Part shown: piece by piece, positions 1 through 64,000 of the stretch
Numbering within the stretch: position 1 is the stretch's first letter
How the letters are laid out: every line of letters begins with the position of its first letter
Assembly (NCBI RefSeq): GCF_027925305.1
Contig: NZ_BSDR01000001.1
Span: forward strand, 62,001-126,000
Reading direction: 5' to 3'
DNA length: 64,000 nucleotides
Source: Desulforhabdus amnigena
GTDB taxonomy: Bacteria; Desulfobacterota; Syntrophobacteria; Syntrophobacterales; Syntrophobacteraceae
Position numbers and translations under genes: made by a program
Notes under the pieces: generated by a model
What the model saw: the letters and a program-made list of their open reading frames with translations, nothing else
Told to the model about the DNA's origin: nothing
The model's database searches: none

Positions 1-226
1 GGCCGGTAAAAAAGATCAACAGTAAAACAAGGACAATTCCAAGCCCCGGAAGGGGAAAAGGAATGTAGTTCTTGGGATTGTAACGCGTGGGAATCAAGTT
101 GAAAACCCGGTCCGCATGGGTAAGCAAAAGCATCACCACATAAACGGTGATGGAAAGGGGAACCACCGTCAGCAGACCGGCAATGAAATAGTTCCGAATC
201 TTATCTTTTATTTTCTTGAGCAACAA
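1..226 (-). CDS. DUF502 family membrane protein (5' part, cut by window edge)
   Basis: Reading on the minus strand from a TTG at 226, the frame gives a short basic start ([14 protein letters not shown]), then a hydrophobic helix and a second one near the window edge, with the [13 protein letters not shown]-type segment typical of DUF502 proteins. The family is of unknown function; members are inner-membrane proteins of about 200-220 residues, so roughly a third is visible. The only in-frame start candidates after the previous stop are two TTG codons, both overlapping the end of panD by about 18 bp, so translation is probably coupled to panD. Family assignment rests on motif recall. Confidence 0.7.
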
Positions 227-600
227 AGCTGTGCCTGTATCTTCGTATTGGGTTTATATGGCTTGTTGTCCTTGCCCAAAAAAACGACTTTGGGCTCGTG
301 GTTTGCTATTTCATTTTCTTCATAATGGCCGTAGGTGACAATGATGATAAGATCACCTTTTGCACCCATTCGGGCTGCAGCTCCGTTGAGACAAAAATCG
401 CCTTTTCCCGCCGGACCTGGAATGGCGTAGGTATCAAACCGCGCGCCATTATTGATATTGAAGACTTTGATCTGTTCATAAGTCAGAATATCGGCAGCCT
501 TCATCAATTCTTCGTCAATGGTAAGGCTTCCTTCGTAGTTGAGGTCGGCGTCAGTCACTGTCGCACGATGGATTTTGGACTTGAGCATCAAACGTTGCAT
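208..600 (-). CDS. panD: aspartate 1-decarboxylase precursor
   Basis: PanD converts L-aspartate to beta-alanine for pantothenate and CoA synthesis, using a pyruvoyl group made by self-cleavage. The 130-residue product has the family length and the cleavage motif YEGS, with Gly24-Ser25 as the processing site when the second of two adjacent ATG codons is used. That ATG has AGGAGG at ideal spacing; an ATG three bases upstream is too close to it. The NNGARFDTY and NGAAAR segments of the active site are present. The gene lies 43 bp downstream of panC and overlaps the next frame, so panC-panD-DUF502 looks like one minus-strand operon. Confidence 0.95.
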
Positions 601-643
601 CATTTCCTCCTGGAGTTTTGTTATTCAGCTTGAGAGCCACGGT

Positions 644-1495
644 TCATTGGGGAATATTTAACACGCAGTTATCGATAAGGCGAGTTGTACCCAAAAAAAC
701 TGCAAGAGCAAGCAGTGTGGGGCCATCGATTCTGGAGACCTCTTCGAGGGTCTCGGGATGACGGAGTTCCGCATAATCGATTCGCATGTCTTTGCCGGCT
801 TTCAGGATTTCTCTGACGCGCTTCAGGATGATATCACTGCGCCGTTCTCCACTTTGAATCAGTGTTTGAGCTTCCCTGAGGGATTGACTCAGGCGTAATG
901 CTTCTTGTCTCTGCTCAGAGGTCAAATAGACGTTCCGGCTGCTCAGAGCCAGCCCATCCGATTCTCTGACAATGGGATGGCCAAGCACCTCAACATCCAT
1001 ATTGAGGTCTTTGACCATTCTACGGATGGTCACCAGTTGTTGGAAGTCCTTTTCACCAAACATGGCCACATGGGGTTTCACGATATTGAAAAGTTTGTTG
1101 ACCACCGTGGTCACTCCACGAAAATGCCCTGGCCGGCTTTTGCCGCAGAGCGGAAGCGTCACTCGCGTGACATCCACATAGGTCTGATATCCCTCAGGGT
1201 ACATTTCAGCGGCTTCAGGTGAAAAAGCGGCATCCACTCCCACCTCCGTCGCCAGACGAATGTCATTCTCAAAGTCCCTGGGATATCTTTCAAAATCTTC
1301 ACCTGGGCCGAACTGCGTCGGGTTGACGAATACACTCATTACCACAATATCTGCATGAGTCCGGGCTTTCTGCATCAGAGTCAGATGTCCCGCATGTAGA
1401 TAGCCCATGGTGGGCACCAGAGCGATTCTTTTTCCCTCGCCGCGCCACATGTCGGCTTGCTGCTGCATCTCGGAAACACTTTCGATGATGCGCAT
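644..1495 (-). CDS. panC: pantothenate synthetase (pantoate--beta-alanine ligase)
   Basis: PanC joins pantoate and beta-alanine with ATP hydrolysis to AMP, the last step of pantothenate synthesis. The 283-residue product shows the nucleotidyltransferase HxGH motif in PTMGYLHAGHLTLM near residue 34, the PGEDFERYPRD segment, and the SDGLALSSRN loop that replaces KMSKS. The start at 1495 is chosen because AAGGAG sits about six bases before it; an upstream in-frame ATG would add 16 non-conserved residues. It leads the panC-panD pair, so beta-alanine production and use are co-located. The pantoate-forming reductase panE lies separately at 28.8 kb. Confidence 0.95.
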   Translation of the reverse strand: MRIIESVSEMQQQADMWRGEGKRIALVPTMGYLHAGHLTLMQKARTHADIVVMSVFVNPTQFGPGEDFERYPRDFENDIRLATEVGVDAAFSPEAAEMYPEGYQTYVDVTRVTLPLCGKSRPGHFRGVTTVVNKLFNIVKPHVAMFGEKDFQQLVTIRRMVKDLNMDVEVLGHPIVRESDGLALSSRNVYLTSEQRQEALRLSQSLREAQTLIQSGERRSDIILKRVREILKAGKDMRIDYAELRHPETLEEVSRIDGPTLLALAVFLGTTRLIDNCVLNIPQ

Positions 1496-1991
1496 GAATT
1501 CTCCTTTTTGTTGAGTCGAAAACAGGAACTTGCATGCACACAAACAACAAAAGCCTTCGGGACTTGGGGGTCCGGAAGGCTCATCGTACCGGCGCGTGTT
1601 CCATTTTCACAATAGCCTTTCATCTTTCCCGGTGATTTCGTCTCGGTTCCTGTTGAATTGGATCCAAGCGAAATGAAATCCCGCAGACCGGCTGTTCAGT
1701 ACCAAGGAGCCTGCTTTTTGTCAAGAATTATATCGGATTGGGAAGATTTGAACCAGGCTTTGAAAAGAACTTTTTGCCCGGCGAGGATGACGGGAACCGG
1801 AAGAAGACCCTCCCCCTCATTCGATGAATTCGCCTCCCATCGCATCTTTATCTTGATAAAGGGTTAACTGATAGTATACAAAGTTTGATAAATCTTCACG
1901 CATGGGTTCAAGAACATCCATCTGTGAGTTCTTTGAATGTTGAAAGGGGTCTCGGGTTCACCAGAACTTACAAACCGACAGAAAGGGACAA
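1496..1991. other. intergenic region between divergent panC and acetoacetyl-CoA synthetase
   Basis: About 500 bases without a convincing gene. A promoter-like pair for the rightward gene sits near 1853-1880. I see no hairpin with a T-tract, no riboswitch and no RNA gene. Short open frames here lack ribosome binding sites and resemble nothing I know. Confidence 0.5.
1853..1880 (+). promoter_or_regulatory. possible sigma-70 type promoter of acetoacetyl-CoA synthetase gene
   Basis: TTGATA at 1853-1858 and TATACA at 1875-1880 are separated by 16 bases, about 110 bases upstream of the ATG at 1992. The match is moderate (TTGATA 5/6, TATACA 4/6) and unsupported by other data. Confidence 0.35.
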
Positions 1992-3947
1992 ATGATGAGC
2001 AAACTCCTATGGCAGCCTTCCGAAAGACGTATCCAAGAGACAAACATGTATCAGTTCATGCAGTACGTCAATGATCGCTACGGAAAGAGTTTTCGCACTT
2101 ACAGCGACCTGTATCAGTGGTCGATCTCTGACATCCCTGATTTCTGGGGTGCCGTGTGGGACTATGGACAGATCATTCACAGCGTGCCTTACACTCAAGT
2201 GGTGGACGATGCTACGAAGCTGCCCGGAGCCCGCTGGTTCGTGGGGGCAAAGTTGAACTTTGCAGAAAATCTGCTGCGTTACCGTGACGATCATGTCGCC
2301 CTGAGCTTCAGGACCGAAGGCACTCCGACGGTGCGCATCACCTATGCGGAACTCTATGATCGGGTGGCCCGCCTTGCCAGGGCGTTTCGGGACATGGGAT
2401 TGCAGGTTGGAGATCGAGTGGCTGGTTTCATGCCGAATATGATCGAGACCGTCGTTGCCATGCTTGCCACCACCAGCGTGGGAGCCATCTGGTCGTCATG
2501 CTCCCCCGATTTTGGAATCAAGGGGGTCTTGGACCGTTTCGGCCAGATCCAGCCGCGTGTTCTCTTCACTCCCAATGGATACAGTTATAGCGGAAAAAAA
2601 ATAGATTCCCTGGAACGTATTGCCGAAGTGGTGCAGCAAATCCCGAGCATCGAAAAGGTTGTCGTAGTTCCCAACACGGATCCTCATCCCGACCCGACGC
2701 GTGTCCCCAACGGAATCCTTTTTGAAGACTTTCTGGCCAAAGAAAAGGGTCTGGAAATAGAATTCGAACAACTGCCCGCCGATCATCCCGTCTATATCAT
2801 GTATTCCTCGGGAACCACCGGTGTTCCCAAGTGCATCGTTCACGGGGCGGGTGGCACACTGATCCAGCACATCAAGGAACTCAAGCTTCACACCGACCTC
2901 AAGCGTGAAGACACTATCTTCTACTTTACGACCTGCGGATGGATGATGTGGAACTGGCTGGTCAGTTCTCTGGCGTTGGGGGCGCATGTGCTGCTTTACG
3001 ACGGTTCTCCCTTTTATCCACGGCCCGACGCTATGTGGAAGATGGCCGAGGAGGAAAGGATCAGTATTTTCGGGACCAGCGCCAAGTACCTGGCGGCCGT
3101 TGAAAAAGCTCATGTGAAACCCAAAGAATCCTTCGACCTGACGCCTCTCAAAGCGATTCTCTCCACCGGTTCGCCCCTTTCCATCGAGAGTTTTGAATTC
3201 GTTTACCGGGATATCAAAGAAGATCTTTGCCTCTCTTCCATTTCCGGCGGCACGGATATCATTTCCTGTTTCGCTCTGGGAAATCCCATAGGCCCCGTTT
3301 ATGCGGGCGAACTTCAGTGCCGGGGACTGGGGATGAAGGTGCAGGCCTTTAACGACGAAGGCAAGCCGGTTATGGGAGAAAAAGGTGAATTGGTCTGTAC
3401 CGCCGCGGCTCCCTCCATGCCCATCAGCTTCTGGAACGATCCCGATGGCAAGAAGTATCGGAACGCTTACTTTGAACTCTACCCGGGAATCTGGAGTCAC
3501 GGCGATTACATCGAAATCACCGAAAACGAGGGCGTCATCATATACGGAAGATCCGATGCCACTCTCAATCCCGGAGGCGTACGCATAGGAACCGCCGAGA
3601 TCTATCGCCAGGTGGAAAACATTCCTGAAGTCCTGGACAGCCTGGTGATCGGTCAGGAGTGGGATAACGATGTGCGGGTGATCCTGTTCCTGAAACTGCG
3701 TGAAGGTTTTGAACTGACCGAAGAGCTGCAGAAGCGGATCAAGACCATGATTCGTGAAAACACGACTCCCCGCCATGTTCCAGGAAAGATCATCGCAGTA
3801 CCCGATATCCCTTATACCATCAGCGGCAAGAAGGTGGAGCTTGCCGTGCGCAAGGTCATCCACAATCAGGAGGTCAAGAACAAGGACGCCCTTGCAAATC
3901 CTGAAGCCCTCGACTACTATAAAGACCTTGAAGCGCTGAAATCTTAA
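1992..3947 (+). CDS. acetoacetate--CoA ligase (acetoacetyl-CoA synthetase)
   Basis: Activates acetoacetate to acetoacetyl-CoA using ATP, in the cytoplasm. The 651-residue length and N-terminus (WQPSERRIQETNMYQFMQYV, then DIPDFWGAVWDY) match acetoacetyl-CoA synthetases rather than acetyl-CoA synthetases. The adenylation P-loop YIMYSSGTTGVPK is near residue 270, the ATP motif IYGRSDATLNPGGVRIGTAE is present, and the catalytic lysine motif ISGKKVE is near residue 612. Two adjacent ATG codons follow an AAAGGGACA stretch. It stands alone with long intergenic regions on both sides. In a syntroph or sulfate reducer it could serve ketone-body, polyhydroxybutyrate or butyrate metabolism (inference). 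Confidence 0.92.
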   Translation: MMSKLLWQPSERRIQETNMYQFMQYVNDRYGKSFRTYSDLYQWSISDIPDFWGAVWDYGQIIHSVPYTQVVDDATKLPGARWFVGAKLNFAENLLRYRDDHVALSFRTEGTPTVRITYAELYDRVARLARAFRDMGLQVGDRVAGFMPNMIETVVAMLATTSVGAIWSSCSPDFGIKGVLDRFGQIQPRVLFTPNGYSYSGKKIDSLERIAEVVQQIPSIEKVVVVPNTDPHPDPTRVPNGILFEDFLAKEKGLEIEFEQLPADHPVYIMYSSGTTGVPKCIVHGAGGTLIQHIKELKLHTDLKREDTIFYFTTCGWMMWNWLVSSLALGAHVLLYDGSPFYPRPDAMWKMAEEERISIFGTSAKYLAAVEKAHVKPKESFDLTPLKAILSTGSPLSIESFEFVYRDIKEDLCLSSISGGTDIISCFALGNPIGPVYAGELQCRGLGMKVQAFNDEGKPVMGEKGELVCTAAAPSMPISFWNDPDGKKYRNAYFELYPGIWSHGDYIEITENEGVIIYGRSDATLNPGGVRIGTAEIYRQVENIPEVLDSLVIGQEWDNDVRVILFLKLREGFELTEELQKRIKTMIRENTTPRHVPGKIIAVPDIPYTISGKKVELAVRKVIHNQEVKNKDALANPEALDYYKDLEALKS

Positions 3948-4097
3948 GAGATGCTGAAAGCTTGCCTTGAACAGATCTTCCCCGTTCAACTCTGAGGATC
4001 AGCTTAGCCGACATGTGTTGAAGGCTGTCGGGAGGAGGTGAGTTTGGGGGGCCGTTTTGAGGTTATGAATTTAAATACCGCTTTCAGGTGAAATGAA

Positions 4098-4126
4098 CCC
4101 GAATGGAATTCGGGCTAAAGTTTTTA
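4098..4126 (+). terminator. hairpin followed by T-rich tract
   Basis: CCCGAAT GGA ATTCGGG (4098-4114) forms a 7-bp stem with a 3-nt loop, followed by CTAAAGTTTTTAT. It is plausible as a rho-independent terminator downstream of the acetoacetyl-CoA synthetase gene, though it lies 150 bases past its stop. Confidence 0.4.
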
Positions 4127-4172
4127 TTGGAGTGGAAGACCGGTTTAAAAGTAGAGGGTTGAAGCTAAAGGT

Positions 4173-4196
4173 GAGGGGCGAAAGCCCCTCTCTTTA
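4173..4196 (+). terminator. hairpin followed by short T-rich tract
   Basis: GAGGGGC GAAA GCCCCTC (4173-4190) is a perfect 7-bp GC-rich stem closed by a stable GAAA tetraloop, followed by TCTTTA. It looks like an intrinsic terminator on the plus strand, with a short T-tract. Confidence 0.5.
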
Positions 4197-4369
4197 TGAA
4201 ATGAACTGCCGGTTTTCCAGGGAGGGGAGCGTCCGCCGGTACAAATCATGATGCTGGTATTTCTGAACAGATTTTCATTTCGACGGACTGAGACCACATT
4301 TCTTGCTCACCTCGCTTATTATTTCGTTCCAGTTTGCTGAAAACACTTGCTAACAGGGAAGCGCGGAGG

Positions 4370-4564
4370 ATGTCGAAAAAATCCGGTGCGTTTAACTTCT
4401 TTAAAGGTTTACCGGAACTTATAGTGGGAATTTTGACTTTGGGTTTGACTGATCAGGAATTTAAGAATAGCATTCAATGGATTTCTTCTTTCAATAATAT
4501 GATTTTATTATGGATTATGCTTAATGGGATACGGGAAGATGGTCGGTTTCAGGAGATAACATAG
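4370..4564 (+). CDS. doubtful small hypothetical protein
   Basis: A 64-codon frame starting MSKKSGAFNFFKGLPELIVG with one hydrophobic stretch. GGAGG lies directly against the ATG, too close to be a good ribosome binding site. I do not recognise it. It may be a remnant or chance frame; it is listed because nothing else fills this space. Confidence 0.25.
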   Translation: MSKKSGAFNFFKGLPELIVGILTLGLTDQEFKNSIQWISSFNNMILLWIMLNGIREDGRFQEIT

Positions 4565-4637
4565 AATCATACAAAGAATCGCCAGGCGGCTGTTTCTTGT
4601 CTTCTCTTGTTGTTGTGGCATGTATGGAAAGCGGGAA

Positions 4638-5477
4638 ATGAAGGTTATATCCAGGAAAAACGAACCCTATTATTACGACTCGGCTAAGCGGCAGATCCCC
4701 ATGTTGGAAGAGTTTCTGGAGCTTTTCCGGTACCGTGAACTTCTGGCACAATTTGTGGCCCGCAATATAAAAATCCGTTATAAACGTTCTGTATTGGGGG
4801 TTGCCTGGACGATGCTCAATCCACTGTTCATGATGGTGATCATGACCCTGGTTTTTTCAAAGCTCTTTCGCTTCACCCTGGATTACTACCCGGTGTATGT
4901 ACTTACGGGGTTCATTTTTTGGAACTTCTTTTCCCAGACAACCACTCTGGCTATGAACGAGCTGGTCTGGGGGGGGAACCTGTTGACTCGCATATATATG
5001 CCACGCGCCATTTTCGGCGTCACAGCTCTTGGGACAGGCTTAGTCAATATTTTTCTGGCATTGGTGCCGCTTCTGTTGATCATGCTGGTAACCGGTGCCC
5101 CCCTAAGACCTGCACTCTTTTTCTTGCCCGTTTCCATCCTCCTTTTGGCTATGTTTACACTGGGAGTCGGCCTTTTTCTTTCAATGTTGGCAGTCTATTT
5201 TGTTGATATCCTTGAAATATATCAGGTCGTTCTGCTTGCCTTGATGTATCTTAGCCCTGTTATTTATCCTATCCAAATCATACCGGAAGGATATGTTTGG
5301 GTGTTTAAAATGAATCCGATTTACTACCTTTTGGAGGTTTTTAGATCTCCGATTTATTATGGATGCCTTCCGGATTTTCATTCATTGCTTTTCGCCATGT
5401 TGATCTCTTTGGGAGCATTGCTGTTCGGTTGGTGGAGTTTCGCGAGGAAAGCTGATGATTTCGCTTACAGAATCTGA
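4638..5477 (+). CDS. wzm: polysaccharide (O-antigen) export ABC transporter, permease
   Basis: ABC-2 type permease that, with its ATPase partner, exports undecaprenyl-linked polysaccharide across the inner membrane. The product (about 279 residues) has the cytoplasmic lead-in typical of Wzm/KpsM/TagG proteins, including the ELLAQFVARNIKIRYKRSVL and LGVAWTMLNPLFMM segments, then about six hydrophobic helices. The start at 4638 is preferred over an ATG 18 bases upstream, but neither has a strong ribosome binding site. The downstream ATPase overlaps it by 23 bp. With the initiating transferase at 10.9 kb this suggests ABC-dependent O-antigen export; I see no Wzx flippase or separate Wzy polymerase here. 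Confidence 0.88.
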   Translation: MKVISRKNEPYYYDSAKRQIPMLEEFLELFRYRELLAQFVARNIKIRYKRSVLGVAWTMLNPLFMMVIMTLVFSKLFRFTLDYYPVYVLTGFIFWNFFSQTTTLAMNELVWGGNLLTRIYMPRAIFGVTALGTGLVNIFLALVPLLLIMLVTGAPLRPALFFLPVSILLLAMFTLGVGLFLSMLAVYFVDILEIYQVVLLALMYLSPVIYPIQIIPEGYVWVFKMNPIYYLLEVFRSPIYYGCLPDFHSLLFAMLISLGALLFGWWSFARKADDFAYRI

Positions 5478-6246
5478 TGATAGATCCCAAAAAGCTTTTC
5501 CAGGAAGTATCAATGAACCTGTTATAAGGCTTGAAAATGTTTCTGTTCGGTATCGTTTGCCACGAGAGACCATAAAAAGTGTGAAAGAATATACCATTAA
5601 AAGGATTCTACAACGGCGTTTGATTCATGATGAGTTTTTGGCTCTAGATGATGTAAGTTTAGATATCGAGAGGGGGGAACTGTTCGGCTTGATTGGCCGT
5701 AATGGTGCGGGCAAGAGCACTCTTCTCAAAGTGATATCGAGAGTTCTTCGTCCTACGTCCGGACGCCTTCAACTGCGCGGTCGGGTTGCGCCGTTGCTGG
5801 AACTTGGAGCCGGATTTCATTTTGAACTCACAGGGCGGGAAAACGTGTTTCTCAATGCGTCATTGCTGGGCTATTCCCGCGCTCAAACGGCCGAACGCCT
5901 CGACGAGATTGTGGATTTTGCGGAAATATCTGATTTTATTGATGCCCCCCTTCGTACTTATTCCACTGGGATGGTGGCGCGGCTCGGTTTTGCCGTAGCT
6001 ACAACCACTCAACCTGATATCTTGATCATTGATGAGGTATTGTCCGTAGGCGACGAACATTTTCAGCGAAAGTGCCGTGAGAGGATCAATGAATTTCGAA
6101 ATAATAAGGCGACGATACTTCTGGTGACCCACAGTATGGAAGTTGCGCGCAGCATGTGTAACCGTGTTGCATGGCTGGAAGGTGGTCGAGTACGTGCTCT
6201 GGGTCTACCGGAAGAAATCGTGGCGTCTTATCAACAAAATTCATGA
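5455..6246 (+). CDS. wzt: polysaccharide (O-antigen) export ABC transporter, ATPase
   Basis: Energises export by the preceding permease. Visible are Walker A GLIGRNGAGKSTLLKVI near residue 80, a signature-like STGMVARLGFAVA region and Walker B PDILIIDEVLSVGDEHF. At 263 residues it stops soon after the nucleotide-binding domain and lacks the C-terminal carbohydrate-binding domain that full-length Wzt proteins (about 400 residues) use to recognise a capped chain end. It therefore resembles the short KpsT/TagH-type or uncapped-chain exporters. A GAGGAAA ribosome binding site precedes the ATG inside the permease gene, so the two genes are translationally coupled. Confidence 0.9.
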   Translation: MISLTESDDRSQKAFPGSINEPVIRLENVSVRYRLPRETIKSVKEYTIKRILQRRLIHDEFLALDDVSLDIERGELFGLIGRNGAGKSTLLKVISRVLRPTSGRLQLRGRVAPLLELGAGFHFELTGRENVFLNASLLGYSRAQTAERLDEIVDFAEISDFIDAPLRTYSTGMVARLGFAVATTTQPDILIIDEVLSVGDEHFQRKCRERINEFRNNKATILLVTHSMEVARSMCNRVAWLEGGRVRALGLPEEIVASYQQNS

Positions 6247-6332
6247 GATGGATGTACTGTTCAGTTATAGAGAGGCTGTGTTTATTGACAGTTGAAATAC
6301 CCTCCACCAGGACAGCCTTTTCCAACGTATTT

Positions 6333-8483
6333 TCAGTGTCGTTCAATCGTCAGTTGTTTAAATGAAGCCAGATTTTCAAAAAGCGCTTCGTACTGCTTGC
6401 TTACGCGTTCGAGGGAATACCCTCCTTCAACAACAGAGCGCCGAGCGTTTGTGCGCAGTTCCTCAAAGCGGTTTCCCCTCTCTCTGATGAGTTGCCTCAG
6501 GGCCGGTAGCAGTTCCATTGGTCGATTTACCGGCGCCAAATAGCCGTTGATCCCCGGTTGGATCACCCGCTCGATTTCTCCAGCCTTGGTGGCAAACACA
6601 GGGATTTTCATGGAGAGGGCTTCAAGCATGACCATTGGAAGTCCTTCGACGACGGAAACGAGGACCAGGACATCTGCAGCTGCATAAATGGAACCCATCT
6701 CTTCGGGAGAGACAAAAGGGAGCCATGTAAGCCGGGAAGAAATGGGCGATCCTTGAAGCAACGCCTCTGTTTGCTTGCGAAGTATTCCATCTCCGACCAT
6801 CATGAACTGGACCGCATTTTCTGAGAGGAGGTTTTCAGCAATCTTGACAAAGATATGCGGCCGCTTCTCTTCGCTCAACCGTCCCACAAAGAGCACTAAG
6901 AACGCCTCCCGGGAAATGCCCCATCGATGTCTTGATTCATTGCGGTCAAACCTTTCCGGGTTGTAGAGTCCCTCTGTGTCCACTCCGTTGAAAATGACCT
7001 GGATCTTCTCCTCCCGAATCGAATTTTTCAGAAGACTCTCTTTGATGTGCTGATTCACTCCGACAAAACGGTCAATATACGGCTCATAAGCTATAGCGTT
7101 TCTGAAGTGCCCCAATTGGCTGTCATTATGAAGAATATTGACAATGGGGAGAGCAGGACGGTTTTTCTTGATCTCTGGAAGATATTTATAGCCAATTTCG
7201 CTGCCATCCAGGAGCAATGCGTGTATGGAGCGTGTTTTGAGAAAATTGAAAACAAAGGGTTTCCAATTGCGTTCATCCAGGAAATTGGGGAGATGGTAGA
7301 TACAGGGGGTAACTGATTTGATCTGTGCCTCCAGCGGGTTCTTGCTGCGTACCGTCGTCATGACATGGATGTTCCACCGATTGGCCAAAGTCTGGAGGAT
7401 TTGTCTCAGAACCATATCGGCTCCACCCAATTCTAGCCAGGGAACAAGCACCAGCAACCCCTTTTCCTTGGCGGCAGGTAAGTACTGGTTTGGGTGGTTC
7501 AAATTGATGAAGGGTCGATCCGGCTGAATGTCATGGTAAGCTCTACGGATTTTATGACGCAGTCTGTGCTGTATAAAAATATTTGGATTTAATTTCTTGA
7601 TGCGTTCCCGCAGTTCTTCTGCGATAGCGTCAGCTTTGTGCGTTAAGGTTTTTCCATGTCGTCGATGCCCGAACAAAAGTTCCGGAATCGTTTTACCTCT
7701 GAGTCCTTTTGCCCCCAGACGAATCCAGAATTCCCAGTCTTCATAGCCTCCCCGCATTTCAGGGCGATAGCCTCCAACATCCAGCCAGTCTTCTTTCTTG
7801 AAGACTGCACTGGCCAGAACGTGATTGTATTGCAGGATTTTGTCAATATCGAAATCTTGAGTCTCCCACGTTCCCTGCTCATCGCCAAAGAGATGAAGCC
7901 AGGAGTAGGCAAATCCAATCCCGGGATTACTCTCAAGCATGGAAACACACTTTTCAAGATAAGTGGGCTCCAGAATATCATCTGCATCCAGGCAGCAGAT
8001 ATATTTGCCCCTGGCCTTCGATATCCCTTTATTCCTTGCTCCCTCCGGTCCCGTATTTGCCTGATGGATGACTTGAACTTTCGGTTGCTGCAGATTTTCA
8101 AGAAGATTACAAGTATAAGGGTCTGTGGACCCATCATTTACAACGATAACCTCAAGGTCTTGCAGTGTTTGGCGGGCGACGCTCTCCAGAGCATCCCCAA
8201 GAAAACGTCCATAATTGAAGCAGGGAATCACTACTGAAACGAGAGGAGCTCCATCGTTGTGCGGCCAGGGTTGCGCCGGTTGGTTGATGAGTGGGAGCTG
8301 TTGAGGGATGGCCCGATAGAAAAGATCCAAAAATCTATTTATCTTGGCTTTGGCTTCAGGGGAGAGCTTTTCCTTGAGCTGCCAACGCATCAGATACAGG
8401 ATGTGGTCCAGATTGAGTTTCCAGGAAGGTTCTTTGGGTTTTGGGGAAAGGGGTGTCACCGCCAAAGGAGCTTTATCTTTCAT
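6333..8483 (-). CDS. two-domain glycosyltransferase (GT2 fused to GT4)
   Basis: A large cytoplasmic glycosyltransferase of about 716 residues. After about 75 residues with no recognised domain comes a GT2 domain with VSVVIPCFNYGRFLGDALES, VVNDGSTDP and LDADDIL. The C-terminal half is a GT4 domain with VLFVGRLSEEKRPHIFVKIA and VVEGLPMVMLEALSMKIPVF. The two domains suggest addition of two sugars in a row to a growing O-antigen or capsule unit (inference). It is on the minus strand, convergent with wzt and divergent from the next glycosyltransferase. The ATG at 8483 follows AAGGA; an ATG at 8507 or a TTG at 8546 are alternatives. Confidence 0.82.
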   Translation of the reverse strand: MKDKAPLAVTPLSPKPKEPSWKLNLDHILYLMRWQLKEKLSPEAKAKINRFLDLFYRAIPQQLPLINQPAQPWPHNDGAPLVSVVIPCFNYGRFLGDALESVARQTLQDLEVIVVNDGSTDPYTCNLLENLQQPKVQVIHQANTGPEGARNKGISKARGKYICCLDADDILEPTYLEKCVSMLESNPGIGFAYSWLHLFGDEQGTWETQDFDIDKILQYNHVLASAVFKKEDWLDVGGYRPEMRGGYEDWEFWIRLGAKGLRGKTIPELLFGHRRHGKTLTHKADAIAEELRERIKKLNPNIFIQHRLRHKIRRAYHDIQPDRPFINLNHPNQYLPAAKEKGLLVLVPWLELGGADMVLRQILQTLANRWNIHVMTTVRSKNPLEAQIKSVTPCIYHLPNFLDERNWKPFVFNFLKTRSIHALLLDGSEIGYKYLPEIKKNRPALPIVNILHNDSQLGHFRNAIAYEPYIDRFVGVNQHIKESLLKNSIREEKIQVIFNGVDTEGLYNPERFDRNESRHRWGISREAFLVLFVGRLSEEKRPHIFVKIAENLLSENAVQFMMVGDGILRKQTEALLQGSPISSRLTWLPFVSPEEMGSIYAAADVLVLVSVVEGLPMVMLEALSMKIPVFATKAGEIERVIQPGINGYLAPVNRPMELLPALRQLIRERGNRFEELRTNARRSVVEGGYSLERVSKQYEALFENLASFKQLTIERH

Positions 8484-8787
8484 ATAATCAGCATTTCCTT
8501 GAGTCATTTTGGTACGCAGTTCGCTGTGAACCACTGCTGTGCTCAAAAAAGTTTAGAATCTTTATCTTCGCATACAGAATTTTCAAAGAGTTTTGATACA
8601 TTCCGACCACCTTGTTGCCTTGCGTGTTTCATACAGAAAAAACTTGACCATTCTCATAAATATAATAAATTTTACTATCATAGATTTTTTAAACGATGTG
8701 AACAACCAAAAAATTCTATGCCTTGTCCATTTGCTCAAGGCTTTTTATTTTAGAATATCAAATTGTTAGCTATAATATAAAAAAGAG

Positions 8788-9717
8788 TTGCATATCCCTT
8801 TGAAAATCGCTGTTGTCATTTGCACCAAGGACCGTCCGGCAGATCTGAATCAATGCCTCGTTTCACTTGCCATACAAGACTATCCCCTTTGTGAATTGGT
8901 GATAGTGGATGCAAGTGAAAGCGATGCTACACGAAGGCTTGTGAAGGGATTCGATATGCCGCACGGCCCTTCCATAGAGTATATCTCGTCGCCCAGAGGA
9001 CTTACTTTGCAGAGGAATACAGGCATACGCCGGCTTCGGTCCGAACCCGATGTCGTATGCTTCCTGGACGATGATGTTGAAATCGAACCCGGTTATTTGA
9101 GGAATGTCGCAAGGAAGTTCGAAGCGGATACGGAAGGGCGGATTCTTGGAGTCTGTGGCAATGCGGCAAATGAAAAACCGAGAGGCATTTTTGACCGCAT
9201 GGTTCGAAACCTCTTTATGATTACGGATAATCGAAGTGGAAAAATCCTTCCCTCCGGTGATGGGGGGCATATTTATTCTCCCCGGCGGGATGAAACGGTG
9301 GCTGTCTTGTCCGGATGCAATATGTGTTATAGAAGGGAAGTGTTTACTCAATACGGGTTGGCCTTTGATGAGGTCCTTACCGGCTATGCCTTCATGGAAG
9401 ATCATGATTTTTCCTTCCGGGTGAGTAAATACGGTGGGCTGGTGCAACTGGCGGACGCAAGGCTTGTGCACCATGTCAGTCCGGTTTCCCGCCCGGCTTT
9501 AAGAGATCTCTTTGAAAACTACATCATCCATTCATTTTATATTTTCAGGAAAAACCACTCGCCTCAACCGTTCGAATACCTTTGCTATGGATGGCGCCTT
9601 GTGGGAAAGTTTCTCCAGGCATTCCAATTGACGCTGAAGTCTCGTTCCGTCTTTCCACTGTCCGGGTGGATTTCCGGTCTTTTGAGGATAAGAAAACTTG
9701 TCAAACGGGTCGACTGA
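8788..9717 (+). CDS. family 2 glycosyltransferase
   Basis: GT2-type glycosyltransferase of about 309 residues. It begins with the nucleotide-sugar fold strand IAVVICTKDRPADLNQCL, followed by LVIVDASESD, the metal-binding CFLDDDVEIEPGY motif and the acceptor-side FMEDHDFSFRVSKYG. The start is a TTG (8788, or 8800) because no ATG precedes the conserved strand. AAAAGAG precedes it, and TATAAT lies 12 bases upstream of the first TTG. The next gene overlaps its end by 20 bp. Probably acts in O-antigen or core assembly; the sugar cannot be told from sequence. Confidence 0.85.
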   Translation: MHIPLKIAVVICTKDRPADLNQCLVSLAIQDYPLCELVIVDASESDATRRLVKGFDMPHGPSIEYISSPRGLTLQRNTGIRRLRSEPDVVCFLDDDVEIEPGYLRNVARKFEADTEGRILGVCGNAANEKPRGIFDRMVRNLFMITDNRSGKILPSGDGGHIYSPRRDETVAVLSGCNMCYRREVFTQYGLAFDEVLTGYAFMEDHDFSFRVSKYGGLVQLADARLVHHVSPVSRPALRDLFENYIIHSFYIFRKNHSPQPFEYLCYGWRLVGKFLQAFQLTLKSRSVFPLSGWISGLLRIRKLVKRVD

Positions 9718-10891
9718 AAAAGGTCGGTGCAGGCTGATCGTCATGCTCGAAGGTACCTCGGGTGGGGCACGCAAGCATGTGATCGATTTGCTTCTGGGAC
9801 TTAACAAAGAGAGGTATGCCATCACTTTCATCTACTCTTCCCAGAGAGCGGATGCCGTTTTTGAATCCCTCCTGCCCGTGCTGGATCGAGTGGGAATCGA
9901 GCGGGTGGAAGTGCCCATGAATCGTGGTTTTCAAGGCATAGGAGATTTCAATGGCCTTTTGCGGCTCAAACACGTTTTTCGCAGGATCCGTCCGGACCTG
10001 GTTCACGCACACGGGGCCAAAGCGGGCGCACTGGGGCGCTTTGCCGCGCGGATGCACGGTGTGAAAGGTTCGGTCTATACCCCTCATGGCGGATCATTTC
10101 ATAAATTTGGAGGCGGCAGCGGGCTGCTCTATTTGATGATAGAAAAGAGCCTTGCCGGTGCATCGAATCATATCATCGGGGTATCTGAAAGTTCGTGTGA
10201 AGTGGCCAGGAAGCACCGCCTGGCCAGGCCTGATCATATTCACCTGGTCCATAACGGGATTGATCTTGCTCAAATCGATGTGTGGAAGCGAGGCTTTTCG
10301 GCGTCAAATCATCAAAAAAACCGGAGACCGGATTCCTTTACGGTGCTCTATCCGGCTTCCTTTCTCGAAGCCAAGGGCCACCTCCAGTTGCTGGATGCCC
10401 TGGATCGCAGTCAGACAAAGCTGCTTCCGGGAATTCTCATATTGCTTGCTGGAGAAGGGCCTCTGCGTGATAAGGTTCACTCCAGAATTTATGAGCTCGG
10501 TTTAGAGAGGCATTTCCAATTTCTGGGCTTCCAGCCAAATCTTTATGCCTGGTACCAGAGGAGCGATCTTGTGCTGCTTCCGTCGCGGTTTGAAGACTTT
10601 CCTTATGTCCTCCTGGAAGCCATGGCCTTTTCAAAACCGGTTCTTGCGACTCGGGTCGGCGGGATTCCTGAACTTGTAGAGGATGGGTGCAATGGCTTTT
10701 TGATCGATCCAGCCCATTTGATGGAATTGCCGGTCCGCCTCAATGCATATTCCCGCGATCCGGATTTCCTACAGGCCGTGGGCGAAAAGGGGCGTTCCAC
10801 GGTGGAACGCGGATTCACGGTTGAACGGATGGTTGCGGCAACGGAAACGATCTACGAGAATATTTTGTCTGCTACAAATTTGATTCGATAA
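9698..10891 (+). CDS. family 4 glycosyltransferase
   Basis: GT4 (GT-B fold) glycosyltransferase of about 397 residues. The N-terminal acceptor domain shows VMLEGTSGGARKHVIDLLLG and VHAHGAKAGALGRFAARMHG; the C-terminal donor domain shows LLLPSRFEDFPYVLLEAMAF and ATRVGGIPELVEDGCNGFL with the EX7E arrangement. The frame opens with TTG at 9698, overlapping the previous gene by 20 bp; no ATG precedes the first conserved strand. It is followed 25 bp later by the initiating sugar-phosphate transferase, so this looks like one plus-strand polysaccharide operon. Confidence 0.87.
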   Translation: MSNGSTEKGRCRLIVMLEGTSGGARKHVIDLLLGLNKERYAITFIYSSQRADAVFESLLPVLDRVGIERVEVPMNRGFQGIGDFNGLLRLKHVFRRIRPDLVHAHGAKAGALGRFAARMHGVKGSVYTPHGGSFHKFGGGSGLLYLMIEKSLAGASNHIIGVSESSCEVARKHRLARPDHIHLVHNGIDLAQIDVWKRGFSASNHQKNRRPDSFTVLYPASFLEAKGHLQLLDALDRSQTKLLPGILILLAGEGPLRDKVHSRIYELGLERHFQFLGFQPNLYAWYQRSDLVLLPSRFEDFPYVLLEAMAFSKPVLATRVGGIPELVEDGCNGFLIDPAHLMELPVRLNAYSRDPDFLQAVGEKGRSTVERGFTVERMVAATETIYENILSATNLIR

Positions 10892-10916
10892 CGCAAGAAT
10901 TTCAAAGGTCAACGGT

Positions 10917-12326
10917 ATGTCCCTGGTAATAAACCTTAGAGAGAAAAGCACCTATCTGGTCAGGGTCCTGCATGCATTGGACTGTGTCGCTGTGGTTTCC
11001 TTTCTTTGGCTGCTCATGAAATGTTATGGATTGGCATGGGAAGATTGCTATACCTATCTTTCTGTGGTGTCCTGCATCATGAGTCTGTTCATCTTCCCTT
11101 CGTTTCAGTTGTACCGATCCTGGCGTGGGCATGGCCTGCAAAATGAATTCATTCTTATCTTCAAGGCCTGGGGGACCGTCGTGGGCCTCTTGCTTTTCTT
11201 CTCGTTCGTTCTGAAGGTGTCCTATTATTTTTCGCGATTTGTCATATTGCACTGGTTTGTTCTTACCCCCGTAATCATATTCTGTTTGCATATGCTTGTG
11301 AGGATGCTGCTTCGGGTGCTTCGCAGCATGGGGGGAGATGCAAGAAATGCCGTCATCATCGGTGCAGGTGAACTGGGGATGAGGGTGGCAGAGCACATCG
11401 AGAATACGCCGTGGGCGGGCATCCGTATTGCCGGTTTTTTCGATGATCGCAAAGAGAACACCGATCCGTCCCTGCAAGGCAGGACCATATTGGGTAAAAT
11501 CCATGAACTGCCTGACTATCTTCGGAAAAACCTCATTGATTATGTCTATATAGCGCTTCCTATGCGTGCCGAAGAGAAGATTTTTTCCATTCTCACCCAT
11601 TGCCGGACTCTGGGGGCGGAAGTGTATCTGGTGCCCGATCTTTATCTGTTCAGTCTTTTCAATGCGCAGCTTCAGTCGTTGGGAGACCTGCTGCTTCTCA
11701 ATTTCAATCCTTACAATACCTGGAAGCGTTCTTTCGATATCGTGTTTTCTCTTGCCGCCCTTCTTCTGACGCTTCCCATCGGTTTGCTCATCGCCTTGGT
11801 CGTTAAGTTGGAAGACGGAGGCCCCGTCTTCTATGGTCATCCAAGGATCACTTCCACGGGAAAGGTGTTTAAGTGCTTGAAATTCCGAACCATGCATATC
11901 CATGCGGATCGAAAACTGACCGAAATTTTGCGCAACGATCCAGACGCCCGAGCTGAATGGGAGCGAACCTTTAAACTCAAGAACGATCCGCGCATCACAC
12001 GGGTGGGAAGATTCCTGCGCAGCACGAGCCTCGATGAACTGCCTCAGTTCATTAACGTTCTGAAAGGGGAAATGAGCGTGGTCGGTGCACGGCCCATTGT
12101 CTACGAGGAACTGGACAATTACTACAAAGAAAATGCCGGCTTGTACTGTTCTACAAAACCAGGCATGACGGGACCTTGGCAGGTGGGGAAGCGCAGTGAG
12201 ACGGCAGACTATAGTGAACGGGTGCAGTTGGACAGGTGGTATGTGCTCAACAGTTCTTTCTGGCTGGATCTGAAGATCATTTTCAAGACTTTGAGAACCA
12301 TGATAAGCGGGAGGGGGGCCTATTGA
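10917..12326 (+). CDS. polyprenyl-phosphate sugar-1-phosphate transferase (WbaP/WcaJ type)
   Basis: Starts polysaccharide synthesis by moving a sugar-1-phosphate from a nucleotide sugar to undecaprenyl phosphate in the inner membrane. The 469-residue product has four N-terminal membrane helices, a Rossmann-like domain with VIIGAGELGMRVAEHI, and a C-terminal PF02397 catalytic domain: membrane re-entrant segment KRSFDIVFSLAALLLTLPIG, KCLKFRTM, and DELPQFINVLKGEMSVVGAR. The long five-part architecture is that of WbaP and WcaJ. It ends the plus-strand polysaccharide run and is convergent with the next glycosyltransferase. The sugar (Gal or Glc type) is not decidable here. Confidence 0.9.
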   Translation: MSLVINLREKSTYLVRVLHALDCVAVVSFLWLLMKCYGLAWEDCYTYLSVVSCIMSLFIFPSFQLYRSWRGHGLQNEFILIFKAWGTVVGLLLFFSFVLKVSYYFSRFVILHWFVLTPVIIFCLHMLVRMLLRVLRSMGGDARNAVIIGAGELGMRVAEHIENTPWAGIRIAGFFDDRKENTDPSLQGRTILGKIHELPDYLRKNLIDYVYIALPMRAEEKIFSILTHCRTLGAEVYLVPDLYLFSLFNAQLQSLGDLLLLNFNPYNTWKRSFDIVFSLAALLLTLPIGLLIALVVKLEDGGPVFYGHPRITSTGKVFKCLKFRTMHIHADRKLTEILRNDPDARAEWERTFKLKNDPRITRVGRFLRSTSLDELPQFINVLKGEMSVVGARPIVYEELDNYYKENAGLYCSTKPGMTGPWQVGKRSETADYSERVQLDRWYVLNSSFWLDLKIIFKTLRTMISGRGAY

Positions 12327-12365
12327 CCAGCCTCACCACAGCGGATACATTTCAATCCCTCGGTC

Positions 12366-13166
12366 TCATGATTTACCTTTGAACAGATATTTATCCATTC
12401 CATTGGTGCACCGGGAGATCTTTTTCCTGACCGTTTCGTCGAGGATGCGCTGATTTGCAGACAGTGCGGATAAGGACCGATGGGCATGAAAAAGATGGTA
12501 TGCAAGAGCGGAAAAGCGAATGTTTTGCTTCCGGATGCCGTAGTTCAGAAGCCTTGCCGCAAATTCACTGTCTTCTCTGCCCCAACCTTCAAAATCTTCA
12601 TTGAATCCATTGACGGCCAGGGCATCCGACCTCCAAAAGGAAAAATTGCAGGTTCGGATTCCCCGTAACTCTCTTTTGTCCCTTGAAAACCATTTGCTGA
12701 AAAGCTGGGATCGCAATGCGTTTTTTCTGTTCAAGAGCCCCGGTTCAAATGGAGAAAAATCGAATTGCTCCGTCCGCAATACTTCAGCAGTCTTCTCGCG
12801 TGTCAGGAGCACTCGCGACCCTTGAGAAAAGTGGCCGGGCTTTGCCATGATCATGTGGTCTTTGACAAAATCTTCATGAAGGATCATGTCCCCATCGATG
12901 AGAATGACATATTCCCCTTTAGCTTCACTAATGGCCTTGTTTCGAATCTTTGCGGCACGAAAACCGCGGTCTGACTGCCAGACGTGCAAGAGTGGCATGG
13001 GAGCTCTACCGGCCAGGTCCCGGACCGCTTCGCTTGTTTCAGCCCCCGATCCGTCATCCGCAATGATGATTTCCCAAGGGTGTTCTGTCTGGCGGAAAGC
13101 GCTCAAAATGGACAACCTCAGAGCCTCGACCCAATTGTATGTTGTGATGATAAGAGATACTTTCAC
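12366..13166 (-). CDS. family 2 glycosyltransferase (chondroitin synthase/galactosyltransferase-like)
   Basis: GT2 protein of 266 residues. It shows KVSLIITTYNWVEALRLSIL, IIIADDGSGAETSEA, the metal-binding VILIDGDMILHEDF, and FEGWGREDSEFAARLLNYG, an acceptor motif shared with two-domain galactosyltransferases. The start is a GTG in a GTGA overlap with the stop of the preceding gene, which shows tight translational coupling. It is the last gene of a long minus-strand LPS operon and probably decorates core or O-antigen. Confidence 0.85.
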   Translation of the reverse strand: MKVSLIITTYNWVEALRLSILSAFRQTEHPWEIIIADDGSGAETSEAVRDLAGRAPMPLLHVWQSDRGFRAAKIRNKAISEAKGEYVILIDGDMILHEDFVKDHMIMAKPGHFSQGSRVLLTREKTAEVLRTEQFDFSPFEPGLLNRKNALRSQLFSKWFSRDKRELRGIRTCNFSFWRSDALAVNGFNEDFEGWGREDSEFAARLLNYGIRKQNIRFSALAYHLFHAHRSLSALSANQRILDETVRKKISRCTNGMDKYLFKGKS

Positions 13167-13912
13167 TTTCTGTTTTCTTCGTAAAGCATCATGTATTTAT
13201 AGAACACACCGTTTGCATTGGATACCGAAATGAGCAATCCCCTGTAGCCGTAGAGGAATCCCCTCTGCCAAAAAAAATTCTTGAGAAAACTCATGACCGC
13301 ATGTGAAATGGCCTTCGATGGTGAACTTTTTTTCTTGCCCCTGTTTTCAAGGGCAAAGAGCCTTGCGTAGTTTTGCATCTTATCGAGAAGGTCTGAAGCG
13401 TTTTCAAACGAAAAGTGCTTGATGGGCTGATGCAAATCCACTATGCGCGATGATTTTCCGACAATGAGGCTCTCGTGAACCAATTTGTCATTGAATGCGG
13501 TGTGCCTTCTGTTATAGAGCCGCAATACCCTGTCCGGATGCCAGCCGCAACACTTGATGACCTTCCCCGCGTAGTGGTTTTCCCGGGGCAGGGAATAAAT
13601 GTGATTGTCGTGGAGAACCAATTGCCGGATTTCCTGAAAAGCCTCCGAAGTGAGCATTTCATCGCTGTCGATGTTGAGAATCCAGTCATGGGTTGCATGA
13701 TGTGCCGCTAAATTTTTGAGCGGCCCGAACCCCAGAAATTCAGATTCAAAGATTCTTACATTGGGAAACGCACTCGCTCTCTCCAGGGTTTTGTCCGTTG
13801 AACCGTTGTCCAAAAGGATGATTTCGTCAAATCCCTTGAGAGAGCTCAAGCAGCGTTCGATACGGTCCTGGTTGTTCCTGGTCAGGATGGTTACACTGAT
13901 TCGATGTGCCAT
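13163..13912 (-). CDS. family 2 glycosyltransferase, WaaE/KdtX-like
   Basis: 249 residues with RISVTILTRNNQDRIERCL, IILLDNGSTDKTLE, the DXD-type WILNIDSDEMLTSE, and the GWHPDRVLRLYNR segment. This set resembles LPS core beta-1,4-glucosyltransferases of the WaaE/KdtX group. It overlaps the upstream O-antigen ligase gene by 22 bp and the downstream glycosyltransferase by 4 bp. Its setting among heptosyltransferases and the ligase supports a core-assembly role, acting at the cytoplasmic face of the inner membrane. Confidence 0.85.
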   Translation of the reverse strand: MAHRISVTILTRNNQDRIERCLSSLKGFDEIILLDNGSTDKTLERASAFPNVRIFESEFLGFGPLKNLAAHHATHDWILNIDSDEMLTSEAFQEIRQLVLHDNHIYSLPRENHYAGKVIKCCGWHPDRVLRLYNRRHTAFNDKLVHESLIVGKSSRIVDLHQPIKHFSFENASDLLDKMQNYARLFALENRGKKKSSPSKAISHAVMSFLKNFFWQRGFLYGYRGLLISVSNANGVFYKYMMLYEENRK

Positions 13913-15087
13913 CTTCTGTTCTCTTGGAATGTATTACAATCCTTGTAAAGAAAAGCGCTGAAATAGACAAAGCTGAGGGAAGTAAAATGTCCTAACAGAT
14001 AGGAATCCGTGAACATGGCTGTCATAAAAATGATAGGCAATGCCAATTTATTGTGTCTTGAAAGGTCCGACGTAGCAAACGCGCACCTTATTTGAAAGTA
14101 GAAAATGGAGAGAAATATCAGTAACCCCAATATGCCGAATTGAGCCATCACCAGCAAATAATTGTTGTGAGGATTGACTGTCGTTACAACATCCGGAGTT
14201 TGAAGTTGATTAACCTTGTTGTATTCTTTTGAAAAATCTCCCGTTCCGACTCCAAGTAAGAGATTGTTTTTTATGATATTCAGTGTATTAATATAGAAGG
14301 TGATTCTGTCATTTACATATTTTGAAGGTCTGTTCATTTTGAAAGTTGTTACTTCATCTACAACAGCATCGATTCTATTTTTAAAAACATTGCTTGTATA
14401 ATAAATTGTAAAAAAAAGAATGGGAATAAGCAGGATAGATAAGCTAACCGATCTAGCTATCTTAGATTCAAAAAATTGGAATAATATAATAATTAATGAT
14501 ACGAAATAAATTATTTGTCCTGTTCTTCCAATAGTGATAAACATATTTATGCTCATACTTATAAATAAAATTGAATATATAATTAATAGTGATTTTGATA
14601 GCTTGTAAAATACTAATTTGTCTAGAATGAAATAAATACAAACAGCCAGCAAAACATTGTAAAAGACATGTCCCATGACGGTAAATTTTGTGATTCCCAG
14701 TATATTAAGATAAGAAACTACATGAGCGAAAGTCATCGCTGCAATGAATGCAGTGAGATAGTATTTGGAATCTTCCTTTTTCATTGCCGTCATTAACACT
14801 GGAAGCATCAGGATCTTCCATTCTTTGCCCGCCATATGGAGCCCCCATTTCAAATCCTCTGTCCATGCGAGCCCCACGATATGTAACAGGTAGAAGGCGA
14901 GAAATGCCAACGCAACTTTATTATTTTTAATCTCTTCAATACGTGCGGCGAAGTTTCCACTACAAATCCATAAGATCGCAATGACTACCGCCACGATGGT
15001 TCCGATGGAAACGGAAACAGCCATTGCAAAACCCAGGACGATCAAAAGGTACCGGTTGGCGTTAGCCAGGTTGTTCGATAAACGCAT
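13891..15087 (-). CDS. waaL: O-antigen ligase family membrane protein
   Basis: Polytopic inner-membrane protein of about 398 residues with around ten to twelve hydrophobic helices and the Wzy_C/O-antigen ligase signature: a periplasmic loop with LLGVGTGDFSKEYNKV and TVNPHNNYLLVMAQFGILG (the conserved H of the ligase family). It would join undecaprenyl-linked O-antigen to lipid A-core; a polymerase role cannot be excluded, because Wzy proteins share the domain. The middle of the gene is clearly richer in A+T than its neighbours. ATG at 15087 is chosen; a GTG at 15105 is an alternative. Confidence 0.8.
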   Translation of the reverse strand: MRLSNNLANANRYLLIVLGFAMAVSVSIGTIVAVVIAILWICSGNFAARIEEIKNNKVALAFLAFYLLHIVGLAWTEDLKWGLHMAGKEWKILMLPVLMTAMKKEDSKYYLTAFIAAMTFAHVVSYLNILGITKFTVMGHVFYNVLLAVCIYFILDKLVFYKLSKSLLIIYSILFISMSINMFITIGRTGQIIYFVSLIIILFQFFESKIARSVSLSILLIPILFFTIYYTSNVFKNRIDAVVDEVTTFKMNRPSKYVNDRITFYINTLNIIKNNLLLGVGTGDFSKEYNKVNQLQTPDVVTTVNPHNNYLLVMAQFGILGLLIFLSIFYFQIRCAFATSDLSRHNKLALPIIFMTAMFTDSYLLGHFTSLSFVYFSAFLYKDCNTFQENRRWHIESV

Positions 15088-15137
15088 GTTTTTCGATCCG
15101 GACACAAAGAAGATTCTGTTGAATGAGGGCTCTTGCG

Positions 15138-16253
15138 CTATTGTCGAAAAAAGTCTTTTGAGTTGCTTCTCTCGTCAATGATCCCAAGAACCCTTTCTAA
15201 GGTGAGATTTTTCATGCATTGGACGTCTGCACATTCTTTCCTCCTGTAGCAGGGAGAGCAGGAAAGGTCTTCCCTGATAATGGTGTGAATCGCTCCATAG
15301 GGTCCCGTTCTGAGGGGGTTGGTAGGGCCAAAGATGGCGAACACGGGAACCTCGAGGGCGGCTGCAATGTGCATGGGGCCCGTATCGTTGGAAACAACGA
15401 ATTTGGCTTTTTGGATGACGGCAAGGAGCTCTTTCATGGATGTTTTCCCCGCAAGAGATATCGCTTTGCCCGCAGATGCGGCAAGTACCCGTTCAGCCAG
15501 GGGGACATCGGCTTTTCCTGCGACGATGACCGAGGTGAAGGGAAGGCGCGCTGCAAGCTCCCCAAATCGCTCCGGAGGCCATCTCTTGACCCGGGTACCC
15601 GCCGATGGGGCCAGAACGATATAATCCTCGGGAAGAGAATCCATCAAAGGGATACGGGTGGGGAAGGGAGGAAGCGGAAATCGCAGTCGGGCAGTGTTGC
15701 AGCCCAGAAATGCAGCGATTTTCATGTACCTTTCGACAGCGTGGATGTCACGCCCTCCGCATATGCGATGTGTGTAAAAAAGAGGACTGCCTTCTCTTGC
15801 CTCTTTGAATCCGATGCGCCGTTTTGCCCCTGTGGCATAGGAAATGATTCCGCTCCTGAAAAGACCTTGCAAATCGACCACCATGTCAAACCGCTCTCGT
15901 CTGATGGCCGAGAAGAGGTGTCTCAACTGGCTGAAAGTTTCTCCAATCCGGGAGAGCCTCTTCCACTGATCCTTGTCGATGATCCAGAGACGGTGGATCA
16001 TGGGATGATCTTCGAGTATGCCATGGAGCCCTCGAGCGACCACCCAGTGAATCTCGGCTTTTGGAAACCTTTCCCTGACGGCGTTCAAGAAGGGAAGGCT
16101 GTGCACGATATCTCCCAAGGCACTGGGTTTGACGATAAGGATTTTTGCAGGGGACACATCCAGATGGAGAGAGCGGGTTTCACCCGCCCAATCCGAGGAT
16201 CTCTGCTGCGGCATCCCCAATGGGAACGGAGAACTTGGGGAAGATGTGTGCAT
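15138..16253 (-). CDS. lipopolysaccharide heptosyltransferase (GT9 family)
   Basis: GT9 heptosyltransferase transferring ADP-heptose to the LPS inner core. Recognisable are ILIVKPSALGDIVHSLPFL, VVDLQGLFRSGI, LAPSAGTRVKRWPPERFGEL, and FVVSNDTGPMHIAAALEVPV followed by FGPTNPLRTGPYG. It looks closer to WaaC than WaaF. The open frame extends about 58 codons upstream of the chosen ATG (16253, GGAGG three bases before it); an ATG at 16214 is also possible. The conserved fold begins about 33 residues in. A Cys-rich end (CSPCYRRKECADVQCM) is typical of deltaproteobacterial members. Confidence 0.87.
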   Translation of the reverse strand: MHTSSPSSPFPLGMPQQRSSDWAGETRSLHLDVSPAKILIVKPSALGDIVHSLPFLNAVRERFPKAEIHWVVARGLHGILEDHPMIHRLWIIDKDQWKRLSRIGETFSQLRHLFSAIRRERFDMVVDLQGLFRSGIISYATGAKRRIGFKEAREGSPLFYTHRICGGRDIHAVERYMKIAAFLGCNTARLRFPLPPFPTRIPLMDSLPEDYIVLAPSAGTRVKRWPPERFGELAARLPFTSVIVAGKADVPLAERVLAASAGKAISLAGKTSMKELLAVIQKAKFVVSNDTGPMHIAAALEVPVFAIFGPTNPLRTGPYGAIHTIIREDLSCSPCYRRKECADVQCMKNLTLERVLGIIDERSNSKDFFRQ

Positions 16254-16481
16254 ATCCCTCCGAAACGGCCGCATGGTGTTTTGCATATGCCGGTGGTTGG
16301 GGGAAGAAGGAGGAGCCATGCAGAAAGGCTTGTCGGGAATCAAGTTAAGTTCCTCGCTCGGGGGAGAAAAAGATCTGGTCCCTGGAGACCAACCTCTTGG
16401 GTTGTTCCAAATCTTTTTTTGTTTCAAAATTTTCAGAGGTGATCCAGGGCTCCAATGTCGAAACCGGCCCGGCCCAGTGGG

Positions 16482-17387
16482 TCATTGTTTTGGCCAGGGC
16501 TGATAGGGACGGGTTTTCCACCTTCTGTGAATCCAGAACCACTGTTCGGGGTTCCGCCTCACGTAACGTTCAATGACCTGGTTGAATTTCGCCGTGTTTT
16601 CTTCGATGTCGATGGTGGTGTCTCCCGTTCTCAAAAGGGGAACCTCCGGTTCGATGATCATCTCATAACGTCCGTCCGGCCGGCGAACATTGTAGACGGG
16701 AATGACGGGTATCCCGGTCCTCAGAGCCAATACGGCCATGGCCTTATTGGTGCATGCCGATTGGTTGAAAAAAGGTACGAAGACGCCGTCATACCAGTCT
16801 GTATTCTGGTCTCCCAGCAGAGCCACGATTTCACCCTGTCGAAGCAGTTGGAGTACCTGCCGGATGGACCCCCTTTTGTGGATGGTGCGGTTGCCCGTTC
16901 GGCAGCGCATCCGGTCGATCAATCTGTTCATGAACGGATTGTCCAAGGGGCGCACAATGATATTGAAGGGCAGGTAGCGCAGGGAAAACGCCAGGGACAT
17001 CATTTCCCAGTTGCCGAAATGAGAAGTTATGACAAGAAGACCTTTGCCCTTCTGCAAAGCGGCATACAGGTTTTCCGCGCCTCTGAATGTGGCGAATCTA
17101 TCCAGGTTTTCGTGGTTCAGCTTTCGAACATAAGGCAATTCCAATATAACGCGGGCCAGATGGTCAAATACATTGCGGCAGATCTTCTGCCGCTGAGATG
17201 CATCCAGTTCATTGCCGAATGCCAGGTTTAGATTCTCCAGGGCGATCTTACGATGGCGCTTGTCGATCCGGTACCAGATCCAGCCAAGCATAGAGGCTAT
17301 CCTGCGATTGGTCTCGCGGGGCATCTTCGCCATTTTGTCCAGGAGCAATCCAATGAAATGCTCTAAGAAAACGACTTTTTCTTTCAC
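16482..17387 (-). CDS. lipid A biosynthesis acyltransferase (LpxL/HtrB family)
   Basis: 301-residue protein of the lysophospholipid acyltransferase superfamily. The catalytic HX4E motif is in VITSHFGNWEMMSLAF, followed by IIVRPLDNPFMNRLIDRMR and the VALLGDQNTDWYDGVFVPFF acceptor-site region. LpxL/LpxM enzymes add secondary acyl chains to Kdo-lipid A at the inner membrane. Start is a GTG preceded by AGGATAGAGA. It lies between msbA and a heptosyltransferase, which supports a lipid A role. Whether it adds the first or second secondary chain cannot be told. Confidence 0.88.
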   Translation of the reverse strand: MKEKVVFLEHFIGLLLDKMAKMPRETNRRIASMLGWIWYRIDKRHRKIALENLNLAFGNELDASQRQKICRNVFDHLARVILELPYVRKLNHENLDRFATFRGAENLYAALQKGKGLLVITSHFGNWEMMSLAFSLRYLPFNIIVRPLDNPFMNRLIDRMRCRTGNRTIHKRGSIRQVLQLLRQGEIVALLGDQNTDWYDGVFVPFFNQSACTNKAMAVLALRTGIPVIPVYNVRRPDGRYEMIIEPEVPLLRTGDTTIDIEENTAKFNQVIERYVRRNPEQWFWIHRRWKTRPYQPWPKQ

Positions 17388-17497
17388 TCTCTATCCTGTC
17401 GTTCATCCCATAGCTTTTCGCCGTTTGACGAGGATGATTTTTCATTGATTTTTGAGAGGTCCGATGCCGGAAGAACGTGTGACATAGCGCCGCAACC

Positions 17498-19273
17498 TCA
17501 CCTCCCGTGCCCTGCCGCCACTCCAGGCGGAGAAACCAAAGCGGCGGGAGACTCCATCTGCGAAAACTGAAGCTCATAAAGCCTGCGGTATTCACCATTT
17601 TCCCTCAGCAGGTCCTCATGGCGGCCTTTTTCGAGAATGCGCCCGTTTGCAAGAGCTACGATAAGGTCCGCATTCTTGATGGTGGAGAGGCGGTGGGCAA
17701 TGACCAGCGTTGTCCGTCCTTCCATGAGGTTTTCCAAGGCCTTTTGCACTTCCAGTTCCGACTCACTGTCCAACGACGAGGTAGCCTCGTCCAGGATGAG
17801 TATGGGGGCATTCTTGAGCAGCGCCCGCGCGATGCAGATCCTTTGCCGTTCCCCCCCCGAGAGCAACATTCCCTGTTCTCCAATGAGGGTATCGAATCCC
17901 TTGGGCATCTTCATGATGAAATCGTAAGCATTGGCAGCCCTGGCCGCCGCCATGATTTCTGTTTCGCTCTTCTCGATGCTCCCATAGGCGATGTTGTTGC
18001 GTACCGTGTCGTTGAAGAGAATCGACTGCTGGGTCACGATACCGATCTGTGACCTCAAGGATGCGATCGTCACATCCCGAATGTCGATCCCATCGATGAG
18101 CACAGCCCCCCGGGTAACCTCGTAGAAGCGGGGAATGAGATTGACCAGAGTGGTCTTCCCGGAACCGCTCACTCCTACAAGGGCTACGATCTTTCCCGCC
18201 GGCACCTCTAGGTTGATATCCGTCAGAACGGGTTCATCCCCGTATCGAAAATGAACCCCTTTCAATGCGATTCCCCGTTTGATGGGAGGCAGGACAACCG
18301 CCCCCGGCTTGTCCTGGATATCGGGCTGCGTGTCCAGGATATCGAAAACGCGGTATCCCGCAGCCACTCCCTGCTGCAGCGTGTTGTTCGTGTTGCTCAA
18401 ACGTTTTACGGGTTCATAGAGCATGAGAAGTGCGGCCATGAACGAAAAAAAATTGCCCGGCGTCGATACACCCATGATGACATTGTATCCGCCGTACCAG
18501 ATGATGAAGACGATGCCAAGTCCCCCCAGGAATTCCATGACGGGGGAAGAGAGTGCCCTTACGGCGACAGACTTCATCGTATAATCCATGAATTTTAGGT
18601 TCTCTCCGGCAAAACGCGCCTTCTCATACTCTTCCATGCCGAAGGCCTTCACGATCCGAGCACCGCTGAACGTTTCATGAAGAATGACGGAGAGGTCTCC
18701 AATGGATTGTTGGCTCTTGGTGCTGATGCGCCGCAGCATTTTCCCAAATTTCACAATAGGGTAAAAAGCGAGAGGCAAAATAAGGACGGCCATGGAGGCC
18801 AGTTTCCAGTCCCGGTAAAAGACGACGGCGAGGAGTCCCACGATGCTGAAGGAATCTTTGAGCAATCCTGTAATGGCATCGGATACGGCTCCCTGAATCT
18901 GCGTCACGTCATTGGTGATGCGTGACATGAGGACTCCCGTGGGAGTTTTATCGAAAAAGGAAAGGGAGAGTGACTGGATGTGGTCGTAAAGCTGCTGGCG
19001 CAGGCGCGCAATGATGCGTTGGCCCACATGGTTCATGAGATAGGAGTTGCCCCACGCGCAAACCCCCTTGAGGATGAACATCAGCAATACGACAAGAGAG
19101 AGGATCTTCAGCATGTCCATCCGTTTGTTCATGAAAATATCGTCGAGCACCGGCTTGATCAGGTAGGCGGAAGCGGCTGTGGATGCAGCGGTTCCCGTCA
19201 TGCAGATCATGGCAATTGACAGTCTGCGCCAGTGCGGCTTGACATACTGAAACATGCGTTTGTAAATTTTCAT
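17498..19273 (-). CDS. msbA: lipid A export ABC transporter ATP-binding/permease protein
   Basis: 591-residue half transporter that flips lipid A-core to the periplasmic leaflet. Six membrane helices in the first 310 residues are followed by an ATPase domain with Walker A GVSGSGKTTLVNLIP, signature LLSGGERQRICIARAL and Walker B PILILDEATSSLDSESE. GAGGACTC precedes the ATG. Placement between waaF and an LpxL-like gene supports MsbA over a drug exporter. The C-terminus extends about 20 residues past the usual end. Confidence 0.9.
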   Translation of the reverse strand: MKIYKRMFQYVKPHWRRLSIAMICMTGTAASTAASAYLIKPVLDDIFMNKRMDMLKILSLVVLLMFILKGVCAWGNSYLMNHVGQRIIARLRQQLYDHIQSLSLSFFDKTPTGVLMSRITNDVTQIQGAVSDAITGLLKDSFSIVGLLAVVFYRDWKLASMAVLILPLAFYPIVKFGKMLRRISTKSQQSIGDLSVILHETFSGARIVKAFGMEEYEKARFAGENLKFMDYTMKSVAVRALSSPVMEFLGGLGIVFIIWYGGYNVIMGVSTPGNFFSFMAALLMLYEPVKRLSNTNNTLQQGVAAGYRVFDILDTQPDIQDKPGAVVLPPIKRGIALKGVHFRYGDEPVLTDINLEVPAGKIVALVGVSGSGKTTLVNLIPRFYEVTRGAVLIDGIDIRDVTIASLRSQIGIVTQQSILFNDTVRNNIAYGSIEKSETEIMAAARAANAYDFIMKMPKGFDTLIGEQGMLLSGGERQRICIARALLKNAPILILDEATSSLDSESELEVQKALENLMEGRTTLVIAHRLSTIKNADLIVALANGRILEKGRHEDLLRENGEYRRLYELQFSQMESPAALVSPPGVAAGHGR

Positions 19274-19351
19274 GAGTCCTCACTGCTCTTTTCATGTGCG
19301 GATAACGAATCCATCGGCTCGAAGTGGTTTTTACCGTGTGCTGCATAAATG

Positions 19352-20413
19352 TCAAGATATTGTTCCATTTTCAGATTTGGAGGTATGCAGCAAGCTTCGA
19401 ACCGCCTCCAGCACGTCCCCCACCTCTATGGAGTCCATGCATCGGTGATCCGTCGGGCACTCTCTTTTCAAGCAGGGAGCGCATTCCACGGGCTTTCGAA
19501 CCACGCGGGAATTGACGGAAAAGGGGGAGGTGGTTGTGGAATCGGTCGGTCCGAAGAGGGCTACAATGGGTACGGAAAACGCTGCGGCCACGTGCATGGG
19601 GCCGGAATCGTTCGTTACCATGAGTGCACACCGGGAGAGGAGCGCCATCATCTCACGCACCGAGGTCTTTCCGATGAGGTTGAGGGGCTGTGTATGCATG
19701 GCCGATTCGATGTCTTGCCCGAGTTCTCTTTCCGCGGGTCCCCCTGTGAGCAGTATGCGCGCATTGAATTCCTTTGCCACAATGTCCCCCACTGCAGCAA
19801 ACCGTTCCGGAATCCATCTCTTGGCGGAACCATAGGCTGCGCCGGGGTTGATGGCGATCCATCGTCCATCGCCCAGCTTTTCGCGTGCCCACCGTTTTTC
19901 CCCTTCTGATGAAATCAATTTGAGCTTTCCATCTCCTCCCGAAATGCCCAGCCGGTTCAGCATCCAGACATAATAGGCCGTATGGTGCCGGGCGCACCCG
20001 GTTTGCCTCACGGGAATGCCGTGAGTGAGTAGAAAACCACGCCCGTCCGTTCGGTATCCAGCGCGTTGGGGTATGCCGGAGAGAAAGGCGAGGATTGCCG
20101 CTTCAATGGCATTTTGGAAGAGAATTGCCAGATCGAAATGTTCTCTTCTAAGTTCCGAGGCAAGTTGCAGGAAACCCTTCGCTCCGTGGTGGATTCCCTT
20201 TTTGTCGTAGATCACCACCCGGTCGCAATAGGGATGAGGGGAAAAAAGTTCGGAAACGATGGGGTTGGCTAAAACAACCAGTTCAGATCGGGGAAAAGCC
20301 GCCCGGACGGCTCCCATGGCAGGAGTCGTCATGACGGCATCCCCGATCCAATTGGTGGACCGAATCAAAATTTTGCGAATACGTTGCCTGTCTAGGGCTG
20401 AACCAGAACCCAT
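19352..20413 (-). CDS. waaF: lipopolysaccharide heptosyltransferase II
   Basis: GT9 enzyme adding the second heptose of the inner core. The 353-residue product shows ILIRSTNWIGDAVMTTPAMG (the NWIGD signature of WaaF), FDLAILFQNAIEAAILAFL, and LMVTNDSGPMHVAAAFSVPI with FGPTDSTTTSPF. It starts inside the end of the upstream binding-protein gene (22-bp overlap), with AAAGGG before the ATG, so these dissimilar genes are co-transcribed. It leads the LPS core part of the minus-strand operon. Confidence 0.92.
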   Translation of the reverse strand: MGSGSALDRQRIRKILIRSTNWIGDAVMTTPAMGAVRAAFPRSELVVLANPIVSELFSPHPYCDRVVIYDKKGIHHGAKGFLQLASELRREHFDLAILFQNAIEAAILAFLSGIPQRAGYRTDGRGFLLTHGIPVRQTGCARHHTAYYVWMLNRLGISGGDGKLKLISSEGEKRWAREKLGDGRWIAINPGAAYGSAKRWIPERFAAVGDIVAKEFNARILLTGGPAERELGQDIESAMHTQPLNLIGKTSVREMMALLSRCALMVTNDSGPMHVAAAFSVPIVALFGPTDSTTTSPFSVNSRVVRKPVECAPCLKRECPTDHRCMDSIEVGDVLEAVRSLLHTSKSENGTIS

Positions 20414-21585
20414 TTGCCCTTTTCAACCTTGACGATGACCATAGAGTCCGTTCCAAGACCGTTATGGTCTTCCGGAGTCAAGTTATAAATACCACTGATG
20501 CCGATGTATCCACGAGTCTGCTCGATGGCGGTCCGGAGTGCTTCCGGATCGGTTCCCACCTGGCGCATGGCGTTCGCAAGAAGGTAGATGGCATCCCACG
20601 CATATCCCGAATGAGTATTGATGGGGTACTGCTGATCGTAGTGATAGGTATCCTTGTAAAGGCTGATGAATTCTTCGATAACAGCTTTCTGAGGATCGGT
20701 GTCGGGGAGTTGATCCACGACCATCAGCTTGGTGGAAGGCATGATACTGCCTTCGGACGCATCGCCGGCCAGTTCTATGTATTTGGGATCCGGCTGTCCG
20801 TGACATTGCAGGAGCGGTATAGTGAGGGCAAGCTGCTTGACATTCTTGGCAACCCGGGCGCCTGCAGGCCCTATGGTCCAGCAGACGAGACCTTGTGCTC
20901 CGCTGGCTCTGATTTTGACAAGTTGCGGGGTCATGTCCGTATCCGCTACGGCAAAGGCTTCTTCAGCCACGATTTCCAGCCCGTATTCCGGCGCCAGCTG
21001 CTTCAAAACATTCAAACCATCCTTTCCGAAGCCGTCCGTAGCCGTCAGGAGTGCAATCTTAGTCAATTTCCGAGACTGGAGGTAGTCGTAAACTTTCTTG
21101 ACGGCGACCGTGGTGCGCTGTGGGGTCTTGAAGGTCCAGCGGAAGGGGCCGAACTTGCCGCCCGCAATGACGGGATCTCCTCCAATGGTCATGATGATGG
21201 GGATATGAGCTGTATCTTCAATATAGGATTTGACTGCCATGCCTTCATCAGTTCGGGTCGGGCCGATGAGAGCAACGACCTTTTCTTTTTCAACCAGACG
21301 CTTGGCCTCCATGAGGGCCTTTGTCGGATCACTTTCCGTGTCGCCAACCACCAGTTCCAGAGGGCGCTTGTTGATTCCGCCTCCCTTGTTGATTTTGTCC
21401 ACAACCATTTGTGCTACGAGTTTGGTCGGAGTCCCGATGGTGGCAGCGGGACCGGATAAAGCAAAAAAAGCGCCGATCTTGATGGGTTCCTGTGCCGACG
21501 ATGAACCGGCCAGACACCAGGAAAAGATCATCACCAACCCCATGAGACCGCCGCACCGGGCACGGGCAAAAAGCCTGTTCTTCAT
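20392..21585 (-). CDS. branched-chain amino acid-type ABC transporter substrate-binding protein
   Basis: Periplasmic binding protein of the LivK type I fold, 397 residues. It has a signal peptide with positive start (MKNRLFARARCGG), hydrophobic core, and a probable Ala-X-Ala-like cut before QEPIKIGAFFALSGPAA. Conserved parts include ESDPTKALMEAKRLVEKEKV and NTHSGYAWDAIYLLANAM. The start at 21585 has AGGAGAAAATTC before it. No permease or ATPase is adjacent, but a LivHMGF set without a binding protein lies at 36-39.6 kb. It sits just after a phenylacetate-CoA ligase gene, suggesting an aromatic or branched acid ligand (inference). Confidence 0.88.
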   Translation of the reverse strand: MKNRLFARARCGGLMGLVMIFSWCLAGSSSAQEPIKIGAFFALSGPAATIGTPTKLVAQMVVDKINKGGGINKRPLELVVGDTESDPTKALMEAKRLVEKEKVVALIGPTRTDEGMAVKSYIEDTAHIPIIMTIGGDPVIAGGKFGPFRWTFKTPQRTTVAVKKVYDYLQSRKLTKIALLTATDGFGKDGLNVLKQLAPEYGLEIVAEEAFAVADTDMTPQLVKIRASGAQGLVCWTIGPAGARVAKNVKQLALTIPLLQCHGQPDPKYIELAGDASEGSIMPSTKLMVVDQLPDTDPQKAVIEEFISLYKDTYHYDQQYPINTHSGYAWDAIYLLANAMRQVGTDPEALRTAIEQTRGYIGISGIYNLTPEDHNGLGTDSMVIVKVEKGKWVLVQP

Positions 21586-21761
21586 GAATTTTCTCCTCGT
21601 TTCCCCCAAAGTTTAAGCTTCGAACCTCTTCAGGCACCCGGCTTTTCGTGTCCTTTTCTGCCCGGTGTTCGAGGTTCCCCCTCTGTTCCGAGATCCCTTC
21701 TCATACTTGCCTGACGCGAGTTTTCACCCCATTACCGGGCGAAAACTTCTGCCACGATGCA

Positions 21762-23060
21762 TCAACTCTCCATGGAGCGATGATCGAAAACGCGTTTGCT
21801 TTTGCGTTCCGTGCGGGGCAGTGTCCCGTAGTCCAGCACTTCCACCCGGGTACGCACCAGGATCTGTTCGCGAATTTCCGAGATGATGGCATCCGCAAGC
21901 TGTTTGTCGACATCGGGAGAATCATCGTACAATCGTTCCACCTTGAGAAGCATCACATCCCGGCCGTCTTCCCGCCGGTTGAGATGAACCTGATATTCGC
22001 TCCCCAGGCCTGGAATCTGTGAGAGCACATGGTCGATCTGACCGGGATAGATGTTCACAGCGCGGAAAATGAACATGTCATCCGATCTGCCCATGAGATG
22101 ATCGTGGCGGGGCAGGGGATTGCCGCACGAACAGGGTTCCGGGATGAGTCGTGTGAGGTCGCGTGTGCGGTACCGAATGAGGGGCGCGGCTTCCTTGCGC
22201 AAGCTCGTTACCACCATTTCTCCGATTTCTCCCGGTCGAACCGGTTCAAGGGTTTCAGGGTCGAGAATTTCCAGGATATAATAATCCGCCCAGTAATGAA
22301 CTCCTTCGTGCGCGATACACTCGAGCCCCATTCCCGGCCCATAGAGTTCCGTCAACCCGGTGATGTCGAACAAATGCTCGGCACCTGTGATTTCCTGGAT
22401 TCGCTGGCGCATTTTCCTGCTGTGACGTTCAGCCCCGAAAATGAACTTCTTGAGTGCAATACGGTCTTTGAGCCCCCGCCGTTCGATTTCTTCCGCGATG
22501 AGCAGCGCCATGGATGCGGTGGCACAAAAGACATTGCTCTGCATGTCTTCCAGAAGCTGGCAGTGAATTTCCGTGTTGGCGGGTCCAACTGGCACTGCCA
22601 GGGCGCCGAATCGCTCGCAGCCCAACTGAAAGCCCACGCCTGCGGTCCAGAGTCCATAGCCCACTGCGATTTGCACCCTGTCCGTCTGAGAGATCTGCGC
22701 CATTTCGTAGCATCGCGCAAACATTGTGGCCCAGTCGTCGATATCCTTTTGAGTGTAACAGAGAACTTTGCGCTTTCCTGTGGTTCCTGAAGATGCATGA
22801 ATACGGACAATTTTTTCGAAGGGAACGGATTTCAGAGGAAAGGGGTAGTCCGATTGCAGGTCATGGGCGGTCACGAAAGGGAGGCGGCGCAGATCATCCA
22901 ATGTGCGTATTTGGTCAGGCGAAACGCCTACTTCGTCCAGTCTTTTGCGGTAGAAGGGCGAGTTATTGTATGCGTGAGCGACAGTCCATTTCAATCCTTG
23001 AAGCTGAAGGGCTTCCAAATCCTCTCCGGAGGTACGAGCCGGCATGAAAGAAATACTCAT
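21762..23060 (-). CDS. phenylacetate--CoA ligase family protein (PaaK-like)
   Basis: Adenylate-forming enzyme of about 432 residues expected to make an arylacetyl-CoA from the acid, ATP and CoA. It has VRIHASSGTTGKRKVLCYTQ (P-loop), FGAERHSRKMRQRIQEI, ITGLTELYGPGMGLEC, and LIRYRTRDLTRL, matching PaaK. The ATG at 23060 has AAGGAGATTTGTTA before it. It lies about 180 bases upstream of the substrate-binding protein on the same strand. A second PaaK-like gene is at 34.6 kb. The substrate could be phenylacetate, indoleacetate or a related acid. Confidence 0.88.
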   Translation of the reverse strand: MSISFMPARTSGEDLEALQLQGLKWTVAHAYNNSPFYRKRLDEVGVSPDQIRTLDDLRRLPFVTAHDLQSDYPFPLKSVPFEKIVRIHASSGTTGKRKVLCYTQKDIDDWATMFARCYEMAQISQTDRVQIAVGYGLWTAGVGFQLGCERFGALAVPVGPANTEIHCQLLEDMQSNVFCATASMALLIAEEIERRGLKDRIALKKFIFGAERHSRKMRQRIQEITGAEHLFDITGLTELYGPGMGLECIAHEGVHYWADYYILEILDPETLEPVRPGEIGEMVVTSLRKEAAPLIRYRTRDLTRLIPEPCSCGNPLPRHDHLMGRSDDMFIFRAVNIYPGQIDHVLSQIPGLGSEYQVHLNRREDGRDVMLLKVERLYDDSPDVDKQLADAIISEIREQILVRTRVEVLDYGTLPRTERKSKRVFDHRSMES

Positions 23061-23120
23061 TAACAAATCTCCTTGTCTCTAACAACTCATGGCACTTCGG
23101 ATGACTTTCAGCTTGGTAGT

Positions 23121-23256
23121 AGTTCACCGCAGAGGCGCAAAAGGCACAAAGAAACAGGTCTTGGAGGCAGGAACGAAACGTTTTTGTATCGAAGCCTCTC
23201 TTGAGAACACAACCCCGGAATCGTTCTCTGCGCACACTGTGCCTTTGTGGTGAACG
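23121..23256. repeat. degenerate interspersed repeat (TTCACC...GGTGAA ends)
   Basis: It opens with TTCACCGCAGAGGCGCAAAA and closes with GTGCCTTTGTGGTGAACG, so the ends are imperfect inverted repeats of each other. It is related in sequence to the copies at 59111-59246 and 63517-63660. Such elements with 'accgcagagg' ends are common between genes in deltaproteobacterial genomes (general knowledge). Confidence 0.5.
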
Positions 23257-23616
23257 CTGTTCGGCTTGAGCTTGAAAAATGCCACTATTCTGAGAAGAAA
23301 TTTCAATATGGCACATGTGTGAGAAGTGCCTTCGCCATGTTCCACCTCTCCATATCACAAAAGAACACAAATTTTGACAAAAACTGCAAAATAAAACCTG
23401 GTGAAATGGCAGGGTCTATCGAATGGCGAAAAAAATGGAATTGAGGGGGTGTCGGAAGTGACAATACCCTGAGAGAGCCATCAAAAACGAGAATCGTCGT
23501 CTTCTCGAGATTCATTTTGACAAATGGTCTTACGAAAGATTATGAATCAGAGTCTTTGCAGAATGCTATGGCTTTTGTTTCTCGATAGACATCCATTGGA
23601 TAAGGTGGCCCAAAAA

Positions 23617-23697
23617 GCAGGTTGAGTTGAGGGTAGCGAAATCCAAAAGGAGTTTTTGTTGGCTTTCTTGGCAAAAAACGTGCTCAATCCAACCTGC
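23617..23697. repeat. short inverted-repeat element, about 81 bp
   Basis: The left end GCAGGTTGAGTTGAG and the reverse complement of the right end (GCAGGTTGGATTGAG) match at 13 of 15 positions, and internal stretches (AAATCCAAAAGGAG / TTGTTGGCTTTCTT) are loosely complementary. It resembles a small non-autonomous palindromic repeat. Confidence 0.55.
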
Positions 23698-23734
23698 AAA
23701 ACTAAAACAATGAATAAAATCTGGCCTGTTTGAT

Positions 23735-24469
23735 ATGTACACTATGATAGAAGTTTCAGTTATTATCCCCATTCGGAATGAAGCAGAAAATATCGATGCG
23801 TTGGCCAAAGAGTTGACGTCGGTCTTCATGCGGACTCCATGGACATGGGAATGCCTTTGGGTTGACGATGGCTCTACAGATGCCAGTCTTTCCATTTTGC
23901 AGGAAATTTGCCGAAACGATTCTCGCCACCGCTATCTATCCTTCCAAAGAAATGCGGGGCAATCCGCGGCGTTATGGGCCGGATTCCGTGAGGCTCGCGG
24001 GGAAATCTTTGCGACCATTGACGGAGATGGTCAAAACGATCCCGCCGATCTTCCCATACTCATCCAAATGGTCGCTTCGGGGGAAACCGATATGGCCAAC
24101 GGATATCGTGCGAAAAGGCAGGATACCCTCATGCGAAGGCTGTCATCCAGGATAGCCAATGGATTCAGAAACCTGATGACCGGCAAGACCGTAAGAGATG
24201 TGGGGTGTTCCACGCGAGCCTTCCAGCGGGATTGTGTGGAGTATCTTCCAAGATTTGCCGGAATGCACCGTTTCCTTCCAACGCTTGTGGCAATGCAGGG
24301 TGGACGCCTGGCCGAGGCCCCCGTCAACCACAGGCCCCGGCTGCACGGGCAGAGCAAGTATGGTCTGCGCAATCGCCTTTGGGTGGGGCTGGCGGACACT
24401 TTCGGAGTCTTATGGCTGCGCAAGAGGGCTTTCAGTTACGAGGTCGCCTACCGCAGTGAAACCGATTGA
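23735..24469 (+). CDS. family 2 glycosyltransferase, dolichol-phosphate mannosyltransferase/ArnC-like
   Basis: 244-residue GT2 protein: VSVIIPIRNEAENIDALAKE, LWVDDGSTDASLSIL, FATIDGDGQNDPADLPILIQ (DXD and the conserved QNDP), and VGCSTRAFQRDCVEYLP. These are features of DPM1/ArnC/GtrB enzymes that load a sugar onto a polyprenyl phosphate. It has no C-terminal membrane helices, unlike GtrB and ArnC. A convergent ArnT-like transferase begins 6 bp beyond its stop on the other strand, so the pair may make and then use a lipid-linked sugar donor (inference). Confidence 0.85.
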   Translation: MYTMIEVSVIIPIRNEAENIDALAKELTSVFMRTPWTWECLWVDDGSTDASLSILQEICRNDSRHRYLSFQRNAGQSAALWAGFREARGEIFATIDGDGQNDPADLPILIQMVASGETDMANGYRAKRQDTLMRRLSSRIANGFRNLMTGKTVRDVGCSTRAFQRDCVEYLPRFAGMHRFLPTLVAMQGGRLAEAPVNHRPRLHGQSKYGLRNRLWVGLADTFGVLWLRKRAFSYEVAYRSETD

Positions 24470-24475
24470 AAGGGA

Positions 24476-26143
24476 TCAGGAAACGGGTTCTGGCTGGATG
24501 TCGTAAATCTTTAAGGTGATCATACGTCCCTTTGAATAATGAAATCCCTTCAGCGTTCGAATCAAATGCAAAGAGAGCCCCAGTTCCTGAGCTTTTTGGA
24601 GGAATGCCTGTTCCTCTTTGTTGGATACGATGGCTATGGCGCCCGGCTGCAGGTGAAGGGTTTCAGCTGCCTTTTCCGGTGAAATCAAACCCGTTTCCGT
24701 CCCCATCAAAAAAACCAGGCTGGGTTCATGATAGCCTGCGGCGACGATGGTTCGCTTCAACCCGCCCGGGCTTGCGGTGTGCTCTGAAATCGTCTGAGCG
24801 ACGCTTCGGCTCAGCCAGAAAGAGTTGACTCCGGGGAGAATCATCTGAAAAGTGGGAGCAAAGATGAGAACCGCTCCCACGATTGCGGATGCCAGGGCGT
24901 TGCTCAGCTTAAGGCGTCGAATGTACCACACCGTGCTTCCGATCGTGAGGGTGGCTGCGGCCATGGGCCAGAGGGCCAGCGGATCGAACCTGCCGTCCAG
25001 GAACCAGGGGAGGGAGGGGATTCCCGCCAATGCGACAATTCCTGCGAGAGAACCCACTGCAGCGGCGCCCCATCGCGGCCAGAATCGAGGCCACTGGAAA
25101 TTTTCTTTCTGAATGGCATAAACGGTTCGTGCCGTCAATAACGCCAGGGCGGGGTAGGTGGGCATGATGTAATGCGGGAGTTTGGTGGGCACCAGCTCGA
25201 AAAGGATCCAGGCCGGGAGGATCCAGGCGATGCAGAACCGTTCCGGAGCACAGGTCCGCCTTTCCCATGCATCCCTCAGGGTCAAACCGATGCACATGGA
25301 AGCCGGCCAGAAAGTCACGGGCAGGAGCAAAAGGTAATAACCGGGTTTGAAGCCGTGAGATTCTTGGCCGGAAACCAATTTTGGCAGTAAGTCGTTCTGG
25401 ATGGCATCGGTGAAGAAAGTGCCTCCCGTGGCCTTTGTAATGGCGATGCCCCAGGGGAGGACCATAAATGCCACCAGTAAAATCCCGGGCAGCGGGCGAA
25501 GTTCTTTGAGCCATGCCGCTTTTCGGTCTATCAGAACGAGAGTGAGGATGGTCAGGGTAGCGATCAAGGGAACGATGGGGCCCTTGATCAGGATGCCGAT
25601 ACCCTGGGCGACCCAGAAGGTAGCGGCAAGGCCCAGCCCGTGCTTACTTTTTGGATTTTGCAGGTAAAGCGACGACAAAGCACCTTGGGAGGCAACGACG
25701 GCAGCGAGCAAAGCCGCATCGGTGGTGGCCTGATGTGCTTCAAAGATGAGGAGAAGGGAAGCCGACAACAGAGCTGCACCCAGAAAAGCTTCACGGGAAC
25801 CGATGAGTCTCTTTCCGAAGGCAAAAGTGAGTAAAACTGCCAATGTCGCCCCTATAAAGGACGGGATACGATACGGCCAGATGTGCCCGCTCGCTGAAGC
25901 ACCAAGCGCTTTCACCATCGCCGCCTGAAACCAGTAGATACCGATGGGCTTCTTGTTGCGCGGCTCTTCTTGAAAGCGGATGCGGACATAGTCTCCGCTT
26001 GCGATCATTTGCCGCGTAGCTTGGACAAACCGGGCTTCATCGCGATCTATAGGAGGAAGGGTCGTCAAGCCGGGAATGTAAAGGGCGGTGCACAATAAAA
26101 TGAGCAATGCATAAGCCCTTACTCCATCAAAATGAATTTGCAC
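24476..26143 (-). CDS. ArnT-like glycosyltransferase (PMT/GT83 family)
   Basis: Polytopic inner-membrane glycosyltransferase of about 555 residues that uses a polyprenyl-phosphate sugar to modify a periplasmic acceptor such as lipid A. The first periplasmic loop has LPPIDRDEARFVQATRQMI, with the DEAR motif of the catalytic Asp/Glu, then RNKKPIGIYWFQAAMVKALG. About ten hydrophobic helices follow. The GTG at 26143 is chosen because GGAGGAGAAGA lies directly before it; the frame is open 37 codons further upstream. Acceptor and sugar are unknown. Confidence 0.85.
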   Translation of the reverse strand: MQIHFDGVRAYALLILLCTALYIPGLTTLPPIDRDEARFVQATRQMIASGDYVRIRFQEEPRNKKPIGIYWFQAAMVKALGASASGHIWPYRIPSFIGATLAVLLTFAFGKRLIGSREAFLGAALLSASLLLIFEAHQATTDAALLAAVVASQGALSSLYLQNPKSKHGLGLAATFWVAQGIGILIKGPIVPLIATLTILTLVLIDRKAAWLKELRPLPGILLVAFMVLPWGIAITKATGGTFFTDAIQNDLLPKLVSGQESHGFKPGYYLLLLPVTFWPASMCIGLTLRDAWERRTCAPERFCIAWILPAWILFELVPTKLPHYIMPTYPALALLTARTVYAIQKENFQWPRFWPRWGAAAVGSLAGIVALAGIPSLPWFLDGRFDPLALWPMAAATLTIGSTVWYIRRLKLSNALASAIVGAVLIFAPTFQMILPGVNSFWLSRSVAQTISEHTASPGGLKRTIVAAGYHEPSLVFLMGTETGLISPEKAAETLHLQPGAIAIVSNKEEQAFLQKAQELGLSLHLIRTLKGFHYSKGRMITLKIYDIQPEPVS

Positions 26144-26323
26144 TCTTCTCCTCCCGAAAGACTCTGGATTCCATTTTTTCGTGGCGAATGCCCGCAAGAA
26201 TTTTACTGTGCAATCGCAGCCAGGGAGAATATGAAAGACAGCTCCAAATGGCAAGAGGGTTTGACGGCAATGCGAAGGGCAACGATTTTTATTTTCTCAT
26301 GAAAGGGGTTGATACAGTATCTC

Positions 26324-26986
26324 ATGGATCTCTTTAAAGATCATAAGTATTCAAAAAATATTTTGTTTTCACTAGGTTTGGTCATTTTGTTCTGTGTTTT
26401 TTCATATTATTTCATAGATAAGCCTGTAGCGATTTATTTTAAATCCTCTAACTATAATGTGTTTGGACTTTTTGATTTTATTACGAAGTTTGGCGTTTCT
26501 ACCTGGTATCTGGTTATTTCCTTCTGTGCATTCCTGTTTTATAGGTATGTGATAAATAACAAGATCTATTCCAATCAGGCTTTATTTGTCTTTTTGTCCA
26601 TTGCCGTTTCCGGACTGCTTGCCGATTTAATCAAATTGGTTTTTGGGCGCTATCGACCCAACATGTTTTTTGATAAGGGTTTGTATGACTTTACTTTTTT
26701 CAAAGCCAAATATGCTTTCAATTCATTTCCATCCGGTCATGCAAATACAATCACAGCCTTAACCTTGGCATTGTATTTTTTATATCCAACATACAGAAAT
26801 ATCTACATAATCGTAGCGATTTCCGTCATTTTGAGCAGGCTGGTCCTCTGCTCACATTTTGTCAGTGATGTGGTGTTTGGAGCCTATCTGGCAATTCTCA
26901 CAACCCTGTATCTCAGGAACTATTTTGACGAAAAAGGAATACCGCTCCTATCCGAACGAATAGGGAAAATGGAGAATACGGCATGA
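26324..26986 (+). CDS. PAP2-family phosphatase (lipid phosphatase)
   Basis: Membrane phosphatase of about 220 residues with five or six helices and the three PAP2 motifs: KLVFGRYRPN, FPSGHANT and SRLVLCSHFVSDVVFGA (K-RP, PSGH, SR-H-D). Members dephosphorylate undecaprenyl diphosphate, lipid A or other phospholipids at the periplasmic face. Next to ArnT-like transferases, a lipid A phosphatase role like LpxE/LpxF is an attractive inference. The gene is A+T-rich relative to its neighbours. ATG at 26324 or TTG at 26309 could be the start. It overlaps the next gene by 4 bp. Confidence 0.87.
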   Translation: MDLFKDHKYSKNILFSLGLVILFCVFSYYFIDKPVAIYFKSSNYNVFGLFDFITKFGVSTWYLVISFCAFLFYRYVINNKIYSNQALFVFLSIAVSGLLADLIKLVFGRYRPNMFFDKGLYDFTFFKAKYAFNSFPSGHANTITALTLALYFLYPTYRNIYIIVAISVILSRLVLCSHFVSDVVFGAYLAILTTLYLRNYFDEKGIPLLSERIGKMENTA

Positions 26987-28596
26987 AAAGATTCCCGCTT
27001 GGCGGGTCGCTTCAAAACTTGTCGTTGTGGAAAGTAGTTCTTCTTGCGATCGTTGCCGTTACGGTGTTTCAAGGAACACGCGGGCTTTTTGAAAGCACGG
27101 AAGGGCGATACGCAGAATGTGCGCGGGAAATGCTTGTAACGGGCAATTTTCTTGAGCCCTCACTGGAATTCCAACCCCACTGGACCAAACCTCCGCTGAC
27201 ATACTGGGGAATCGCCGGAGGCATGATGCTTTTGGGACAAAATACCTGGGGGGCAAGGGCGTTCCAGATACTTGCCTTCTGCCTCACCGTTTTCTGCGTC
27301 TATGGTTTGGCCGGATGCCTCTGGGGAAAAGACGTCGCCCCTTACGCCGCTCTCGTGTATGCTACGTCCCCCTTTCCTCTGGGTGCCGCCAATTCCGTTA
27401 ATGCGGATACGCTTCTCACCTTGTGGGAGTCCCTCGCACTCCTCTGTTTTTGGATAGGAATAAGACGGGACGGCAGTTGGGCGTTCCATCTCATGTGGCT
27501 TTGCCTGGGAGGGGCCTTTTTAACGAAAGGTCCCCCCGGTCTGATGCCTCTTTTGAGCATTTTACCCATTTACTGGCTCCTGAGGAAGAAGACGCGAGAG
27601 GACTTTCCCTCCCTTTTCCCTGCTGCCGGAATCCTGCTTTTCGTCCTGGTGGGATTGGGCTGGTATTTATTTGAAATCATGACCCATGAGGGATTATTGC
27701 AGTATTGGACTAGGGATGAAGTTGTAGCGCGGATCGCCTCAAATGAGTTTCACAGGAACTCCGAATGGTATAAGCCTTTTACTATCTATGGCCCGGTGTT
27801 GATTTTCGGGGGATTGCCGTGGATCGGACTCATTGTCTGGAGGCTCAAGGCCATTCCCTGGCCCAAGGGGTGTTGGACAGACGTGGGCTATTGGAAGCAG
27901 AATCCTGAGTGGCTTTTTCTTTTGCTGAGTTTTTTTCTCCCCCTCCTCATCTTTTCCCTGAGTCGCTCACGGCTTCCTCTGTATGTGCTGCCCTTGTTCG
28001 TCCCGCTTGCCGTTGCATTGGGCAAAGGAGTTCATTGGCTGATGACAAGAGGGAAGGTTTCCCTTGCTACGATAAACCATCTGGCTCTTCTGGCGGTGGC
28101 GCTCGTGGTGGTCGGCAAAGGCGTTATGGCCTACAGAGCCTCCCCTCGAAATATGGGACAGCTTGCCCGGGCAGTCCAGGAAGCTCGCAGGGAGGTTCAT
28201 GGCGCACACCTCTATTTTGTGGACGATAAGCCCATGTATGGGCTCCAGTTTTATTTGAAGGACCAGTTCACACGGGTTGTGCATGAAGATGTGGAGCCGG
28301 AATCTCCCTCCATCATTCATGTTTCCCAGCTGCCTGCCCGGATTCAGGCCGACTGTTCTAAAGGGATGCTAGCAATGCTCCTCATGGCCAGAGATCAATT
28401 GGGACGTATTCAGGAGATTTTCCCTCCCGAATTCATGCAGGACGTGAAGCTTGAAAATAAGACACCGACCGGTACCCTGTCGGCATCCTCTGAAGCAGGG
28501 GATACGGGGAAGGAATCTAGGCCTTCCGGGGCAAGGTTTGCCGTAAAGGAGATCGATAAAAAATGGGCACTTGTTTTTCCATGCCCGCAGCCGTAG
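26983..28596 (+). CDS. ArnT-like glycosyltransferase (PMT/GT83 family)
   Basis: 537-residue polytopic membrane protein. Near its start it has RGLFESTEGRYAECAREMLV, in which E replaces the usual DE of the DEARY-type loop, then NFLEPSLEFQPHWTKPPLTYW with the conserved H-KPPL motif. About ten hydrophobic helices follow, then a periplasmic C-terminal domain. It starts in an ATGA overlap with the PAP2 gene, which suggests that dephosphorylation and glycosylation of the same lipid are coupled. The last 40 residues are polar and low in conservation. Confidence 0.83.
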   Translation: MKRFPLGGSLQNLSLWKVVLLAIVAVTVFQGTRGLFESTEGRYAECAREMLVTGNFLEPSLEFQPHWTKPPLTYWGIAGGMMLLGQNTWGARAFQILAFCLTVFCVYGLAGCLWGKDVAPYAALVYATSPFPLGAANSVNADTLLTLWESLALLCFWIGIRRDGSWAFHLMWLCLGGAFLTKGPPGLMPLLSILPIYWLLRKKTREDFPSLFPAAGILLFVLVGLGWYLFEIMTHEGLLQYWTRDEVVARIASNEFHRNSEWYKPFTIYGPVLIFGGLPWIGLIVWRLKAIPWPKGCWTDVGYWKQNPEWLFLLLSFFLPLLIFSLSRSRLPLYVLPLFVPLAVALGKGVHWLMTRGKVSLATINHLALLAVALVVVGKGVMAYRASPRNMGQLARAVQEARREVHGAHLYFVDDKPMYGLQFYLKDQFTRVVHEDVEPESPSIIHVSQLPARIQADCSKGMLAMLLMARDQLGRIQEIFPPEFMQDVKLENKTPTGTLSASSEAGDTGKESRPSGARFAVKEIDKKWALVFPCPQP

Positions 28597-28756
28597 GTGC
28601 AAGCTGGGAAATGAATATTTGCTGTTCTGAAAACTAATAGTTACCTTGTTGTCGGCTGGTGTTTCGGCTCAATGAGCGCACCATTCCATCTGGATGCCCC
28701 CTCGGACATGATGAAGCCAGAGAAATGGGATTTGAATCAGAGAAAGGATATTCCTC

Positions 28757-29722
28757 ATGATACCCAACACGACAAATAATATCTCCTCCTTCCAACCGAA
28801 AGTCCTGATCGTCGGGACCGGTGCCATCGGCTCTTATTATGGCGGCAAGCTGGCGCAAGGGGGTGCTCATGTCTCCGCCGTATGCCGCTCGGATTACGAA
28901 AAGGTGAAAAACCATGGGATATACGTTGAAAGTGTGCGTGGAGATTTTCACTTCATCCCCGAAAAGGTCGTTCGCAGCGTGGATGCCTACGGTGATGTCC
29001 CGGATTACATCTTGGTGGCAACCAAGGTTGTTCCCGAAGCCGATGTACCCAAGCTCATCAAAGCCGCCATCGGCGAGCAGACCGCCATCCTGCTCATTCA
29101 AAACGGAATTGAGATCGAAGAACCGGTGGCCTCAGCCTTTCCGAATAATGAAGTCATAAGCGGACTGGCCTTTATTGCCGTGAGCCGTGTAGGTCCGGGG
29201 CATATTCGTCATCAGGATTATGGTCGCCTCACCCTTGGATGTTATCCTTCAGGTGTTTCGGAAAAAGCGGAAAATCTTTCAAAACTCTTCGAAAAGGCGG
29301 GGATACCCTGTGACGTGACTCCAGATGTGGTTACTGCGAGGTGGAAGAAACTGGTCTGGAACGCTTCTTTTAATCCCGTTTCGGTTCTGGGAGGTGGCGT
29401 GGACACTCAGACCATGTTGAATGGGAAGGAATCTTCCCGCTTATTGAGAAAGGTCATGGAGGAAATCTGCCTGGTGGCTAAAGCAGTAGGACATGAACTT
29501 CCACACGATATCGTCCAAACAAATATCGATGGAACTTTGGTCATGAAACCTTATAAAACGAGCATGCTGCTGGATTTTGAAGCCGGGCGTCCCATGGAGG
29601 TGGAAGCCATTCTGGGAAATGCCGTGCGTGCTGCAGAGCGGTCCCAAGTTGCTGTTCCTCATCTTGAGAGCCTTTACGCCCTTTTGAAAATGGTAGATCA
29701 AAAGAACCGGCGTACCTTCTGA
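28757..29722 (+). CDS. panE: 2-dehydropantoate 2-reductase
   Basis: Reduces ketopantoate to pantoate with NADPH for CoA synthesis. The 321-residue product begins with a Rossmann motif VLIVGTGAIGSYYGGKLAQG, then LLIQNGIEIEEPVASAFP, the substrate-domain KKLVWNASFNPVSVLGGGV with the catalytic Lys region, and LLDFEAGRPMEVEAILG. These are canonical for the ApbA/PanE family. It is far from panC-panD, and ApbA/PanE paralogs can act on other 2-keto acids, so the pantoate role is probable rather than certain. AGAAAGGA precedes the ATG. Confidence 0.85.
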   Translation: MIPNTTNNISSFQPKVLIVGTGAIGSYYGGKLAQGGAHVSAVCRSDYEKVKNHGIYVESVRGDFHFIPEKVVRSVDAYGDVPDYILVATKVVPEADVPKLIKAAIGEQTAILLIQNGIEIEEPVASAFPNNEVISGLAFIAVSRVGPGHIRHQDYGRLTLGCYPSGVSEKAENLSKLFEKAGIPCDVTPDVVTARWKKLVWNASFNPVSVLGGGVDTQTMLNGKESSRLLRKVMEEICLVAKAVGHELPHDIVQTNIDGTLVMKPYKTSMLLDFEAGRPMEVEAILGNAVRAAERSQVAVPHLESLYALLKMVDQKNRRTF

Positions 29723-29737
29723 TGTTGTTCTCTTATA

Positions 29738-29774
29738 AGAGGGATGCGGGCGTTTGGACCTCCGACATCCCTCT
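29738..29774. terminator. hairpin between convergent genes
   Basis: AGAGGGATG (29738-29746) and CATCCCTCT (29766-29774) form a perfect 9-bp stem with a 19-nt loop between panE and the convergent small gene. There is no long T-tract on either side, so it is only a candidate bidirectional terminator. Confidence 0.4.
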
Positions 29775-29807
29775 GACGAATACTTTTCGATGCAAAGAGG
29801 TCTAGAT

Positions 29808-29999
29808 TTAAATATTGCCCATATGTTCTTCTCTGTAGCGTTTTACCACGGTTTCATCGACTAATCCTCGAACTTTTGCCACACAGGAATCGTCTGCACA
29901 AGCTTTGGGCCAGATGGAAGGAATGACCTCCATGATGAAACGCTTTTGGTCTTCTAAACTCAAATTCATTACAGCCGATTTGACTTCATCGAATGTCAT
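29808..29999 (-). CDS. hypothetical protein, 63 residues
   Basis: Small, mostly helical, charged protein starting MTFDEVKSAVMNLSLEDQKR and ending in a basic stretch near VVKRYREEHMGNI, with two Cys (ACADDSCVAK). The ATG at 29999 has GGGGG five bases before it, which supports this start over one 75 bases upstream. I do not recognise it. It faces away from a PIN-domain gene about 220 bp to the right, but they are divergent, so a toxin-antitoxin pairing is not indicated by the arrangement. Confidence 0.55.
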   Translation of the reverse strand: MTFDEVKSAVMNLSLEDQKRFIMEVIPSIWPKACADDSCVAKVRGLVDETVVKRYREEHMGNI

Positions 30000-30222
30000 G
30001 ATATCCCCCTTGGTAAAAGGTTGAAGATGCAAGAACCATGGCCCTGCCTTCGCAAACCATTCCGTCGAAGGCAATCAATGAAATATGTAAGACTAAATTA
30101 AGAAGAAAAAGAATAAAAATCAAGAAGATGTGAGCCGAGAATATCCGTTGTGAATTAAAATGTAAGGTTAGTGGAAATCAAGAGAGGACTTTTTCTAATG
30201 AAATCCACTGAGACGTGATGGA

Positions 30223-30750
30223 ATGCATATGATGAAGACAATCCTGATCGATGCCTCCTCAGCTATTCTGCTCTACAAGGCAGACGCTTTCTCTACACTG
30301 ATCCATGTGTATGATCTCAGAATGACGCCATCGGTCTTTACAGAACTTACCCGCGAAGGCTACCTCGGTACCGAGGTATTCAAAAGATGCTGTAACCGGG
30401 TGACTCGGTGGGAAGGATCAGCAGAAGGGATAAAATTCATGCCTGACGGATTTCCGCCTCTGCCTCACCTGGGCAATGGCGAGCGCGATACAATTGGTCA
30501 ATATCTGCAAGGAATAGGAAATTTTATCATTATGGATGACGGTAGAGCCGCCGCCTACTGCAGGGACAATTCCATCCCGTATATCAACGCGCTTCTGTTT
30601 CCTCGCATTCTCTACCTATCTGGAATTCTCTCCCAAACGGAGTACCGCCGCAAAGTGGATATTCTCATCCAGGTAGGAAGATATTCGAAAAAGATCATCG
30701 AGTATGCAAACCATTGCGGTCTGAAAGACGTGGAATTTTTCCTTCCCTGA
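30223..30750 (+). CDS. PIN-like domain protein
   Basis: 175-residue protein with the PIN nuclease lay-out: ILIDASSAILLYKAD at the start (first acidic residue), PSVFTELTREG (conserved E), and IIMDDGRAAAYCRDN (later acidic cluster), as in DUF3368-type PIN proteins. PIN proteins are Mg-dependent RNases, often VapC-like toxins. No antitoxin gene overlaps its start; three ATGs occur within ten bases, so the exact start is uncertain. It may be an orphan or degraded module. Confidence 0.65.
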   Translation: MHMMKTILIDASSAILLYKADAFSTLIHVYDLRMTPSVFTELTREGYLGTEVFKRCCNRVTRWEGSAEGIKFMPDGFPPLPHLGNGERDTIGQYLQGIGNFIIMDDGRAAAYCRDNSIPYINALLFPRILYLSGILSQTEYRRKVDILIQVGRYSKKIIEYANHCGLKDVEFFLP

Positions 30751-30780
30751 GAAAAAGCTCTTTTCCCGCCTTTTTCGTTT

Positions 30781-31209
30781 TCAAGGCTGCCATGCCAGAT
30801 TCAGCCAAAAAGATGAATTCATGGGATCGTTTGTGGACACGATGGCTGATTTCCTGGTGCTTCCTTTGCAACTTTTTAGATCGATGATGAGAGTTATCTG
30901 TCCCTCGCCGCCAGGAGGGATGATCCGGTCGAACCGGACGTCGCAGCCTCAGCCGACAGTGACCTTTATGATCTCCAGGTCTTCAGTCCCAATATTTCTC
31001 ATTAGAAAGGCATGTTCGATTTCGCTTTTGCCGGTGACTTTTCCGAAGGCGTAGGTAGATTCTTCAATTTGTAAAGCAGGCCCCTGGAGGGGAGCCGAAG
31101 AAACAGATACCGACTGAGCGGCAGCATGCATCGGACTTCCAGTCCCAAAAACCTGCGTGAGGATACAGAAGAGGATTATCCTGAAAATTTTTTCAAAATA
31201 TGGATTCAT
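30781..31209 (-). CDS. DUF1573 periplasmic protein with in-frame TGA (candidate selenoprotein)
   Basis: From the ATG at 31209 the frame encodes a signal peptide (FRIILFCILTQVFG, cut near HAAAQS), then a DUF1573 immunoglobulin-like domain: ESTYAFGKVTGKSEIEHAFL, MRNIGTEDLEIIKVTVG. Codon 87 is TGA (30949-30951). Beyond it the same frame continues without interruption for 55 codons: GCDVRFDRIIPPGGEGQITL, then TRKSAIVSTNDP, ending at TGA 30781-30783. In this family the position is the first Cys of a Cys-Gly-Cys motif, so TGA replaces a conserved Cys. A perfect hairpin follows at 30924-30938. Either selenocysteine is inserted, giving a 142-residue protein, or this is a fresh nonsense mutation. It is last in a minus-strand group after two small lipoproteins. 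Confidence 0.7.
30924..30938 (-). promoter_or_regulatory. stem-loop just downstream of in-frame TGA (possible SECIS)
   Basis: In the mRNA sense, TCCGGT TCG ACCGGA is a perfect 6-bp stem (extendable by one G-U pair) beginning 11 bases after the TGA at 30949-30951. The apical loop starts about 17 bases after the TGA, and a G is in the loop. Bacterial SECIS elements are hairpins within the coding region roughly this far from the UGA, so position fits; loop details are only loosely consistent. Confidence 0.45.
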
Positions 31210-31225
31210 ATTTATATATCTTTCC

Positions 31226-31441
31226 TTATTTATATCTCTCCATGATCCTTTTCTTCGAATCCTTGTATTCTTTTTCAGAAATAACACCTTTGTTGTAGGC
31301 CGCATCCAGATCCAACAGTTCCTGCCCCAAGGTCGTAGACCTCACTTCATTGACATTTTTCGCTCCCCCACCGCCGCATCCGTTTATGCTGAGGATAAAA
31401 AATAAAAAAATCATGAGTACAATCCATTTCACGCGGTTCAT
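31226..31441 (-). CDS. small SHOCT-domain lipoprotein
   Basis: 71-residue protein with a lipoprotein signal (KWIVLMIFLFFILSINGCGG, lipobox Cys at residue 22) followed by a glycine run and a C-terminal SHOCT motif (LLDLDAAYNKGVISEKEY, then KKRIMERYK). SHOCT is a short helical oligomerisation motif often found at protein ends. AAAGGAAAAG precedes the ATG. It is 16 bp upstream of the DUF1573 gene and 80 bp downstream of another small lipoprotein on the same strand. Function unknown; likely membrane-anchored. Confidence 0.8.
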   Translation of the reverse strand: MNRVKWIVLMIFLFFILSINGCGGGGAKNVNEVRSTTLGQELLDLDAAYNKGVISEKEYKDSKKRIMERYK

Positions 31442-31520
31442 AAACTTTTCCTTTATTAGCGCCCCCTATGCTTCGAAGTGGCCGTACAGTATTTTTCTGA
31501 ATATCTATTGTCGAACGAAA

Positions 31521-31784
31521 TCAAAATTTCCAGATTCCTTTGACCCCCAAGAATTTGTTATCCAGAATGCCTCCATTCCTGTTGGTGTAACGTTCCGTTT
31601 CATCCTGACCATAAGAATCGGGTTTTCCTATATATACTTTGGCATCCTGATTTGCTTCTCTATCCAGGACACCGGGGTCTGGTGTTCCGGGAGGCCTTTG
31701 ATGCGGCACATAACAACCCTCCATACACAATGAAAAGCATATGAGTAATCCATAAAACAGCATACGAGTTAACAATACTTTCAT
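31521..31784 (-). CDS. small putative lipoprotein
   Basis: 87-residue protein with a signal sequence (MKVLLTRMLFYGLLICFSLC) and a Cys at residue 24 in MEGC that could be lipidated. The mature part is short, proline-rich at first (HQRPPGTPDPG), then polar, ending ILDNKFLGVKGIWKF. I do not recognise a family. It is the first of three same-strand genes for small exported proteins. An upstream open extension of 33 codons is not convincing. Confidence 0.6.
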   Translation of the reverse strand: MKVLLTRMLFYGLLICFSLCMEGCYVPHQRPPGTPDPGVLDREANQDAKVYIGKPDSYGQDETERYTNRNGGILDNKFLGVKGIWKF

Positions 31785-32222
31785 AATGCACACCCCGAAT
31801 GAAAAGATCGGCCTCATAATCCGATCTGGCTGGTCTTTCACAGAATCCGCCGCAGTCCACCGGGCTGAAAACGTTCTGTTCATTATGACTGTTCACACAC
31901 TGGTTTAGAAATTTTAGTGCAATTTTCCAGGAAATTCCAAGTGGTTTTTTGTCATTAAAAAAACAAGATCTTACATAGAAAATAGACCTCCGGGAACTTT
32001 TTTCATCGTTCGAGGGTGCCGCCCTCGGAATGAGAATTTATATGAAAAAAAGGCTCATGGTTCATAGCTCATAGCTCATGATAACATCGCTTTTCAAGAG
32101 CGTTTCCCGTTTTCCCTGTTGTCTTTGCCTTCTTTCATTTTTCGTTGTAACCGTCCCGGTCGTGGGGTTAATAGAGAAAGGGGCTGTATGAAAATTTCGA
32201 TATCTTCGGAGAATATTTTATT
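31785..32222. other. A+T-rich intergenic region
   Basis: About 440 bases between the divergent lipoprotein gene and a glycosyltransferase. It holds a small hairpin CGAGGG TGCCG CCCTCG near 32012-32028, a short tandem pattern (TCATAGCTCATAGCTCATGA) near 32060-32082, and no credible gene. Promoters for both directions are expected here. Confidence 0.45.
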
Positions 32223-33098
32223 ATGAAAATCAGTGGATTTACTTTTATTAGAAATGGTGTCATTCTAGGTTATCCTTTTGTTGAATCCATAAAATCCATT
32301 CTGGATATATGTGATGAATTTATTGTGAATGTTGGTTCCAGTTCAGATAATACCATTGATAGAATTAAGGGAATAAATTCATCTAAGATAAGAATAATAG
32401 AAAGTGTATGGAATGATAAATTAAATATTAAAGGATATACTTATGCACAGCAAAAGATGATAGCCCAATACAGCTGTACAGGAGATTGGCTGTTTTACCT
32501 GGAAGGTGATGAAGTAGTACATGAAAATGATTTGGACAAAATTGTCCATACAATGAAGCGTTCAAACGACAATAAACATATTGAAGCCATATCATTTGAC
32601 TATTTTCATTTTTATGGAAATCATCACACCATTGCCGTTTCTCCAAGATGGTATCGGCGGGAAGCTCGTATCATTCGAGGAGATATCCGCACCATATGTC
32701 CTGATTCCCTGTTTTGGTGCGTACTGGGGAAAAGGAATACATTAAGAGGGTATCCAAGAGCCGTACACAGTGGTGCAAAGATTTACCACTATGGGTGGGT
32801 CCGAACCCAGGAACAGATGAATGCCCGCAGCAAACAGGTCCAGAAATATTGGGGGAATGCCCACAGGGACATAGACTACGGAGAAGTGGATCCTCGGTCG
32901 CTTTCTCTGTTTGAAGGAAGCCATCCATCGGTAATGAATCATTTCCTACCGAAGCATGCGAAAAGAGAGATTTTCAAAACCAATCCCAATTACAAGTTGA
33001 CTTGGAGAGAAAAAAGGCACCGTTTCTTAATGATGCTTGAAAAGACCCTCAAAATGGATTTCAGTAAAAAACACTACATCCCGGTTTCCAACAGGTGA
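32223..33098 (+). CDS. family 2 glycosyltransferase
   Basis: 291-residue GT2-like protein: KISGFTFIRNGVILGYPFVE, DEFIVNVGSSSDNTIDRI, and WLFYLEGDEVVHENDLDKIV in place of the usual DXD. Later YHYGWVRTQEQMNARSKQVQ is typical of a small glycosyltransferase group seen in polysaccharide clusters. The first half is very A+T-rich compared with flanking genes, suggesting transfer. It stands alone, convergent with fabH. Sugar and acceptor unknown. Confidence 0.78.
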   Translation: MKISGFTFIRNGVILGYPFVESIKSILDICDEFIVNVGSSSDNTIDRIKGINSSKIRIIESVWNDKLNIKGYTYAQQKMIAQYSCTGDWLFYLEGDEVVHENDLDKIVHTMKRSNDNKHIEAISFDYFHFYGNHHTIAVSPRWYRREARIIRGDIRTICPDSLFWCVLGKRNTLRGYPRAVHSGAKIYHYGWVRTQEQMNARSKQVQKYWGNAHRDIDYGEVDPRSLSLFEGSHPSVMNHFLPKHAKREIFKTNPNYKLTWREKRHRFLMMLEKTLKMDFSKKHYIPVSNR

Positions 33099-33150
33099 AA
33101 CGAGAGTTGATGAGTATGATCGCTCGGCATGTTCAAGGTGAACGGCACTG

Positions 33151-33193
33151 GGACCGCAGGGATGGCAGGCTGACCTTCGCTGCTCTGCGGTCC
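33151..33193. terminator. hairpin between convergent genes
   Basis: GGACCGCAG (33151-33159) and CTGCGGTCC (33185-33193) are perfect 9-bp complements around a 25-nt loop, between the glycosyltransferase and convergent fabH. There is no T-tract, so it is a weak terminator candidate. Confidence 0.3.
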
Positions 33194-33243
33194 GCTTTGC
33201 TGATTGGGTCGATGGCGACAAGGGGCTTGCCGCCGGAAGGCGG

Positions 33244-34239
33244 CTACCAGCGCAGGAGTATCGAAGCCCAGGTAAACCCCGAGCCGAAACCCATGAGTAA
33301 CAGGAGATCCCCCCGTTCCAGCTTCCCTGAACGGTGGGTTTGGTCCAGGAGGAGAGGAATGGACGCCGCGCTGGTGTTCCCGTATTTCTGAATGTTGCTC
33401 AAAAATTTTTCCTGGGGAAATCCCAGCCGTTCCGCCACCATCATGTTGATGCGCTGATTGGCCTGGTGAGGAATAACATACTTGATATCCTCGCGTTTCA
33501 CGCCACTGCGCTTGATGCTGTTCTCTGCGATCTCGGTCAGCTGCACCACAGCATGCTTGAAAACCGTTTTCCCGTCCATTTCGGGCCAAATCTCGGCGCT
33601 GGTAAGGGTTTCCGGCGAAAGATACGGCTTTCGCGAAATATCCCACACTTTCATTTGTAGGCATGAAGCGTAGTTTCCGTCTGCGTGGAGTTCCGAGTAG
33701 AGAATGCCGCGGTTGGAGTCTTCAGATGCGGTGACGACTGCCGCCGCGGCTCCATCCCCGAAAAGGACCGCCATGTTTCGCCCTCGATCCGTGAAATCGA
33801 GAATGCTGGAGTGCACTTCGGCCCCAACGACAAGGATCTTCCGGTAGATTCCAGATCGAATGAAGGCATCGGCAGTGGCCAGAGCGTAGAGGAAACCCGC
33901 GCATTGATTTCTGATGTCCATGGCGCCGATGGGGCCGATGCCCAGCTTGGCCTGGAGGTAACAGCCTCCGCCTGGAAAGTTCTGATCGGGAGAGAGTGTG
34001 GCAAACAGGATAAAATCAATTTCCGAAGGGGACATCCCAGCGTCGGCCAGAGCATTTTTGGAAGCTTCCAATGCCAGATCGGAGCAACTGACGCCATCTT
34101 CGGCGAAATGCCGCTCTTCAATGCCGCTCCGCGTCCTGATCCATTCGTCGCTCGTGTCCATCAGCTTCGAAAGATCATGGTTTGTCACCACTTTGGGGGG
34201 TACGTAACTTCCCGTGCCCGCAATCACACTTCTGACCAT
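33244..34239 (-). CDS. fabH: 3-oxoacyl-ACP synthase III (KAS III)
   Basis: Condenses acetyl-CoA (or a branched acyl-CoA) with malonyl-ACP to start fatty acid synthesis. The 331-residue product has the full catalytic triad: Cys113 in IRNQCAGFLYAL, His258 in VIPHQANQRIN and Asn288 in KYGNTSAA. DTSDEWIRTRSGIEERHFAE near residue 30 is diagnostic. GAGGAGAAATAA precedes the ATG. It stands outside a fab operon, downstream of an aryl/branched acid gene cluster, which could fit a role with unusual acyl-CoA primers (inference). Confidence 0.92.
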   Translation of the reverse strand: MVRSVIAGTGSYVPPKVVTNHDLSKLMDTSDEWIRTRSGIEERHFAEDGVSCSDLALEASKNALADAGMSPSEIDFILFATLSPDQNFPGGGCYLQAKLGIGPIGAMDIRNQCAGFLYALATADAFIRSGIYRKILVVGAEVHSSILDFTDRGRNMAVLFGDGAAAAVVTASEDSNRGILYSELHADGNYASCLQMKVWDISRKPYLSPETLTSAEIWPEMDGKTVFKHAVVQLTEIAENSIKRSGVKREDIKYVIPHQANQRINMMVAERLGFPQEKFLSNIQKYGNTSAASIPLLLDQTHRSGKLERGDLLLLMGFGSGFTWASILLRW

Positions 34240-34642
34240 TTATTTCTCCTCAGTTTAAATTGTGGGAAAGGATGCAGGGACCGAGTGATTCTCCTGTATC
34301 CTCGAATTTCCAGGTTCTTGGCAAATGTCAGTATGAAAACAAGGCTTCCACTTTAGAGCAGGCAAAAGCGAAGCCTTGCCCACCGGGAGGAGCCGAAGGG
34401 AGCCCGCCGGCATTGCGGTGAGCCGGAAAAAGGCCCTGCTTATCCCACAGAAAGAACCATATTCTTTTTGAAGCTTCCTTGCAGGATTGGAATGATGCCC
34501 TGCCGTATTTTACGGACGGCTCGGATGTTTCGCGAATTTCAGCTCGTATGTCAAGAGCCTGAAAGTGTTTTGTTGAAAATATTTTCTCCAGGCGTTCCAT
34601 CCTCTGGGAGGAGGAATGAGTGTGATGGCGGCTTTCCAAGGG
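34240..34642. other. intergenic region without a recognised gene
   Basis: About 400 bases between fabH and the phenylacetate-CoA ligase gene, both on the minus strand. It must hold the fabH promoter. Open frames here have no ribosome binding site or family resemblance. Confidence 0.4.
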
Positions 34643-35965
34643 TCAATCCAGAGAGCAAAAGGGGGTAGCACTCCGAAAAACGGTCTTGTGGTAAAGCCCT
34701 TCCTTGGGAAGGCGTTCCGGTTCGACCAGTTGAATTCGAGCTCCGAGGCCGAGAACCCGGCGGATATGACTTCTCAGGAGTTCGAGGTACTGCGATCGGC
34801 TGCTTCCCGTCAAATCCTGATCTACAGGCCGCACCACAAGAATATCCATTTGCTGACCGATGCCGTAACAGGTGTGAATGACCAGGCGGTAATCCTCCAA
34901 ATTGGGGTCGGCGTTGCGCAGGATTTTTTCCACATCATCGGGATAGAAAGTGATGCCCCGAATGGAAATGCGATTGTCCGTTCTGCGCAGGATAGGGGTG
35001 ATACGCGTCCAGGTGCGTCCACAGGAACATGGGGTTTCGCGCAGAACCGTGATGTCGCCCGTCCGGTACCGGATGAGGGGGTACGCTTCGGCGGTGAGTG
35101 TCGTGAGAACGAGCTCCCCTTCCTGGCCCGGTGCGACCCGTTCTTCTGTGACCGGATGAATGACTTCCGCAAAGAACTGATCTTCTGCCAAGTGTAATCC
35201 TTCCTTGGCCTCACATTCCCCCGCCACACCCGGCTCCACCATTTCCGTCACTCCGTAAAGACCGTACACAGGAACCTTCAAAACCGATTCGAGACGTTTT
35301 CGGGTGATCTCCGAGAGGGGTTCCGGACCGAGAAGGACGAGGCGCAGATGCAGGTCCGAGGCATCCTTTCCCTGCCGCTCCATGGTCTCCACAATGTGGA
35401 GCGCAAAGGCCGCCGTTGTGGCGAGCACGGTTGAATGGAAGTCCTGCATGATTTGCAATTGCAGGGTGGCGGATATGGTCGCGGAAGGCGCCAGTGTGGC
35501 TCCCAAAGCTTCTGCAGCGTGATTGAAGGTAAAGGCCCCCGGAAAGAGGCTGAAATTGTAGGCCACCTGCAGGATGTCCCGGTCCGTGATTCCCAGCTGT
35601 TCATAGACGCGCACCATGAGCGACTGCCACATGGCGACATCGTGTCGGGTGAAGCCGATTATGATGGGTTTTCCTTCATCACGCAGGGGCGGCGTGGTGA
35701 TCTTCAGCCGGACAATGCTCCTCATGGGTTCTGCGAAAAGACCGTAGGGGTAATGCTCCGTCAGATCATGACGCGTGGTGAAGGGAAATTGTTGCAAGTC
35801 TTTGAAGGTAGCCACATCTTCGGGAAGAAGGCCCAGTGAATCCATGCGCTGCCGGTAGAAATCCACATTGAAGTATGCCCGGTTGAGGGTCATTTGCAGC
35901 CTTTCCATCTGCAGATGGCGAATGGCGTCCCGCGATAAAGAATGGAGGGTATTCCGGACCATCAT
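34643..35965 (-). CDS. phenylacetate--CoA ligase family protein (PaaK-like)
   Basis: About 440 residues, adenylate-forming enzyme of the PaaK type: RLQMTLNRAYFNVDFYRQRM, FKDLQQFPFTTRHDLTEHYP, YGLYGVTEMVEPGVAGECEA, and LIRYRTGDITVLRETPCSCG. The usual SSGTTG P-loop region is unusual here: the corresponding stretch reads RLKITTPPLRDEGKPIIIGF, without the Ser/Thr/Gly-rich loop. Activity may therefore differ from the copy at 21.8 kb. GGGG precedes a double ATG. It is 7 bp or more upstream of nothing on its own strand except the 400-bp gap before fabH, and directly follows livF, ending a long minus-strand cluster. Confidence 0.82.
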   Translation of the reverse strand: MMVRNTLHSLSRDAIRHLQMERLQMTLNRAYFNVDFYRQRMDSLGLLPEDVATFKDLQQFPFTTRHDLTEHYPYGLFAEPMRSIVRLKITTPPLRDEGKPIIIGFTRHDVAMWQSLMVRVYEQLGITDRDILQVAYNFSLFPGAFTFNHAAEALGATLAPSATISATLQLQIMQDFHSTVLATTAAFALHIVETMERQGKDASDLHLRLVLLGPEPLSEITRKRLESVLKVPVYGLYGVTEMVEPGVAGECEAKEGLHLAEDQFFAEVIHPVTEERVAPGQEGELVLTTLTAEAYPLIRYRTGDITVLRETPCSCGRTWTRITPILRRTDNRISIRGITFYPDDVEKILRNADPNLEDYRLVIHTCYGIGQQMDILVVRPVDQDLTGSSRSQYLELLRSHIRRVLGLGARIQLVEPERLPKEGLYHKTVFRSATPFCSLD

Positions 35966-35971
35966 TATCCC

Positions 35972-36697
35972 CTATTTTTCCCATTTGTGTTGGTAGTCTT
36001 TGCCGAGATATGCCCGCTGAACGTCATCGTGTTCCATCAGTTCTGCGGCTTTACCCGAAAGAACGATGCGTCCTGTCTCCAGCACGTAAGCGCGTTCCGC
36101 AATGGCGAGGGCTCCCATGGCATTCTGTTCCACCAGAAGGATTGTTGTTCCCTGTTGTTGAAGGGTTTGGACGGTTCTGTAGATTTCTTCGACGATGAGC
36201 GGGGCCAGTCCCATGGATGGTTCGTCCAGGACCAGAAGTCTGGGTTTGGCCATCAAGGCCCGCGCGATGGAGAGCATCTGCTGTTCGCCTCCGCTCAATG
36301 TTCCCGCTTTTTGCCGTTGACGGTTGGAGAGAATGGGAAACATTTCGAACATATCACTGAGGGCCGATTCCACGTGTTTTCGACCGTAGAGATATCCGCC
36401 GAGTTCGAGATTTTCCAATACGGTAAGATTCGGGAAGAGTTGCCGTGCTTCAGGAACGTGCACAAGGCCGAGGCGGACGATGCGCTCCGGCGCCATCTGC
36501 TGGATGGGAGTGTCCATGAAAAGGATTTCACCTTCAGAAGGTTTGTGGACTCCGCTGATGGTGCGCAGCAATGTGCTCTTGCCCGCCCCATTGGCGCCGA
36601 TGAGCGATACGATTTCTCCCCTGGCCACGTGAAATGTAACCCGGCGCAAAACCTGTAAGGAACCGTGCCGTGTCGATAGCCCCTTTACTTGTAACAC
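35972..36697 (-). CDS. livF: branched-chain amino acid-type ABC transporter ATPase LivF
   Basis: ATPase of about 241 residues for the HAAT family: Walker A SLIGANGAGKSTLLRTISG, signature GTLSGGEQQMLSIARALMA, Walker B LLVLDEPSMGLAPLIVEEI. The GTG at 36697 gives the usual LivF length and N-terminus (LQVKGLSTRHGSLQVLRRV); another GTG at 36709 and an ATG at 36772 are upstream. It lies between the LivM-LivG fusion and a PaaK-like gene, all close together, so the transporter probably imports an acid that the ligase activates. Confidence 0.9.
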   Translation of the reverse strand: MLQVKGLSTRHGSLQVLRRVTFHVARGEIVSLIGANGAGKSTLLRTISGVHKPSEGEILFMDTPIQQMAPERIVRLGLVHVPEARQLFPNLTVLENLELGGYLYGRKHVESALSDMFEMFPILSNRQRQKAGTLSGGEQQMLSIARALMAKPRLLVLDEPSMGLAPLIVEEIYRTVQTLQQQGTTILLVEQNAMGALAIAERAYVLETGRIVLSGKAAELMEHDDVQRAYLGKDYQHKWEK

Positions 36698-36775
36698 CCT
36701 ATTTCTCACCCCTCCGCTTATGCTCCCCACACGAATAAAATGAAAACTTTTGATCATCATGTGGGAGTGCAATTA

Positions 36776-38638
36776 TCAATCGTTTTTCTTCACGCCCAGA
36801 TAAGCGGCGATCACCTGCGGGTTCTGCTGTACTTCCCTGGGAGTTCCCGTGGCAATACGGCATCCGTGCTGCAGAACCACCACCCGATCGGCAATCCGCA
36901 TCACCACGTTCATGTCGTGTTCCACCAGGATGATCCCCATTCCCTGCTTTCGCAGAAGGGTGATGTATCGCACTAGCAATTCGCTTTCCCTGGGATTCAG
37001 GCCACCGACCGGTTCATCCATGAGAAGGATGCGAGGCTGAAGGGCAAGGGCACGGGCCATTTCGAGCAGCTTTTGTTCCAGAAGGCTCAGTTGCTGTACC
37101 GGCCAATCGGCCTTATCAGCCATTCGAAAATCATCGAGCAGGCTCAGAGCGTTCTCGCGCAGGCGACTTTCCTCACGCCTCTCCCCGGCAGTGTGCAAAT
37201 AGGTGGAAAAGAAGCCGGAAGCTCCTTGTACGTGATATCCTACGAGCATATTTTCCAGTACGCTGAATTGATGATAGACCTGCACCGCCTGAAAGGTGCG
37301 TCCAACCCCACGGGCTGCGATTTGAAAGGGGGCCAGCCCCAGGATGCTTTTCTCTTCCAGGAGGATCTCTCCTTCCTGGGGCTTGAGAAGGCCGGAAATA
37401 ACATTGAGGAGGGTCGTCTTCCCGGCTCCATTGGGGCCGATCAGTGCAACGATTTCTCCACGGTCCACCTCCATGCCTACAGACTGGAGCGCCTGCAATC
37501 CTCCAAATCCCAGTGAAATGTCCCGAAGGTTTAGAACGGGCGGCCTTCCAGGTGAATTTGAAAGGGTAGAGTTTGTCTCCTGCAGCGATATTGATGGATT
37601 GCCCACCGATTCTATGTCGGAGAGGACTTCCGGGAACACTTCTCTTTTGTTCTTTTCCCCTTTGGATGTATTGTCAATTGATGCCTCCCGTTTTTTCCTC
37701 CGTCCGAAACTGATGAGAAGGGGCAAGAGGCCTTGGGGACAGAAGACCAGTACTCCCATAAGAATCAAGCCATAGGCGAGGATATAGAAGTCTTCAAAAT
37801 GACGGAGAAGTTCCGGCAGAAAAGTGAGGAGTGCGGCGCCGGCCAGCCCGCCCCAGAGGCTTCCCATGCCGCCCACTACAACCATGGTCACCAGTTGGAC
37901 GGAATAAAAGATATCGAAGGTCTTGGGACTGATGAAAGTGACGTAATGAGCGTAACAGAAGCCTGCAAATCCCGCATAAACGGCGCTCAGCACAAAGGTG
38001 ACCACCTTGTATCTGAAGGTCGGAATACCGAGAGCTTGAGCGGTGAGGTCCTTTTCATGAATGGCCTTGAGTGCGCGTCCGATGCGTGAGTCGTTGAGAT
38101 TGAGCGTGAGGGCCAGCGCCGCAATCAGAATTCCCCAGATGAAAAAATAGAACTGCCGGTCTGTACTCAAAACGAATGATCCCAGATGGAGCTTGGGAAT
38201 GCCTGGAAATCCCGAAGGTCCTCCCGTCAAAGGTTCCATCTGGTTACACAGGATGGTGACGATGATGTTGAACCCCAGGGTGGCCATGACCAGATAATGT
38301 CCCTCCAGCCTGAGCGTGGGCAGCGCCACGAGAAGGCTGGTGAGACCCACGAAAAGAATGCAAAAGGCGAGAGACGCCACCATCGGCCATTGCCAGGTTG
38401 TGCTTGCAATGGCCGAAAGATAGGCTCCCAGGCCGTAGAAAGCGGCATGCCCCAGGGAAACCTGTCCAGTGGAGCCGATGAGGAGATTGAGGCCGAGGAC
38501 CACCAGGGCGTTGAGAGCCATGACATTCAGGACGAGCAGAAAATAATCGTTGCTGAGCCCGAAGGGGAGTGCTCCGAAGGAAAGGGCCATGAGCAGGAGT
38601 GCCCGCCAGTCTTTGGGAATAAAGATCAAACGGCTCAT
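36776..38638 (-). CDS. fused branched-chain amino acid-type ABC transporter LivM permease-LivG ATPase
   Basis: 620-residue fusion. Residues 1 to about 320 form the LivM permease, with NLLIGSTGQVSLGHAAFYGL and about ten helices. A polar linker of about 45 residues follows (rich in Lys, Glu and Ser). From about residue 370 is LivG: Walker A ALIGPNGAGKTTLLNVISG, a modified signature LSLLEQKLLEMARALA, Walker B ILLMDEPVGGLNPRESELL. In the signature the usual SxGxQ/SGGQ is replaced by SLLEQ. The two subunits are separate genes in most bacteria. It sits between livH and livF, giving a complete membrane part, but no binding-protein gene is adjacent. Confidence 0.9.
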   Translation of the reverse strand: MSRLIFIPKDWRALLLMALSFGALPFGLSNDYFLLVLNVMALNALVVLGLNLLIGSTGQVSLGHAAFYGLGAYLSAIASTTWQWPMVASLAFCILFVGLTSLLVALPTLRLEGHYLVMATLGFNIIVTILCNQMEPLTGGPSGFPGIPKLHLGSFVLSTDRQFYFFIWGILIAALALTLNLNDSRIGRALKAIHEKDLTAQALGIPTFRYKVVTFVLSAVYAGFAGFCYAHYVTFISPKTFDIFYSVQLVTMVVVGGMGSLWGGLAGAALLTFLPELLRHFEDFYILAYGLILMGVLVFCPQGLLPLLISFGRRKKREASIDNTSKGEKNKREVFPEVLSDIESVGNPSISLQETNSTLSNSPGRPPVLNLRDISLGFGGLQALQSVGMEVDRGEIVALIGPNGAGKTTLLNVISGLLKPQEGEILLEEKSILGLAPFQIAARGVGRTFQAVQVYHQFSVLENMLVGYHVQGASGFFSTYLHTAGERREESRLRENALSLLDDFRMADKADWPVQQLSLLEQKLLEMARALALQPRILLMDEPVGGLNPRESELLVRYITLLRKQGMGIILVEHDMNVVMRIADRVVVLQHGCRIATGTPREVQQNPQVIAAYLGVKKND

Positions 38639-38641
38639 TCC

Positions 38642-38707
38642 CTATTTTCCAAACAACTGCGTCATGAATTTATCGAAAAGTTTGTCGGCCTTTTTGTTCT
38701 CCTCCAT
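38642..38707 (-). CDS. possible 21-codon leader frame upstream of LivM-LivG
   Basis: Between livH and the LivM-LivG fusion, an ATG at 38707 opens a polar 21-codon frame (MEENKKADKL... ending FMTQLFGK) that stops at TAG (38642-38644). The TAG is followed by GGA and then the ATG of the fusion, in the same frame. So the frame is either a tiny coupled peptide or an N-terminal extension cut by an amber codon. It lacks a clear ribosome binding site of its own. Confidence 0.35.
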   Translation of the reverse strand: MEENKKADKLFDKFMTQLFGK

Positions 38708-38711
38708 AGGA

Positions 38712-39593
38712 TCAAAGCCTCTTCACTCGGGCACTTCCAAAAAGCCCGGCCGGTTTCACAAAGAGAATCGCCAGAAGGATGAGGAAAGCGATGGCATCCT
38801 TGTAGGCTGAGGAAATGAGGCCCGCTCCGAAGGACTCCAGAATGCCCAGCAAAAGCCCCCCCACGACAGCGCCGACGGTGCTTCCATATCCTCCGAGAAT
38901 GGCTGCCGCAAAACCCTTAAGTCCGAGCATCAGACCGGCATCGTAGCTCATGCTGGTGATAGGGGTGACCAGAATCCCCGCCAGAGCCCCCAATGAACCG
39001 GCCAGGGCGAATGCGAAAGCAACCAGTCTGCGCACGGAAATCCCGAGGAGCAGCGCTCCATAGGGGTTGTCGGCTGCGGCCCGCACGGCTTTTCCCAGAA
39101 GAGTGCGATGAAAAAAAAGATACAGGAGGCTCAGCACGACGAGGGAAATTCCAAGAATCCACAGAGTCTGGGGCATGATGGCCGCGTTCATGAAAAGAAT
39201 CGGGTTTTCTCCCCCCAGTGAGGGAAAAATGTGAGCGTTTTTTCCCCAGATCATCATACCGGCTCCCCGAAAGGAAATGGATGCGCCCACCGTGATCATG
39301 ACGAGAGTCAGGATATCGCGATTCCTGGAATGACGGATGGGACCCTGTTCCAGTGCAACGCCGATTACACCCACCGCAGCGACGGAAATAAGAAAAGCCA
39401 GAGGCATGGGCAGGTGTGCCACATGATAGAGGGAAACCATCATCATGGCTCCGAGCATGACGAAATCCCCCTGCGCGAAGTTCACCAGCCCCGTCGCATT
39501 CTGAATCAGGCAGTATCCGAGGGCGATCAAAGCGTAAATGCTTCCCGTGGTGACGCCCGAAACGAAGAATTGCGGAACCAGGTACCAGAACAT
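38712..39593 (-). CDS. livH: branched-chain amino acid-type ABC transporter permease LivH
   Basis: Inner-membrane permease of about 293 residues: FFVSGVTTGSIYALIALGYC at the start, LVNFAQGDFVMLGAMMMVSL (the GE/GD-F motif of LivH), and ILGGYGSTVGAVVGGLLLGI near the end, with about eight helices. ATG at 39593 has GGAG about ten bases before it and gives the usual LivH N-terminus; an ATG at 39644 adds 17 residues. It follows iorB by about 75 bases and precedes the LivM-LivG fusion. Confidence 0.9.
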   Translation of the reverse strand: MFWYLVPQFFVSGVTTGSIYALIALGYCLIQNATGLVNFAQGDFVMLGAMMMVSLYHVAHLPMPLAFLISVAAVGVIGVALEQGPIRHSRNRDILTLVMITVGASISFRGAGMMIWGKNAHIFPSLGGENPILFMNAAIMPQTLWILGISLVVLSLLYLFFHRTLLGKAVRAAADNPYGALLLGISVRRLVAFAFALAGSLGALAGILVTPITSMSYDAGLMLGLKGFAAAILGGYGSTVGAVVGGLLLGILESFGAGLISSAYKDAIAFLILLAILFVKPAGLFGSARVKRL

Positions 39594-39668
39594 GAAGAAT
39601 GAATGCTCCCAAAGATATAAACCCATGAAAGAAGTTTCTTTCATGGGAACGCTGTGCTTGTGGTGGAT

Positions 39669-40193
39669 TCAGATCTTTTGAGCTTCCCTCGCTCCGGCCT
39701 GGAATGCCTTGAGGGACTGTTCAAGCCGTTTACCACCCAATTTTTGGAGCGTCTTTTCAATCTGTTCCGGCTGACAGAAGAGAGTGCCCGTCCCCACGGC
39801 GAAGCCGAGGAGCACCAGATTTGCCGAAATAGGGGAGCCAAGATCTTCGGCGATCCGGGAGGCGTTCAACGAGTGTTTTTCTTCCGGCTGAGGCACATTG
39901 GAAATGGTCGTGCCGTAACGCTTGAGGTAGAAACTGTGAGCTCGCACCGCGTCTGGGTGCAGCGCCAGGAGAATGTCCGCTTTTCCGGGCCGGATCAACG
40001 GGCTGGTGATTCCTTTTCCGGAGGCCTGGCCTGAAATCTTGAGATGGCTGATGACGTTTCCTCCTCGCTGAGCCATCCCATGGGTTTCTGAAATGAGTAC
40101 GGAATAACCCAGTTGCAGAGCGGTCTCTGCAAGGAGTTTGGTGATAAAAAGGACGCCCTGACCTCCGACACCGCTTACGATGATTTGCTGCAT
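39669..40193 (-). CDS. iorB: indolepyruvate:ferredoxin oxidoreductase, beta subunit
   Basis: 174-residue gamma-domain subunit of the 2-oxoacid:acceptor oxidoreductase family: QIIVSGVGGQGVLFITKLLA, and ISETHGMAQRGGNVISHLKI. With IorA it oxidatively decarboxylates aryl pyruvates to arylacetyl-CoA, reducing ferredoxin, in the cytoplasm. GAGGTAAAA precedes the ATG at 40193; an ATG at 40208 is less likely. It lies about 90 bp downstream of iorA and upstream of livH, so the enzyme and transporter genes appear to be one operon. Confidence 0.92.
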   Translation of the reverse strand: MQQIIVSGVGGQGVLFITKLLAETALQLGYSVLISETHGMAQRGGNVISHLKISGQASGKGITSPLIRPGKADILLALHPDAVRAHSFYLKRYGTTISNVPQPEEKHSLNASRIAEDLGSPISANLVLLGFAVGTGTLFCQPEQIEKTLQKLGGKRLEQSLKAFQAGAREAQKI

Positions 40194-40280
40194 TTTTACC
40201 TCGTTCATGGATTGCCCCTCACTGCCTGAATTTCCACTGCAGTTTTCGCTGCTGATTTCTGGTTTGGTATCGCGCTTTTT

Positions 40281-42128
40281 TCACTCGTTCTTTGGGACCA
40301 CGGTCAGAGCCCCGTGTGGACAGACGTGCACACAAACTCCACATCCTGAACAAAGGGAACTGTCAATGCGGATAGGTTCCTTTTCTCCCTGAGATACCAG
40401 AGCAGGACATTCGAACTGTTTGATGCAGAGGCCGCACCCCTTGCATTTCTCATTGACGGTGACTTCCCGGCGGATCCGACTTGCGCTCTGCGCACGGTCC
40501 ATGAGACAGGGATGCTTAGCTACCACAACGGCGACTCCTCCCTTTTCTGACCGTGTGTACCCCCCTGCCTTTTTCAGCAAATCGATGAGTGCATCCAGTC
40601 GGTACGGGTCTTCCACCTCCACAAAACGCACGCCGCATGCCTTCACGATTTCAGGAATGGAAAGCTGGGGCACCGGGGTTCCATCGAGGGTATGTCCCGA
40701 CGCCGGAGTGGGCTGATGTCCCGTCATGGCTGTCGTGCTGTTGTCCAGAATGACCAGAGTGAACCGGGCCCCCTGCACTACCGCATTGATGAGGGCGGGA
40801 ATACCCGCATGAAAAAAGGTGGAATCTCCTATGGTGGCGCAAACGGCGGGGGCTCCTTCAGGTGGAAGAGTCCGGTATGCATGATAAAAACCTGCAGCCT
40901 GGCTTATGGATGCTCCCATGCAGAGTACCGTGTCCACCGCTCCCAGGTTTACTCCCAAGGTGTAGCACCCGATGTCTCCAGGGTAAATTCCTTTGGGAAA
41001 TGCCTTTTTGATGGCAAAAAAAGTGGCCCGGTGAGGACATCCGGCACAAAGTGTGGGGCGTCTTCCGGGAAAATTTGGGGGTTCGATGCGGGGAGCCGGA
41101 GGCAAATGAGCAAAGGTGCGCACGATCTCTTCCACCGCTTCCGGGAGCAGTTCACCGGCGGAAGGAACGGTGCCCGTGATGCGACCGAAGACTTTTTCCC
41201 GGTTTTGGAGCTGTAGTTCGATCACGGGGTCTGTCTCTTCCAGGACCAGGATTCTGTCATACTGTGAAAGGATTTCATCCCTGAATGACCGCGGGAGGGG
41301 GTAGGGCATGGGAACCTGGTAGATGGGGATTTTGGTCCAAAGTCCAAGATCCATCATGATTTCTTTTGCATGTGCGAGGACCACTCCTGAAGCCACAATG
41401 CAGATGCGGGGCTTCTCAGCGGTAGCAAGCGCGATTTCGTTGAGAAACTTTGGAGCCAGGGAAGGTTCCCTGGAGATGTTGGACAGTTTTTCATTCAACT
41501 GCCCGTGCAAAATGAGCCGGAATTTTGGAGTGGCCGCCCATCGAGTGGGATTCTTCTCGAACTGGGGGGGGGGGTCTCCCGTGGGGAAGGGACGCAACTC
41601 CATGTCCTGCCGTGCGTGGCACACTCGGGTGGTGGGCCGGAACATCACAGGAATTTCATATTGCTCCGACAGGGAAAACGCCTGTGGCAACATGTCCCGG
41701 GCTTCCGCGGGCGAGGAGGGATCCAACACGGGAACTTTGGCCATCATGGCCAGGAATCGGCTGTCCTGCTCGGTCTGGGAACTGTGGGGACCCGGGTCGT
41801 CGGCCACTACGAGCACGAAGCCGCCTTTGACTCCCGTGTAAGCCGCGCTCATGAGAGGGTCCGCAGCCACGTTGAGCCCCACCTGTTTCATGATGGCCAC
41901 CGAACGCCGCCCCGCAAAACTATTGGCCAATGCCACTTCGAAAGCCACTTTTTCGTTGATGGACCATTCCAGGTGAAGCTGCAAATTTTCTGCTTTTTTC
42001 AGCTGAACCAGGGTGCTCAGAACTTCCGAAGCGGGTGTGCCCGGATAGGATGTTGCCATCGTGCAGGCAGATTCCGCAAGACCCACTGCAATTGCCTCGT
42101 TTCCAAGAAGGATCTTTCGTGCTGTCAA
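40281..42128 (-). CDS. iorA: indolepyruvate:ferredoxin oxidoreductase, alpha subunit
   Basis: 615-residue thiamine diphosphate and iron-sulfur subunit. The N-terminal pyrimidine-binding domain has ACTMATSYPGTPASEVLSTL; the middle TPP domain has LCAGCPHRATFFAIKKAFPK, GDIGCYTLGVNLGAVDTVLC and VILDNSTTAMTGHQPTP. The C-terminus holds two 4Fe-4S motifs, CKGCGLCIKQFECP and CSGCGVCVHVCPHG. The start is a TTG with GAGGAGAATAAG before it. The enzyme uses indole-, phenyl- or hydroxyphenylpyruvate from aromatic amino acids; the paired ligase and transporter genes downstream suggest an aromatic-acid pathway. Confidence 0.95.
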   Translation of the reverse strand: MTARKILLGNEAIAVGLAESACTMATSYPGTPASEVLSTLVQLKKAENLQLHLEWSINEKVAFEVALANSFAGRRSVAIMKQVGLNVAADPLMSAAYTGVKGGFVLVVADDPGPHSSQTEQDSRFLAMMAKVPVLDPSSPAEARDMLPQAFSLSEQYEIPVMFRPTTRVCHARQDMELRPFPTGDPPPQFEKNPTRWAATPKFRLILHGQLNEKLSNISREPSLAPKFLNEIALATAEKPRICIVASGVVLAHAKEIMMDLGLWTKIPIYQVPMPYPLPRSFRDEILSQYDRILVLEETDPVIELQLQNREKVFGRITGTVPSAGELLPEAVEEIVRTFAHLPPAPRIEPPNFPGRRPTLCAGCPHRATFFAIKKAFPKGIYPGDIGCYTLGVNLGAVDTVLCMGASISQAAGFYHAYRTLPPEGAPAVCATIGDSTFFHAGIPALINAVVQGARFTLVILDNSTTAMTGHQPTPASGHTLDGTPVPQLSIPEIVKACGVRFVEVEDPYRLDALIDLLKKAGGYTRSEKGGVAVVVAKHPCLMDRAQSASRIRREVTVNEKCKGCGLCIKQFECPALVSQGEKEPIRIDSSLCSGCGVCVHVCPHGALTVVPKNE

Positions 42129-42617
42129 CTTATTCTCCTCACCCAGATGGATCGTCTCTGTTCAGAATCATTGGAAGTTTTTGGATAGTAATGCACGACA
42201 TCTTTCCCGGCTGGATATGTGGACCCCTCGCAGGGTTCCACACGCATTCTGTTTCTTGTGGACTCTAAGGAGCCTATCCAAAAACTCGCAGTGTCATTGC
42301 CCCCCCTTAGTCCCCCCTCGAGGGGGGACTAAGGGGGGGCAGCGCCAGGGATAAGTTTCCAGATAGGCTCTAAGCCGTTGCGCCGGATGGGCTGATTTTC
42401 TAACAAAGCTCTCGGGCTGGGTCAAGGAGGAAAGGGATGAATTCAGGGGATGGGCTCTTTGCCTGGTTCGTGCCGGCTTGCATCGCGCGTAAATGTGGAG
42501 TCCGTGGAACCCTGGAGGCACAGGGATCGAAGAGAAATTCTAGAAAAATTCCAAATTCTTCCCTGTGCCCTTCGGGTCTCTTTGGCGAATGGCGAAATAT
42601 CAGGATCCGTCAACTTT
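42129..42617. other. intergenic region made largely of repeats
   Basis: About 490 bases upstream of iorA. It contains a palindromic element at 42270-42371 and a divergent copy of an interspersed repeat at 42505-42622, both listed. The rest shows nothing recognisable. Confidence 0.55.
42270..42371. repeat. palindromic repeat element with 42-bp perfect palindrome core
   Basis: Outer ends GAGCCTATC (42270-42278) and GATAGGCTC (42362-42370) are inverted. The core at 42299-42340 is a perfect palindrome whose arm is GCCCCCCCTTAGTCCCCCCT around a central CG. It resembles the element at 51610-51751 in ends and C-rich core, so both may belong to one small non-autonomous repeat family. Confidence 0.7.
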
Positions 42618-42622
42618 CTAAA
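42505..42622 (+). repeat. divergent copy of ~140-bp interspersed repeat
   Basis: Shares the order of blocks GGAGGCACAG, AATTCCAAA, TTCTTC, then ATATCAGGATCCGTCAACTT with the copies at 59111-59246 (same orientation) and 63517-63660 (inverted), but with many differences. Confidence 0.55.
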
Positions 42623-43136
42623 AGCAGCTCGGTACACGAAAAAGTTTCTGTGCTTCTCTTTGTGACCGAATGATGGGATTGTATTTTCTTTCTCTTTGAA
42701 TTCTCTCCACGTGTATCTTTTCATTGACCCAGGATAGCCGTACCTGCTGGTACATGTTATTCAAAGTGCTCTGGTGGTTCGGGAGGCGCAAATGGGTAAA
42801 CCGGATCATTTGGTCTTTGGACCAATGTCTGGGATAGTATTCGAGCGGGTCAAATTCATAAAACCTGTCCATGACCATGGATCGAACGATGACGTGGCGT
42901 GGAGGAGAAATAATGGCTTTCTTGATTCTTTTTTCAATTTCGTGGATGGTGCGGCGACTGAGACCGTTACCCACCACCTGCGTGGGGAACTCGTCTCCAT
43001 CGGGCTGGTTTCCGAAGTTGCGCTTCACCACGGCGAGATCATTCACCAGGCACCGCGCATCCCAAAAATCCAGGTCGGTGAAGACGTGATATTCGTATTT
43101 GGTCTGACTCGGGTGACAATATATGATGCGTGCCAT
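42618..43136 (-). CDS. hypothetical protein, 172 residues
   Basis: Starts MARIIYCHPSQTKYEYHVFT with GGAGGACAACC before the ATG. It is rich in charged and aromatic residues, contains DLDFWDARCLVNDLAVVKRN and a C-terminal basic region (ERIQRERKYNPIIRSQREAQ), and has no membrane helix or signal peptide. I do not recognise a family. It is followed upstream on the same strand by another unknown gene 41 bp away, so the two are probably co-transcribed. Confidence 0.7.
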   Translation of the reverse strand: MARIIYCHPSQTKYEYHVFTDLDFWDARCLVNDLAVVKRNFGNQPDGDEFPTQVVGNGLSRRTIHEIEKRIKKAIISPPRHVIVRSMVMDRFYEFDPLEYYPRHWSKDQMIRFTHLRLPNHQSTLNNMYQQVRLSWVNEKIHVERIQRERKYNPIIRSQREAQKLFRVPSCF

Positions 43137-43177
43137 GGTTGTCCTCCTTTGTTACGGAAAGCTAAGACTGAACGTAA

Positions 43178-43522
43178 CTACTTGCAACCACAACCACAAC
43201 CGCAACCGTCGGAGTCGCTTTCGGGTTCGAGGATCATGATGTTTCTCAGTCCGTAACGATCCAGCAGGTTCCGGATCTCTTCCGTCATTAAATACTGCAC
43301 AAAAGTTTTTTCCATCTGAGGTACTTTTTTAGCATAATCTTCCACTGTCTCGGCCATGAGCGGATAAGTACGGGAGACGAAAAGGGTATCGAATTTTTCG
43401 TTTTGTTGCGGATTGCTCACAAAACATAACGGGAACCATATTTCTCCCGTTTTCATGAACCCTACATAAAACATGTCGTCTTTAGATTCTTCCAAAAAGG
43501 ATGTGGATTCTATCAATTCCAT
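43178..43522 (-). CDS. hypothetical protein with Cys-Gly repeat tail
   Basis: 114-residue cytoplasmic protein starting MELIESTSFLEESKDDMFYV, with GAAAGGAAATACC before the ATG (43522). The body is acidic and of mixed character; near the end it has EEIRNLLDRYGLRNIMILEP, and the last residues are DSDGCGCGCGCK, four Cys alternating with Gly. Such a tail could bind a metal or carry a cofactor, but no function is known to me. It precedes the 172-residue unknown on the same strand and is divergent from the HD-domain gene. Confidence 0.75.
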   Translation of the reverse strand: MELIESTSFLEESKDDMFYVGFMKTGEIWFPLCFVSNPQQNEKFDTLFVSRTYPLMAETVEDYAKKVPQMEKTFVQYLMTEEIRNLLDRYGLRNIMILEPESDSDGCGCGCGCK

Positions 43523-43847
43523 GGTATTTCCTTTCGAATGCCAAAAATTCTTGGATGTTGGATCAATACCGCATTTTGCCCATATACTTCGGAATGAAAA
43601 TGGCGACAAGGAAAAGAGAAAGAGACATACACTCGGAGTGAGACGTGCATTCTTACAAAATCGGAGAGTTGCGGGCATATCCGGCAATGGAAAACTTTAT
43701 TACTTTAACCGCGATCGGTTAGTCTTTCAAGTATTGACGGAAGGCATTCGAATATTCTCGGTAATGAGGCGAGTAACAAGAATTTTCATGCTGAAAATAT
43801 GCCCGATGTTCTGTACATCTAAAGCTTGATTCTCATGGGGGTGTACA
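43523..43847. other. intergenic region between divergent genes
   Basis: About 325 bases. TGTACA occurs twice near the start of the HD gene (around 43815 and 43842), but I see no clear promoter or RNA gene. Confidence 0.4.
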
Positions 43848-45041
43848 ATGATCAGGAAAGGTTTGCTGGACAGGTTTTTTGAAGCAGCGAGCATTCAAAG
43901 ATGGAACGATCATGTAAGGCCGGTTGAATTCACGGAACTGGACAAGCAGGCTCACAAAATGATCATCGCCTATGTGATTGGAAAGATGGAAGAAGATGAG
44001 CGGAAGACGGTGGTGGACTGGAGGAAGCTCATCGAGGGAGGGATTTTTGAATTTCTGCAGCGGGTCATTTTAACGGATATCAAGCCTCCTGTTTTCCATA
44101 AACTGATGAGCGAGAAGGGAAACGAACTGAACGAGCTGGTACTCAAAAAATTGCAGGATGATGTTCTGTCCGTCAAGGGAGATTTCAGCCGGAAGTTCGA
44201 AAGCTACCTGTTTGACCAAAACTATTCGAGGCTGGAAAAAAGACTGCTGCGAGCCGCTCACTATCTTGCGACCAATTGGGAGTTTCAGATCATTTACAAT
44301 ACCGCCCCCTTTGTCTACGGAATCGATCGAACGAAGGAAGAAATAGAAAATCAGATTGAAGACCATTACGATTTGATCGGTGTGCAGAAAATTTCTTTGC
44401 GCAAAAAATCCTTTGGATTCATCGACCTGTGTGGACAGTTGCGGTTCCAGCAACGGTGGGCTCAATCGCCGCGAGTCCCCAAGACATCCGTCCTCGGGCA
44501 TATGCTCATCGTGGCCATGATGTCTTACTTCTGTTCCGTGGAGGTCGACGCTTGCGACAAGAGGATCTACAACAACTACTTCGTGGGACTCCTGCACGAT
44601 CTGCCGGAAGTGTTGACTCGCGACATCGTCTCTCCCGTGAAGAGTTCTGTGGAAGGTCTCGACGAAATCATAAAAACCTACGAACGGCTCCATCTGGAAG
44701 AACGCATTCTCCCCCTGCTCCCGTCTTCCATATGTCATGACATCAAGTATTTTTTGGAAGAAGAGTTTCAAAACAAAATCATAGAAAAGGGGATCATTTG
44801 CAAGGGATTGACCAGCGAGGAGCTGGCTTCAAAGTACAATGAGGATCGATTCTCCCCGGTGGATGGTGTCATCATCAAGGGGTGCGACAAACTGGCTGCT
44901 TTTATCGAAGCGGCGCTCTCCATCAATCATGGCATAAAATCCCAGCCGTTGGTCGAAGGTAAAAGATATATGTATGAAATCTATAAGGGGGCCGTAATCG
45001 GGGGGATCAACTTCGGGCAGATTTTTGATGACTTCAATTGA
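43848..45041 (+). CDS. HD-domain phosphohydrolase-like protein
   Basis: 397-residue protein. An N-terminal half of unknown type is followed by an HD-domain with the metal ligands in order: SVLGHMLIVAMMSYF (first His), NNYFVGLLHDLPEVLTRDIV (His-Asp pair) and a later Asp in the DGVIIKGCDKLAAFIEAALS segment. The lay-out is that of YfbR-like nucleotidases and HD_3 proteins, which remove phosphate from deoxynucleotides. Convergence with tmk, next to a dUTPase and thyX, fits nucleotide metabolism, but the substrate is inference. GGGGGTGTACA precedes the ATG. Confidence 0.78.
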   Translation: MIRKGLLDRFFEAASIQRWNDHVRPVEFTELDKQAHKMIIAYVIGKMEEDERKTVVDWRKLIEGGIFEFLQRVILTDIKPPVFHKLMSEKGNELNELVLKKLQDDVLSVKGDFSRKFESYLFDQNYSRLEKRLLRAAHYLATNWEFQIIYNTAPFVYGIDRTKEEIENQIEDHYDLIGVQKISLRKKSFGFIDLCGQLRFQQRWAQSPRVPKTSVLGHMLIVAMMSYFCSVEVDACDKRIYNNYFVGLLHDLPEVLTRDIVSPVKSSVEGLDEIIKTYERLHLEERILPLLPSSICHDIKYFLEEEFQNKIIEKGIICKGLTSEELASKYNEDRFSPVDGVIIKGCDKLAAFIEAALSINHGIKSQPLVEGKRYMYEIYKGAVIGGINFGQIFDDFN

Positions 45042-45058
45042 GTGCCTTGTTCGGCACT
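45041..45058. terminator. small hairpin between convergent genes
   Basis: AGTGCC TTGTTC GGCACT forms a 6-bp stem directly after the HD gene stop, followed by TTT. It is a weak candidate terminator between convergent genes. Confidence 0.35.
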
Positions 45059-45096
45059 TTCCGGCATCGTACATTCATGGAGGCGTATAGCCGCTA

Positions 45097-45750
45097 CTAT
45101 TGCATTTTTCGGGAGAGGGGTTCCCAGAATTTTTTTCGAAATTCTTCCAGGACTTGATCCAACGGGTTTGCGGCATTGAGCACGATGAAGCGTTGTGGTT
45201 CGCCTTTGGCCAGCTCCAGGTAACCTTCCCTGACCTTTTGATGGAAGGATTCCTTCTCCTGTTCCATGCGGTCCGGTTCTCCTTCCCGTCCCTGCATCCT
45301 CTGAAAGGCCACTTGTATACTGCAATCCAGCAAAACCGTTCGATGCGGCCAGAGGCCTTTGGTGGCCCAGTCCTGTATCCGGCGGAGGGCTTGCAAGTCC
45401 ATACCTCTTCCGTATCCCTGGTAGGCGAGGGTGGCGTCGATGTAGCGGTCGGAAAGAACCCATTTCCCCTCTTTCAGCGCCGGCGAAATGATCTGAGCGG
45501 CCAGCTGGGCCCGGCTGGCGGTGTAAAGGAGGACCTCCGTCTCTTCATTCATCTCGGCATGAGCCGGATCCAGGAGCAGGTCCCTTATCTTTTCGCCTAA
45601 AGGGGTACCCCCCGGTTCCCGCGTTCGAATGTGCGGGATTCCTACGCCTTCAAGCCATTGGCTGAGCTTGTCCATGAGAGTGCTTTTTCCACACCCGTCG
45701 ACACCTTCAAAACTGATAAATTGAGCAGGAGGACAAGATTTTGTTTTCAT
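45097..45750 (-). CDS. tmk: thymidylate kinase
   Basis: Phosphorylates dTMP to dTDP with ATP. The 217-residue product shows the P-loop FISFEGVDGCGKSTLMDKLS at its start, the DRX motif region HIRTREPGGTPLGEKIRDLL, and VLSDRYIDATLAYQGYGRGM. Length and motifs are canonical. ATG at 45750 has AAGGAATAG about ten bases before it. It lies 63 bp downstream of the dUTPase gene on the same strand, so dUMP-dTMP-dTDP steps are clustered. Confidence 0.93.
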   Translation of the reverse strand: MKTKSCPPAQFISFEGVDGCGKSTLMDKLSQWLEGVGIPHIRTREPGGTPLGEKIRDLLLDPAHAEMNEETEVLLYTASRAQLAAQIISPALKEGKWVLSDRYIDATLAYQGYGRGMDLQALRRIQDWATKGLWPHRTVLLDCSIQVAFQRMQGREGEPDRMEQEKESFHQKVREGYLELAKGEPQRFIVLNAANPLDQVLEEFRKKFWEPLSRKMQ

Positions 45751-45812
45751 TTGAGATTCTATTCCTTCGAGACGGAGCCGCCAGCAATGCATCTCGAAAC
45801 GGCTTTGAAAAT

Positions 45813-46400
45813 TCATGCGTGAATGGACCGATTGTCCGCTTCCGTTTTGGTGTCTTCGTTGTAGTCTTGTTCCTGCCTCTGGAAATTGATTCTGTTTTTT
45901 TCAAGATAGATCTTTTTGACCGTCTCCAAGTCCATATGAAAAAGGGCGCAAAAATCTCCGAAACATTTCCAGAGATCCAGGACGGCCTTCCTCGCTTTTT
46001 CGGGCTTGAATCCGCCGCCTTTTGCCCACCACTTCCATTTCAGGCTGTTCTGAAGATCGTCCAGAGCCAGAAAAGTTTGAATGGCGCAGGACGGAAAAGC
46101 GGATTCGTCCAGGTCATGGCCGGTAAGAGAAACCTCGGAAGGTTCCACCTGGACGATATGAGAGAGACTCACGAGAAAGTGGAGCATATCGACCACTTCG
46201 ATCTTGCCGTTTGAGGATCCTATGCCGAATTCCTGGACCTCCCTGATGAGTTCTGCAAGTTCCGCAGAGAGCGCTTTTCTGTAATTTTCAATCCAGACGG
46301 GTTTCTTTTCGGCGTCTCTGATGGTGTTTTCGTAATCCAACCCGATGTTTTTCAAAATATGCACACCGAGCTGCCATTGAAGATCGAAGATCTCTTGCAT
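45813..46400 (-). CDS. all-alpha dUTP diphosphatase (dUTPase_2 family)
   Basis: 195-residue helical protein of the dimeric dUTPase/MazG-like superfamily. Ligand-bearing segments are ALSAELAELIREVQEFGIG (EELxE-type motif) and GKIEVVDMLHFLVSLSHIV (ExxD), followed by SLKWKWWAKGGGFKPEKA and YLEKNRINFQRQEQDY, which resembles the C-terminal motif of type 2 dUTPases. It would hydrolyse dUTP to dUMP, the ThyX substrate. It lies between thyX and tmk, which supports the role. It is not related to the common trimeric Dut. Confidence 0.85.
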   Translation of the reverse strand: MQEIFDLQWQLGVHILKNIGLDYENTIRDAEKKPVWIENYRKALSAELAELIREVQEFGIGSSNGKIEVVDMLHFLVSLSHIVQVEPSEVSLTGHDLDESAFPSCAIQTFLALDDLQNSLKWKWWAKGGGFKPEKARKAVLDLWKCFGDFCALFHMDLETVKKIYLEKNRINFQRQEQDYNEDTKTEADNRSIHA

Positions 46401-46514
46401 TCCGAGTCCTTAAACCTTTCATCTTGCCTGTGGAAATCTGTATTTCCTGGGTATGCGGACCAAAACCGTTCCAATCTTCTTTCCTGAAGGATGAGGGTGG
46501 TTTCCGGAAGGTTT

Positions 46515-47522
46515 TTAAAACAAATCAATGGATTCAAAATATTTTCTGACTTCCTGTGCAATGAACCGAATTCTGGGATGAGCCTGTTTCGAATCTCTCA
46601 AGGCAATGAAATGTTTCCATCCGCTCCATCTGCCGCTGACCATAATCTCGCTCTTGAGAAGGTTCGGAAGAATGTCCCTTGCGGTCTGCGGTTTGAGTCC
46701 GCGCTTGAGGTCTTCCTGATACCACTTGAAGATGGTTTCCGCCCGCTGGATCCACATCTGCACAAGGGGATTGCGTGCCGTGAAGGAACCCTTTTGGGCA
46801 TCAAAAAAAGGCTCCAGTTCTTCTGGAAGAATGACGGTCATTCCCTTGTTTCCATAGTTGACGTAGCGCGTGCTTTCCTGGGTAAAGGACAAGACGCGGT
46901 GCCTCACCACCTCATGAGTGATTCCCCGGTCGCAGATGAATTTGAATACAAAGACGGGGAGGTCCGAATCGGGATCCTGTTTGAGGATCCCCATCTGTTC
47001 CTCTTCCCGAAGAAGGGAAACACGGTATTCCGGACCCTCGAAGGATGTTTCCGGAGCTTCGAAAAGATTGGGATAAAAGCGATTCAAGTGCTTTTGAAAA
47101 AAACACGCATAGCGGGGTTCTCTATCCCGGAGGTATCCCACTGTATCGATCCAGCTTCGATAGTTGCCCCCCATGGCAAAGCCGGTGGAAGAGGGGATGG
47201 AGGCAAACCGGTGGTAGCCGTTCCGTACTTCCAGACGGTCCACAAGGGATCGCCTGAACGTTTCAATGGGGGGAATCGATGAAGCCGGGCTCCTGCAAAC
47301 ATTTTCCTCTATTCCCAAAACAGCGTTGCTGTGTTCCAGGACAGAGAGATGGCCATGCTTTTTCAACATCAGGACGAAAGATCGGGCCGAGTCTTCAGTG
47401 ATCTTATCTTCCGATTTGTAAGCCGTTCGACCACAGATTTCAATGAGTTCCAATGCTTGCCGTTCGTCGGCCGGAGCCATGCCTTGCGGGAAAACACGGG
47501 TTTTTACAAATTCTATGGCCAT
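46515..47522 (-). CDS. thyX: flavin-dependent thymidylate synthase
   Basis: Makes dTMP from dUMP with methylene-tetrahydrofolate, FAD and NADPH. The signature RHR-X7-S is present at residues 207-217 (EVVRHRVLSFTQESTRY). Other conserved parts are AYKSEDKITEDSARSFVLML and KHGHLSVLEHSNAVLG. The chosen ATG at 47522 gives 335 residues, at the long end of the family (240-340), with GGAGGAG about ten bases upstream; the frame is open 123 codons further but without resemblance. It heads the thyX-dUTPase-tmk group. A separate classical thyA is not seen here. Confidence 0.93.
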   Translation of the reverse strand: MAIEFVKTRVFPQGMAPADERQALELIEICGRTAYKSEDKITEDSARSFVLMLKKHGHLSVLEHSNAVLGIEENVCRSPASSIPPIETFRRSLVDRLEVRNGYHRFASIPSSTGFAMGGNYRSWIDTVGYLRDREPRYACFFQKHLNRFYPNLFEAPETSFEGPEYRVSLLREEEQMGILKQDPDSDLPVFVFKFICDRGITHEVVRHRVLSFTQESTRYVNYGNKGMTVILPEELEPFFDAQKGSFTARNPLVQMWIQRAETIFKWYQEDLKRGLKPQTARDILPNLLKSEIMVSGRWSGWKHFIALRDSKQAHPRIRFIAQEVRKYFESIDLF

Positions 47523-47846
47523 GGTGGGGGTCTCCTCCATTGAAAGATTGAGCCGGAACGATACAAGATTTGGGTAAAAAATGAAAGAACGATCGTCGTC
47601 GTTCCTCTTCGTGAACCATGCTATACATTTTGAAGTCGGAAAGGTTTCTCGCTTTTTATCGATGCCGAATTGCTGTATACTTTGTCGATTAATGTGTAAG
47701 AGTATGATGGGATCTTTTCTGTCCATAAGAGCCTGTGCGAAAACATCTCTCGCCCTTTGGGAAGAGGGCCGGAATGAGAGATTTTTCGGATAAGCGCTGA
47801 GCGAGAAAGATCCTTTCTTTTTTGTTGAAGGTTGTAAAAATTCATC
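47523..47846. other. divergent intergenic region with palindromic element
   Basis: About 320 bases between thyX and mlaF, expected to carry both promoters. A degenerate palindromic repeat occupies 47728-47798 and TATACT occurs at about 47676. No gene is seen. Confidence 0.45.
47728..47798. repeat. degenerate palindromic repeat upstream of mlaF
   Basis: The left end AGAGCCTGTGCGAAAA and the reverse complement of the right end (AGCGCTTATCCGAAAA) agree at most positions, and internal arms ATCTCTCGCCCT / AGGGCCGGAATGAGAGAT pair imperfectly. Similar ends occur at 42270 and 51610, so it may be a decayed member of the same element family. Confidence 0.45.
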
Positions 47847-48632
47847 ATGATTAGAGTAGAAAATCTCGTTAAGACGTATAAGAACCTCCATGCTTCAGAC
47901 CATATTTCTTGCCGCTTTTTGGAAGGCAGGATCACTGTCATACTGGGCGGCAGTGGATCGGGCAAATCCACGTTGCTCAAGCAGGTGGTGGGTTTGGAAA
48001 GACCGGATTCCGGAAGGATCTTTTTCGGAGAGAGGGAACTGACGGGTGCATCCAGGAAAGAACTGTACCAGATCAGGAAAAAGATGGGGATGCTCTTTCA
48101 GGGGGCCGCTCTTTTCAATTCCCTCAATGTTTTTGAGAATGTGGCCTTTCCTTTGAGAGAACACACCCGTTTGGCCGATTCCGTGATTCGCACCATGGTC
48201 AAGATGAAGCTCGAACTGGTGGGATTGCGAGGCATGGAAGAATTGATGCCGTCTCAGCTTTCCGGAGGAATGGCCAAGCGGATCGGGCTGGCGCGGGCCC
48301 TCATCATGGATCCGCGGGTGGTGTTCTACGATGAACCCACGTCGGGGCTGGATCCCATTTCCGCGGGTGTCATCAACAAGCTGATCGTCGACTTCAACAA
48401 GGCCCAGGGCGTGACTTCCGTCGTAGTTTCCCACGATATCGCCTCTTCTTTTCAAATCGCAGATCATATTATTATTCTCTTTTATGGGAAGAAGATCGTT
48501 GAAGGAAGTCCAGAGGAAATACAGGCCAGTGATGATCCGAGGGTTTTGCAGTTCATTCGTGGGGAACCGGAAGGGCCGATTCCCTTCAACCGTACAGACA
48601 AGGACTATTTCGAAGATATATTGATCTCATGA
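47847..48632 (+). CDS. mlaF: phospholipid transport system ATPase MlaF
   Basis: ATPase of the MlaFEDB inner-membrane complex that moves phospholipids between the membranes. The 261-residue product has Walker A VILGGSGSGKSTLLKQVVGL, signature SQLSGGMAKRIGLARALIMD and Walker B RVVFYDEPTSGLDPISAG; the SGGMAKR form is typical of the Mkl/MlaF group. Start is ATG at 47847. It begins a canonical mlaFEDCB operon and overlaps mlaE by 4 bp. Confidence 0.95.
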   Translation: MIRVENLVKTYKNLHASDHISCRFLEGRITVILGGSGSGKSTLLKQVVGLERPDSGRIFFGERELTGASRKELYQIRKKMGMLFQGAALFNSLNVFENVAFPLREHTRLADSVIRTMVKMKLELVGLRGMEELMPSQLSGGMAKRIGLARALIMDPRVVFYDEPTSGLDPISAGVINKLIVDFNKAQGVTSVVVSHDIASSFQIADHIIILFYGKKIVEGSPEEIQASDDPRVLQFIRGEPEGPIPFNRTDKDYFEDILIS

Positions 48633-49405
48633 ATGCATTAGAAATTCCTGCTGTGGCAGGTCGTTGGACGATGGATACGGTTCGCTTGGCGGGCCGGAGC
48701 GTTCTCTTTCTCCTGGAATGCCTTTTATATGGATTTGTGCGTCCCTTCAAAATCAGGAGGATCACTGAACAGATCCTCTTCATCGGAGCCAGGTCTTCGG
48801 TGATCATTCTCATCACAGGAGCGTTCGCGGGCATGGTTCTGGGCCTTCAGGGATACTACACTCTCAGAAAGTTCGGTTCCGAAGGGTTGCTCGGTTCCGC
48901 TGTTGCCCTCTCCATCATCCGCGAACTTGGTCCCGTATTGACTGCCCTCATGGTTGCGGGAAGAGCGGGTTCGTCCATGACCGCCGAGATCGGCATCATG
49001 AAAATCACCGAGCAGATCAACGCTCTGGAGATGATGGCGGTCAATCCCCTCAAGTTCGTTGTCTCTCCCAAGCTCTTCGCCGGTTTGATTTCCCTGCCTC
49101 TTCTCACAGCTTTTTTCGATGTTATTGGTATAGGCGGGGGATACCTCGTGGGAGTGCATCTGCTGGGTGTCAATTCTGGATCGTATTTTGGCGAGATGAT
49201 CAAGGCCGTGGACCTTGCCGACATTACCGGCGGGTTTTATAAGTCCATCGCATTCGGGCTGGTCATATCGTGGGTATGTTCCTTCATAGGGTATACGGCC
49301 GAAGCCACGACGGAAGGAGTTGCTTCGGCCACGACCAATGCCGTCGTAGTCACATCCGTTGCAATCCTCATATTGGACTATATTCTCACTTCCTTTCTGC
49401 TTTGA
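48629..49405 (+). CDS. mlaE: phospholipid transport system permease MlaE
   Basis: Inner-membrane permease, 258 residues, of the MlaE/TrbE family: FAGMVLGLQGYYTLRKFG, then LGPVLTALMVAGRAGSSMTA and EIGIMKITEQINALEMMAVN, the most conserved stretch of the family, and a C-terminal GVASATTNAVVVTSVAILIL. About five helices. It starts in an ATGA overlap with mlaF. Confidence 0.95.
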   Translation: MNALEIPAVAGRWTMDTVRLAGRSVLFLLECLLYGFVRPFKIRRITEQILFIGARSSVIILITGAFAGMVLGLQGYYTLRKFGSEGLLGSAVALSIIRELGPVLTALMVAGRAGSSMTAEIGIMKITEQINALEMMAVNPLKFVVSPKLFAGLISLPLLTAFFDVIGIGGGYLVGVHLLGVNSGSYFGEMIKAVDLADITGGFYKSIAFGLVISWVCSFIGYTAEATTEGVASATTNAVVVTSVAILILDYILTSFLL

Positions 49406-49487
49406 AAAATCTCCATGGCCTTTTGGAGAGAAGTTCGGGATGAGGAAGAGACAGGCATGAGAAAAAATAGGATCAGGGAGAAAGGTA

Positions 49488-49928
49488 ATGTATAAAACGT
49501 CAACAGAAATTATCGTCGGGATCTTTGTCTTGCTGGGGGTGGCGTGTATTGCCTATCTCTCCGTGAGTCTCGGAGAGGTGGATTTGTTCGGGAATCCTTA
49601 TTACCGCGTTTCGGCCGAGTTCAATTCCATTACCGGGCTAAAGAAAGGTTCCACCGTTGAAATTGCCGGCGTTGAAGTGGGGAAGGTTCTGGACATTTCT
49701 CTCGATTCATATATGGCTAAAGTGACAATGGGAATCCGTAAAGATATCAAGCTCAGTGATGATACCATCGCTTCTGTGCGCACCAAGGGAATCATCGGAG
49801 ACATGTTCATCAAGCTGAGCCCGGGCGGTTCGAGTGAAATGCTGGAACCGGGAGGGGTTCTGGTGGAGACGGAGTCAGCCATCAGTCTGGAAGAGTTGAT
49901 CAGCAAGTATATCTTCGAAAGCAAGTGA
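49488..49928 (+). CDS. mlaD: phospholipid transport system substrate-binding protein MlaD (MCE domain)
   Basis: 146-residue periplasmic protein anchored by one N-terminal helix (IIVGIFVLLGVACIAYLSVS), followed by a single MCE domain: FNSITGLKKGSTVEIAGVEV, then VRTKGIIGDMFIKLSPGG. MlaD forms a hexameric ring that carries lipids between MlaC and MlaE. Length is close to the E. coli protein but shorter at the C-terminus. GGGAGAAAGGTA precedes the ATG. Confidence 0.94.
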   Translation: MYKTSTEIIVGIFVLLGVACIAYLSVSLGEVDLFGNPYYRVSAEFNSITGLKKGSTVEIAGVEVGKVLDISLDSYMAKVTMGIRKDIKLSDDTIASVRTKGIIGDMFIKLSPGGSSEMLEPGGVLVETESAISLEELISKYIFESK

Positions 49929-50016
49929 TATAATGGAATTTCGGGTATGGCATGTCAAATGATGCAACAATGAAATCGCGAACATCAAATTTGAAAGGGT
50001 TCGCAGGGGAAAGGTT

Positions 50017-50625
50017 ATGCTAAGAAAATTTATATTTTTTTTGCTGGGTTTCACTATGTTTTTGGGTTCTGTTTCTTTCGCCGAGGCCGGTGAAGCCGTA
50101 GATCAACTGAAGCAGTCGATAGACAAGGTGCTCGGTATCCTTCAGGATTCCCGGCTGAATGCTCCGCAGATGAAGCAGCAGCGTCGTGATAAGATATTCC
50201 AGGCAGTGGAGGAACGGTTTGATTTCGGAGAGATGGCCAAGCGCAGTATGAGCGAGTATTGGCCGCAGTTATCACCTGCAGAGCAAAAGGAATTTCAAGA
50301 GGCCTTTTCTCATCTTCTCGAAAATTCGTATATTTCAAAAGTCGAAAAATATTCCGACGAAAAAGTGAGCTACAATGAGGAAAAGCCAAAGGGTTCACGC
50401 TACTATCTCGTGAGCACCACTATCCTTTCCAAGGGGCAGTCTATCCCTTTGGATTATTCTCTGTACAATGTCAACGGTCAATGGATGGTCTATGATGTGA
50501 ACATCGAGGGAGTCTCTCTGGTTACCAATTACCGTTCCCAGTTCCGGGAATTGATGCGCAAGGAGGGGTTCAAGGGATTGATGAGCAAGATCAATGAAAA
50601 GCTCACAAAGATCGAAGAGGGCTGA
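50017..50625 (+). CDS. mlaC: phospholipid-binding protein MlaC (periplasmic)
   Basis: 202-residue periplasmic shuttle carrying phospholipids between the MlaA and MlaD complexes. It has a signal peptide (KFIFFLLGFTMFLGSVSFAE, cut after SFA or AEA), then the Tol_Tol_Ttg2 domain: RRDKIFQAVEERFDFGEMAK, LEDS-like QEAFSHLLENSYISKVEKYS, and a C-terminal SLVTNYRSQFRELMRKEGFK, all conserved in MlaC/Ttg2D. GGGGAAAGGTT precedes the ATG. Confidence 0.93.
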   Translation: MLRKFIFFLLGFTMFLGSVSFAEAGEAVDQLKQSIDKVLGILQDSRLNAPQMKQQRRDKIFQAVEERFDFGEMAKRSMSEYWPQLSPAEQKEFQEAFSHLLENSYISKVEKYSDEKVSYNEEKPKGSRYYLVSTTILSKGQSIPLDYSLYNVNGQWMVYDVNIEGVSLVTNYRSQFRELMRKEGFKGLMSKINEKLTKIEEG

Positions 50626-50661
50626 GCAGTCGAGGGGGGTGAGTTAAAGGAGCATGGAACC

Positions 50662-51003
50662 GTGTTGAATATCAGTAGTAAAAATCTGGGCGGATTGCAG
50701 TGCATCCGCGTCGAAGGCGAGATCGATATGTCTGTCTCGCCTGATGTGCGAACGGCATTGCAGAATGCTTTCAAGAAGTCCCCCAAAGGGGTCATCGTGG
50801 ATCTGAGTGGTGTGCCGTATATGGACTCTTCCGGGATAGCCACCCTGGTGGAAGGGATGCAATGGAGCACGAAAGAAAGAGCCCGTTTCATACTCGTGGG
50901 AGTTCAGGAAAAAGTGATGAACACTCTCAAGCTCGCCAGACTCAACGAGCTTTTCGATATTCATTTCACGGAAGATGATGCCCTGAAGAGTCTGGCTCAC
51001 TGA
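50662..51003 (+). CDS. mlaB: STAS-domain protein (MlaB-like)
   Basis: 113-residue STAS domain with the SpoIIAA-type core: IRVEGEIDMSVSPDVRTAL, GVIVDLSGVPYMDSSGIATL with the Ser-Ser of the phospho-site motif, and LKLARLNELFDIHF. In the Mla complex a STAS protein binds MlaF; as the last gene of the mlaFEDCB order, it most likely is MlaB, though anti-anti-sigma proteins look alike. The first codon is GTG with AAAGGAG about 9 bases before it. Confidence 0.82.
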   Translation: MLNISSKNLGGLQCIRVEGEIDMSVSPDVRTALQNAFKKSPKGVIVDLSGVPYMDSSGIATLVEGMQWSTKERARFILVGVQEKVMNTLKLARLNELFDIHFTEDDALKSLAH

Positions 51004-51060
51004 TTATACTCCAAACGGATGAGATCCTGACTTATTGATGATCCTGCGGGAGTCAGGATC

Positions 51061-51570
51061 TTAACCGTTCGCAGTATAAAATTCCTCTGAATTCAAGAGT
51101 TCCCTGAGGTACCGGAAAAGAGCCCGCGAGGACTTGGGCGGCTTATTGCCGTCCTTCTCTTTTCTTGCGTTGAGCACGAGTTGGCGCATTCGCTGGAAGT
51201 CGACATGGGGGAATCGCGTGAAAAGCTCTTCCAACAGTGCGTCGTTTCCTGCCAGGAGTTTGTCTCTCCATTCCTCGGCCTGTTTGAAGATCCGCATGTC
51301 CGCCTTATGTCCGTGAAGAGCGTTTTCAATGGCCCGATGGATAGGTTCCGGATCAATCTCCCGCATGAGCGTCCCGATATATTGCATTTGCCTGCGCCAC
51401 GCTTCATGTTTCTTGATGGTCTTGGCAAAGAGTAATGCATCCATGAGTGCAGACGGGATATCGAGTTTGCTGATCTGATCTTCACTCAATCGGACCAATT
51501 CCTCGCCGAGCTTTTGTAATGCCAGCATCTCTCTTTTGAGCTGTGACTTGCTTTTCTTTTCTTCTTCCAT
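51061..51570 (-). CDS. darP: DUF615 ribosome-associated protein DarP (YjgA)
   Basis: 169-residue, highly charged helical protein: SKSQLKREMLALQKLGEELV, RLSEDQISKLDIPSALMDAL, HEAWRRQMQYIGTLMREID, and a C-terminal LFRYLRELLNSEEF. This is the YjgA/DUF615 pattern, a family bound to pre-50S ribosomal particles in E. coli. The start at 51570 has AGGAACCC before it; upstream frame codons come from a repeat element and are not coding. It is minus strand, next to the convergent end of mlaB. Confidence 0.85.
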   Translation of the reverse strand: MEEEKKSKSQLKREMLALQKLGEELVRLSEDQISKLDIPSALMDALLFAKTIKKHEAWRRQMQYIGTLMREIDPEPIHRAIENALHGHKADMRIFKQAEEWRDKLLAGNDALLEELFTRFPHVDFQRMRQLVLNARKEKDGNKPPKSSRALFRYLRELLNSEEFYTANG

Positions 51571-51609
51571 TGGGTTCCTGTCCAAAGTGTATGCTCCACG
51601 AGATAGCTG

Positions 51610-51751
51610 AGAGGATGTCTGAAAATTCCCCCTTTGAGGGGGGTAGGGGGGCAAGATTTCGCGAAACAGAAAAACACCCCCCTTGGCCCCCCTCAAAGGG
51701 GGAATCGAAGCAGGTTCGGTTCCCAAGCAGAGGAATTTTCAGACAGCCTCT
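51610..51751. repeat. MITE-like element with 20-bp terminal inverted repeats
   Basis: The left end AGAGGATGTCTGAAAATTCC (51610-51629) and the reverse complement of the right end (51732-51751) differ at one of 20 positions. Inner C-rich arms CCCCCTTTGAGGGGGG and CCCCCCTCAAAGGGGG are also inverted. No coding capacity. It sits in the 5' region of darP. Confidence 0.75.
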
Positions 51752-51863
51752 GAAGTTCAAATAGAGGGCAAAAAAAGACCAGCTCCAGTTCTATTCTGCC
51801 ATCAAAGTTTCAATCTGACGATCATGAGTGCGCAAGAGGGCGAGCCTTCTATTCGAGGATGCA

Positions 51864-53714
51864 TCATCGGTTGCTCAGTATCGCTCGATCGCTCGTTTGA
51901 CCCAATAGCCTTGCATGGTTTCCATTCAAGAGTTCTTTGCCGAGATTTCCTCCTGCGTTGGCGACGACGATCACGCGCTTGTCGGAGTTCCAGAGTCTGA
52001 AGAGTTCGTTTTCGGTCAGAAACCGTTCGGGTGGTTCGCGGCGGCGGGAGGCCAGCCCGTCGAACTGGGGATCTTTCAAAATATAGATGGGACGCCCGGT
52101 GTAAAAGGTGATGCCTCCCACCCACATGTATTCATGGGGCTCGGGGTAGACGATGAGATCCGAAGGTCCTGCGTGCTGCAGGACTATTTCGGCCACGGGC
52201 CGGGTGGACTCAAAGGGTTCCACCACCTGGAATCCCCAATGGACCAGCATGAAAAAGGGCGCCATCATGACGGCCAAAAGGCCACAGGCCGCTTTGAATT
52301 GTGCCTTTCGAGCAGCGAGAAGGGCGCCGGCGCTAAAAACGGCTGCGCCTGCAAAGGATGCCATCGTTGGAATGCGAATCCTTTCCAGCGTCGCCATCTG
52401 TTCCGGACTTCCCGTCCATCCGCCCGTAGGCCACGCATCCACAATGACCTGGGAGATCATATCCTTGGCGGGACCCAGCATCACCAAAGCCGCCGCCGCC
52501 GCTGTGCCCATGAGAGCTGTCATGACGGCAAGGGCCATAACAATGCCTCGCCGGGAAGGCGATTCCTGCCCCGCCGGAATTTCTTCCTCGCCTCCGGCCG
52601 TAGGTCTTGAGCCATCGGCAGTAATCTTTAGGAACGACTTATTGCCGGTTTCCAGGGCTTCATCCCAAAGTTTTCCAATGAGCAGCGCAAATCCCGGAAT
52701 AGAGGGCAGGGCGTAATATTCCAACCTGGAATGGGAGGCTGCAAAAAGTCCGATGATAACCGTCAGCCAAAGGAGCGGAAGAAGATCTTCGCTATTGCGC
52801 AAGCCGGACGCCTTCAGTCTTTTGATTCCTCGTACCAATGCCTGAGGAACCATGCCGGTCCAGGGAAAAGTCCAAACAAGCGTCAAAAACAAGAAAAGGG
52901 AGAGGGGAAGAAACTCATCCGATGGATAGCGATGCCCGGTGAAGCGGAGCAAATGTTCTCGTATGACATAATATCCCAGAAAATCGGGATTGGCCCGTGC
53001 TACCGCCATGTGCCAGGGAAGGGCGATGACTGCCGCCACGGCGGTTCCTCCCAAAAGTCGCCGGGAAAAAAAGTCTCTCAGGCGACCGGTCAGAATGATG
53101 TGCAACCCTATGATCGCCGCGGCGAGTCCAAAGCCCAGAATTCCTTTTGTAAGAAGAGCGAACCCGAAGGCGGCGTACAGTATCCAGAACCATGGACCTT
53201 GTCCCTTGTTTTCCGGCTGCATGTAGCTTTTGCTGTAACTCAGGATAGCCAGCGCGATCCAGAAAATCAGGATGGGATCAGGCATCACCATGCGCCCAAA
53301 AATATAAGGCCCCAGACTCGTGGCGTAGATGAGGGCACTCAAAAATCCCGTCTGAACTCCATAAAGGGTCGAACCTATCGTCCCTACGACGGAAATGGTG
53401 GCCCATGCGGCCAGGGCGGGCCAGATGCGGGCCGCTGTTTCCGTTTCACCCAGTACGGATTGGGCCGTTCCGATGAGCCAATAGATGAGAGGGGGTTTGT
53501 CGAAATGACGGTTGCCATTGAGGTGAGGGGTGGTCCAGTCTCCCGTCGTTCGCATTTCGCGTGCGATTTGGGCGTACATCCCTTCAGCGTCGTTTAGAGC
53601 CGGAGTCTTCAGCTCCAAAACGAAGAAGGGCAAAGATGCCAGAGCCAGCAGGAAGAGGGGGAGTCGCACGAAGCGGACAACTCGTGATGCAATCGTATTT
53701 GAAGAAAACTCCAT
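51864..53714 (-). CDS. ArnT-like glycosyltransferase (PMT/GT83 family)
   Basis: About 616 residues with ten or more membrane helices. The first periplasmic loop has TPALNDAEGMYAQIAREMRT with the catalytic DAE motif, then NGNRHFDKPPLIYWLIGTAQ. It is the third such enzyme in the window. The ATG at 53714 follows GGAGG by 11 bases. A long periplasmic C-terminal domain ends with ERFLTENELFRLWNSDKRVI. It stands alone next to an ArsR-family regulator on the opposite strand. Acceptor unknown. Confidence 0.83.
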   Translation of the reverse strand: MEFSSNTIASRVVRFVRLPLFLLALASLPFFVLELKTPALNDAEGMYAQIAREMRTTGDWTTPHLNGNRHFDKPPLIYWLIGTAQSVLGETETAARIWPALAAWATISVVGTIGSTLYGVQTGFLSALIYATSLGPYIFGRMVMPDPILIFWIALAILSYSKSYMQPENKGQGPWFWILYAAFGFALLTKGILGFGLAAAIIGLHIILTGRLRDFFSRRLLGGTAVAAVIALPWHMAVARANPDFLGYYVIREHLLRFTGHRYPSDEFLPLSLFLFLTLVWTFPWTGMVPQALVRGIKRLKASGLRNSEDLLPLLWLTVIIGLFAASHSRLEYYALPSIPGFALLIGKLWDEALETGNKSFLKITADGSRPTAGGEEEIPAGQESPSRRGIVMALAVMTALMGTAAAAALVMLGPAKDMISQVIVDAWPTGGWTGSPEQMATLERIRIPTMASFAGAAVFSAGALLAARKAQFKAACGLLAVMMAPFFMLVHWGFQVVEPFESTRPVAEIVLQHAGPSDLIVYPEPHEYMWVGGITFYTGRPIYILKDPQFDGLASRRREPPERFLTENELFRLWNSDKRVIVVANAGGNLGKELLNGNHARLLGQTSDRAILSNR

Positions 53715-53828
53715 TCGGTAAAAGATCCTCCATGTGCAGTTCAAACAGAACGGGCGTGTCCATGCAAGGCGTCACCTTCATGTTCGCTTTACAGGGCGGA
53801 ACCTGCCGTTGCTGCCCCGAAAAAGTGA

Positions 53829-53880
53829 TTGACACTCCTCAATCTGATTTTTATATTTCCATTTAAAAATATATTGAGGA
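53829..53880 (+). promoter_or_regulatory. promoter and inverted-repeat operator of the ArsR-family gene
   Basis: TTGACA (53829-53834), a 17-base spacer and TATATT (53852-53857) make a near-consensus promoter. CCTCAAT at 53837-53843 and ATTGAGG at 53873-53879 are perfect inverted arms, with A+T-rich complementary stretches between them. The right arm overlaps the ribosome binding site GAGGAG of the next gene, so binding by the ArsR-like product would cover the promoter spacer and translation start (autoregulation, inferred). Confidence 0.75.
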
Positions 53881-53886
53881 GCCTTC

Positions 53887-54231
53887 ATGAAAGAATTTAT
53901 TCGAGTGATGAAAGCGCTTTCAGATCCCAATCGCGTCAAGATACTGAAACTTCTTCAACATAAGAGCATGTGCGTTTGCGAACTCCAGGCCGTTTTGAAA
54001 ATAGCCCAGCCGACCGTGTCCAATCATCTTAAAGTGCTCATAGATGCAGGACTTGTGGTTTACCGGAAGGATGGCCAGTGGGTCAATTACTTTCTCGCGG
54101 ATGGGAATGCCAACCCGTATTCGGCAAGTCTTCTGGGAAATCTGAGGCACTGGCTTCGGGATGAACCAGAGATTGTGAGCCTTGTTGAAAGACTGCCTGA
54201 AATCAACCGTGAAAAGATCTGCAGGAAGTGA
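53887..54231 (+). CDS. ArsR-family metal-responsive regulator
   Basis: 114-residue winged-helix repressor: MKALSDPNRVKILKLLQHKS, then MCVCELQ, the ELCVCDL-like metal site of ArsR with two Cys (Cys-Val-Cys) for arsenite or antimonite, AQPTVSNHLKVLIDAGLVVY (recognition helix) and KDGQWVNYFLA (wing). It probably represses its own promoter, where an inverted repeat is visible. No arsenic transporter or reductase lies nearby, since the next gene downstream is on the opposite strand, so its target is elsewhere or only itself. Confidence 0.88.
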   Translation: MKEFIRVMKALSDPNRVKILKLLQHKSMCVCELQAVLKIAQPTVSNHLKVLIDAGLVVYRKDGQWVNYFLADGNANPYSASLLGNLRHWLRDEPEIVSLVERLPEINREKICRK

Positions 54232-54263
54232 GATGTCCTGTTTGAGAAAAGTTCAAATAAAAA

Positions 54264-54725
54264 TCATCCGATCTTCGGGCTGAGACTCCACTTGATGAAC
54301 CATGAAGAACTTCTCGGGTCCTGGTCCAGGCAGACAATACCGCCATTCTGGAATTTGAAGAGGGTCTTGTCGGGAGATCCCACGATCAGGTAAGAGGTGA
54401 GTCTTTCCATGAAAGGGAGGTGACCCACCAGCATTACATTGTCTTCGTTATTGATGGCGGCGGCAAAAGCGGTGACATCGTCCAGGGGATTCAATCCTGC
54501 CGCTTCCTCGACCCCCTTTTCCGGCCTCAGTGCTGCCGCAAAGATTTCCGCAGTCTGTCGCGCTCTCTTCTTCCCGCTATGTTTGATGATCGCTACATTT
54601 ACGCCGTATCCGCGAGCGACGGCCGCAATGCGTTCCACGTCCGCGATGCCTTCACTGGAAAGTCCCCGTTCCGGGTCCTGCTCTTCGGGCAGGCTCTTAC
54701 CGTGCTGTACGAGAAAAAGCGCCAT
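54264..54725 (-). CDS. sixA: phosphohistidine phosphatase SixA
   Basis: 153-residue histidine phosphatase: LFLVQHGKSLPEEQDPERGL with the RHG-type motif as QHG (His8), KHSGKKRARQTAEIFAAAL, and MLVGHLPFMERLTSYLIVG with the second catalytic His. SixA removes phosphate from phosphohistidine on proteins. The ATG at 54725 follows GAGGAG, and upstream codons are not conserved. The first Arg of RHG is replaced by Gln, as in other deltaproteobacterial members I recall. Confidence 0.85.
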   Translation of the reverse strand: MALFLVQHGKSLPEEQDPERGLSSEGIADVERIAAVARGYGVNVAIIKHSGKKRARQTAEIFAAALRPEKGVEEAAGLNPLDDVTAFAAAINNEDNVMLVGHLPFMERLTSYLIVGSPDKTLFKFQNGGIVCLDQDPRSSSWFIKWSLSPKIG

Positions 54726-54819
54726 GGGTGAAACTCCTCTCAAAATGGTGGGACGTTTTCGTATGCATTTCATGCAAACACGGCTCGAAATTATCGAGAT
54801 GAATGAGCCCAAAAAAAGT

Positions 54820-55482
54820 CTACGTTTGTGAACGGTATTCCGGAGCAAACCGTCCCGAATCGATGGCGGCCCGCAGGCTCCGGGCAGCCCCGCGGGGTTC
54901 TGATGAAGCCATGATCGCTGAAACGACAGCGATTCCATCCGCTCCGCAGCTCACCACCTGTGCCGCATTGGCAGAATGAATTCCGCCGATTCCCACAATG
55001 GGGATGTTGACCGTCTGCCGGATTTTCTGCAGCCCTTGAAGGCCCGTGGCTTCAGGTGTGTCGGTTTTGGTGGGAGTATTGAAGACCGGACTCACGCCCA
55101 GGTAATCTGCTCCGTCGGCCTCCGCGGCCAGGGCTTCTTCCACGGTACTTACGGAGACGCCGACAATCATTTTACGGTCCACAATTCTGCGCACAATGCG
55201 GCACTGCATGTCGCTTTGGCCGACATGTACCCCCTCGGCGCCACACGCCAGAGCAACGTCTAAACGGTCATTGATGATGAGAGGGATACGGTGTGGCTTT
55301 AAGATTTCCCTGACGGCTACCGCCAGGTCGAAGAACTCCCTGGTGGAGGCATGCTTTTCGCGCAATTGTACGATGGTGACACCACCCGCTATACTCTCCT
55401 CGATGATTTCAATCAGGGAGCGGTTGCCCGTCATGCGGCGGTCGGTAACCAGATAAAGAGAATAATCGATTTGCATATGCAT
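54820..55482 (-). CDS. thiE: thiamine-phosphate synthase
   Basis: Joins HMP diphosphate and thiazole phosphate into thiamine phosphate. The 220-residue TIM-barrel product shows SLYLVTDRRM, VTIVQLREKHASTREFFDLA, LIINDRLDVALACGAEGVHV with GQSDMQCR, DYLGVSPVFNTPTKTD, and IPIVGIGGIHSANAAQVV. The start is an ATG six bases after the thiM stop without a clear ribosome binding site, so it is coupled to thiM. The TKTD segment is typical of ThiE. Confidence 0.93.
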   Translation of the reverse strand: MHMQIDYSLYLVTDRRMTGNRSLIEIIEESIAGGVTIVQLREKHASTREFFDLAVAVREILKPHRIPLIINDRLDVALACGAEGVHVGQSDMQCRIVRRIVDRKMIVGVSVSTVEEALAAEADGADYLGVSPVFNTPTKTDTPEATGLQGLQKIRQTVNIPIVGIGGIHSANAAQVVSCGADGIAVVSAIMASSEPRGAARSLRAAIDSGRFAPEYRSQT

Positions 55483-55488
55483 TTGTAA

Positions 55489-56289
55489 TCAAGAAGCACT
55501 GAGGCGTGCTCTCTCCTTGATGATGTTATGGTCTATTGAGTCCAACGCATCCAGGAGGAGGATTTGAAAAGATCCCGGCCCCGGATTGGATCGGGCGGCC
55601 ATTTCCCCTGCCAATCCAAAGGTTGTCAGGGCTCCTGTGGCGGCGATGAGAGCGTCGGGTTCGACTGCGCAAAAAGCTCCCGTTATGGCGCTGGCGGAAC
55701 ATCCGGTCCCCGTCACGCGGCCCATGAGAGGGTGACCGTTGGAAATGGTGGAATTTCGCACACCGTCCGTTACAAAATCTTCCACCCCCGTCACAGCGAT
55801 CACCGTGTCATGTTTTCGGGCGAGTTGCGAAGCGACATTGCGGGCATCTTCAGCACCGTGGACCGAGTCGACCCCTCGGGTACTGCCCGATTCTCCAGCC
55901 AGCGCAAGGATTTCGGAAGCGTTGCCCCGCACCGCAGTGACATGGATTTCATTCAAAAGACGCCTCGCTGTATCCGTTCTGAAGCGTGTGGCACCTGCGC
56001 CTACAGGGTCCAGAATGATGGGGATGGAGTGTTTTTCTGCGGCCCGGGCGGCCAGAAACATGGAATCCACCCATGGAGTCGAAAGGGTTCCAATATTGAT
56101 GACCAGTGCGCCGGCAAGCCCGACCATCTCTTCGACCTCCTCGGGAGCATGGGCCATTACGGGTGATGCACCGAGGGCCAACAAAACATTGGCGGTGTAG
56201 TTCATGACCACGTAATTGGTGATATTATGAACCAGCGGATGCCGTTTTCGAATGGTTTCCAACATTTCCGATATCATGTCTTCAATCAT
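55489..56289 (-). CDS. thiM: hydroxyethylthiazole kinase
   Basis: Phosphorylates the thiazole alcohol for salvage into thiamine. 266 residues: [20 protein letters not shown] and [20 protein letters not shown] near the start, [16 protein letters not shown] (metal and substrate site) and the C-terminal [20 protein letters not shown] anion hole. The ATG at 56289 is one base after the stop of a 9-codon leader frame. A TPP riboswitch was looked for upstream and not found. It is followed by thiE, forming a salvage pair. Confidence 0.93.
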
Positions 56290-56290
56290 A

Positions 56291-56317
56291 TCATTTCCCC
56301 TCAAATGGAAAAGCCAT
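56291..56317 (-). CDS. leader peptide frame upstream of thiM (8 residues)
   Basis: ATG at 56317, preceded by the very strong site AGGAGGTGCACC, opens a short frame MAFPFEGK that stops at TGA one base before the thiM start. GAGGGG, which can serve as the thiM ribosome binding site, lies inside this frame. It looks like a coupling leader; whether it is regulatory is unknown. Confidence 0.5.
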
Positions 56318-56724
56318 GGTGCACCTCCTGCTTTATGAAAAGAGGCTCATAATTTATGGTAACAAAAATTGCTACGACGGCATTTCATGTATCATTGGCG
56401 GCCGAGATATCAAAGGAGAGAATGATGCCTGTTTACAAGTTTTCATCATGATGCTTTGTGTTATTTTGAGTAACAGTATAAACAAGGACCCTGTTTGCGG
56501 CAAGAAAAGGCCGCCGAGGTCACGATTCCCAATTGGAGGAACGAGACACACTGTGACCTTGCTGGAGTTATGCGGGGAGCTCAATTTTCATCAGATCAAT
56601 ATTGCATACGGGATATGTTTTCATGAGCTTCAAATTCAATCGAGGGTGCTGGGTTGATTCGTGGGAAGAAACCCTGTTGAGAGAAAAATTTGGGAAAAGG
56701 CGGGAACCGAAAGGCGAAAGTTCC

Positions 56725-57249
56725 ATGGAGGATTCCTGTGTGCAGGAGTCCCGGCATTACATGCTTCCCATAGAGGAAAAAATCGAATTTGCTCGGTTTC
56801 TTTTCTTGCAATGGGGAAAAGAGCTTCTAAAAGATCTTACCGTTCGTCGTTATCTGCGGCAATTGGAAGAGGGAATAAAAGTATCCGGAAAAACCATGAA
56901 AGACCTGGGGATCGATCGGGCCTGTGCACTTTGCGATGCGACGGCTCCGGAAGGGAGTTGCTGCAGCCGGGGTCTGGAAAACAAGTATGATGTGGTGCTT
57001 TTGCTGATCAATTTATTATTGGGAGTCGACCTGGAGACTTGCGCTTCCAGGACCGACAGTTGTGCCTTCCTTGGACCGAAGGGATGCAGGCTTCGCGTCC
57101 GCAACCTGATTTGCATCGAGTACCTGTGCCCTCAATTGGAGAGGTCCCTGGGACACGATGCTCTTGTCCGTATGCAAACGGCAACTGGAGGCGAACTTGA
57201 AGCCTCCTTCCTCCTTTGCGATGCCGTCAGGAAGAAGATCACCTCGTGA
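56725..57249 (+). CDS. hypothetical Cys-rich protein
   Basis: About 174 residues with 12 Cys grouped late in the protein: RACALCDATAPEGSCCSRGL, then ETCASRTDSCAFLGPKGC and LICIEYLCPQLE. Pairs and spacing suggest metal or iron-sulfur binding. The first part is helical (KIEFARFLFLQWGKELLKDL). No signal peptide or membrane helix in this version. The ATG at 56725 follows AAAGGCGAAAG; earlier in-frame ATGs at 56602 and 56623 are less supported. Unknown family, single gene, same strand as no neighbour. Confidence 0.7.
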   Translation: MEDSCVQESRHYMLPIEEKIEFARFLFLQWGKELLKDLTVRRYLRQLEEGIKVSGKTMKDLGIDRACALCDATAPEGSCCSRGLENKYDVVLLLINLLLGVDLETCASRTDSCAFLGPKGCRLRVRNLICIEYLCPQLERSLGHDALVRMQTATGGELEASFLLCDAVRKKITS

Positions 57250-57311
57250 CGAAATATACTGGTGGCTGTGTATCCTGATGCATCCCTTTTCGGAAAGCCG
57301 GTCCGTCAGTC

Positions 57312-58007
57312 CTACGGATTGGCATATTTTGCCAGAGCCCTTTTGAAATCTTCAGCGACGGCAGGGGCCTGAATGGTATTGTTCGTGAAGATCTGCATAG
57401 GAGTCAATCCCGCCATTCCGTAAAAAGCCGAGTTGGATTTTTCATCCACCTGTATGGAACTCCCTTCCAGCGAGACTCCGGCGAAGAGTCCACGGCTGCG
57501 GGAGTACGAGTAGATTTCCGCTTTGAGTTGCAGGTCTGTGCTCGCCTCTGCGTGCCGCCCTACAGGGCCGGCGGCAGCGGATGCGTCCGCCCCGAGGGTG
57601 AATTTGCCGCTTGTGATGGAATCCAGGCTCCTGATGGTTTTGAAGACCAATATCACATCGCTCGACTGAGCTCCGATCTGCCATCCGAGGCTACCGCCCA
57701 TGAGCTTGAAGAAAACTGGATTGCTCCAGTTGCGGTTCTCATTTCGAACGGAGAGAATTCCCACCCCATAGCGTCCACCGAGAATGAAGCCCGCCTTGAG
57801 AAGTCCCGGGAAAATGGCGATGCCGTATGCGTCATTCAAAAGGGATGGAGGAATGCATGTTTCGGGAATGGACATGATTTCATCCAGCACGTGAATGGCC
57901 GACTCGACTTTCATCACCTCTTCTCCACCCGCTCGGGCGACAGAGTTGAGGGAAGAAAGGGAAACGGTCAGAAAAAATGTCATGGAAAACAAAAGCAGTC
58001 TTTTCAC
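57312..58007 (-). CDS. SYLF-domain (Ysc84-like) lipid-binding protein, exported
   Basis: 231-residue exported protein with a signal peptide (LLLFSMTFFLTVSLSSLNSV, cut after ARA) and a SYLF domain: IPPSLLNDAYGIAIFPGLLK, AGFILGGRYGVGILSVRNEN, LMGGSLGWQIGAQSSDVILV, and SYSRSRGLFAGVSLEGSSIQ. SYLF proteins bind phosphoinositides in eukaryotes; bacterial function is unclear. The start is a GTG after AAGGATATC. It follows an L,D-transpeptidase gene by 24 bp on the same strand, so both are probably in one envelope operon. Confidence 0.88.
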   Translation of the reverse strand: MKRLLLFSMTFFLTVSLSSLNSVARAGGEEVMKVESAIHVLDEIMSIPETCIPPSLLNDAYGIAIFPGLLKAGFILGGRYGVGILSVRNENRNWSNPVFFKLMGGSLGWQIGAQSSDVILVFKTIRSLDSITSGKFTLGADASAAAGPVGRHAEASTDLQLKAEIYSYSRSRGLFAGVSLEGSSIQVDEKSNSAFYGMAGLTPMQIFTNNTIQAPAVAEDFKRALAKYANP

Positions 58008-58031
58008 GGTCTGATATCCTTTGCAAAAAAG

Positions 58032-58904
58032 TTAGCGATCGCTTGTTGGGACGCCGCCCTGCATCCTGTTATTCCGAACGCCGGGGAGGAGTTCATTGCG
58101 ACGCGCCTTCAAAATCTGGTTCAAGTGGGGCAGCGAATCCGCCACGACCACAATGGTGCCCAGGTCTGCCCACTTATAGAGTTCCTCGGCCTTTCCGAGT
58201 GGAAGATTGATGCAGCCATGGGAGCAATTGCCGCTCGTGATGTCTCCCAGGTGAATCCAGACGTGGTCATAAATCCTCAACGCCCACGGCATCGGCGCCG
58301 GATCGCCAAAAGCGTTTGGGTAGCTTCTGGAAACATGATTTGCATCCTTATTGAGGACTCTGTAAAACCCAGCCTCGGTCATTCCCTCCTCCTTACCGAT
58401 GCATACGAAACTGTCGTTTTTGAGATGACCGTACTGGTACCACCCCAGGTAGGGCTTATCCATGGTGATCAGGATGAATTTGGGAACATGGATGAGGTCG
58501 GGAATATATTGAGGCAGTGGCGACCAGTTCTTGTAAGAACTGAAGCTGTTTGGCACTTTCAATGGACGATGGTTTTTCACGTCTTCGCGGATGTAATAAC
58601 GGGCCCTTGCATTCAGATTGGCCAGAATATCGTAGACTTCAACAGATGTCAGTTCGGGGTTTTTTTGGGTGACCTGTATGAGCTCCTGCTCCGTTATGAT
58701 GCGTTTTGTCCAGGACAGATCCCGGAACTTTTTACTGGGCACGGTTTTCGGATGATACAATTGCCCTTCCATGGGAACGGGCGGTGGCGGCGGTGGAATG
58801 TATTCCGCTGGATAGGGTTGTATGATCTTCCTAGGGGTACATCCCCACAACAAAGTCGTGATAACCAACAATTTTATCCAATGACTCCATGAAGATCCCA
58901 CCAC
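58032..58904 (-). CDS. L,D-transpeptidase (YkuD domain), lipoprotein
   Basis: About 290 residues: a short hydrophobic signal (KLLVITTLLWGC, lipobox-like Cys), a proline-rich linker (EYIPPPPPPVP), an unknown middle part, then a YkuD catalytic domain with YDHVWIHLGDITSGNCSHGC (HX..SHGC) and INLPLGKAEELYKWADLGT. YkuD enzymes cross-link peptidoglycan or attach lipoproteins. GTG at 58904 is chosen since AAGGAACGAGCA precedes it; 78 codons further upstream are open but come partly from a repeat. Operon partner of the SYLF gene. Confidence 0.85.
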   Translation of the reverse strand: MVGSSWSHWIKLLVITTLLWGCTPRKIIQPYPAEYIPPPPPPVPMEGQLYHPKTVPSKKFRDLSWTKRIITEQELIQVTQKNPELTSVEVYDILANLNARARYYIREDVKNHRPLKVPNSFSSYKNWSPLPQYIPDLIHVPKFILITMDKPYLGWYQYGHLKNDSFVCIGKEEGMTEAGFYRVLNKDANHVSRSYPNAFGDPAPMPWALRIYDHVWIHLGDITSGNCSHGCINLPLGKAEELYKWADLGTIVVVADSLPHLNQILKARRNELLPGVRNNRMQGGVPTSDR

Positions 58905-59110
58905 TGCTCGTTCCTTTCCATCCTGTCGATGCCTATCTCCCCCGCGAGGACATTCTCCATGGATCGGTAGATCCTGCTCCCGAATGCCACTGCAATCAGA
59001 CGAACATTTTTTTATTATATTATAATACCTGTCTCCAAGCATTTTTTCCTGAAAACTGTATGGAACCCGGCCCGATGGTGTTTCGGTTTCTTTTTTTTCT
59101 TTGGATGTAA

Positions 59111-59246
59111 GGGAGTGAGTTGTTCTTGAAATCCCCATTCACCGCGGAGGCACAGAGATCACGGAGGAATCCCATAAGAATTCCAAAATCTTCTCTCTGC
59201 TCTCCGTGGTAAATAACGGGATATTAGAATCCGCCAACTCCTTAAG
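59111..59246 (+). repeat. interspersed repeat, copy A
   Basis: Nearly identical by eye to the reverse complement of 63517-63660. Shared blocks include GAAATCCCCATTCACCGC, GAGGAATCCCATAAGAATTC and GGGATATTAGAATCCGCCAA. It begins upstream of the L,D-transpeptidase gene and its right end overlaps the stop codon of the M28 peptidase gene. Confidence 0.8.
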
Positions 59247-60240
59247 GAGATTCACCCGTGTGGGAGCGCAGAAAAATGAGCAGGCTTTCCACGAGTTCCG
59301 CCATGAACCGGTAATCCAGTTTTTCCATGGTGTCGGATCTGAAGTGGTAGTGGGGATTCCGGTAGAAGGCCGTGTCCGTGACCATGACCGCTTTGATCCC
59401 CTTGTCCCAGAAGGAGGAGTGGTCACTCAGACGGACCGCTGGCATCAGCCAACCGTTGAAAGGAACGGACAGTGTCACCACCGGCAGGTCGGTATTCTTT
59501 TCAAAGGATTTCTTGAGAGAGCTGGTGAAGCTTCTCGAGGGGAAATTACCCACAATCCCGATGAAATTCCCCTCCTTGGGATATCCCATGAACATGAGGG
59601 GAAAGGGGTAATCCTGGCAGCCGGGTTGCCGACAGGTGTAGCCCACCATTTCCAGGCAGATCATCCCGTCGATTCTTTCCTTGTGCTTTACGATGTTTGC
59701 GGCATGTACTCTGCTTCCCATGTACCGAGTAGTGAAAACGGGAGGTTCTTCAAGAGCGAAGGAAACAAATTTGACCGTGACATGAAGATCTGCATGTCCT
59801 TCTAAGGCTTTCAGAATTCGAGCCGTCTCCAGTTGAACGGCAACGGCGCTGGCATTGTCATCGGCTCCTACAGTTCCTGCGACGGAATCGTAATGGGCTC
59901 CGATAAGATACGTTTGGGACGGTTGCGTTCCGAAAGAGATCTCCGCAAAGACATTGGCCACCGTGAAGTTTTCATAGGCATAGGTTTCCGTCTTCACATG
60001 AAGCCCCAGGCTGCGGTAAAAATTTTCAATGTATTCCTGGGTTCGATGAAGATTTTCCGGCAAAACCACGCTCCTTTCCCCAATCGTAACCGTGAGTGCT
60101 TCCAGATGTTTCTGCAGGCGGTTCATGGTATCGGGAATATTCAGTGTCCAATTTTCCATTTTTGAAACTCCTTCGGGAATATGGCAGAAGATCGCCGCAC
60201 CAAAAATGAGAAGGGAACATTTGAAAAGGCCTCTACGCAT
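59242..60240 (-). CDS. M28-family zinc aminopeptidase, exported
   Basis: 332-residue metallopeptidase. A signal-like start (LLIFGAAIFCHIPEGVS) is followed by the two-zinc M28 site: IGAHYDSVAGTVGADDNASA (His and bridging Asp), FVSFALEEPPVF (Glu-Glu), CLEMVGY (Asp/Glu), and LSDHSSFWDKGIKAVMVTDT (last His). Probably an aminopeptidase in the periplasm. AGGAGTTCCA precedes the ATG. It follows aroK by 13 bp; the pairing with shikimate kinase has no clear metabolic reason. The stop codon sits at the edge of a repeat. Confidence 0.87.
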   Translation of the reverse strand: MRRGLFKCSLLIFGAAIFCHIPEGVSKMENWTLNIPDTMNRLQKHLEALTVTIGERSVVLPENLHRTQEYIENFYRSLGLHVKTETYAYENFTVANVFAEISFGTQPSQTYLIGAHYDSVAGTVGADDNASAVAVQLETARILKALEGHADLHVTVKFVSFALEEPPVFTTRYMGSRVHAANIVKHKERIDGMICLEMVGYTCRQPGCQDYPFPLMFMGYPKEGNFIGIVGNFPSRSFTSSLKKSFEKNTDLPVVTLSVPFNGWLMPAVRLSDHSSFWDKGIKAVMVTDTAFYRNPHYHFRSDTMEKLDYRFMAELVESLLIFLRSHTGESP

Positions 60241-60253
60241 TGGAACTCCTACC

Positions 60254-60781
60254 TCAGGAGGATGCAGCACTCAATATGATCCTCGAGACAAGTTCTTCGG
60301 GAGATGCATCGTCGGTATCCAGAATGAGATCGGCAATTTCTTCGTAGAGAGGAGCGCGCCGCCGGAGCACCTCTTCGATCTCATTTTCCATGGGAAGATG
60401 CGTCAAGGGAGGGCGGTTCGCCCCTGTTTCGGGGTCCTGAAGGAGTCGGGCATGAATGGTTTCGGGTGACGCTCTAAGCCAGACAACAAAAAATTGTTCC
60501 TTCAGTTTTTCCCTGTTGACTGTTCTTTCGATGACTCCCCCGCCGGTAGAGACCACCAGCCTCTCCCTTTCCGCAAGGGCATGTAGCAGTTTGGACTCCG
60601 CTTCTCTAAACGATTCCCAGCCGTAAGTCCGGACATAGGAATCAATATCCTGCCCCAGGGATGCGATCAGTTCCTTATCCATATCCACCAAGGGCCAATG
60701 GGTTTTCATGGCCAAAATTTTACCCACAAGGCTTTTGCCGGTTGCACGAAAACCAATAAGTGCTATCTTACCTTTTTTCAT
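60254..60781 (-). CDS. aroK: shikimate kinase
   Basis: Phosphorylates shikimate in the route to chorismate. 175 residues with Walker A LIGFRATGKSLVGKILAM near residue 9, DMDKELIASLGQDIDSYVR (shikimate-binding Asp), VVSTGGGVIERTVNREKL (GGG motif) and DPETGANRPPLTHLP (adenine loop and lid). Canonical size. AAAGGAAAC precedes the ATG. It is divergent from the DUF374 gene with a 39-bp gap and leads the M28 peptidase gene. Confidence 0.92.
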   Translation of the reverse strand: MKKGKIALIGFRATGKSLVGKILAMKTHWPLVDMDKELIASLGQDIDSYVRTYGWESFREAESKLLHALAERERLVVSTGGGVIERTVNREKLKEQFFVVWLRASPETIHARLLQDPETGANRPPLTHLPMENEIEEVLRRRAPLYEEIADLILDTDDASPEELVSRIILSAASS

Positions 60782-60820
60782 GTCGATATGTTTCCTTTCA
60801 CTTGATATGCAAGGTAGATC

Positions 60821-61516
60821 ATGAGCGAAAAATCTGTGACGGTGGAGTCCCCCGGCAAAAAAGCTTCGCGCCGGTTCCATGTGGAGCAGGTGCCCTTCTT
60901 GCCCCGACTAGTGGCAGGGATGATGCGATTCCTCCATGGGAGCTGTCATTTTAGCATCTTGGGAAAAGAACATGAAGATGCGGCTTTGGCGCACGACGGG
61001 CCGGCCTTGTTTGTATCCTGGCATTTTGCCTTTCCAGCAGTCATTTACCATTTCAGGGATCGCAACGGAATGGTTATGGTCAGCCGCAGCCGTGATGGAG
61101 AGTGGGCCGCTCGAGTTCTGAAACATTTGGGTTACAAGAGTTTCCGTGGTTCGCCCGGAAAGGGCGGCGCGACGGCACTGCGCCGGATCATTGCGGAGAT
61201 CAAGCGTGGTCCCGGCGGAGGTTTCGTGGCGGACGGTTCCAAAGGGCCGCCGCTGGTGGCCCAGAAAGGGATTCTGCTCCTGGCTCGCTACACGGAGGCT
61301 CCTCTGGTGCCTGTGAGCGTGGCGGCCGATCCCTGCTGGCGTTTCCACAGTTGGGATCGCACTCTTCTTGCCAAACCCTTCTCCCGAGTCGTACTCGCTT
61401 TCGGGCCTCCCCTTTGGGTGCCGCGGAATATGTCTGCGGAGCAAATGGATCGTAAACGTCTGGAACTGGAAAATACACTCAACGATCTCACGCGCAAAGC
61501 CGAAGAAGCTTTGTAA
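60821..61516 (+). CDS. DUF374 lysophospholipid acyltransferase-family protein
   Basis: 231 residues. The core is LFVSWHFAFPAVIYHFRD, MVMVSRSRDGEWAARVLKHL and GGGFVADGSKGPPLVAQKGI, the signature of DUF374, a group placed in the acyltransferase superfamily and linked to lipid A or Kdo-lipid modification. The AAGGTAGATC before the ATG supports the start. Its exact reaction is unknown. It is divergent from aroK and about 190 bp upstream of rnpB on the same strand. Confidence 0.82.
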   Translation: MSEKSVTVESPGKKASRRFHVEQVPFLPRLVAGMMRFLHGSCHFSILGKEHEDAALAHDGPALFVSWHFAFPAVIYHFRDRNGMVMVSRSRDGEWAARVLKHLGYKSFRGSPGKGGATALRRIIAEIKRGPGGGFVADGSKGPPLVAQKGILLLARYTEAPLVPVSVAADPCWRFHSWDRTLLAKPFSRVVLAFGPPLWVPRNMSAEQMDRKRLELENTLNDLTRKAEEAL

Positions 61517-61710
61517 CTGTTGACCACCCTTTGCATATCCGCAGGGTCGTCAAAGAATGGGCGGCATTGCAGCCGGCTGAGCCCTTGCAAAGTTTGCGAG
61601 GTTTTGCTATTTGCCGGCTTGAACAGACAACGAAATTTGCTATTATTACGAATATATGATATCTGCGATGTCCAACCTGGAAATTTTGATCTGCCGGCAG
61701 TTGGGGATTT

Positions 61711-62090
61711 GGAGTAGGGCAAATGATCGCTGGTTTATCCCCTTGCGGGGAAAGACGGGAGGAAAGTCCGGGCTCCACAGGGCATGGTGCTGGGTAACGC
61801 CCAGTCTCGGCGACGAGGAGGAAAGCGCAACAGAAAGCAGACCGCCTCGCCAATGGCGGGGTAAGGGTGAAACGGTGAGGTAAGAGCTCACCAGTCTCGG
61901 TGGCGACATCGGGAGCTAGGCAAGCCCCACCCGGAGCAAGACCGAATAGGAGAGCGTTTGAGGGCGGCCCGTCCGAGCTCTCGGGTTGGTTGCTTGATCC
62001 CACTGGTAACAGTGGGGCTAGAGGAATGATCATTGCCTCGTTCTTCCTTCGGGGAGGATGGGGAACAGAACCCGGCTTATGACCTGCTCC
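61711..62090 (+). ncRNA. rnpB: RNase P RNA (type A)
   Basis: The catalytic RNA that trims the 5' leader of tRNA precursors. Conserved parts occur in order: GAGGAAAGTCCGGGCTCC (CR I), GGGTAACGCCCAG, ACAGAAAGCAGACCGCC, GGGTGAAACGGTGAGGTAAG, GAGCAAGACCGAATAGG, and ACAGAACCCGGCTTATGACC. The ends pair: GGAGTAGG at 61711-61718 with CCTGCTCC at 62083-62090 (P1 helix, one G-U). A run of eight T follows at 62098-62105, so P1 plus T-tract may end transcription. About 380 nt, the usual size. Confidence 0.97.
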
Positions 62091-62231
62091 AAATCCCTTT
62101 TTTTTCAAATGTGCCAAAAATCAACGGTAGCGCCGTCTTCCATGGCGGCGAAAAAAAGAGAGTTTATACTTTTCTTCTTGTGGATCTCCTTTTGAACCGG
62201 CTCCATCTTCTCTATTGTTTTGGATTTTTAA

Positions 62232-62969
62232 ATGATGTCAAAAACCTGTGCAATCATTCCCGCTGCCGGACGCGGTCTGCGGATGGGTAGAAACAAACCC
62301 AAACAGTTTCTTGAAGTATCAGGAAAGTCCCTTCTTTCTCATACATTGGATATTTTTTCGAAGGCTTCCTTCCTGTCGGAGATTTTTCTGGTGGTTCCTC
62401 AGGATTTTATATCTGAAGCTCGAGAGCTGATTCAGGGCTTCTCCGATTCGATTCGGGACGGGTCCCGTTTTTCAGTGGTTGTGGGGGGAGCGGAAAGGCA
62501 GGACAGCGTTTACAACGGCTTGTGCCGGTTGCCTTCAGACTGCGATTGGGTGATGGTGCACGATGGCGTGCGTCCTTTTGCATCCCTGAAACTCCTAGAG
62601 AAAACCTGGAAAGCGGCTCAAATCTCGGGGGCGGCCGTTGCGGCTCTTTCTGCCACGGATACGGTCAAGCGCGTTCTGGACGCAGTCGTCCGGGAAACGC
62701 TGCCGCGCGAGGAAATCTGGCTGGTTCAGACGCCTCAGGTGTTCCGCAAGGAAATTCTGCTTAGAGCTTACGAAGAAGCCCGGAAATACGGATGGGTGGG
62801 GACGGACGATGCCTCCTTTGTGGAACGCCTTCAAATCCCGGTTTCCGTGGTCCATGGGGAGCGTTCGAACATAAAGGTGACCACTCCCGAGGATCTCGAC
62901 TGGGCTGCGTGGTATCTTGGTCGAAATCCCGAGAGGGAAAACCTTCAATCTGCGGGGGGGGAAGCATGA
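62232..62969 (+). CDS. ispD: 2-C-methyl-D-erythritol 4-phosphate cytidylyltransferase
   Basis: Third step of the non-mevalonate isoprenoid pathway: CTP + MEP gives CDP-ME. 245 residues: [20 protein letters not shown] (CTP loop), [35 protein letters not shown], and [20 protein letters not shown] followed by VTTPEDL. Two adjacent ATG codons start it, without a strong ribosome binding site. It overlaps ispF by 4 bp, as in many bacteria. Confidence 0.95.
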
Positions 62970-63445
62970 GGGTGGGATTTGGATACGACGTTCATGCGTT
63001 TGTGGAAGGACGTCCTCTTTTTCTGGGGGGGGTCGAAGTCCCCTACGAATACGGACTGCTCGGCCATTCGGATGCCGATGTGCTGTTGCACGCCATCGCG
63101 GATGCCCTTCTGGGTGCGGCAGCCCTCGGGGATATCGGGCGCCATTTTCCGGATTCCGATCCGGCCTACAAGGGAATCTCCAGCCTGCTGCTCCTGGAGC
63201 GCACGGTGGAATTGATCGAGGAGCGCGGCTTCAAAGTGCAAAACATCGACAGCACCTTGGTCCTTCAAAAACCTCGTCTTGCCCCTTATATTTCCAGAAT
63301 GGTTGAACAAATTGCCAGGGTCGCGGGACTTCCCCTTTCGTCGGTCAATGTCAAGGCCACCACGACTGAAAAGCTCGGCTTTACGGGTCGGGAAGAAGGG
63401 GTGGCGGCATATGCAGTAGCTCTCCTTGAAGAGAGAGTTCAATGA
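62966..63445 (+). CDS. ispF: 2-C-methyl-D-erythritol 2,4-cyclodiphosphate synthase
   Basis: Cyclises CDP-ME 2-phosphate in the same pathway. 159 residues: [20 protein letters not shown] (Asp-His zinc ligands), [40 protein letters not shown], and [20 protein letters not shown]. Canonical length. Its ATG overlaps the ispD stop (ATGA), showing coupled translation. Confidence 0.96.
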
Positions 63446-63516
63446 TTTTGATGTTGAGAATGTGCGGTTTCGTTTCGGGCTCTTGTCGCCTTCGGTTCGA
63501 GCCACTCAACATTCTT

Positions 63517-63660
63517 TTAAGGGAGTTGGCGGATTCTAATATCCCGTTATTCACCACAAAGACGCGGAAGGCACGGAGAAGATTTTGGAATTCTTATGGG
63601 ATTCCTCTGTGATCTTTGGGCCTCTGCGGTGAATGGGGATTTCAAGAGCGACTCACTCCC
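63517..63660 (-). repeat. interspersed repeat, copy B (inverted)
   Basis: Reverse complement of the copy at 59111-59246 with a small insertion near the middle (CCTTCCGCGTCTTTGTGG region). It fills much of the gap between ispF and cysS. Confidence 0.8.
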
Positions 63661-63755
63661 TAAATCCTGATGTTATGTTGATGTTATAGTGAAAAGATTG
63701 CAGGCTGCACTGAAACTTCGATGCTTGCTTCCTGCCGTCTATGGAGATCATACAC

Positions 63756-64000
63756 ATGGGATTGCAACTTTATAATACGCTCACAAAAAGCAAGGAAGAA
63801 TTTGTTCCTCTGGAACCCGGGAAAGTCAGATTTTATGTCTGCGGAGTAACGGTCTACGACTATTGCCATATAGGGCATGCGCGTTCCGCCATCGTTTTCG
63901 ATGTCGTCTATCGATATCTCATGCACCTCGGCTACGATGTGACGTATGTGCGCAACTTTACGGATATCGATGACAAAATCATTCGCCGCGCCAACGAAGA
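63756..64000 (+). CDS. cysS: cysteinyl-tRNA synthetase (5' part, cut by window edge)
   Basis: Charges tRNA-Cys. The visible 81 residues begin [20 protein letters not shown], with the zinc Cys29 in [12 protein letters not shown] and the class I HIGH motif at residues 38-41 in [12 protein letters not shown], then [20 protein letters not shown]. All are canonical for CysS. GGAG lies about ten bases before the ATG. The remaining four-fifths is outside the window. Confidence 0.96.

Follow-up and report, generated by a model that had tools for sequence, protein, structure and literature searches.

A probable short exported DUF1573 selenoprotein of Desulforhabdus amnigena, from a clade in which an extra cysteine may have become the partner of selenocysteine

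A short DUF1573 gene of Desulforhabdus amnigena is most likely a selenoprotein gene with selenocysteine (Sec) at UGA codon 87, a reading that comparison of sequences strongly supports. We consider it highly probable that the product is an exported protein of the DUF1573/OS_HP2 kind in which Sec forms a redox pair with a cysteine, and we propose that this partner has moved in the short clade to which the protein belongs. The gene lies in the stretch of DNA that was analysed (the window; 64,000 nucleotides, positions 62,001 to 126,000 of contig NZ_BSDR01000001.1), and all coordinates without a contig name are those of the window.

The gene and its in-frame UGA codon

The frame runs from ATG to VTVG, meets TGA at codon 87, resumes with GCDVRFDRIIPPGG and continues through codon 142 to a TGA at codon 143, leaving 55 codons between TGA-87 and the real stop. 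When TGA-87 is translated, the match to PF07610 reaches 46.9 bits over residues 47–129, passing the cut-off of 26.1, and that to HYDIN_VesB_CFA65-like_Ig reaches 32 bits. The frame and the Pfam match bear out the layout given in the original prediction, namely a signal peptide, a DUF1573 domain up to VTVG, TGA at codon 87 and 55 further codons. The open frame extends upstream to an ATG at 31305, and the signal peptide is obtained from the ATG at 31209. The features are as follows.

30781..31209 (-): gene for a short DUF1573 (OS_HP2-related) selenoprotein of 142 residues, with Sec at codon 87 and a TGA stop at codon 143
31117..31209 (-): signal-peptide-like segment MNPYFEKIFRIILFCILTQVFGTGSPMHAAA, N-terminal residues 1–31, judged by eye
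30784..31095 (-): predicted PapD/MSP-like beta-sandwich (DUF1573 domain), residues 39–142; from AlphaFold, a match to 2qsv and Pfam
30949..30951 (-): TGA codon 87, taken as selenocysteine; its residue lies in the loop that joins model strands 40–47 and 51–55
30943..30945 (-): Cys89, retained in this protein; in the classical UGC motif it is the +2 partner
30868..30870 (-): Cys114 (+27), a conserved residue of the short clade located in the loop that joins model strands 64–72 and 81–88; suggested as a second or alternative partner for Sec87
30923..30939 (-): SECIS-like hairpin GUCCGGU-UCG-ACCGGAU, apical loop 17–19 nt past the UGA
31226..31441 (-): small lipoprotein-like open reading frame (ORF) of 71 amino acids; its end lies 16 nt before the start of the DUF1573 gene

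The 71-amino-acid ORF is probably co-transcribed with the DUF1573 gene. Its matches in the 243 fetched loci are the window's own copies only, so it stands outside any conserved unit, and a conserved operon with small upstream lipoproteins was rejected. An Rfam scan of 30700–31300 returned nothing beyond a chance-level match.

The genome (4.54 Mb, one contig) has the complete set of genes that the original prediction named for Sec insertion: selA (620 bits), selB (383 bits), selD (404 bits) and a tRNA-Sec (selC) with a TCA anticodon. The selD gene (C1:1265998–1266918) itself carries one internal TGA; SelD selenoproteins are of a known kind. A whole-genome PF07610 search found three DUF1573 genes, each with one TGA inside the match and all three at the homologous (aligned) codon. 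When 59 genomes, including this one, were searched with the window protein, 81 of 94 matches had one TGA and 13 had no stop (hand tally), and TAA or TAG occurred in none of the 94. The TGA is at the same codon as in the window gene in the matches fetched, so that it is shared with relatives and is no peculiarity of this strain. The aligned TGA/Cys pairs and the conservation after the TGA that were expected of relatives were both found, and alignment confirmed the CGCT-type motif in the Cys homologues. Where the fetched loci have another codon at the Sec site it specifies Cys (TGC/TGT) and in rare cases Trp, Thr or Ser. The family tree requires 17 changes between Sec and not-Sec, and the exchange is therefore frequent. 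The pattern DRxIPPGGE yielded TGA in 76 of the best 80 of 104 matches, which is no frequency because the pattern favours Sec-type sequences and the best 80 were taken. With query P0001 alone against the genome contigs, no relative was confirmed by tblastn.

Comparison of genomes with and without selA makes a weak contrast, as selA is over the cut-off in 272 of 295 genomes of relatives. Among the matches listed, ten relatives have DUF1573 but no selA match. Three of them (G091, G130 and G219) have a DUF1573 gene with TGA, and all three have selB, over the cut-off in G091 and G130 and as contig fragments below it in G219. Six have no TGA among the matches listed; G058, G088, G144, G196 and G268 are without selB over the cut-off, and G096 has selB. 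The last of the ten (G122) has selB, and its DUF1573 matches fall outside those listed. G091, a single contig that is 99% complete, combines selB (392.8 bits) and a TGA-bearing DUF1573 gene with no selA match; its selA may be missing, masked or divergent.

Several individual loci deserve mention. A UGC DUF1573 selenoprotein gene occurs outside the Desulfobacterota, in a metagenome record labelled Gemmatimonadetes (L237). Adjoining DUF1573 genes in one genome, one with CGC and one with UGC, form a tandem Cys/Sec pair (L150, G090:C37:14000–17000). In genome G025, a short-clade member (L073/L105) has TGG (Trp) at the Sec codon and retains the cysteine at +28 (C28), and long forms in G005 (L072/L177) and G013 (L139) have ACA (Thr) or TCA (Ser) there; in all of these the Sec/Cys residue has apparently been lost.

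The family shows covariation in a SECIS-like hairpin downstream of the TGA, although for the window gene taken singly the hairpin is weak. It lies directly 3′ of the UGA in the window gene and both paralogues. By our own score, a strong stem is present at that place in 71% of 87 Sec genes versus 27% of 33 Cys genes; the other 29% of the Sec genes are without one, and the score is zero in L071, L079, L153, L111 and L100. Covariation was assessed in 103 of 124 gap-free Sec genes, retained after a redundancy filter, and in 6 Cys genes. Pairing was found in 71% of stem cells in the Sec genes, versus 64 ± 1% in shuffles (none of 500 reached 71%) and 42% in the 6 Cys genes, and the 103 Sec genes show 57 double changes in the stem, compared with 33 ± 4 in shuffles. 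Two of the stem pairs connect third codon positions. For a stem further downstream, 76% of cells are paired versus 74.5% in its shuffles. Against synonymous-codon shuffles, the mean z over 54 nt is −1.48 for 138 Sec genes and −0.56 for 35 Cys genes, and over 42 nt it is −0.98 and −0.51; a control stretch further on gives 0.17 and −0.16. Cys genes too thus fold somewhat better than their synonymous shuffles (mean z of about −0.5). The window gene has z = −1.8 on this measure and the two paralogues −0.56 and −0.64; against dinucleotide shuffles, the window hairpin alone is not significant (z = −0.58).

Two readings would deny Sec a role in the product. The one that the original prediction had kept in reserve, a recent nonsense mutation that turned a Cys gene into a pseudogene, is in keeping with the existence of Cys homologues with CGCT; it is refuted by a TGA that both paralogues carry too and that recurs, with no other stop, in the 81 matches, with conserved sequence beyond it, and we give it next to no credence. 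Alternatively, UGA-87 could be a regulated stop, with a functional product of 86 residues and incidental readthrough. The decoding of UGA depends on selenium, and an exported fragment would remain after truncation. However, in an alignment (A1) of all 31 complete short Sec proteins of fewer than 225 amino acids, in which the window protein replaces its own copy (L003), four of the seven other invariant columns (G100, G103, D128 and L136) lie past the TGA, as do four of the eight strands of the structural model, which makes a regulated stop very unlikely. A change of the genetic code was rejected, because the window gene itself stops at the TGA of codon 143, which sits near the ends of its relatives.

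A known family and its short branch

The original prediction had proposed a candidate new selenoprotein family. The selenoprotein part is strongly supported by the machinery and the common TGA; the claim of a new family is ruled out by published tables of Sec proteins and by an existing NCBI model. OS_HP2 (pfam07610, motif UxC) is tabulated in a 2008 metagenome survey (PMC2398784), and DUF1573 (motif UGC) in two reviews (PMC9312934 and PMC13188914), the former crediting the entry to its reference 63 (Zhang & Gladyshev 2007). DUF1573 is also named in work on iron in Bacteroidetes, and NCBIfam release 20.0 includes the model NF041425, ‘OS_HP2 family (seleno)protein’. DUF1573 is absent from the main text of Kivenson 2021 (PMC8318568), and it is not listed in the 2006 Table 3 row for Syntrophobacter fumaroxidans (31 selenoproteins; PMC1794560). 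In the literature searched by full text, three papers name DUF1573, the two reviews and the Bacteroidetes work, with no functional study among them; the searches also found nothing on a periplasmic bacterial selenoprotein with Sec and a resolving cysteine, a result that shows little.

The proteins fall into a long and a short class, a division that, like the extra conserved C114, goes beyond what was originally predicted. Long forms have 335–441 amino acids in the 18 loci compared, carry UGC and include one paralogue from the same genome (L001). Short forms have 138–240 amino acids as called and one domain, and include the window protein and the other paralogue (L002); their N termini, judged by eye, resemble signal peptides, and 15 of 31 fit a loose lipobox pattern. 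UGC forms of about 230–260 amino acids also occur in other families of the phylum. Within the organism’s own family, a single genome can have as many as five DUF1573 matches (among the matches listed).

At 76.9 bits, below the NF041425 cut-off of 100, the window protein is a relative of that subfamily and, by this threshold, no member of it; L002 (81.8 bits) is likewise below the cut-off and the long paralogue (126.1 bits) over it. The best of 31 short members has an E-value of 6e-28, or about 97 bits as estimated by comparison with scored proteins, and is also below the cut-off. The window protein shares with NF041425/OS_HP2 the domain, the Sec position and the UGC motif, and differs in being short, single-domain and exported, with an extra cysteine at +27/28; the motif of its clade, in contrast to UGC, is mostly UG[S/T/V/L/I] or UAS. 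What looks new here is this short, exported, single-domain clade below the NF041425 cut-off, with a gained cysteine. Because their scores fall below the NCBI model, the short-class genes are probably annotated as truncated at the UGA.

Gene neighbourhoods were compared in 40 loci picked from the 94 matches (18 long and 22 short) using simple ORF calls. Of the 18 long loci, 13 have two genes directly upstream in the same orientation, one for a divergent polysaccharide deacetylase and one for an S41 (CtpA-like) peptidase, and in five of these 13 M23 (EnvC-like), FtsX and FtsE matches come next. The upstream DNA examined spanned 6.6–8.9 kb for all long loci but L099, for which it was 2.3 kb. L103 has FtsX and FtsE matches beyond the deacetylase and S41 genes. 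In the organism’s own genome (L086, C1:3793500–3810500), the long DUF1573 selenoprotein gene is downstream of ftsE–ftsX–envC-like(M23)–ctpA-like(S41)–divergent polysaccharide deacetylase (Pfam names). A link between the long selenoprotein and cell-wall remodelling is possible. Neither a deacetylase nor an S41 match was found near the short class (0 of 22 loci). The genes that recur beside this class, in a few loci, are generic ABC-ATPase and two-component genes and are not telling.

The cysteine partner and its predicted setting

AlphaFold predicts the domain (with Cys for Sec) as a confident beta-sandwich (mean pLDDT of 93.5, pTM of 0.84), in which Sec87 and C114 are model residues 49 and 76. 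The structure alignment (A3) contained the window protein together with 58 of 76 named Sec domains. In an up-and-down sandwich, loops that are two apart share one end. The closest match to the predicted fold is 2qsv of Porphyromonas gingivalis (Z of 13.4, r.m.s.d. of 2.1, 101 residues), with a sequence-profile E-value of 6.2e-06; 2qsv is 220 residues long and the window domain matches its second half. VesB/VesC, HYDIN-like, OCRL, MSP and PapD-like domains follow, and a phmmer search of P0001 against the PDB gave a best E-value of 0.25. The general fold is thus shared with Ig-like domains of the PapD, MSP and HYDIN types. Those listed are binding or assembly modules, and a fold in common with them shows no function.

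Among 178 distinct domains, the 140 rows with Sec have in every case a cysteine at +2, at +27/28 or at both: 108 have the +2 cysteine only, 4 have both (the window protein, L055, L056 and L066), 28 have C27/28 only and none has neither. Two weak second-domain matches (codons GCG and TCG) had been dropped before these tables were made, and duplicates and domains of fewer than 85 residues before the tree. The short clade comprises 35 rows with support of 99/96, in a tree that was built including the columns of the scored traits and with a bootstrap that had not settled. A cysteine 27 or 28 residues past the Sec site, C114 in the window protein, is present in 33 of the 35. It occurs in 30 of the 31 proteins of A1, the exception (L101) being outside the clade. 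In 28 of the 32 Sec proteins with C27/28, the +2 cysteine is gone; these 28 include L226, which is on a long branch outside the short clade. Of the 27 short Sec proteins that have lost the +2 cysteine, 19 have C27/28 as the sole other cysteine of the domain, and L126, L070 and L063 have no further cysteine anywhere in the protein. Two members of the clade with Cys for Sec (L132 and L134) are without C28 as well, and C28 is not strictly tied to Sec, because it persists in L135, which has Cys for Sec, and in L073, where the site holds Trp.

The pattern of cysteine partners is complete, yet independent origins are few. The tree needs 3 changes for C27/28 and 5 for the loss of the +2 cysteine, so that a phylogeny-corrected sign test on independent pairs (p = 1) has too few events and no power. 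The extra cysteine of the short branch may have taken over as the partner of selenium. We give an even chance to the full proposal, that a clade of envelope selenoproteins moved its resolving cysteine from U-x-C to another loop of the beta-sandwich, with the window protein as an intermediate stage.

The mechanism that we propose begins with SelB and tRNA-Sec, which would insert Sec at UGA-87 under the guidance of the hairpin just downstream. The product would be a small envelope protein with a PapD/MSP-like beta-sandwich and Sec in a loop, acting as a redox selenol paired with a cysteine. In the common UGC form this partner would be two residues downstream of Sec. The short clade would have gained a second cysteine, 27 or 28 residues downstream and two loops further along, which presumably took over in most members while S, T, V, L or I came to occupy the +2 position by drift. 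The window protein, with both cysteines, would represent the stage that preceded the loss of the +2 cysteine.

Sec could also be genuine while C27/28 has nothing to do with it and serves for structure or metal binding, with loss of the +2 cysteine as drift in one clade. The scarcity of independent origins and the retention of C28 without Sec in L135 and L073 fit this explanation, to which we assign a minor but real probability; all 28 distinct Sec rows without the +2 cysteine have C27/28, including L226 outside the clade, and the figure of 19 of 27 for the sole other domain cysteine also speaks against it. As a further alternative, the U-x-C or U...C site might hold Cu, Hg, As or Se and perform no redox chemistry; such a metal or metalloid site would suit an envelope location, and soft metals can be bound by thiols or selenols that lie close together. 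Sec is usually catalytic, however, and it is cell-wall genes that recur beside the long class (single neighbours may include metal genes), and we judge a metal site unlikely. An envelope thiol/selenol–disulfide (or persulfide/peroxide) redox step remains the most likely putative function.

If the proposed move of the partner is true, the short clade would represent a new type of long-range Sec–Cys redox site outside the thioredoxin fold. Its natural series, UGC, UGC with C28 and UG[S/T/V] with C28, makes selenium chemistry testable in an Ig-like fold. The long class hints at a tie with cell-wall remodelling genes, and DUF1573 selenoproteins as a whole are common in this bacterial group, yet the domain is named in only three papers of the literature searched.
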